Source of the DNA: a virus
Length of the DNA stretch: 26,730 bases
Reading direction: 5' to 3' (one strand)
IMG/VR virus record: IMGVR_UViG_3300034102_000874
Location: 1 to 26,730 of that record
Positions 1-26,730 of this stretch are shown here, piece by piece (within the stretch, counting starts at the first letter, position 1; each line of letters begins with the position of its first letter). The position numbers and the translations under genes were made by a program. The notes under the pieces were generated by a model that was not told the DNA's origin, ran no database searches, and saw only the letters and a program-made list of their open reading frames with translations.

Positions 1-498
1 ATCGCAAGCTTCACTCCATTTGGTGCCCTTATTTAGCATATCGGAAAGATCTGCTAAAATAGGCGCAAATTTTTCACCAAATGTTCCGATAAGATCTTTA
101 ATCTGATCTTTAAAAATCAAACTTTCCAAGTGCTCTTTAATAATGGGTTTACCAGATGATTTTTCATCCTTCACAAAATAGTATACATCCCGATATAAAC
201 CTTTAAGGTCATTTCTGGATAATACTATTGGTTTACCTAAACGATAAGTGTTCTCTTTATCATTATTGGGAACGAACATTGGTTCCATCTCATTATCCCA
301 AATTGGGATTAAAGGATGATTCTCTCGTTTCATCCTAATATAGGATATTGCCAATGCTCCATTTGCAATATTAGAATACGATAGATCGTATTCCTTACAA
401 TTGTAATAACCTTTTAAATGGAGTTTTTTGGCTATACCGTATAAAGCTTGTCGGATCCGACTGTAAACCTTATTCTTATTCTTATTGTTCATTATCAT
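1..498 (-). CDS. Hypothetical protein, 3' end cut by window edge
   Basis: A leftward open frame is uninterrupted from its start region to position 1, giving about 166 visible residues; its C-terminus lies outside the window. The product begins MNNKNKNK when counted from the ATG at 492. It is rich in Lys, Asn and Asp and I recognise no domain. Three in-frame ATG codons (504, 498, 492) arise from three copies of ATAATG. The purine-rich AAAGGA just upstream is best spaced for the one at 498, so that start was chosen; an in-frame TAA lies before the first ATG. The gene is more AT-rich than the capsid genes. It is transcribed away from the structural operon, in the same direction as the two small genes at 1148-1596, so it may belong to an accessory or early region. 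Confidence 0.6.
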   Translation of the reverse strand, partial: MIMNNKNKNKVYSRIRQALYGIAKKLHLKGYYNCKEYDLSYSNIANGALAISYIRMKRENHPLIPIWDNEMEPMFVPNNDKENTYRLGKPIVLSRNDLKGLYRDVYYFVKDEKSSGKPIIKEHLESLIFKDQIKDLIGTFGEKFAPILADLSDMLNKGTKWSEACD

Positions 499-704
499 TA
501 TCATTATCCTTTAATACACCACATAATCTTACCCAGAATGGGTGGAAATGTGGTTCGACTTGTCAAAGATCATTCGGGCCCAACCATTGGGACCGATTCA
601 ATACTATTATCGGGAGTCGAACTGCATTGCAATAGGCATACCGTCACATTTGCAAAATATTACGAAAATTTTATTTGTAACACGAAAATAAGACGCGACG
701 GATA

Positions 705-730
705 ATTGTTTGAACAAGTATTGTTTGAAC
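705..730. repeat. 11-bp direct repeat, 15-bp period
   Basis: ATTGTTTGAAC occurs exactly at 705-715 and again at 720-730. Two exact copies this close in a non-coding region suggest a binding site for a protein or an iteron-like element, but no function can be assigned from sequence. Confidence 0.55.
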
Positions 731-762
731 GATTATTTCAGCTTGGCTATCCTATGTCATAT

Positions 763-781
763 TCCCGATAGTGTCCCGATA
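763..781. repeat. 8-bp direct repeat, 11-bp period
   Basis: TCCCGATA is found at 763-770 and 774-781, about one helical turn apart, shortly after the 705-730 repeat. The spacing would place both copies on the same face of the helix, as for a dimeric or cooperative DNA-binding protein (inference). Confidence 0.45.
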
Positions 782-837
782 TACTTATTTTCGCCAAGTC
801 CGAAAATGCCAGAATTGGCCCGTAAACGGTCGATCTT

Positions 838-863
838 CCCCCAACCCAACCCCCAACCCGCCC
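838..863 (-). promoter_or_regulatory. G-quadruplex-capable tract (G-rich on minus strand)
   Basis: The plus strand has five C runs of 5, 3, 5, 3 and 3 bases separated by AA, AA, AA and G. The minus strand therefore carries five runs of at least three G with loops of one or two bases, which meets the usual sequence rule for an intramolecular G-quadruplex. It lies upstream of the leftward gene starting near 498, so it would be in the sense strand of any leftward transcript crossing the region. Confidence 0.5.
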
Positions 864-908
864 AAACCGATAAGGGCAGGACGGACCCAAAACGGGCCTT
901 TAATCGGT

Positions 909-922
909 TGTACAATTGTACA
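909..922. repeat. 14-bp perfect palindrome TGTACAATTGTACA
   Basis: A perfect inverted repeat without spacer in the non-coding region. Palindromes of this size often serve as operators for dimeric repressors; no repressor gene is visible in the window, so this role is an inference. Confidence 0.5.
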
Positions 923-1032
923 CTAAAACAATAGCTATAAGGTTCAAATTCTACCCACTAAGGAGGAGAAGGGGTGGCCCTGAATACCGATGCAATTCAC
1001 CCATAACACCTACCATCCTACTCTCACATACA

Positions 1033-1052
1033 TACTCTTATATACTCTTATA
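1033..1052. repeat. Two tandem copies of TACTCTTATA
   Basis: Two exact 10-bp copies sit head to tail in AT-rich sequence that continues into TATAAAAA. It may be a promoter-like or replication-slippage region; nothing more can be said. Confidence 0.4.
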
Positions 1053-1147
1053 TAAAAAGGGACCCAAAAAGTTTTTCTAACCTTTTTTAAAATTAGACCC
1101 CCATATACCCAACAACAAAAATCTTTTACTCCTACCTATTTAGTAGC

Positions 1148-1402
1148 TTATTTTTCCAGAAACTCTTTTATTTCTTTAACTACTTCATCAGCGTATGCTT
1201 TACATTCTTGAAGACTAGCAAAACTTAAGGTGTGATTGTTTTGATCTAGAAAGCTATATCCTAATCTATGCTCTATTACTTCAATTTTTACAGACCATCT
1301 ATAAGTACCCTCATAGAGATACTTATGTTGAGTCCTATCGTATTCACCATGACGGTTACGGTAGAACTGAATACGGATCTGTTGATTAGGCTTTTTGCTC
1401 AT
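1148..1402 (-). CDS. Small hypothetical protein
   Basis: An 84-residue product, rich in charged and aromatic residues, with no transmembrane segment and no family I recognise. The C-terminal third (CKAYADEVVKEIKEFLEK) looks helical and amphipathic. It follows the 1405-1596 gene with only two bases between stop and start, so the two form an operon transcribed leftward, away from the terminase operon. The ribosome site is weak (AGAAG close to the ATG, AGAGG further off), consistent with translation coupled to the upstream gene. Position next to a divergent control region suggests an early or regulatory gene, but nothing in the sequence shows this directly. Confidence 0.65.
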   Translation of the reverse strand: MSKKPNQQIRIQFYRNRHGEYDRTQHKYLYEGTYRWSVKIEVIEHRLGYSFLDQNNHTLSFASLQECKAYADEVVKEIKEFLEK

Positions 1403-1404
1403 TT

Positions 1405-1596
1405 TTACTTCTTACCTCTTTTAGCTTGGATCTTGTCAGCGAGTTTGAGTATATGGTTTGCAAACTGCCTAGCTTTTGCTGGAGTAAACAATGCTCCACT
1501 CAACCCTCCTGCTCCAGCTATCATTAGATGAACATACTCATCTGTGTAGGTATCCAAATAGATCTCATCATTATCATCGTCTTTGAAAACTCTCAT
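1405..1596 (-). CDS. Small acidic hypothetical protein
   Basis: A 63-residue product preceded by a strong GGAGG seven bases before the ATG. The N-terminal half is acidic (DDDNDE) and probably beta-stranded; the C-terminal half (FTPAKARQFANHILKLADKIQ) reads as a helix. The layout of short strands, then 'TPAKAR', then one helix resembles small bacterial proteins of unknown function that I have seen near mobile elements, but I cannot name a family. It is the first gene of a two-gene leftward operon starting in the 1597-1853 divergent region. Confidence 0.65.
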   Translation of the reverse strand: MRVFKDDDNDEIYLDTYTDEYVHLMIAGAGGLSGALFTPAKARQFANHILKLADKIQAKRGKK

Positions 1597-1853
1597 ACCG
1601 ACCTCCTATTGACGATTCTCCCTCACAAAGGTATTATACCTACAAAGGCCAAGAGCTATGGTTCCGTAGGAACTAGACAGGTGATCCCTGTTGGGAGTGG
1701 GTTAGAAGCCCTTAATGTACTCCAGCTGGTGTTACCTTCCTTAGAAACCTAAGGGGGGTAAGGGGGGTTATCCTTAAACCTAAGTAGCGTAAGCTACGAC
1801 TCTTCTGTAAAGCTGGTATAGTAAATAAAGCTTACCTATGTAGGAAGAGTATT
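1597..1853. promoter_or_regulatory. Divergent control region, leader of the packaging operon
   Basis: This 257-base gap separates the leftward pair at 1148-1596 from the rightward operon that starts at 1854, so promoters for both should lie here. No clear paired -35/-10 can be assigned; TATAGT at 1817-1822 is a possible -10 without a matching -35. The region is dominated by inverted repeats (see the hairpin-array entry), plus a GTAGC/GCTAC hairpin at 1784-1797. AGGAAGAG shortly before the ATG at 1854 serves as ribosome binding site. Confidence 0.5.
1629..1761 (+). ncRNA. Candidate structured RNA (array of hairpins) in the leader
   Basis: Reading rightward, consecutive stems can be drawn by eye. 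They are AGGTA/TACCT (1629-1641); GTTCC/GGAAC with loop GTA (1661-1673, extendable by one wobble and one pair); ACAGG/CCTGT (1677-1691); and a two-part stem GGAGT/ACTCC (1694-1698 with 1719-1723) enclosing GGG/CCC. Last is a 13-bp hairpin, 1732-1744 with 1749-1761, loop AAAC, containing two adjacent U-G wobbles. The wobbles pair only in the rightward RNA sense, favouring a transcript of the plus strand. No U tract follows, so it is not a standard terminator. It could be a cis-regulatory leader or a small RNA; I recognise no known riboswitch consensus. Confidence 0.35.
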
Positions 1854-2540
1854 ATGACAAACACTAATCCTACTTCACTTGCATTACTCCTACCCAAGTA
1901 TATTGAACCTGTACCTTTCTTAGGTTGTATTGGTGGAACTAAGGAAGAAGGTGAAAAAGAATTTTTTAATATAGGATATAAGCACTTAAAGCATTTTCCA
2001 GACAAAGATATCTATAGTGCTTGCTTTATTACAGAAGAAGGGGTAGATTACTACAGCGAATATGATGAATTACCTATATATTTATGTACATCATATAAGT
2101 ATGATAAACTAACAAAAGAAGTAAAAAGAAGCATTAGAAATAGAATAAAAGCTACTTTATTCTCTATTTTTAACAAATTAAAATCTAATGGAATTGAGGT
2201 CAGTTGGAGACCTACAGACAAGAATGTATTCTACATCAGCGATCAAACTGACTTGGAAAATGTAACCATCTGTCAGGATTCTCCTACGCTACAAGAACCA
2301 TACATCTCCAGTATTTATGATGCTGCAAAGTCACTTAGTGTAAATCCTGAAGTCACTTCCAAATACATTGACTTGGTGGAGACATTACTCAGCGGTGGTA
2401 TGTATCCATGGGAACTTACAGATGATCAAGAGACTACTATTGCCAAGCTGTATAATAAAGATAAGTTGTTATTACTCAGCGTAAAGCAATTGGATGAACT
2501 TATAAGTAAGGTGAGAAATGGACAACACAGACTTAAGTGA
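1854..2540 (+). CDS. Hypothetical protein, first gene of the packaging operon
   Basis: A 228-residue soluble protein with no signal peptide or membrane segment. It is rich in Lys, Tyr, Asp and Ser. Residues near 85-115 (KEVKRSIRNRIKATLFSIF) are basic and helical, which would fit nucleic-acid contact, but no known domain can be assigned. The ribosome site AGGAAGAG precedes the ATG. The stop codon lies 23 bases inside the next gene (small terminase), so the two are probably translationally coupled. A role in packaging or its control is inferred from position only. Confidence 0.7.
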   Translation: MTNTNPTSLALLLPKYIEPVPFLGCIGGTKEEGEKEFFNIGYKHLKHFPDKDIYSACFITEEGVDYYSEYDELPIYLCTSYKYDKLTKEVKRSIRNRIKATLFSIFNKLKSNGIEVSWRPTDKNVFYISDQTDLENVTICQDSPTLQEPYISSIYDAAKSLSVNPEVTSKYIDLVETLLSGGMYPWELTDDQETTIAKLYNKDKLLLLSVKQLDELISKVRNGQHRLK

Positions 2541-2991
2541 ATACTCTGCTCCTAACAGGTATCTCACAGCAAGAGAAGTGTCTGTTGCTCTTCGTTCAGC
2601 GAATGGTTCTGTAACTAAAGCTGCTGATGCTTTGAATGTTACTCCTTACCGACTGAGTAGGTTCATTGCTTCCAGACCCAAGTTTCAGGAAATGCAGAAG
2701 GGGTATCGTTCAGCGTTAGTAGATCTCGCTGAGTCACACCTGATGGATGCAATCCAGATGGGTGAGAGATGGGCTGTACAAATGGTTCTCAAAACTCTAG
2801 GTAAATCGAAAGGATACACTGAGAAATCTGAGATCAAACATACTCATGAGATGGTTACAGATCCTTCCAAAATGAATGATAGTCAGTTGGAAGAGCTTGT
2901 AGCTCAGAGAGCTAAAGAAAAGCGTATCAGTCAGCGCAATCAAGTGATTGAAATTAAACCTAATGAGATTTCCAATGACAACGGATCATGA
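2518..2991 (+). CDS. terS: Probable terminase small subunit
   Basis: A 157-residue protein directly before the large terminase, the usual place for the small subunit, which recognises the phage packaging site and delivers DNA to the large subunit. Residues about 18-54 (TAREVSVALRSANGSVTKAA followed by DALNVTPYRLSRFI) form a helix-turn-helix of the Fis/homeodomain-like type typical of small terminases. A central helical part (about 55-95) could form the oligomer, and the C-terminal tail is charged. AAGGTGAG precedes the ATG. The gene overlaps its upstream neighbour by 23 bases and the start of the large subunit by 17 if the latter begins at 2975. Identification rests on fold-like sequence and position, since small terminases are poorly conserved. 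Confidence 0.75.
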   Translation: MDNTDLSEYSAPNRYLTAREVSVALRSANGSVTKAADALNVTPYRLSRFIASRPKFQEMQKGYRSALVDLAESHLMDAIQMGERWAVQMVLKTLGKSKGYTEKSEIKHTHEMVTDPSKMNDSQLEELVAQRAKEKRISQRNQVIEIKPNEISNDNGS

Positions 2992-4471
2992 TAGCCTGCT
3001 AGATGAACTGGCTAACAGAAAGTTGGCTAGGGAACACCTGATCAATTTCTCTACATACACAATGCCAGAGTATGAAATTAACTGGCATCATCAATTGATC
3101 AGCGATCAGATAGACAGGATGTTGTTACCTTCAGATCATCCTAATGCTTTGAGAAAACTTGCATTAGCAATTCCTCCACGAATGGGTAAATCAGAACTTA
3201 TTTCCAGAAGACTTCCTGCATTTCTCTTTGGTAAGAATCCAAACACTCAGATCATTGCTTGTTCCTATGGTGCTGACCTATCCAGTCGTATCAACAGGGA
3301 TGTGCAAAGGGTATTAGTCAGCGCAGAATACAAGAGACTTTTTCCTGAAACTACGATTAGTGAGACTTCAGGGGGTAGAGGTGCAGTATCCGAAAACTAT
3401 ACAAGAACTTCTGACCTGTTTGAAATTGTAGGACACAAAGGATTCTATCGTTCAGCGGGTGTAGGTGGTGCGATTACGGGTATGGGTGGTCACTGGTTGA
3501 TCGTAGACGACCCCTTCCGTAACCGTGAAGATGCAGACTCCCCTACCATTCGCAATACAGTCAAGCAATGGTACAAGTCCACCTTCCGTACCAGAGCAGA
3601 AAAAGATGTCCGTATCATTGTCGTACAAACCCGTTGGCATCCAGACGATCTGATTGGTGACATTCTCACCAAGATGAAAGAAGAATCGGATGCTGACCAA
3701 TTTGAATACATTAGCTTTCCTGCTATTGCGGAAGGAATGTTAAACCCTCAGGATCCAAGAAAACACGGAGAACCTATTTGGCCAAACAAATACAGTTTGG
3801 CAGATATGCTTACTACCAAAAGTTCTGTAGGCTCCAGAGAATGGGAATCTCTTTATCAATGTAACCCTTCATCTGAAGGGGCTCAGGAATGGGCACCAGA
3901 CTTGTTTGCTGACCACATATGGCTAGAAGGAGACTGGCCTAAGAAAGATGAACTGGAAGCCTGTGTGTTAGCAATTGACCCTTCCAAAGGTGCAGACAGC
4001 AAACATGGGGATTACTCAGCGATAACTGTTTTGGCTAGAACCAAAAGTAAAAAACTTCTAGGTCATGTGTATATGGCTCGTATGTCTACAGAGACTATGA
4101 TTGACCAAGTTATTGACATGGTTCGTCAGTACAGACCAGATCTTGTAACCTGTGAAAGCAATATGTTTCAGTCCCTGATTCTGGAAAACCTTACAAGAAA
4201 AGCTCAGAAGGCTGGACTTAGAGTACCTGCACAGGGTGTACAGAACACGCTAAAGAAAGAAGTTCGCATTCGTAGATTAGGTCCATATCTTGAACAGAAG
4301 ATGTTTCAATTTACAAAATCTTCTGGATCCAAATTGCTGGTAGACCAACTCAAAATGTTTCCTTCCAGCCAACATGATGATGGTCCTGACAGTTTGGAAC
4401 TAGCATTGCGTTCACTCATCTTCGTATGCAATAATAAGTTAAAGCCATCTATACAAGGAATCCGGAGTTAA
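2975..4471 (+). CDS. terL: Phage terminase large subunit (ATPase/nuclease)
   Basis: Motor and nuclease that cuts concatemeric DNA and pumps it into the prohead. In the 498-residue product the ATPase domain shows a Walker A variant PPRMGKSE (67-74), Walker B LIVDDP (175-180) and the downstream motif TRWHPDDL (219-226). The C-terminal RNase H-like nuclease domain shows its acidic residues in VLAIDPSKG (D335), VTCESN (E394) and HDDGPDSLE (D468, D472). Length and motif order match Terminase_6-type proteins. The frame is open back to a TTG at 2948 and an ATG at 2963, but ATG 2975 (MTTDHDSLLDE) gives the most natural N-terminus; none has a strong ribosome site, which fits coupling to the overlapping small subunit gene. 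Confidence 0.95.
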   Translation: MTTDHDSLLDELANRKLAREHLINFSTYTMPEYEINWHHQLISDQIDRMLLPSDHPNALRKLALAIPPRMGKSELISRRLPAFLFGKNPNTQIIACSYGADLSSRINRDVQRVLVSAEYKRLFPETTISETSGGRGAVSENYTRTSDLFEIVGHKGFYRSAGVGGAITGMGGHWLIVDDPFRNREDADSPTIRNTVKQWYKSTFRTRAEKDVRIIVVQTRWHPDDLIGDILTKMKEESDADQFEYISFPAIAEGMLNPQDPRKHGEPIWPNKYSLADMLTTKSSVGSREWESLYQCNPSSEGAQEWAPDLFADHIWLEGDWPKKDELEACVLAIDPSKGADSKHGDYSAITVLARTKSKKLLGHVYMARMSTETMIDQVIDMVRQYRPDLVTCESNMFQSLILENLTRKAQKAGLRVPAQGVQNTLKKEVRIRRLGPYLEQKMFQFTKSSGSKLLVDQLKMFPSSQHDDGPDSLELALRSLIFVCNNKLKPSIQGIRS

Positions 4472-4473
4472 TC

Positions 4474-6096
4474 ATGGGTCAGTTTGACGCATTCAACATT
4501 AACACACAATCCGTCAAACCCAAAACTCTTAAGGAGTCTTGGGGTGACCTGTATATGCCTCAACAATACATTGCGGATGTATTGAACAGGGCAAACTCTG
4601 GTTATCTTGGCGTAGGTATCTGGGCTAACAACAATCCCAGAGATCGTGCATATGGTGCAGATTATCCGTTTGTACGGAATGAACAAGACTTGGCTTTGAT
4701 GCGTAATGCTAGTAGATACTGCTACCGTACTGTGTCCAATGCCTCAGGGTTTATTACTACCCTCACAAGCTATGTCATTTCTACCGGATTCAATGTAAGT
4801 TGTAAGTCTGACACCAAAAATAGACTTGCTCAAAAATGCCAGAAACTTCTTACCCATTGGATGGAAGAGAATAACTTTGAAGCTCTTCAGGAAGAAATCT
4901 TTCAGCGTACCCGTATTGATGGGGAAATGTTTTTGCGTATGTATCCCCAAGCTGATGGGGATATTGAAGTTCGATTTGTTGAACCAGAATGTGTAACTCA
5001 ACCGGGAGGAACGCTGGAAGAAGACTATATCTTTGGAATTAAAACAGATCCATTAGACACCCAGAATATTCTGGAATACAATGTTCGCTACTTTGGTGCG
5101 GAAGCTTATCAGGGATTAACTGATGAAGCTGTCAAACCCGAAGACATTGTGCATTACAAAATTAACTGCACAGGCGCAATGAAAAGGGGTGTACCTGATT
5201 TTAGTTTTAATACGCTGGAATCTTTTACGCTGGCTGCAAAGCTAACTCGCAACATTGGTGAAGGTGCAGCTGTTCAGTCAGCGATTGCTGCGGTACGAGA
5301 GCATCAAACAGCGTCTATGCAACAGGTAGACGATTTCTTGGATAGTCAAATTGGATCTACTCCTGTTCCCCCATTCCCTTATCCGGGTATGTCTCCACAA
5401 TCTTTTCAGGGTTACCAACAGTTTCAACCGGGATCTTTCTTGGATATTCCGGGAGGAACCAAGTATGTACCACCTCCGGGTGCTACCAATGTAGAACCTC
5501 ACCTTCAAGTATTGCAAGCTGTGCTTCGTGCAGCGGGTATGCGTTGGAGTGCCCCAGAATGGGCTGTAAGCGCACGATCAGACTCCATGTCATACGCTTC
5601 CTCACTTACAGCAGAATCTCCCTTCCTACGCACTTGCCTGCGTTTGCAAAGGGATTACAAACGAGTATTCAAAAAGATCCTACATAAGGTCTTGGATATT
5701 GCAGCGTTAGCTGGAAAGATTCCAGTAGAGTGGGAGACCCATGTGCAAATTGATGTGGCTGCTCCTGCTATGGAAGTTCGTGATAGGGGTGCAGAAGCCA
5801 GAGCCAATCAAATTTATTTTGATATGGGTATCAAATCCAAACATACGATTGCATCTGAGACTGGTTTGAACTATTCTCAAGAGCAGGATTACATGGCGGA
5901 AGAGCATAGTCAATCTGCTCCTCCTCCAGAACAAGCGTACAACCCAGAGAAAAATGCAGATAATGATATCAACTTGCCTCAAAAGCAAATCCCTAATCTT
6001 AATGCTGAAGATGGGGATGTAGAGCTACCTATTGCAAATACAAAAAAAACAAAAAAAGGAAAAGGTAACTTGACAACAAATAACAAAGGAGTGTAA
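4474..6096 (+). CDS. Portal protein
   Basis: A 540-residue protein immediately after the large terminase, where portal genes normally lie; the portal forms the dodecameric ring through which DNA enters and leaves the head. Portal-like stretches include RTRIDGEMFLRMYP (about 146-159), EVRFVEPECV and VKPEDIVHYKINCTGAMKRG followed by GVPDF. The central region (about 295-330) is rich in Pro, Gln and Gly, and the C-terminus is a long polar tail rich in Pro, Asn and Lys. GGAG lies seven bases before the ATG and only two bases separate it from the terminase stop. Near the 3' end, runs of eight and seven A separated by one C encode KKTKK. The overall pattern is closest to lambda-type portals. Confidence 0.9.
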   Translation: MGQFDAFNINTQSVKPKTLKESWGDLYMPQQYIADVLNRANSGYLGVGIWANNNPRDRAYGADYPFVRNEQDLALMRNASRYCYRTVSNASGFITTLTSYVISTGFNVSCKSDTKNRLAQKCQKLLTHWMEENNFEALQEEIFQRTRIDGEMFLRMYPQADGDIEVRFVEPECVTQPGGTLEEDYIFGIKTDPLDTQNILEYNVRYFGAEAYQGLTDEAVKPEDIVHYKINCTGAMKRGVPDFSFNTLESFTLAAKLTRNIGEGAAVQSAIAAVREHQTASMQQVDDFLDSQIGSTPVPPFPYPGMSPQSFQGYQQFQPGSFLDIPGGTKYVPPPGATNVEPHLQVLQAVLRAAGMRWSAPEWAVSARSDSMSYASSLTAESPFLRTCLRLQRDYKRVFKKILHKVLDIAALAGKIPVEWETHVQIDVAAPAMEVRDRGAEARANQIYFDMGIKSKHTIASETGLNYSQEQDYMAEEHSQSAPPPEQAYNPEKNADNDINLPQKQIPNLNAEDGDVELPIANTKKTKKGKGNLTTNNKGV

Positions 6097-6105
6097 CTTA
6101 ATATT

Positions 6106-7149
6106 ATGGCCACACGATCCAAATCTATCACGATCAATATTTCAGAAGCTAGTCTAGGTGCAGCCAAATTGCAAGTAGATAAGCAAGCTTGCATTATTCG
6201 TAATGTAAAATTGCTTGGCTTTATTTCTAAAAATGGTCGTGAGTATACACCAGAAGCCATTAAAGAAGCAGTGCCTCTGTATGAAGGGGCACCTGTTAAT
6301 GTAGATCATACGATTGATAATAAAGTTCCACGCTCTGTGCATGACCGACTGGGACGACTTATCAATGTGCATTTTGTTGAAGGTGAAGGTCTCTATGGAG
6401 ACTTGGTATACCTAGAAAAACATCCTATGGCAGAACGCCTAGTAGAAGCCGCAGAGCGAATGCCAGATGCAATGGGATTTTCTCATTCAGCGGATGGTTT
6501 GGTACGGAAGCTCAAAGGTGGTATTGAACAAGTCTACAAAATCTCTAAAGTAAATTCTGTAGATCTTGTAGCGGATCCTGCAACCTGTAACTCTTTATCG
6601 GAGTCAACTATGGCTGACAAAGAAGATTCAACTCATGTGGACATTGTTAAGGGTGACCACCCTGTACAAGAAGCTTCCATGTGCGAAGTTTGTAAGAAAG
6701 TCAAAGAAGCTCTTGGCGACAAGGATTCTGATGACAAGAACAAAATGGATAAAATCAAAGAAGCTTATGGCATGATGGAAGGAGAGCCCAAGCCTCCTGT
6801 CGATCCTTCCAAAGATTCTATGGGACCCGGTAAGAAATCCGAGTCTGAAGACGCTGATGCAGACGACAAACCAAACGATACAGATCCTGAAGAAAAGAAA
6901 GAATCTGTAGCAGTCACTCGTCTTAAACTCATTGGTGAGCTTAAAGAACTGTGTGAACAAGTAAAAGTTAAGGCTGATTCCCAGATGATCAGCGATTTGT
7001 CTTTGCTTCCAAGAGAAGCTGCTGTTCGTCAGATTACTCGCATTGCGTTGTCTGAAGCTGTCAGCACTCCCAAGACTTCGATTCCAGTACCCACAAAACA
7101 AGAGTCGAAGATCCCTGAAAAGGGATTGGCTGATTGGTTGAAAAACTAA
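6106..7149 (+). CDS. Prohead protease with scaffold-like C-terminal half
   Basis: A 347-residue protein between portal and capsid genes. The N-terminal part (about 1-165) carries the pattern of phage prohead proteases: NGREYTPE (43-50), VNVDH with a candidate catalytic His68, GFSHSADG with candidate Ser at 126 or 128, and VNSVDLVADPAT (149-160). This order resembles the T4 gp21-like (S80) and related capsid maturation proteases. The second half (about 165-347) is highly charged, rich in Asp, Glu and Lys and probably coiled, as expected for a scaffold that is cleaved out. A fused protease-scaffold is therefore likely, since no separate scaffold gene is present. AAAGGAG sits unusually far (about 14 bases) before the ATG. 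Catalytic residue assignment is inferred. Confidence 0.8.
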   Translation: MATRSKSITINISEASLGAAKLQVDKQACIIRNVKLLGFISKNGREYTPEAIKEAVPLYEGAPVNVDHTIDNKVPRSVHDRLGRLINVHFVEGEGLYGDLVYLEKHPMAERLVEAAERMPDAMGFSHSADGLVRKLKGGIEQVYKISKVNSVDLVADPATCNSLSESTMADKEDSTHVDIVKGDHPVQEASMCEVCKKVKEALGDKDSDDKNKMDKIKEAYGMMEGEPKPPVDPSKDSMGPGKKSESEDADADDKPNDTDPEEKKESVAVTRLKLIGELKELCEQVKVKADSQMISDLSLLPREAAVRQITRIALSEAVSTPKTSIPVPTKQESKIPEKGLADWLKN

Positions 7150-7168
7150 CCTTTTCTAGGAGATCTCA

Positions 7169-7675
7169 ATGAGTACGATTTTTAATGGTGGACGGTTTGT
7201 TCTTCCTCCCGGCACTACGGAGCTTCAGCTTCCTGCCAAGGCTTCTACTGCTGTCAGCGTAGGTGACCTTCTTGTTTGGGATGCTACCAACAAATGGGTT
7301 GAACCTATTTCGCTGGGTACTGCGGGTCTTAGCGATACGGTAGCCAACATTGGTGCAAACTTTGTTGGTGTAGCTCTTAGTGGTAAGCTGGCTTCGGATC
7401 CTTCTCTTGGATACCCTGCCTTCCCCACTCCGATTCAAACCATCACGGTTGCTTCGGATGCTATCTACGAAGCCAATGTTGCTTCTGCTACTTTCAATGT
7501 TGGTGCTACTGTTGGTGGCGTTACTGGTGCAACTGGTGACTACACTGTAGCCTCTAACAGCACTACTGCCCAAATCATCGGGTATGTTGTTTCCCTTTAC
7601 ACTACTGCGGTGACTCGCATCCGTGTTCGGCTGGTAGGGAAGTTTTCTCCCTTTGTCTTTGCCGACAGGAACTAA
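7169..7675 (+). CDS. Probable capsid decoration / head fibre-like protein
   Basis: A 168-residue protein just before the major capsid gene, the position of lambda gpD-type decoration proteins. It is rich in Val, Thr, Ala and Gly, has no membrane segment and looks entirely beta. Stretches such as AVSVGDLLVWDATNKWVEPI and NFVGVALSGKL resemble phage proteins that coat the capsid (DUF2190-like style). AGGAGATCTCA precedes the ATG. Codon use begins to shift toward C-ending codons, as in the neighbouring major capsid gene, which is usual for abundant virion proteins. Function is inferred from position and composition. Confidence 0.6.
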   Translation: MSTIFNGGRFVLPPGTTELQLPAKASTAVSVGDLLVWDATNKWVEPISLGTAGLSDTVANIGANFVGVALSGKLASDPSLGYPAFPTPIQTITVASDAIYEANVASATFNVGATVGGVTGATGDYTVASNSTTAQIIGYVVSLYTTAVTRIRVRLVGKFSPFVFADRN

Positions 7676-7681
7676 CCCATA

Positions 7682-7700
7682 CCCTTAAGGAGTTTATACA
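7682..7700 (+). promoter_or_regulatory. Strong ribosome binding leader of the major capsid gene
   Basis: CCCTTAAGGAGTTTATACA directly precedes the ATG. It matches the leader of the tail-tube-like gene at 11128-11146 at 16 of 19 positions, with AAGGAG eight bases before the ATG in both. Both genes are expected to encode abundant virion proteins. Confidence 0.6.
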
Positions 7701-9041
7701 ATGTTGAATATGTTCAAAGTTAGGGATCTGTACGAGACCCGCCTTAATGAAGGTGGTAACGGTCGTATCAAGTTTGTAAACGAAATCCGACATATGCTCG
7801 GACTTTGTGATGCAAATGGTAACGACTACAAAGACCGTGCTGGCAACCGCACCCTTAAGGAACAACAAGTTCGTCCTGAAGATTTTTCTCTTCAAGAACT
7901 TGCAGAAGGTATCTGCGGTCGTTCTTGGAAAACAATCTTTGATCCTGCTCAAGGCGAATTGTTTTCCAAGATGACTCTTGCTCGTTCGCTGGTCGAACAA
8001 GTAGAACCCGGTGATCGTCGGGCTCTGTTGGAAAATACCGGATTCGGTATTGATCCTTCAGCGTTCCTCAACATCAATGCTTACACCATCCTCACTGGTG
8101 GTCTGATTGAAGTCAAGATTTTGGAAGCTTTCCAGAATCCTGCTTTCATCGGCGATAAGCTCATGCCTGCTGAAGCTACCAAGCTCAACGGTCAGAAGGT
8201 TATCGGCATCAACCCCATTGGTGATGTGTCGCAGCGTAGGGCTCCGGGTGAACCTCATCCTAGGACCCAGTTCGGTGAGCGTTGGATTCAAACTCCAGAG
8301 ACCCGTGAAAACGCTCTGGCGATTGACATCCTCAAAGAAGCAGTCTTCTTTGACCTCACTGGTGACATTCTTCGGAATGCTGCTGCTTTGGGTGAGCAAC
8401 TTGCTTATCGCAAGGAACTCGAAATCATTGACACCATCATTGGTGCAAACAATTCCTTCAACTGGAAGGGAACTGCTTACAACACCTACGCCAACACCCT
8501 TGGCTATGACAATGCCCTTACCGGCAACGACCTCCAAGACTGGACCAACATCCAAGCAGCTTGGTTGAAGTTCAGCCGCTTCACTGATCCTGATACCGCC
8601 AAGCGTATCTTGATCAACCCCAATGTGGTTCTGGTCTCTCCGGGTAAGTTGGCTACCGCTAACCTCATCCTGAATGCGACCATGACTCAGCGGCGTACTG
8701 GTGCAGGAGCTACCACTCCTCAGACGACCAGCAATCCGCTGAATGTGTCTGACACCAACAGCAATCCCTACTCGGGAATGTTTGATGTTGTCACTAGCCC
8801 GCTGCTTGAGCAACAGCTCTATGCTCTGCTGGGTAGCTATGACATTGCTACCTCCACTTGGTTCATGATGGAGAGGGGCAAGAGCTTCAAGTATATGCAG
8901 AACTTTCCTCTGCAAGTACAGCAAGCTGCTGCTCAATCCTACAATATGCTGGATCGTGGGATTGTCAGCACCTACTTTGCTCATGAGAGGGGTATCGCTT
9001 CTGTGTGGTCACCATGGCACACGATGAAGTGTTCGGCCTAA
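7701..9041 (+). CDS. Major capsid protein (probable HK97 fold)
   Basis: A 446-residue protein in the canonical capsid position after protease and decoration genes and before a terminator. The N-terminal 110 residues are charged and helical, as in capsid proteins with a processed delta domain or long N-arm; from about 120 the sequence (AFLNINAYTILTGGLIEVK) reads as capsid core. Later segments such as EAVFFDLTGDILRNA and RKELEIIDTIIGA fit the spine and peripheral domains. It uses C-ending codons (AAC, ATC, ACC) much more than its neighbours, as expected for a very highly expressed gene, and has the best ribosome site of the operon. Cleavage by the upstream protease is plausible but no site can be pinned down. 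Confidence 0.88.
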   Translation: MLNMFKVRDLYETRLNEGGNGRIKFVNEIRHMLGLCDANGNDYKDRAGNRTLKEQQVRPEDFSLQELAEGICGRSWKTIFDPAQGELFSKMTLARSLVEQVEPGDRRALLENTGFGIDPSAFLNINAYTILTGGLIEVKILEAFQNPAFIGDKLMPAEATKLNGQKVIGINPIGDVSQRRAPGEPHPRTQFGERWIQTPETRENALAIDILKEAVFFDLTGDILRNAAALGEQLAYRKELEIIDTIIGANNSFNWKGTAYNTYANTLGYDNALTGNDLQDWTNIQAAWLKFSRFTDPDTAKRILINPNVVLVSPGKLATANLILNATMTQRRTGAGATTPQTTSNPLNVSDTNSNPYSGMFDVVTSPLLEQQLYALLGSYDIATSTWFMMERGKSFKYMQNFPLQVQQAAAQSYNMLDRGIVSTYFAHERGIASVWSPWHTMKCSA

Positions 9042-9042
9042 T

Positions 9043-9056
9043 CCTAGCAGACTAGG
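9043..9056 (+). repeat. Small hairpin after the capsid stop codon
   Basis: CCTAG (9043-9047) and CTAGG (9052-9056) form a 5-bp stem with loop CAGA, followed by only a short T run. It directly precedes the main terminator and may stabilise the 3' end of the capsid mRNA (inference). Confidence 0.4.
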
Positions 9057-9064
9057 TTTCAATT

Positions 9065-9100
9065 AGCCCCATCCATCAAACAGGTGGGTGGGGCTTTTTT
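9065..9100 (+). terminator. Strong intrinsic terminator after the capsid gene
   Basis: AGCCCCATCCA (9065-9075) pairs with TGGGTGGGGCT (9085-9095) in an 11-bp stem with one wobble and a nine-base loop, followed by an unbroken T run to 9100. This is a textbook rho-independent terminator. It would lower transcription of the downstream neck and tail genes relative to the capsid gene. Confidence 0.93.
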
Positions 9101-9115
9101 CATAAGGAGAGAATG

Positions 9116-9337
9116 ATGGCTAAGTACAAACAAAGTTATGAAACCAAAGAATGGAAAGATTACGATAGTCAAAAATTGTACATGATTCAATTGAAAGAGC
9201 TACCTAGAAGGCAGTATAATGCGTACAGTCCTAGGGAAGCTGTAGAACGATATAAGTCAGACTTGAATTTGTCTATGACTAGGGATTCTTCCGAGTTTAC
9301 TATCTTGGAGGTTCAGCATTATGGCAAGTCAAGCTGA
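9116..9337 (+). CDS. Small hypothetical protein after the capsid gene
   Basis: A 73-residue, charged, Tyr- and Lys-rich protein with no recognisable domain. Two adjacent ATG codons are possible (9113 and 9116); AAGGAGAGA is too close to the first and well spaced for the second, so 9116 is preferred. Its last 17 bases overlap the next gene. Being the first gene after the terminator it depends on read-through or an unrecognised promoter. In comparable operons this position holds small head or neck accessory genes, but nothing in the sequence proves that. Confidence 0.65.
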   Translation: MAKYKQSYETKEWKDYDSQKLYMIQLKELPRRQYNAYSPREAVERYKSDLNLSMTRDSSEFTILEVQHYGKSS

Positions 9338-9542
9338 TTTGATAGATGGATCAATGACTACTCTTGCCGCAAAGATTGCGGAGATTAGTGCTAATCCAAA
9401 ACCAAATTATGAAGTAGACGGTCAACGAGTAGATCATGCGGACTACTTGTTAAGTTTGACTCGTACTATGACTGAACTTATTGCGCTGCGTCAAAAACTA
9501 CAGGGTCCTTTTCAACGAATCACTAGGGTAGGGAGCCTCTAA
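9321..9542 (+). CDS. Small hypothetical helical protein
   Basis: A 73-residue product beginning MASQADLIDGSM, mostly helical, with a central 'YEVDGQRVDHADYL' stretch. The pattern of a short helix, then 'VDGQ..', then a long helix with 'LIALRQKLQGPF' recurs in small phage proteins encoded between capsid and neck genes, but I know no function for it. GGAGG precedes the ATG. The stop codon overlaps the next start as TAATG, so the downstream gene is probably translated by coupling. Confidence 0.65.
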   Translation: MASQADLIDGSMTTLAAKIAEISANPKPNYEVDGQRVDHADYLLSLTRTMTELIALRQKLQGPFQRITRVGSL

Positions 9543-9871
9543 TGTCTGTAAAGTATGCAGTAATCAATGCAAGTGCTTCTGGCGATAACACAGTAGTAGC
9601 TGCTGTAGCTGGAAAGAAGATTCGTGTTGTAGGGTATAGCACAGCTGCTGCTGGTACGGTTACTGTTACTTGGAAGTCTGGAGCTTCGACTTCAATCAGC
9701 GGTCCTATGCCGATGGTTGTTGCTGGATCTGGACAGGGTGTAATGGGAGCCGGTACTTACATGGCAGAACATGGAGTAATGGAAACTGGTGTAGGTCAAG
9801 CACTGGTTTTGAATCTTGGAGCAGCGGTAGCGGTTGGTGGTCATCTGGTTTACCGAGAGGTACAAGTTTAG
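9542..9871 (+). CDS. Small beta-rich virion protein
   Basis: A 109-residue protein composed almost wholly of Val, Ala, Gly, Thr and Ser. It follows a pattern seen in many tailed phages: KKIRVVGYS, then AAAGTVTVTWKSG, then SGPMPMVV, then GQALVLNLGAAVAVGGHLVY. Such proteins are predicted beta-sandwiches and are usually annotated as virion structural or decoration-like. GGGAG precedes the start, which overlaps the previous stop (TAATG). Its own stop overlaps the next start as TAGTG. Virion location is inferred from family resemblance and neighbours. Confidence 0.7.
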   Translation: MSVKYAVINASASGDNTVVAAVAGKKIRVVGYSTAAAGTVTVTWKSGASTSISGPMPMVVAGSGQGVMGAGTYMAEHGVMETGVGQALVLNLGAAVAVGGHLVYREVQV

Positions 9872-10326
9872 TGTCTATAGGTAGCAGTGCTGCTGTATTC
9901 CTCAGTAGTTTGGTAGGAGGTACTTCTCCTACCGAACCTGTTAATCTACGCCCTATACTTACCCAGTTAGGTAGAGAAGCCTCTGTACACCTTAGGGCTC
10001 AGTTAAGCAGACCCTGTAATGGGAAAAAGAAAAACCACTCGCTTCCGGGAGAGTATCCTAAATCCGAAACAGGGAATCTCCGAAGTAGCGTAGGCTTTAA
10101 AGTATCTGGTAAAGATAAAGTCTTTATTGGGTACAAGCATCAGGGCAACCGCTCTATGGGCTTGAAAAAAGGGAAGAAGGCTCGCTCTACTTCCTATGCA
10201 GATAAGCTTCAAGAGAAAGGTCGTCTTGGACCTATTGATGCCCTTAACGACATCAAATCAACGGTTGAACAGAAGTTCAACATACGCTTAAGGTTTACTC
10301 CTAGTATCAAATGGGTGCCTAACTAA
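9871..10326 (+). CDS. Neck / tail-completion protein, HK97 gp10-like, GTG start
   Basis: A 151-residue protein with the signature of the HK97 gp10-like family: a helical first half (LTQLGREASVHLRAQLSR), then SLPGEYPKSETGNLRSSV (compare the PGEPP..TG.LR.SI pattern), then a beta segment DKVFIGY. These proteins help join the head to the tail. The frame is open further upstream, but that part overlaps the previous gene and encodes nothing protein-like. The GTG at 9871 shares its G with the preceding TAG and has GAGAGG ten bases upstream, so it is taken as the start. The C-terminal region (YADKLQEKGRLGPIDALNDI) is basic and helical. Confidence 0.75.
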   Translation: MSIGSSAAVFLSSLVGGTSPTEPVNLRPILTQLGREASVHLRAQLSRPCNGKKKNHSLPGEYPKSETGNLRSSVGFKVSGKDKVFIGYKHQGNRSMGLKKGKKARSTSYADKLQEKGRLGPIDALNDIKSTVEQKFNIRLRFTPSIKWVPN

Positions 10327-10328
10327 TA

Positions 10329-10679
10329 ATGTTAGATCTTACAGAAGACAGTATTCTGTTTGATAACCTGTCCACAGTGACTTACACAGACCCTAATGGA
10401 ACTGTGTACACTGTGGATAATGTCAAAGTCTATCCTGCTGCCAATGTTTCAGCGGAAATATCTGATACTAATGTACGCTCTGTATCTACCAAGTTTTGTA
10501 TGTGGTCCAACTCCATAAGTGTTCCTCCTCAAGTAAATGGAAGACTTGTGATTGTATCTGGACCAATGAATCTGGGCGATATATTTAATCGTAGTTTTCG
10601 CATACTAGCTATTGAAGAGGCTACTTTTCAATCTCGCTGGATTATTACTGCAATCATAGATGCTGGAGGAACGCTATAA
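10329..10679 (+). CDS. Probable head closure (stopper) protein
   Basis: A 116-residue, mostly beta protein located between the gp10-like and tail-terminator-like genes, where head-closure or stopper proteins are found. It opens with an acidic helix (LDLTEDSILFDNL), followed by strands such as TVTYTDPNGTVYTVDNVKVY, and ends in a strand (RWIITAIIDAGGTL). No sequence motif proves the assignment. The ATG follows the previous stop by two bases and the stop overlaps the next start as TAATG. Confidence 0.55.
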   Translation: MLDLTEDSILFDNLSTVTYTDPNGTVYTVDNVKVYPAANVSAEISDTNVRSVSTKFCMWSNSISVPPQVNGRLVIVSGPMNLGDIFNRSFRILAIEEATFQSRWIITAIIDAGGTL

Positions 10680-11134
10680 TGGCTGGCATCTACGACGCAA
10701 TACTCACAGGGGTAAAAGCTCGCATAGATGGCGTAGGTACTTTACCCTCTACTGTTATTCGTAAGCAGTTAGCGTTTCTTGAAGGGGATGATCTTCCTTC
10801 CATTATTATTGCTCCAATGGAACCTGAAGCAATTGCTATGGAATACTTCGGAAGAATATGTTATTCTTACAGTGTAGGGGTTGCTTTAGTAGAAACAGGC
10901 AACCGGCAGTACACCACAGGACTTACTACCTCTCTGGATCTTAGAGAGACTTTAAGGAACACGCTGGTTCAATTGTTTTTACCCAATGTTCCAGAAGTGT
11001 GGGATGTGGATGTTACTCCGGGATTACCTATCTACTTTCCTTCAGATGGACCTGCGACTAACTACCAGACCAGTACATTCAATGTCCGTTACAAGACTGA
11101 TGAAGCCCGACCGGGTTACCCTACTCTACCTTAA
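10679..11134 (+). CDS. Probable tail terminator protein
   Basis: A 151-residue protein directly before the tail-tube-like genes, the usual site of the tail terminator that caps the growing tail. It shows the alternating pattern of that group: an N-terminal helix (MAGIYDAILTGVKARIDGVG), a segment around LPSIIIAPMEPE, a strand YSYSVGVALVE, the helix LDLRETLRNTLVQLF and a C-terminal strand NYQTSTFNVRY. Start and stop are tightly spaced to neighbours: TAATG overlap upstream, and its TAA is part of the strong ribosome site of the next gene. The assignment depends on fold-like pattern and order. Confidence 0.6.
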   Translation: MAGIYDAILTGVKARIDGVGTLPSTVIRKQLAFLEGDDLPSIIIAPMEPEAIAMEYFGRICYSYSVGVALVETGNRQYTTGLTTSLDLRETLRNTLVQLFLPNVPEVWDVDVTPGLPIYFPSDGPATNYQTSTFNVRYKTDEARPGYPTLP

Positions 11135-11146
11135 GGAGTTTGCACA
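11128..11146 (+). promoter_or_regulatory. Strong ribosome binding leader of the first tail-tube gene
   Basis: ACCTTAAGGAGTTTGCACA precedes the ATG at 11147 and contains the stop of the previous gene. It is a near copy of the capsid-gene leader at 7682-7700. Confidence 0.6.
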
Positions 11147-11554
11147 ATGGCAGTAGTATCAGGAAAGTATGGCTACGCTACAATTGATTTTGGAGCCAGT
11201 GTATTGCAGTTTGATGTAACTGACTGGACTGCTACTCCTGCAATGGATGCCGTAGATGTCACCAATACTAACGCTATGACAGTATTAGGTACATGGGAAG
11301 ATACGGTAGCAAGTATTTATAAATCTGATTTTACTTTTAGTGGACCTGTAACAGAAGAATTATTTAATCTTGGATTTTCTCCCACTTTTTCAGGTATATA
11401 CGCCAGAGTAGAATTAGGTTATATAATTCAAGGTGTACCTAGAGTTGTACATAATGATCAAGTGTTAATCACAAGTATGAAACAGACTGTAAATGTCAAA
11501 GGTTTTTGGCAATATGAAGCCAGCGGTACTTCTTCTTGTTACACTAATCTGTAA
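11147..11554 (+). CDS. Tail tube protein candidate (paralog 1)
   Basis: A 135-residue beta-rich protein. The order YGYATIDFG, then LQFDVTDWTATPAMDAVDVT, then a C-terminal QTVNVKGFWQYEASGTS fits a tail tube monomer, in which a beta sandwich with a long loop stacks into hexameric rings. The next gene repeats the same layout (ITYTYGASTIELPMTEWTVT, ATDAIDGTN-like region, LNVRGVLEYTITASN), so the two are paralogs. Its strong capsid-like ribosome site suggests the more abundant product, hence this copy is the best tail tube candidate. No other protein of the window fits that role better. Confidence 0.65.
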   Translation: MAVVSGKYGYATIDFGASVLQFDVTDWTATPAMDAVDVTNTNAMTVLGTWEDTVASIYKSDFTFSGPVTEELFNLGFSPTFSGIYARVELGYIIQGVPRVVHNDQVLITSMKQTVNVKGFWQYEASGTSSCYTNL

Positions 11555-11566
11555 GGAGCTTCAATA

Positions 11567-12298
11567 ATGGCCTACTCGCAATCGTTTTCGGGAAGACAGG
11601 GTGCAATTACTTATACTTATGGTGCATCCACAATTGAACTTCCTATGACAGAGTGGACTGTCACGCACTCTACAGATGCAATTGATGGTACTAACTTCAC
11701 TTCTAGGTATCCTACTCTGTTTGGACCTTTTAATGAATTTGGAGACGGTGCTTATTTTGAAGAAGGAGAAGGTTCTGTTGCATCTCAAGAAGTTGCACCG
11801 GGATATAATAAACTAAATATTGAAGCCAGAGGGTATCCTTCTTGTGAAGAAGATGTACCGGGAGGAGAATCTGTAATTCCTCTTCCTTTGATTGGGGAAC
11901 GAGTAGTATTTACTGTGTATCCTATGGTAGGTAACCCTGATCTAGGTACAGTTTCTTGGGCGTACTATGCTCGTATCAATAGCGTTAATTATAGTCTAAA
12001 TGTTCGTGGAGTGTTGGAATACACTATCACAGCTTCTAACGCTGGTCCTCCTCCGCTTCCTGCTGCTGCTGCTAATGTAAGTGCTGCGGATGGGGAAGAG
12101 AACTTAACCTACGCTCAAAGAGTTAAAAAGCGAAGAGATGCTGTGGTAAAGCCTTGGAGTCCTCCTCAGTCCAAGCTGAAACCAATTGCACCTCCTCCTG
12201 ATTTTAAGCCTATTAAACCTGTACCCGTACCTCCTGATCCAGTTCCCCCTGCTCCAGTACCTCCTACACCACCTGAACCTGAACCAGAGGCTCCCTAA
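11567..12298 (+). CDS. Tail-tube-like protein with proline-rich tail (paralog 2)
   Basis: A 243-residue protein. Residues 1-160 align by eye with the 135-residue product of the preceding gene: TYGASTIELPMTEWTVTHST with FGASVLQFDVTDWTATPAMD, and SLNVRGVLEYTITASN near the end. After about residue 185 comes a basic linker (QRVKKRRDAVVKPW) and a tail composed almost entirely of Pro with Val, Pro, Glu and Lys. It may be a minor tube protein or an adaptor whose tail protrudes from the virion. AAGGAG lies upstream of the ATG; the stop overlaps the next start as TAATG. Confidence 0.6.
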   Translation: MAYSQSFSGRQGAITYTYGASTIELPMTEWTVTHSTDAIDGTNFTSRYPTLFGPFNEFGDGAYFEEGEGSVASQEVAPGYNKLNIEARGYPSCEEDVPGGESVIPLPLIGERVVFTVYPMVGNPDLGTVSWAYYARINSVNYSLNVRGVLEYTITASNAGPPPLPAAAANVSAADGEENLTYAQRVKKRRDAVVKPWSPPQSKLKPIAPPPDFKPIKPVPVPPDPVPPAPVPPTPPEPEPEAP

Positions 12299-12780
12299 TG
12301 TCTCTTTCTAAAGCTAGTGTACAATCCCAGATTAGCTGGACTCAGCAATCTTCAACCTCAGGCTTTGTCAAGACTCAACAGGGTCCTGACAAAGTTCTGA
12401 AGTCTACCCCAATATCCATAGCATCTCTTAATGAGATCTATGTATACAAAGGCACGCTAGCAATTTCTGGTACATTGACTATTGACCTACGAGCAGTAAC
12501 CAACCTGCTCAATGAATCATTAGTGTTTACTGGTGTACAGAAACTGTTCTTGTCTACTTCAGCGGCTAGCATTACAATGGCTCCCGGAGCTTCCAACGGT
12601 CTGGTGTGGTTCTATACTGGAACTGCACCTGTACTGACTGTTAAAGCTGGTGGAGGCATTACATTGGATGATGGTGGGTTGACTGTGGTAGATGCTACCC
12701 ACAAGACTCTTACCATTACCAACTTGTCTTCTACGCTGACCACTTACATTGAGCTTGCAATTATAGGAACAAGTCTCTAA
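12298..12780 (+). CDS. Beta-rich virion protein of unknown role
   Basis: A 160-residue protein made almost entirely of short strands rich in Thr, Ser, Leu and Val, for example IYVYKGTLAISGTLTIDLRA and TLTITNLSSTLTTYIELAI. The composition is that of an extracellular or capsid-exterior beta protein. No domain name can be given. It is translationally coupled to both neighbours (TAATG at each end) and is embedded among tail-tube-like genes, so tail association is likely but not shown. Confidence 0.6.
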   Translation: MSLSKASVQSQISWTQQSSTSGFVKTQQGPDKVLKSTPISIASLNEIYVYKGTLAISGTLTIDLRAVTNLLNESLVFTGVQKLFLSTSAASITMAPGASNGLVWFYTGTAPVLTVKAGGGITLDDGGLTVVDATHKTLTITNLSSTLTTYIELAIIGTSL

Positions 12781-13397
12781 TGGCTGGAGCGTTAGCTACA
12801 GGTAATCGTTGTCGTCTGAGTTTGACTCAGCGACCTATTCCTCCATATCCCGGAGATGAGGTTAGTCTTGACCCACCTCCTGTATATGGAGGTGAGGCTG
12901 GTGGTCAAACTTACTTTGAATGGAGTATTAAAGTAAGTGGACAACCTATTGATCGTAGTAATGTATTTAGTACAGCTTCTCAATCCGCTTTAGGTATGGT
13001 GGATGGTACAGTAACTCTTAATGGGTATGTACCCCTAGAATTTTTAACAGGTATAAGAGTTAACGGTTACTATAACTTATTGATTGAACAACAATGGGTT
13101 AAAACTACAACAAGCGATATTGGTACAAAATGGTACTCGTTTCCATTTCTTGTTACTGATTTGGACATAGGTGCTAATGTCAGAAACGCTTGGCAGATGA
13201 CTATCACAGGAAAAATTCAATACTCTTCAATGACTCCTGATCCCTTTGATGACGAGATGTATATTGAAAAAGATCCTGTTGGTTTAGGATATACACCTTT
13301 AACTGCGGATGCTTCTGAGTTCCCGTATAATATAGATGGTGGAATGGAAATTTCTGAAGAACTTCCTGAAGAACCGGATCCACCAGAAGAATTTTAA
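12780..13397 (+). CDS. Tail-tube-like protein (paralog 3, tentative)
   Basis: A 205-residue beta-rich protein ending in an acidic, Pro-containing tail (EELPEEPDPPEEF). Near residue 140 the segment DIGANVRNAWQMTITGKIQY matches the C-terminal hallmark of the two tube-like paralogs upstream (SLNVRGVLEYTITAS and TVNVKGFWQYEAS), suggesting shared ancestry. The N-terminal part is more divergent. It precedes the chaperone genes, the normal place for tube proteins. TAATG overlap with the previous gene. It may be a specialised tube, an initiator or a collar component. Confidence 0.5.
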   Translation: MAGALATGNRCRLSLTQRPIPPYPGDEVSLDPPPVYGGEAGGQTYFEWSIKVSGQPIDRSNVFSTASQSALGMVDGTVTLNGYVPLEFLTGIRVNGYYNLLIEQQWVKTTTSDIGTKWYSFPFLVTDLDIGANVRNAWQMTITGKIQYSSMTPDPFDDEMYIEKDPVGLGYTPLTADASEFPYNIDGGMEISEELPEEPDPPEEF

Positions 13398-13410
13398 TCA
13401 TAGGTGAATC

Positions 13411-13863
13411 ATGGCATCTCCAAATGTGGGACCCAATCTTGGGAATGCAGGTAGTCCTATTGAAGCTGAGATTGGTGGACAGAAGGTAAAACTTCGTTAT
13501 ATTGATCAGCGTGTTAAAGCAGCGTTGGAACAAGCTCTTGCTACAAAAGCAAGAAACCTGCTTAAAGAAGACAAAGCGGAAATGTCTGATGAAGAGTACG
13601 CTGTTGCATACGGAGCGTATTCTGATCGCATTGTGGCAGGTCACTATGCGTTTAGTAATCGTATGTGTCAGAACTGGCTTCCGACTGTTGAAGGGTTATC
13701 TCATATCCTTCACATCTGTGGGAATATCCCACTTCAGAAAGCCGAAAGTATGATCATGGAATACCCCCTAGAAGTGGGTACTCTGATTAGGTTGGTTATG
13801 GAGAGCAGCTTCCCAAACCTGAACAGGGTGGAGACGGAGACCACCCAAAAGGAATCCGAGTAG
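13411..13863 (+). CDS. Tail assembly chaperone, short form (gpG-like)
   Basis: A 150-residue, mostly helical protein between the tube-like genes and the tape measure gene, the invariable place of tail assembly chaperones. These bind the tape measure protein during tail assembly and are not retained in the virion. The N-terminal part (IEAEIGGQKVKLRYIDQRVK) is followed by helical segments to a charged C-terminus. It ends at TAG 13861-13863. A slippery heptamer at 13812-13818, 45 bases before the stop, should divert a fraction of ribosomes into the -1 frame (see the following entries). Confidence 0.8.
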   Translation: MASPNVGPNLGNAGSPIEAEIGGQKVKLRYIDQRVKAALEQALATKARNLLKEDKAEMSDEEYAVAYGAYSDRIVAGHYAFSNRMCQNWLPTVEGLSHILHICGNIPLQKAESMIMEYPLEVGTLIRLVMESSFPNLNRVETETTQKESE

Positions 13864-14168
13864 CTGCTGATCCAGCGGAAATGCCTAATCCCGCTGCTGT
13901 ATATGCGGTCCTGACGGATGAGCCACTTAATCTACGATTCCATGAAATTGCGGAACTTACTGATTATCAAATCTATAGTATCTATTTAAGGGAACGAGAC
14001 AGTAAGGGTAACCCAAAACCTATACCTGCACCTGCTCCTATTTATAGAACTGTAAGAAATAAGATCAGAGAAAGAAACCAATTCATTGCTTCGTGTATTC
14101 AATCAGGGCAAACTCCTCAACAGGCTCTTAAACAGTGGGAAATAATTAACCATGTCAAGCGGAACTAA
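13411..14168 (+). CDS. Tail assembly chaperone, frameshifted long form (gpGT-like)
   Basis: Translation begins at 13411 and slips by -1 at C CCA AAC (13812-13818). The first 136 codons in the original frame are joined to codons from 13818 to the stop at 14168, giving about 252 residues. The -1 frame is open from 13791. Between the slip and the internal ATG at 13881 it reads PEQGGDGDHPKGIRVAADPA, which looks like genuine protein, and the rest is helical (LNLRFHEIAELTDYQIYSIY). The internal ATG at 13881 lacks a convincing ribosome site, so independent expression is unlikely. The layout copies lambda G/GT. The last 17 bases overlap the tape measure gene. Confidence 0.75.
13812..13846 (+). promoter_or_regulatory. 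Programmed -1 ribosomal frameshift signal
   Basis: C CCA AAC (13812-13818) fits X XXY YYZ exactly in the zero frame of the 13411 gene (codons ttC CCA AAC). After a 7-base spacer (13819-13825) comes a 6-bp GC-rich stem, GGGTGG (13826-13831) with CCACCC (13841-13846), loop of nine. Loop bases CGGA (13835-13838) could also pair with TCCG (13855-13858), allowing a small pseudoknot. All three classical elements are present with standard spacing. Confidence 0.8.
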
Positions 14169-16392
14169 TGTTGAAGTTAATGCCACTAGCATGACACCAA
14201 GCGCACCTGTAGGAGGAGCCGACGCTCTTGCTCCTCTTACAGCTGCATTGGATAAACTTCATACAGCTTTATCCTCTGTAGAAACAACTATTAAAGCTTT
14301 AGACATTGGTAAAGCGTTTACGGTAACGCTGAGTAATGAACTAAGTGCATTTGTCAGTCGTTTTGATACTGTCCTCACCCAGTTTACAACCAAGTTTACT
14401 ACGAACTTGGATAAGCTATTGTCTAACATTAGTGTTACTGCTAAGGGAGGAAGAGGCGGAAAAAAAGAAAGCCGAAAGGATAAAGAGTTTAGAATAGAAC
14501 TTGAATCTAATTTAAAACTTTCTGAAAAAAATATTCGAGATGCACAAAAACAGATATCTGTAGAGATAGAAGCAAACTTAAAAGAAGCTGCTAAAGAAAT
14601 AAAAACAAGAAGAAAAAATTTCAAATTAAAGTATCTTGATTATGGTGTAAAAACAGACAAAGTAGCTGAATCATTTTTAGATCAATTTCAATTGGGATTA
14701 AAAAATGCAAAAGAAAAACAAGAAAAAGAAAAAATAGTCAGAGAAAAACAAGCAAAAGAAGCAAGGGACCGTAGACTATCTAGTCTTGTTATTCAACAAA
14801 CAGACTATGGTGTAAAAGCCGATAAAGTAGCAGGATCGTTTTTAGATAATTTTAAAAAATCTATGGAAGCCTCTAAAAAGGCTATGGCAATACCGTCTCC
14901 CTATAATAGGGATTATTTAAAAAATTTAAATAGACCTAAAGATGATAAGAATTATGTAACTGTAACACCTACAGGAGAATGGTCAGGGGCTTCTGTAAAA
15001 GATCCTAAAAAGGTTATGGCAGTACCTTCGCCTTACAGTAGGGATTACCTTCGCAATGCTGATAAAGAACGAAATAATCCTATAACTCCATCGTTTGGAA
15101 TACAGCCTCCTTTTACTCCTAAAGTTACTAATGGAACTGGTGGGTTTGACTGGAAAAAACTAGGCACTGCTGCTGGGTTAGGATTTGCATTTACTGGTGG
15201 AGCAGGTATTGCAGCAGCAGCAATAGTAAAATTGATGCCTAAGCTCCTTAAAGCATTTGAACCTGTAGTGGAGTTGGGTAATGCGCTGGTTGATTCTCTG
15301 GATCCTTTTGCTGAAGCAGTAAACACTGCTCTTACTCCCCTTAGGGACTTAGCTAATCAGTTAAAACGCTTCTCTATGCTTGGAGGATATGGTGCATCCT
15401 TCAACATGAACCGTATCAATGCTGAGTTTGAAGCCAATCTTAACAACCTTATGGGGGATATGCTGAAAACAATCAGCAGTGTCTTCTCCAATCCTATGGT
15501 AGGCATTATGGATGCTGCCAATATGATTGGAAAGTTTGTTGATATGGTTGACCCAGCGGCTATGTCTGCGTTTCAACAGACTATGAGGGATACATTTGCC
15601 GTAATAGGTACTGCACTTAGACCAGTTATGGTTGAACTGACTAGAATGCTTCGGTCTTTTGCGGATCATTTGCACCCTATTCTACAGGGAGCAATGCCTA
15701 GGATCCTTAGCGGACTTCAGGCAATGGCAGAAGCCTTTGAAAGGAACATTCCTCTTATCACTTTGATGTTGGAAAAGTTTTTAGGAGACACTCTTAAAGC
15801 AGTAGATAAAAGTGGTAACTTGTTTGGAGATGAACTTAAGCCTGAAAATTTAGTAAAAAGTTTAACAGACTACAATAAAGAAAATAAATTTTTAAATGCT
15901 GATTTTAATTTTTTAGATTCCGCACAGCGTGTAGCTAAACAAGCTATAACAGGAGGTACTGTAGGTGCTTATACAAAATCTGAAAGAGATGCACTAAAAG
16001 CACAAAGACTTTTTGAAAAATTACTTACAGTAGCAGGTAAAGAAGGAGGTATTGAAAAGAATAAAGAATTTCTTAGTTCCTTTATTAAAAGTATTGTAGA
16101 TAAAACAAAACCACCTAGCACAGTAGGGTTAGCTAGAGTTACGGATTCTGCTTATGGTGGAGTCGCTGAAGTAGGTAGGGAAGCTGTTCGTAGAGCATTT
16201 GAAGGTAGTAGGCTTCAAGATCTTACCCGAAAAAATAATAGGGAAGATATCGAGACAGGGACTTATAATGCTTTTATAAAAGCACTGGAACAATTTAAGA
16301 CAGGTGAAAAAATCTATGAGAAAAGTCCTCCACATTCAGGAGCCTTCCCCCTAAATCCTAGTAGGGGAAGTGACTTAGCTTTTCCAAGATAA
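14152..16392 (+). CDS. Tail tape measure protein
   Basis: A 746-residue protein after the chaperone pair, the longest rightward gene, as expected for the protein that sets tail length. Residues 100-245 are highly charged and helical or coiled. Two duplicated motifs are visible: DYGVKTDKVAESFLDQFQ (163-180) with DYGVKADKVAGSFLDNFK (218-235), and MAIPSPYNRDYLKN (245-258) with MAVPSPYSRDYLRN (289-302). A Gly/Ala-rich hydrophobic stretch (about 338-362) could insert in the host membrane. It overlaps the chaperone by 17 bases. Base composition is patchy: the charged part and the segment coding about 560-720 are AT-rich, the middle less so, suggesting mosaic origin. At this length the tail would be moderately short (inference). 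Confidence 0.85.
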   Translation: MSSGTNVEVNATSMTPSAPVGGADALAPLTAALDKLHTALSSVETTIKALDIGKAFTVTLSNELSAFVSRFDTVLTQFTTKFTTNLDKLLSNISVTAKGGRGGKKESRKDKEFRIELESNLKLSEKNIRDAQKQISVEIEANLKEAAKEIKTRRKNFKLKYLDYGVKTDKVAESFLDQFQLGLKNAKEKQEKEKIVREKQAKEARDRRLSSLVIQQTDYGVKADKVAGSFLDNFKKSMEASKKAMAIPSPYNRDYLKNLNRPKDDKNYVTVTPTGEWSGASVKDPKKVMAVPSPYSRDYLRNADKERNNPITPSFGIQPPFTPKVTNGTGGFDWKKLGTAAGLGFAFTGGAGIAAAAIVKLMPKLLKAFEPVVELGNALVDSLDPFAEAVNTALTPLRDLANQLKRFSMLGGYGASFNMNRINAEFEANLNNLMGDMLKTISSVFSNPMVGIMDAANMIGKFVDMVDPAAMSAFQQTMRDTFAVIGTALRPVMVELTRMLRSFADHLHPILQGAMPRILSGLQAMAEAFERNIPLITLMLEKFLGDTLKAVDKSGNLFGDELKPENLVKSLTDYNKENKFLNADFNFLDSAQRVAKQAITGGTVGAYTKSERDALKAQRLFEKLLTVAGKEGGIEKNKEFLSSFIKSIVDKTKPPSTVGLARVTDSAYGGVAEVGREAVRRAFEGSRLQDLTRKNNREDIETGTYNAFIKALEQFKTGEKIYEKSPPHSGAFPLNPSRGSDLAFPR
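16344..16370. repeat. Inverted repeat near the convergent gene ends
   Basis: CTTCCCC (16344-16350) and GGGGAAG (16364-16370) form a 7-bp stem with a 13-base loop within the last codons of the tape measure gene. No long T tract follows in either direction, so it is at best a weak terminator for the converging transcripts. Confidence 0.3.
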
Positions 16393-16393
16393 C

Positions 16394-17629
16394 TTACAAA
16401 TCAGGAGCAGTCTCGAATACCCATTGGGGATTACAGAACAGTAACTCCATTGGGAAAGACGGATAAAGCATTGGCTGTATATCCTCTGGAAGTTCATCTC
16501 CTTTTGTTGCTCCCCTAATGATACCAGCGTACCAAGTGTTTCCTTGCAAGTAAGGAAGCAGGTTATGTCCTGCATAAATTTCATTACCACCTTCCGATGG
16601 ATCAGGATAAATCTCATCTGTCTTGGGATTCCTATGTATAAACACAAAATCAATGTCACACAGTAACTCAGCGGTATACCCTTTATATGTAATTGGAGGT
16701 ATTCCTCCCGGAATATCCTTTAACTCAGGAAAAGGTTTAGGATATATTTTTGTTACATTGACAGCTTCAAGTAGCAATGAACCAGCAGGATACCCTGTAT
16801 CCCATTCACCACCAAATATAGGGAGCTGATTGACACTTCCTATAGCTAAATCAAACACAGTTTTATTTTCAGGACTGTTGATTCCTGTGACATAGCTATA
16901 AGGTACTTGAAACCATTTTGCTACTACTACTTTAGAAGGAATTAGTATTTTAACTTGCCCTGCATTAGTCATTTGGTAAACATCAAGAGGAGGATCTTTT
17001 TCTGCCATAGACGGAATGTAGTAAGCATATTGTCCAAGATTACCTGACAAGTATTCTGCTCTTGGAGCAGAGGTCACATAACAAAATCGTTCCCATTCTG
17101 GCCATATGTCTGTAAATTCAATTGCAGTATTATTTGGCTTGGGAGGATAATAAGTGAGACTTATTTTATTATATTCCATGTATTCGTCAGGAAGAATTTT
17201 GTAAGGTCTAGGCTCAAACCCTACGCTAATTTTGTACTCACTGTAGTCTGCAAACACAGGATAGGCAGGTGCTAACAATCGTGCATTAGGATCTTCTGTT
17301 ACTTCATAAATGTAGTCAACCGTCTTCTTATACTTATGACCTTTGTAGGATTCAATCGCTGTAGCAAAGAACCATGGGAACTGGGGATGAGCCAGCGGAA
17401 GTTTACGCTGTAATCCTGCTTTAGCCAATATTGCTGCTGGTGGTAATGCAGGTGGTAATTCAGAACAGTTCCCAATCAGTTGCTCTAATACTTTCCAAGC
17501 CTGCTCTGAACCCACCATGAATTCCATGGAGGCTTTACCCCCATCCATACTGAATCCAGTATTGGATGGAGATGTACTGCCAATCGTTTCAGGGAAACGA
17601 ATCCATTCTTCTCTGGTAAAGTCAGGCAT
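16394..17629 (-). CDS. Unknown protein, possibly virion-associated
   Basis: A 411-residue protein rich in Pro, Tyr, Glu, Ile and Trp, without signal peptide or membrane segment. It looks globular with many strands; PPKPNNTAIEFTDIWPEW and PIFGGEWDTGYPAG are typical stretches. I do not recognise a family. It is the last gene of the leftward block and ends one base from the end of the tape measure gene on the other strand. Tail tip (distal tail and tail-associated) proteins, which normally follow the tape measure gene, are otherwise missing, so this could be one of them in reversed orientation; nothing in the sequence proves it. The ribosome site (AGAAAG) is weak. Confidence 0.75.
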   Translation of the reverse strand: MPDFTREEWIRFPETIGSTSPSNTGFSMDGGKASMEFMVGSEQAWKVLEQLIGNCSELPPALPPAAILAKAGLQRKLPLAHPQFPWFFATAIESYKGHKYKKTVDYIYEVTEDPNARLLAPAYPVFADYSEYKISVGFEPRPYKILPDEYMEYNKISLTYYPPKPNNTAIEFTDIWPEWERFCYVTSAPRAEYLSGNLGQYAYYIPSMAEKDPPLDVYQMTNAGQVKILIPSKVVVAKWFQVPYSYVTGINSPENKTVFDLAIGSVNQLPIFGGEWDTGYPAGSLLLEAVNVTKIYPKPFPELKDIPGGIPPITYKGYTAELLCDIDFVFIHRNPKTDEIYPDPSEGGNEIYAGHNLLPYLQGNTWYAGIIRGATKGDELPEDIQPMLYPSFPMELLFCNPQWVFETAPDL

Positions 17630-17679
17630 ATTATTTCTTTCTATGATCTCGTTTAATAGGTCTACGCTTTGCTTTCCTA

Positions 17680-17712
17680 CCGTAAGCTCCTACGAGCTTC
17701 AGAGTCTTACGG
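17680..17712. repeat. Inverted repeat after the membrane protein gene
   Basis: CCGTAAG (17680-17686) and CTTACGG (17706-17712) can pair; an alternative inner stem GCTC/GAGC lies at 17686-17697. It overlaps the stop codon of the leftward gene at 17707 and lies in the 77-base gap before the next leftward gene. There is no T run, so an mRNA-stability or processing role is more likely than termination (inference). Confidence 0.4.
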
Positions 17713-18039
17713 GTTGAGGGCTGGCGCATCTATAGGCTTTCTGACCCTACTGGGCCGGGAATCCATCTCATCCAGCTTATGAAGAATTGCGTCTTGTGAC
17801 TCAGTTAATCGTTCCTGAGTCTCAACAACCTTAGTCATAGTTTTATCAAGACTATTTAAAGAAGCACTGAGATCATCGACAAACTTCAAGTGCTTTGCGA
17901 CTACAGGTACACCTACATGGGTAGCAAACCATTTAATTGCTTCCCTACCAAACCAGATTAGGGCCACTATCAGTGCTATAAACAAACCAAAGTCTTTGGC
18001 AAGTGAAGTAAACACTGAAGGTGGCCCCATATCTGTCAT
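17707..18039 (-). CDS. Small membrane protein with coiled-coil tail (holin-like candidate)
   Basis: A 110-residue protein. Residues about 17-31 (FGLFIALIVALIWFG) form one transmembrane helix, followed by a short amphipathic part (REAIKWFATHVGVP). A heptad-like helix about 48-95 (LKFVDDLSASLNSLDKTMTK, then VVETQERLTESQDAIL) is probably a coiled coil, and the tail is basic and Pro-rich. GGAG lies eight bases before the ATG. The size, single helix and position two genes downstream of a cysteine peptidase fit a holin or another membrane component of a lysis or injection system, but no family motif confirms this. Confidence 0.7.
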   Translation of the reverse strand: MTDMGPPSVFTSLAKDFGLFIALIVALIWFGREAIKWFATHVGVPVVAKHLKFVDDLSASLNSLDKTMTKVVETQERLTESQDAILHKLDEMDSRPSRVRKPIDAPALNP

Positions 18040-18056
18040 GGCGTAGCTCCGTTAGC

Positions 18057-18380
18057 TTATCCAATATACTCGGAAAGCAGACGAATTGCTAGCTTAATTA
18101 CTACAGAAAGCGCAAGTGCAGGAAGAATACCTCCACCTGCTACACTGTTAGGCGTAACTTCTTCTTTGGAGTACTGGATCAGGTTCTCCAGAGCAACTTC
18201 CTCAGAAAGGTCTCCAGCTTCCCCTATAACGCTAGGTAATGGCAAAGCCAACCCTAGGCCATACCCAGAGATGTTCCAAGCTCCTTGGACCACTTCTGCC
18301 ATGCTAACAGGGTTACCACGAACCTTGTCCAACATAACCATCAAAGCATCAACAGGCATTGTCTTAGGATACTCAATCAT
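18057..18380 (-). CDS. Hypothetical protein with C-terminal hydrophobic segment
   Basis: A 107-residue protein beginning MIEYPKTMPVDALMVMLDK. The first part looks helical, the middle is Gly- and Pro-containing (GLGLALPLPSVIGEAGD), and residues about 81-103 (AGGGILPALALSVVIKLAIRLL) could form a transmembrane or amphipathic helix. No family recognised. A GGAG-type site (AAGGAGACGACC) precedes the ATG. It lies between the papain-like peptidase and the coiled-coil membrane protein, all transcribed leftward, and may belong to the same functional unit. Confidence 0.65.
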   Translation of the reverse strand: MIEYPKTMPVDALMVMLDKVRGNPVSMAEVVQGAWNISGYGLGLALPLPSVIGEAGDLSEEVALENLIQYSKEEVTPNSVAGGGILPALALSVVIKLAIRLLSEYIG

Positions 18381-18390
18381 GGTCGTCTCC

Positions 18391-19305
18391 TTAAATTACC
18401 CAGTCTAAACGAAGAGGGAAACCTTCCACAGTGGAAAATGCCCAGCTATCGCCATATTGTAGCATCTTGTGAATGATCTTGGACTGAGCCCAGAATCCTT
18501 CAGGACCGGGTTCACCCCAACCTACAGGACCGCTGCAGTAATTAGGACCCCAGCTGTTGTCGATTCTACCATACTCTGTGCCATCATCCAGCGTAATGTA
18601 GCCAGCAAGACACATACAATGAGCCCAGCTACCCTGAGGAGCAGCTACACCATTCTGGTTACGGACCTTACTGAATCCCTGATTGGAACAAACAGAGATA
18701 CCATAGCCTTGGGCAAGAGCTTTCTTTGCTTCTTCCCAAGTGCTAATCTTGGTAATCGTTTTTACAGGATGGGTTTTCGCAACATTCTCCAACTCTGTAG
18801 GCACACCATTGTCGCCGAAGCTACGGCAAGTACTCTCAGAATATACAGAGAGGTCATACTTTCCGTACTTACCTCTTGCAACAACTCCATACTGTCGAAC
18901 GAACTCTGCTGCCCAAGCTCCCACAGAACCGTCACCACGAATACGCTTTCGACCAATCTCAACCCGAGACCCACCATAAGTTACTTCCTCTGCAATAGCT
19001 GCATACTTTTCAGGACTACCTGAAGCAATCTCGCATAGCAACGAATACAGAATAGCCCTGTTCGTTCCATGAGCAACGCAGCTACCAATAGAACCCTGAT
19101 TCCTCCAAGGCAGCAATGTACCCAGCACCTTTTTAGCAGCGTTCCACAGGAAGGCTTGTTTTGGTAGGGTGGATATTTCATTCGCTGGAGTATTCCCAAA
19201 GCTAGGAAAAGGTTGGAGAGCAGCTACAGATTGGACAGCTTCCGGATCGTTATGCCATCCGCACAGTTCTGCCATATCAAATTCAACATCGTGAATAGCA
19301 CTCAT
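18391..19305 (-). CDS. Papain-family (C1) cysteine peptidase
   Basis: A 304-residue protein with the full papain active-site set in order: NQGSIGSCVAHG gives the oxyanion Gln70 and nucleophile Cys76 (compare QG.CGSCWA), GSWAHCMCLAGY gives His229, and RIDNSWGPNY gives Asn250 in the family hallmark NSWG. No signal peptide is seen; the first 60 residues could be a short propeptide or a virion-anchoring part. The ATG overlaps the stop of the upstream gene (ATGA). In phages, clan CA folds usually appear as CHAP or NlpC/P60 lysins; a true C1A-like peptidase is less common. Possible roles are cell-wall peptide cleavage in lysis or entry, or processing of virion proteins. The family assignment is firm, the role is not. 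Confidence 0.88.
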   Translation of the reverse strand: MSAIHDVEFDMAELCGWHNDPEAVQSVAALQPFPSFGNTPANEISTLPKQAFLWNAAKKVLGTLLPWRNQGSIGSCVAHGTNRAILYSLLCEIASGSPEKYAAIAEEVTYGGSRVEIGRKRIRGDGSVGAWAAEFVRQYGVVARGKYGKYDLSVYSESTCRSFGDNGVPTELENVAKTHPVKTITKISTWEEAKKALAQGYGISVCSNQGFSKVRNQNGVAAPQGSWAHCMCLAGYITLDDGTEYGRIDNSWGPNYCSGPVGWGEPGPEGFWAQSKIIHKMLQYGDSWAFSTVEGFPLRLDWVI

Positions 19306-19832
19306 TTTACACCTTTCAAATTAACAAGTACAGATTGAATTGCAGCTTTAAGTTGTGACTGTAATTCAGGAGTCATAGGAACATCATCAGATACAATCTT
19401 GACAAAATCTTTGCTGATCTCTTTCCTCAAGTCAATCAGGGTATTACCTAATGGCTTACCCATAGTCTTGAGATTGTCATGGAATGCACCTGTAGTCTTA
19501 GCTTCAGGGAGATCTTTCAATGCAATTTCCCAGATCTGACTCAGACTGGTTAGTGCCAGTTTCTTCTGAACCAACGGAGTCTTATCCGCATCGTAGAATT
19601 TCTGAAAAGGAGATACTACTTCTGGAACCACATTAGGTGGTACAACAGGTACAACCTCTGCGTTTTCATCAGCGGGAAGACTAAGGTCAATGGTAGGACC
19701 ATTGAGTTTGATGGATCCATCAGCGAGTAGAACAATGGTTACTCCATTATGGATAACCACAGTCTGAGCCTTCTCTACCTTAATGGAAGGTGGAGCAGAC
19801 AATACCAAAAACAAAAGGGAACTAAGCATCAT
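19302..19832 (-). CDS. Exported or membrane-anchored hypothetical protein
   Basis: A 176-residue protein with an N-terminal hydrophobic stretch (MMLSSLLFLVLSAPPSIKV). It resembles a short signal peptide, with possible cleavage after the SA at 12-13; there is no lipobox Cys. The next part is beta-like (TVVIHNGVTIVLLADGSIKL), then a Val/Pro-rich linker (about 53-72) and a helical C-terminal half. Two adjacent ATG codons are possible starts (19832, 19829). It overlaps the peptidase gene by four bases (ATGA), so the two are translated together. Export plus coupling to a peptidase suggest a periplasmic or envelope role such as a spanin-like or inhibitor/chaperone partner; this is inference. Confidence 0.65.
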   Translation of the reverse strand: MMLSSLLFLVLSAPPSIKVEKAQTVVIHNGVTIVLLADGSIKLNGPTIDLSLPADENAEVVPVVPPNVVPEVVSPFQKFYDADKTPLVQKKLALTSLSQIWEIALKDLPEAKTTGAFHDNLKTMGKPLGNTLIDLRKEISKDFVKIVSDDVPMTPELQSQLKAAIQSVLVNLKGVK

Positions 19833-19837
19833 GACTC

Positions 19838-20128
19838 CTAGAATTGAGAGATCTTGACAAAAAACTGAGACTCCTCAGCTGCATATACTGTACCACTGCC
19901 TGTCCACTTGTAGTAGTGTATACCACCCTGTGTCAGTAGGTGGTCTACATGGTATTTACCAACAGCGTCTTTGATGACAGCAGCATCTACTAAATAGGTA
20001 TATGTGATTACAGTACTATCTGGAAGTCTAAGTTCCAGAACAACTGTTGATGGATCCACAGTTGTACCTGCAAGATCCTTAAAAGTGACGGAGCATCGTA
20101 CTACATCACCTGTGTCATATTGAGCCAT
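19838..20128 (-). CDS. Small Ig-like virion protein
   Basis: A 96-residue protein with the strand pattern DVVRCSVTFKDLAG, STVVLELRLPDSTVITYTY, AVGKYHVDHLLTQGGIHYYK, then AAEESQFFVKI. This matches a common small phage protein type with a single Ig-like or fibronectin-like sandwich, often encoded near tail or fibre genes. The frame is open to a TTG at 20134, but GGAG seven bases before ATG 20128 decides for the latter, which also overlaps the previous stop (TAATG). Role as a structural adaptor is inferred from the pattern. Confidence 0.7.
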   Translation of the reverse strand: MAQYDTGDVVRCSVTFKDLAGTTVDPSTVVLELRLPDSTVITYTYLVDAAVIKDAVGKYHVDHLLTQGGIHYYKWTGSGTVYAAEESQFFVKISQF

Positions 20129-20316
20129 TAGCAAACTCCGCTGGTTGATTCACAGGGGCATACAGAACTGGATGCAGTGCATAAATAAACTAACGATACT
20201 CCAACTTTACAGGAGTATAGTAACTGTAAGTCTACATGGATACACGCTGCAACAAGTAGCTGAGAGCCACCCATTGCAGCGTATGGTGTACTAGCGTAAG
20301 GAACGCTACCGTACAT
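20128..20316 (-). CDS. Small Cys-rich hypothetical protein
   Basis: A 62-residue protein starting MYGSVPYASTPYAAMGG and containing six Cys, three of them in the last twelve residues (VCPCESTSGVC). A mildly hydrophobic middle (SQLLVAACIHVDLQLLYSCK) could be a strand pair or membrane helix. GGGAG lies about 11 bases before the ATG. Tight packing, with three bases after the upstream gene and a TAATG overlap downstream, argues that it is translated. No function can be assigned. Confidence 0.55.
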   Translation of the reverse strand: MYGSVPYASTPYAAMGGSQLLVAACIHVDLQLLYSCKVGVSLVYLCTASSSVCPCESTSGVC

Positions 20317-20319
20317 TTC

Positions 20320-20667
20320 TTACAGCACTCCCTGCTTAAGCGCAATCTTTGCAAGCACAGCCAAGAACTGTGGCATGATTGCAATGACATCAGGGTTTTC
20401 GTTCAACCAATCTGCTCCTAATTGCTCCGACAAAGAAGCAAGATTAGTGATATTGCGAACCACATTGTTTGTGGCAATGTTGGACAATGCTGTTGCATTG
20501 CCTTTGACCCAGAAGGATTCCAGATCGTACACATCACCATCACGACGAGCAATGTTAGTTCCGGTCAGAAACCATTGGTCGTAGGTAGCACCCTCAACAG
20601 GAGGAACTACCGTAGGATCTGTCGCTGGAATCTCAGGAAACACAGGTTCTGGAATCGTATCAGCCAT
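20320..20667 (-). CDS. Hypothetical protein
   Basis: A 115-residue protein. The first 26 residues are Pro- and Glu-rich (IPEPVFPEIPATDPTVVPP), the middle is mixed (YDQWFLTGTNIARRDGDVYD) and the C-terminal half is helical and Ala/Asn/Leu-rich. No family recognised. AAAGGAGATTCCA gives a good ribosome site. Its location just downstream of the LamG-like gene and upstream of small virion-like genes suggests a virion or chaperone role, but there is no direct evidence. Confidence 0.65.
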   Translation of the reverse strand: MADTIPEPVFPEIPATDPTVVPPVEGATYDQWFLTGTNIARRDGDVYDLESFWVKGNATALSNIATNNVVRNITNLASLSEQLGADWLNENPDVIAIMPQFLAVLAKIALKQGVL

Positions 20668-20681
20668 TGGAATCTCCTTTG

Positions 20682-21455
20682 TTAAATACCGTATCGTCCA
20701 CGAAGCAATTCAAAATTGGTGGCTACTTCCGCAGCAGTAAGCACTTTATTTTTCCAAACTCTAGATGAATAAATAGAACCATTCAAATGGTATTGGGTAT
20801 CAGATATTCCTATGCTTCCAAAATAATTTCCAAGAAATAGTGAAGTTCCTCCAGTATCGCTTCCTTGATCACCAGTATTAAAATTAAAACTTCTAGTAGC
20901 AATAATGCTTCCATTTACATATGTATTATGATTATTTGTAGTTGCTGTTTTATCAATAGTAGAACAAATATGCCATATTTTATTTGTAAGTTGTGAAGGA
21001 GTATGCGTCCAATCTGTATAATTTCCAGATGTATTTCTTCCAATAGAAAATATAAAATTTGTATTATAATCTACGATTATTAAATACCAACAATATGTTG
21101 GAGTTCCATTAGATGTTCTGCTTTCAAATATATACTGTCTACTTTGTGCGCTTCCAGTCGTTTTAAACACAACATCAAAAGAAATTTGATTTATGTTTTG
21201 CCATTTAAATTCACCGCAATTTGTAATTTCAATATAATCTCCAGTACCATCTAATATAAATTGGCCATTATTATTTGAATTAAATGTTGTATTATAATAC
21301 AAAATACCATTTCTTCCATTACCACTTATGTCTGTCCAAGTAGTTCCTGTACCGGGATAACTGATTCTGCTCCCAGCATCCAGACACATATCAGGAGCCC
21401 TATTGAGAGCTACTGCATTAGGTCGCCGTTTGTATGCCCTATTGAGACCAGCCAT
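20682..21455 (-). CDS. LamG / concanavalin-like protein, putative receptor binding
   Basis: A 257-residue protein with the layout of LamG-type (Laminin_G_3) jelly-roll domains. After an N-terminal 25-residue lead (MAGLNRAYKRRPNAVALNRA) come LDAGSRISYPGTGTTWTDIS, DGTGDYIEI, ISFDVVFKTTG, WHICSTIDK, NTYVNGSII and a closing HLNGSIYSSRVWKNKVLTAA followed by EV. That closing is the typical LamG end. Such domains bind glycans, so a receptor-recognition role at the tail tip is likely. ATG 21455 overlaps the stop of the large fibre gene (TAATG) and has GGAGGG upstream; an earlier in-frame ATG at 21470 lies inside the fibre gene and is less likely. The body of the gene is strikingly AT-rich compared with both neighbours, suggesting recent acquisition. 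Confidence 0.8.
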   Translation of the reverse strand: MAGLNRAYKRRPNAVALNRAPDMCLDAGSRISYPGTGTTWTDISGNGRNGILYYNTTFNSNNNGQFILDGTGDYIEITNCGEFKWQNINQISFDVVFKTTGSAQSRQYIFESRTSNGTPTYCWYLIIVDYNTNFIFSIGRNTSGNYTDWTHTPSQLTNKIWHICSTIDKTATTNNHNTYVNGSIIATRSFNFNTGDQGSDTGGTSLFLGNYFGSIGISDTQYHLNGSIYSSRVWKNKVLTAAEVATNFELLRGRYGI

Positions 21456-24271
21456 TAGGATACCCTCCATCCGGCTGCGCCTGAACCATTGCTAGTGGCA
21501 TCATAAATCAATTCAGCGTAGTCATTAGGTGCCAGAATGATGTCGGCACCTGTTGAGCTAAACATCCTATTCGCTGCTGTGGATGATGCGCTGTTGTGGG
21601 CCAGCGTTAAGTTCGCTGTACCAACATTGTAAACTCTAACCATGCGTCCATCGACATGGGTTCCACCAGATGGAGGTGCAATGCCTGTAAGACTAGCTGC
21701 TGATGTGCAATTGATGCGCTGAAAAGCTGAAGCAGTAAGGGTAAGATCATTCGTATTGGCAGAGAAGGCTGTGGTTGATGAAGGGAAGGATAGGGAGCCG
21801 CCAGAAGAAGACCCAACGGTTGTGCTTGAATTTGTGGTAATTGCAAGCACACCTAAAGTAGCTCTTTCCATTCCCAAATCATATGTGGATAGCGTAGAAG
21901 AATTACTCCATCCTATACCTCTGCCAGAAGGTAATGCGATGCTTCTAGTGTTACCTTGCCAGCTTCCAGCATTCATTTCAACTTCTGTAGAGTTTGCAGA
22001 TATTCTACAGAAACCACCTCCTGAAACACCAAGTCCATATGCTACAGTGTTTGCCGGGAAATCAAATCTATTCCCTGTCGCAGTTATACCAAAACCACCA
22101 CCACTTACTTTGTAGAACCTTCCAAACTCTACCCCATCAACATTTTTAAGAATTATAGTTCCATTCCCACCACTACTTCCCTGCGCTCCCGGTTGAAGAA
22201 TAATGTTTCCACCAGCACCTACACCAGAGCCATTACCAGCCGTGATGGTTACATTACCACCAGCACCAGATGTGGCGTTTGCTCCAGCAATTACTAGAGA
22301 CCTGACCAATCCTGTTCCAGCCTGCGCTAAACCAATCGTGCAGATGTTACTTGCCCATGTAATCCCTAATCGTTCATAGTTACTCGCATCCGTGTAGGTG
22401 TTGTATACCCGGAAGGTCTGTGCGTTGGTGCCGTTGCGTTGGGCTAATGTATTTGTTGCTTCTGACAACAATGAGCATACTACTGTTGCACCATTAAAAC
22501 TAGACGACCAAACTATGCTATGATTGCTTCTAACCCATGTTTGATCTGTGTAATATCTAATGTTTTCTACGCTTCCGCTATATAATGCCAGTTGTCCATT
22601 ATTGTTGTTTTTAATTCCAACAGATTGTGATCCTCCAGTTAAATATGTTTCTGGTGTTGGCCCTATGTACAGCCGATTAAGATTTGCATTTAACCCAGTA
22701 CCAATGTTTCCACTTGAATCGACAAATGCTTTTATTCCCGCAGTACTATCCTGCCACTCCTGCAAATTACTTGTCTGCCCAGCAACCTGCTTAACCACAA
22801 CCTTTCCATCGCCACCTGTCGTAGCCTGTCTACCAGCCTGAAGAATTAACGAACCACCAGCACCACTCGTCACGCCAGATCCAGCAGTAAAGGTGAGGTT
22901 ATTACCTGCACCAGAAACTACAGGGACAGAGGATAGTGCATTGGTCAGCGAAGGATAGTTCTTTTCCCACAATTGATTGGCAGAATTGTAAACAATGGTT
23001 TGCCCATTGCTGGGTGACTGAGCGGAAACATCATGCAGTTCGTCTAGTTCGTAACCATTCTGAACCTTAACGAATATCTTACCATTGCTTGGATTTTTGT
23101 ATTCAACAATGCCCACATACACTAGATGAGAAGGAGCCAGTGGCTTTACATTTGTAAATGTTCCAGCTACTGAATCGCTGAGGTAAAGTTGATCTCCATC
23201 CTCATAGGCTTGTGTATTGATCCCTGTAATCAAACCAATGATCGTCACAAGTCCATTTGAATTATCAGCCAAATCCGCAGAGATCATCCCAAGAGTTTGA
23301 GCAGATGTATTGTCAGATGTAGCGAGAGCTTTGGCGACAGTAGGAAGCTGCCCAATTGCGTTATTGATGTAAACAACAGTCCCTTTAGTCAGCGTAGCCC
23401 CTGTATCGTTTCTGACCTGTACGACGACATTCTGAGTTGCACCAGCAACACCCCATGACAGATTACCAGCACCATCTGTGGTAAGAGTATTTCCTACCGT
23501 ACCATCAGCATTAGGCAGCGTCCAAATGCGGTTGCTGGCGATTGAGTCAGGTGCTTTGAATCCTACATAATTGGTGCCATTAGAGGCCAGTTCTACGAAT
23601 CGAATCTCGTTTGTACTGCCTGCACTGGTGGCATAAGGGTTTAATGAAAAGGATCCATTATAGTCAATGTAGCCTCTTACATTGTCGTTGCCATATTGCC
23701 ACTGTAGAAGATTTCCTCCCCTACCTTCGATGATTACCTTTCCCGCATTATAATCTGAAACTATGAATCCAGTTGGATAACCTCCAGATAAAACTAAGTC
23801 TCCTCCGTTAATAGCATCAATACCTTCAAGATTATTACTCGATCCAGCTTCTATATATAAGCTTGCTCCTTCTCTAGTAGGATTTTCTGGAAGTGGTGGC
23901 GTAATGACAACATAAGTATCATCTGATTTAGCAGATCCAAGTTCATATACAGAGGCATTGCGATCCAATACCGCTGAAGCGATAGGCCCCATGAAAACAT
24001 CTTTGACACCAGCAGTAAACACTACAGCAGCATTAGCATTAGTGGATGCTTGTACAGTGGTCCTAGTCAGCGTATTAACCGCTGAGTAAGTACCAATGCC
24101 TGTTTCCCATTCAGATCCATTGGAATTAACGATTACATAGGCACAAGTGTCGCCGATGGATAGCTGGGAAGCAAATGACCTATAACCAGAGGCAGCCCCT
24201 GCAAGGGTAGCAGGCCCTGTTCCAGTTACAGTAGTTGTTTCTTTTACTCTGTCAGCGACAATGTATGCCAT
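21455..24271 (-). CDS. Large tail fibre protein
   Basis: A 938-residue protein. The N-terminus (about 1-95: MAYIVADRVKETTTVTGTGP, then GIGTYSAVNTLTRTTV, then AGVKDVFMG) matches the common virion-attachment domain of phage fibres. Residues about 280-430 (GTVVYINNAIGQLPTVAKAL, then YVGIVEYKNPSNGKIFVKVQ, then ELDELHDVSAQSPSNGQTIV) form a widespread fibre module. Later parts contain glycine-rich repeats (SGAGGSLILQAGRQ, SGAGGNVTITAGNGSG, VGAGGNIILQPGAQGSSG) characteristic of elongated beta fibres. The C-terminus (MVRVYNVGTANLTLAHNS) is a compact beta domain seen at fibre ends. It is followed, with stop/start overlap, by the LamG-like gene, which may supply an exchangeable receptor-binding tip. 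Confidence 0.85.
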   Translation of the reverse strand: MAYIVADRVKETTTVTGTGPATLAGAASGYRSFASQLSIGDTCAYVIVNSNGSEWETGIGTYSAVNTLTRTTVQASTNANAAVVFTAGVKDVFMGPIASAVLDRNASVYELGSAKSDDTYVVITPPLPENPTREGASLYIEAGSSNNLEGIDAINGGDLVLSGGYPTGFIVSDYNAGKVIIEGRGGNLLQWQYGNDNVRGYIDYNGSFSLNPYATSAGSTNEIRFVELASNGTNYVGFKAPDSIASNRIWTLPNADGTVGNTLTTDGAGNLSWGVAGATQNVVVQVRNDTGATLTKGTVVYINNAIGQLPTVAKALATSDNTSAQTLGMISADLADNSNGLVTIIGLITGINTQAYEDGDQLYLSDSVAGTFTNVKPLAPSHLVYVGIVEYKNPSNGKIFVKVQNGYELDELHDVSAQSPSNGQTIVYNSANQLWEKNYPSLTNALSSVPVVSGAGNNLTFTAGSGVTSGAGGSLILQAGRQATTGGDGKVVVKQVAGQTSNLQEWQDSTAGIKAFVDSSGNIGTGLNANLNRLYIGPTPETYLTGGSQSVGIKNNNNGQLALYSGSVENIRYYTDQTWVRSNHSIVWSSSFNGATVVCSLLSEATNTLAQRNGTNAQTFRVYNTYTDASNYERLGITWASNICTIGLAQAGTGLVRSLVIAGANATSGAGGNVTITAGNGSGVGAGGNIILQPGAQGSSGGNGTIILKNVDGVEFGRFYKVSGGGFGITATGNRFDFPANTVAYGLGVSGGGFCRISANSTEVEMNAGSWQGNTRSIALPSGRGIGWSNSSTLSTYDLGMERATLGVLAITTNSSTTVGSSSGGSLSFPSSTTAFSANTNDLTLTASAFQRINCTSAASLTGIAPPSGGTHVDGRMVRVYNVGTANLTLAHNSASSTAANRMFSSTGADIILAPNDYAELIYDATSNGSGAAGWRVS

Positions 24272-24325
24272 TTCTGTTCCCTCTGCGTAGGTTCTATTAT
24301 ACTACTACTGATTTATATTACAACA

Positions 24326-24763
24326 CTACACTGCAATGTAGCCTGTAAGTTGCATTGTGTCTGAAGGTAAGCTTCCAAACCCAATTCCAGTGATAGAAAA
24401 ATTTAAATTGCAGGTTGTAAATGGAAGTGAAACTACGGCTGTTCCACTACCAGTAAGATAAGTCGTTCCATTTACTTGGACTGTAGGATAAAATGGAGAA
24501 GTTGCTCCTGTATATAGCGTTAGATATAGTTTAAGACCAGCGAATGCTGGATCAAAGTTGCCCTGATACTGTGCAGTGTTATTAGGAGGAGAACCTAAAG
24601 CGTCATTACCTATGTAGAATACACTAAAGCAAGGGGGTCCCGGAGGATCAGGTATATCTCCTTGTTGCGTAAAACTATAGTGCATTCTTGTCAGTGTACT
24701 GGGTGTATAAAATTGTCCACGACACACTGCACTATTATGAGGAACCCACAAACCTATGTTCAC
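24326..24763 (-). CDS. Small beta-rich virion-like protein
   Basis: A 145-residue protein beginning, from the GTG at 24763, NIGLWVPHNSAVCRGQFY after the initiator. The body is strand-rich with Pro, Thr and Gly (LKLYLTLYTGATSPFYPTVQ, TTYLTGSGTAVVSLPF), suggesting an extracellular beta-sandwich. The GTG overlaps the preceding stop as GTGA and has GGAG about 11 bases upstream. An ATG at 24790 in the same frame is an alternative but overlaps the upstream gene by 31 bases. It lies between two fibre-like genes, so a tail-tip or fibre-accessory role is likely by position. Confidence 0.6.
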   Translation of the reverse strand: MNIGLWVPHNSAVCRGQFYTPSTLTRMHYSFTQQGDIPDPPGPPCFSVFYIGNDALGSPPNNTAQYQGNFDPAFAGLKLYLTLYTGATSPFYPTVQVNGTTYLTGSGTAVVSLPFTTCNLNFSITGIGFGSLPSDTMQLTGYIAV

Positions 24764-25401
24764 GATGCAATATCTCCAACCATTACCCATGTATTAGGAC
24801 CAGTTTTAATAATACTACACCCAGCAAATGTTGCACGGATCTTAGGTCCAACAGCACTTGCTAAAGTTACACCAGATGCACCTACTACAGTAACTTGACC
24901 TGAGTTAGTTTGAATAAGATCTATACCAGTTCCAATAGGAAAATTTACAGAAGTATTCAAAGGAATAGTCACAGTAATAGGGGAGGTATTACTTAGTGAT
25001 ACCCTATTGTTGGCATCAGTCAGCGCAAGGGTATAGCTAGTTCCAGTTTGAGCGTTTAGTGTAGGAGCATAACTTCCACCAGAAGCATCAATGGTAATGT
25101 TAGAGCCTGAAGGTGTGACCGTGATGTTTGAGCCAGCGACAATGTTGAGTCCACCTGTAAGTGAATTCAAACTGGTAACACCACTATTGCTGACAGTAAC
25201 GGTTCCAGAAGAGCCAGACACACCTATGCCTGTACCTGCGCTGATAGTAACAGCACCAGTGTAACCATTAACGCTAGTCACTCCACCAGCAATAGACGCT
25301 ACAGTACACTTGTAAGTAGGTCCACCTGTAGGGGTAAACATTAACCAGTCTGTAGGTGCAGCTGTACCCGCAATAAGTTCATCTGGTCTTTTAGATGGCA
25401 T
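24760..25401 (-). CDS. Fibre-like protein with beta repeats
   Basis: A 213-residue protein. The N-terminus (MPSKRPDELIAGTAAPTDWL) is typical of phage fibre or appendage proteins. Residues about 40-110 hold repeated units of the form GVTSVNGYTGAVTISAGTGI and SGVTSLNSLTGGLNIVAGSN, the standard beta-stalk repeat of phage fibres. The C-terminal part (YTLALTDANNRVSLSN, NFPIGTGIDLIQTNSGQVTV, ATFAGCSIIKTGPNTWVMVG) closely follows the terminal domain of many phage structural proteins. It overlaps the preceding gene by 11 bases and the following one by 4. A short tail fibre or baseplate appendage is the best reading. Confidence 0.8.
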   Translation of the reverse strand: MPSKRPDELIAGTAAPTDWLMFTPTGGPTYKCTVASIAGGVTSVNGYTGAVTISAGTGIGVSGSSGTVTVSNSGVTSLNSLTGGLNIVAGSNITVTPSGSNITIDASGGSYAPTLNAQTGTSYTLALTDANNRVSLSNTSPITVTIPLNTSVNFPIGTGIDLIQTNSGQVTVVGASGVTLASAVGPKIRATFAGCSIIKTGPNTWVMVGDIAS

Positions 25402-26730
25402 CAGTCATCTCCTTATAATCCTCACAACTACTACACACAGGTTCACCATTACGGGATTTACCGAAGCGTCTACATTCAGTATACTTACCGCAATGGTAAA
25501 GATTAGATGACCCACAGCACCCTGTGTTTTTCTTTTCTGCACCTAAATAGATACAGCGTTTTTCAAATCGTTTTTGAATCTCAGCCATCTTGGCTTTTGT
25601 TTCATTAGACACAGTTCGTACAGTTTGTGGAAACGAAGGAACTTGTGTTGTTATTGGGGGTACTGCTAATACAGGAGAAACAGTAGTATCCCATAGAATG
25701 TAAGAAAATCTATCGTCACTATAACGCAATAAAGCTGACTCTGGAGGATCTCCTACAGGACCTAAATCTATTACATTACCATCTCCCGGAGGGGGAGGCC
25801 ATACAGGTGGCAAAGGATCCAGATCATGAATACAATCATTGATTACAGGATTAGGAAATCGAAGAGCGTACAGATTGATTTCAGGTTTACCTGCAATAGA
25901 AGGTACTGTGATTCTAGCATACCAGTGTGTATCAGTAACAACTTCATCATAAGTAGAATCATCTGTACCTGCAATAATCCATGGTCTACCGGGAATATCT
26001 CTTAATCGCACCGCTACACAAAAAGAACCCCTGTCAATCGTTTTGATAAGGACTTCATACCCACCTGCAAAATTCAATTGATAGTTCTGATAGGCATCAT
26101 CTACTTCTCCCGGACAACCTATCTCAAGTAAGTTTGTAGTAGGATCGCTGGGAGTAGGGTTAATAACTTCAGGTAATCTTCCTACACCACATCCACAGGG
26201 AGGTCCTGATTCTGTACCACAATTAGATGCGTTATAACCCAGCGCACCCCAACCGGGTCCCTGAAATCTAGGATCATAGTTTCCTATGTCAGTAGGTCTC
26301 ATAGAGACTGTAGCACACCCATGTGTGTATTTACCAAAGGGTAATCCACACCCTTCTCCATGTTCTCCTACTTGATCTTTACCACAAGCAAATAACCAAG
26401 GAGTTAAACTAACAGTCATAACAATAGATTTTACATCTGTAGAGCATTGTCCTTCCATGCTGAAAGGAATACGATCTGTTGTAAACAACCAACTAAGGTA
26501 TCTAGTGTTAATATCGACATCAGGAGCTAGTAGCCTATAAGCTACACCACTAGCAGCTTGACAAGTTACCCATTGGTTTTCTGCTAAAGGAGGATCAAAT
26601 TCACTTCCCGGAACTAATCGCTGCATAGACAATTCACAAGAAAGTGAATTAGCGTCTAATACTGTAATGCTAACTTGATTCCGTAAAGTTAAACCGTATC
26701 CGGGTATAGTACCATGACTGGTATCATCAC
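25391..26730 (-). CDS. Cys-rich virion-like protein, N-terminus cut by window edge
   Basis: About 445 residues are visible. The frame has no stop up to the right edge (upstream residues include TIPGYGLTLRNQVSITVLDA), so the real start lies outside the window; the in-frame TTG at 26632 is probably internal. Cys pairs and clusters occur throughout (CGKDQVGEHGEGCG, PPCGCGVG). The last 50 residues form a compact domain with Cys spaced as CIYLG, GCCG, YHCGKYTEC and VCSSCEDY, followed by a short tail. This resembles a zinc-ribbon-like domain I associate with proteins of Planctomycetes and some phages, where a CxHxG start, a second Cys pair and a final CxxC-DY recur. The remainder is Pro-rich and strand-like, as in tail tip or fibre base proteins. 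Function is unknown. Confidence 0.75.
   Translation of the reverse strand, partial: DDTSHGTIPGYGLTLRNQVSITVLDANSLSCELSMQRLVPGSEFDPPLAENQWVTCQAASGVAYRLLAPDVDINTRYLSWLFTTDRIPFSMEGQCSTDVKSIVMTVSLTPWLFACGKDQVGEHGEGCGLPFGKYTHGCATVSMRPTDIGNYDPRFQGPGWGALGYNASNCGTESGPPCGCGVGRLPEVINPTPSDPTTNLLEIGCPGEVDDAYQNYQLNFAGGYEVLIKTIDRGSFCVAVRLRDIPGRPWIIAGTDDSTYDEVVTDTHWYARITVPSIAGKPEINLYALRFPNPVINDCIHDLDPLPPVWPPPPGDGNVIDLGPVGDPPESALLRYSDDRFSYILWDTTVSPVLAVPPITTQVPSFPQTVRTVSNETKAKMAEIQKRFEKRCIYLGAEKKNTGCCGSSNLYHCGKYTECRRFGKSRNGEPVCSSCEDYKEMTDAI

Follow-up and report, generated by a model that had tools for sequence, protein, structure and literature searches.

In a tailed phage known from a contig of an uncultivated virus, two overlapping reading frames stand directly upstream of the predicted tape-measure gene, and the question that this locus raises is how the second of them, T, is translated. 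The window (the whole stretch of 26,730 nucleotides that was analysed) carries genes for a terminase, a portal protein, a possible head protease, a capsid protein and tail proteins on its + strand, and the two overlapping ORFs directly 5' of the tape-measure gene have the lambda-like order G, GT, tape measure. We consider it very probable (about 0.93) that the frames are joined by a programmed -1 ribosomal frameshift in a tail assembly chaperone pair, with the slip on C CCA AAC. The features concerned are the following.

13411..13863, + strand: gene G in the zero frame, the predicted short form of a tail assembly chaperone, 150 aa (from the ORF and homologs)
13800..13803, + strand: GGAG, a speculative Shine-Dalgarno-like upstream stimulator, read from the sequence
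13812..13818, + strand: slippery heptamer C CCA AAC (X_XXY_YYZ), at the same codons in five divergent lineages
13818..14168, + strand: T part in the -1 frame, 116 aa past the slip, stop TAA 14166-14168 (from homologs)
13819..13825, + strand: 7-nt spacer CTGAACA; the search finds the stem at spacing 7
13826..13846, + strand: stem 1 of 6 bp, GGGTGG 13826-13831 with CCACCC 13841-13846, 9-nt loop
13835-13838 with 13855-13858, + strand: putative pseudoknot stem 2, weak, 4 bp, loop CGGA with TCCG
13861..13863, + strand: zero-frame stop TAG, 42 nt 3' of the heptamer
14152..16392, + strand: predicted tape-measure protein, 746 aa (from position and homology; the ORF of relatives at this place matches PHROG tape-measure families)

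The two reading frames and their setting

Gene G has the ribosome site AGGTGA. The -1 frame is open over 13791-14165 and runs across the zero-frame TAG at 13861-13863, as an earlier note on this DNA had read it; a shift at the heptamer would give a fusion of 136 + 116 = 252 aa, in agreement with the 252 or so residues that the note had expected. The start of the tape-measure ORF (14152) overlaps the stop of T. Homologs of T are 25-39% identical and stand in the same -1 relation to G, a relation found in every relative in which both frames are readable.

Alternatively, G and T could be two separate genes, T being started at the ATG at 13881, with the heptamer a mere accident. In its favour, this ATG is in frame with T, and the stretch of T upstream of it is poorly conserved. 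The anti-Shine-Dalgarno pairing upstream of the ATG, however, amounts to only -5.3 kcal/mol, a value that random 20-mers also reach (their lower quartile is -5.4), whereas the start at 13411 pairs more strongly (-8.3 kcal/mol); the ribosome site is indeed as poor as had been claimed. Moreover, six relatives (L013, L023, L032, L047, L051 and L062) lack any of the start codons ATG, GTG and TTG in the part of T that precedes its conserved motif and still have T in the -1 frame, which excludes a separately started T gene in these loci. The conservation of the slip codons, described below, also argues against two genes, and we regard this explanation as very improbable.

Neither G nor T has a significant match in Pfam or PHROG, and a comparison with the sequences of solved structures yielded nothing significant for either, save that T has a single short match, to a designed protein. 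The predicted fold of G is mostly helical (pLDDT 84.7). In a Foldseek search of a viral structure library its significant matches are unnamed phage proteins, and several annotated tail assembly chaperones appear as weak matches (E 0.07-0.3); the fold has no significant match in the PDB. The model of T (pTM 0.38) was judged too weak for a fold search. The window copy of the tape-measure ORF has no significant family match; the ORF 3' of T matches tape-measure PHROGs in ten relatives (L013, L023, L036, L051, L054, L061, L062, L064, L065 and L066). The assignment to G/GT is therefore made by context (the tape-measure ORF and the -1 overlap), not by sequence family, and on that basis it is secure; the naming of the pair as tail assembly chaperone genes in the earlier note was well founded.

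The locus family was assembled by searching virus contigs with capsid, G and T. A tblastn search of 50,697 phage records with the G, capsid and portal sequences gave no match, and scans of bacterial and archaeal genomes with G and capsid gave no relative. The terminase matches many phages, with identity below 40% among the matches listed, and for this reason no host is called.

Three observations concern the surrounding genes. In the relative L003/L011, G is 99% identical, but the tape-measure ORF encodes 814 aa versus 746 aa in the window, with 69% identity across the matched part; the tape-measure protein is changing faster, and the tail may be of a different length. The N-terminal stretches of the adjacent ORFs 11147-11554 and 11567-12298 are alike (44% over 36 residues), which suggests that a tail gene was duplicated. 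Finally, past the tail genes a long convergent block on the - strand (16394-26632) is directed towards the structural genes; it contains a papain-family (C1) cysteine protease domain (18391-19305, - strand) and an ORF of 938 aa whose match to a depolymerase C-terminal domain is weak and below threshold.

The probable slip site in the window and its conservation

The zero-frame codons at the slip site are TTC (13810), CCA (13813) and AAC (13816). The heptamer is perfect and in phase with the ORF 13411-13863, as had been claimed, and the coordinates and spacing given for the 7-base spacer, the 6-bp stem and the pairing of the loop with TCCG are correct. In-frame X_XXY_YYZ sequences occur at 20 of the 4376 codons of the + strand genes (0.46%). 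A 6-bp GC-rich stem with a pseudoknot helix of at least 4 bp at such spacing is found at 0.7% of + strand positions, and the same geometry in 0.9% of dinucleotide shuffles. Taken as a plain hairpin, the window structure (45 nt) has a z of -0.9, and random sites do equally well in 19% of cases. The hairpin alone is unremarkable in stability, and the pseudoknot geometry is a chance event of about 1%; the case rests on the heptamer and its place, with the structure as supporting evidence. The GGAG at 13800-13803, 8 nt 5' of the heptamer, is kept only in L007 and L008.

Among the relatives, C CCA AAC is found at the same codons in five lineages: the window with L007, L008, L012, L013/L025/L032, and L023. 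The G proteins of the C CCA AAC relatives are 40-48% identical to that of the window, at a codon identity of only 15-37%. A single codon is kept at 6 of the 32 degenerate invariant residues of G, including all three slip codons (for TTC CCA AAC the hypergeometric p is about 0.004, a value that ignores degeneracy), and the slip-site proline is the only column with at least four-fold degeneracy that keeps one codon. BLAST homology of G ends at residue 135-137, i.e. at the slip codon. In the near-identical relative L007, AGC has become AGT, which gives a -1-frame stop that ends 3 nt 5' of the heptamer and leaves only the stretch from the heptamer to the zero-frame stop for the shift. An alignment of homologous chaperone pairs, as proposed in the earlier note, thus shows the heptamer to be kept in five lineages, but not the stem: stems differ, and other motifs are found elsewhere. 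The frameshift interpretation is supported.

A real frameshift might nevertheless use a single-tRNA slip on C_CCA, or another downstream site, instead of the tandem slip on C_CCA_AAC. Z_ZZN tetramers are able to slip in E. coli (PMC4066793), and one clade of relatives (L034-L046) appears to use T_TTC with no heptamer. Yet the second codon is AAC, never AAT, in all five lineages, C_CCA is only 1.8-3.6-fold over background in E. coli (PMC4066793), and L014 has retained the CCA yet carries G_GGA_AAG downstream of it. We therefore find such a slip unlikely. Still less credible is that the frames are joined or parted by slippage in transcription or by a sequencing indel: some relatives (L047, L051) have runs of nine A on which transcription could slip, but homopolymers at the window site do not exceed three bases, and the same frame relation recurs in many contigs from different samples.

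We infer the slippage, its efficiency, the action of the stimulators and the chaperone function from the features described, and a tandem slip on C CCA AAC would proceed as follows. Most ribosomes would translate G (150 aa) and end at TAG 13861. In a minority, with CCA in the P site and AAC in the A site, both tRNAs would slip back one base onto CCC/AAA, with the downstream stem or pseudoknot holding the ribosome at the slip site, and the slipped ribosomes would read the -1 frame to TAA 14166, giving the fusion of G and T (252 aa). If lambda is a guide, G would coat the tape-measure protein encoded next, the T domain would recruit the major tail protein, and the G:GT ratio would matter in assembly.

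Predicted slip sites and downstream structures in the wider family

Relatives that lack C CCA AAC, the clade L034-L046 aside, have another slip site near the same place.

C_CCA_AAA overlapping A_AAA_AAA: L015/L018/L019/L024 (= L049/L050/L057)
C_CCA_AAA: L062
A_AAA_AAA: L047 and relatives, L054, L055, L064
A_AAA_AAC: L065
G_GGA_AAG (lambda's own): L014/L061, L066

On the fusion-protein tree, which includes the very long branches L062 and L065, there are five motif changes, as few as six motif classes allow; the C_CCA_AAC group could have a single origin, with weak support (66/78). L059 was considered as an in-frame fusion and rejected: it has the usual two frames and an A-run site.

The clade L034-L046 has no X_XXY_YYZ site and keeps both frames in the -1 relation. 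In L034, T_TTC (3375-3378) and a spacer of exactly 7 nt precede two helices, CCCGGA/TCCGGG and CGGAGA/TCTCCG, which make up an H-type pseudoknot (6 + 6 bp); the whole signal spans 3375-3424, and L036-L046 have it at the corresponding place. Each of the 12 pairs is present in every distinct sequence, a single cell excepted; in L046 one pair has changed from C-G to A-U by compensation, and the changes are too few for significant covariation. The protein alignment and the spacing point to T_TTC as the probable slip position. The earlier note had counted homologs that keep both frames without the heptamer against its reading. Taken literally, L034-L046 are such homologs, but they carry T_TTC and a pseudoknot instead, and we consider them a case of a changed signal, with frameshifting not lost. 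The window and clade pseudoknots have alike loops (AGACGGAGA and AGGCGGAGA, respectively); base-by-base homology was considered and rejected, since the alignment places the arms differently, and we therefore call the two analogous.

Strong but differing stems are found 5-6 nt downstream in all C_CCA_AAC relatives except the window pair. Over all motifs, strong hairpins lie 5-7 nt past the slip codon in L008, L012, L013, L023, L032, L049 and L062, where 0-2.7% of random sites from the same locus are equally good. Those of L066 and L054 are marginal (6% of random sites equally good), and no strong hairpin was seen after the slip site in L061 (G_GGA_AAG), L051, L055, L064 and L065. Three pairs vary on both sides in L012/L013/L023/L032, a number reached by 12 of 500 shuffles and based on four distinct sequences. 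The tendency of C_CCA_AAC and T_TTC to carry structure, and of A-run and G_GGA_AAG sites often to be without it, is suggestive only, as it involves few independent lineages and has exceptions in L049 and L065 (A_AAA_AAC). Tentatively, and at somewhat less than even odds, we propose that in this one tail-chaperone family the -1 shift has stayed constant while its signal was rebuilt at least five times, including the exchange of the tandem heptamer for a single-tRNA slip on T_TTC with a pseudoknot in L034-L046, and that the motifs presumed to be poorer at slipping (C_CCA_AAC, T_TTC) tend to carry the strong structures, as if the fusion ratio were held.

Relation to known frameshift systems

Phages widely conserve a -1 frameshift between G and T; in lambda, the tape measure and the major tail protein are bound by G and GT, and tail assembly depends critically on the ratio of these two (PMC5009743). 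The locus shares with lambda the order G, GT, tape measure, a -1 shift close to where G ends, and a short form with a fusion, and lambda's G_GGA_AAG is used by the relatives L014/L061 and L066. It differs in the slip site, C_CCA_AAC versus G_GGA_AAG, as the earlier note had rightly remarked, and in the downstream stems of most close relatives. Non-lambda slip sites are common at the G/T pair (PMC5009743, PMC10885494), AAC-ending ones among them (PMC5009743), and the difference is therefore not in itself novel; a survey of sequenced actinobacteriophages found every base at each heptamer position in joined genes (PMC10885494). Indeed, the haloarchaeal viruses HCTV-1 (G_GGA_AAC) and HCTV-2 (A_AAA_AAC) have AAC as the second codon in the same gene pair (PMC5009743), with GGA or AAA as the first codon in contrast to CCA here.

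In E. coli, C_CCA_AAG is the strongest heptamer, and AAY as second codon slips less well than AAR (PMC4066793). C_CCA_AAC is of the weaker AAY class, in a ranking that comes from E. coli and may not be that of the phage host. The T_TTC, spacer and H-type pseudoknot of L034-L046 resemble the Z_ZZN tetramers combined with an IS3 pseudoknot in E. coli, where U_UUC, with a pseudoknot downstream, ranks second among the tetramers for shifting (PMC4066793); there the gene is a transposase, in L034-L046 a tail gene pair.

The kind of frameshift is ordinary; its conservation in the relatives despite several changes of the slip sequence is confirmed at the level of sequence comparison. A gene pair missed by Pfam and PHROG can now be annotated as tail assembly chaperones, with a predicted product of 252 aa, and the wider family may serve as a natural series on the trade-off between slip motif and stimulatory structure at one fusion ratio.
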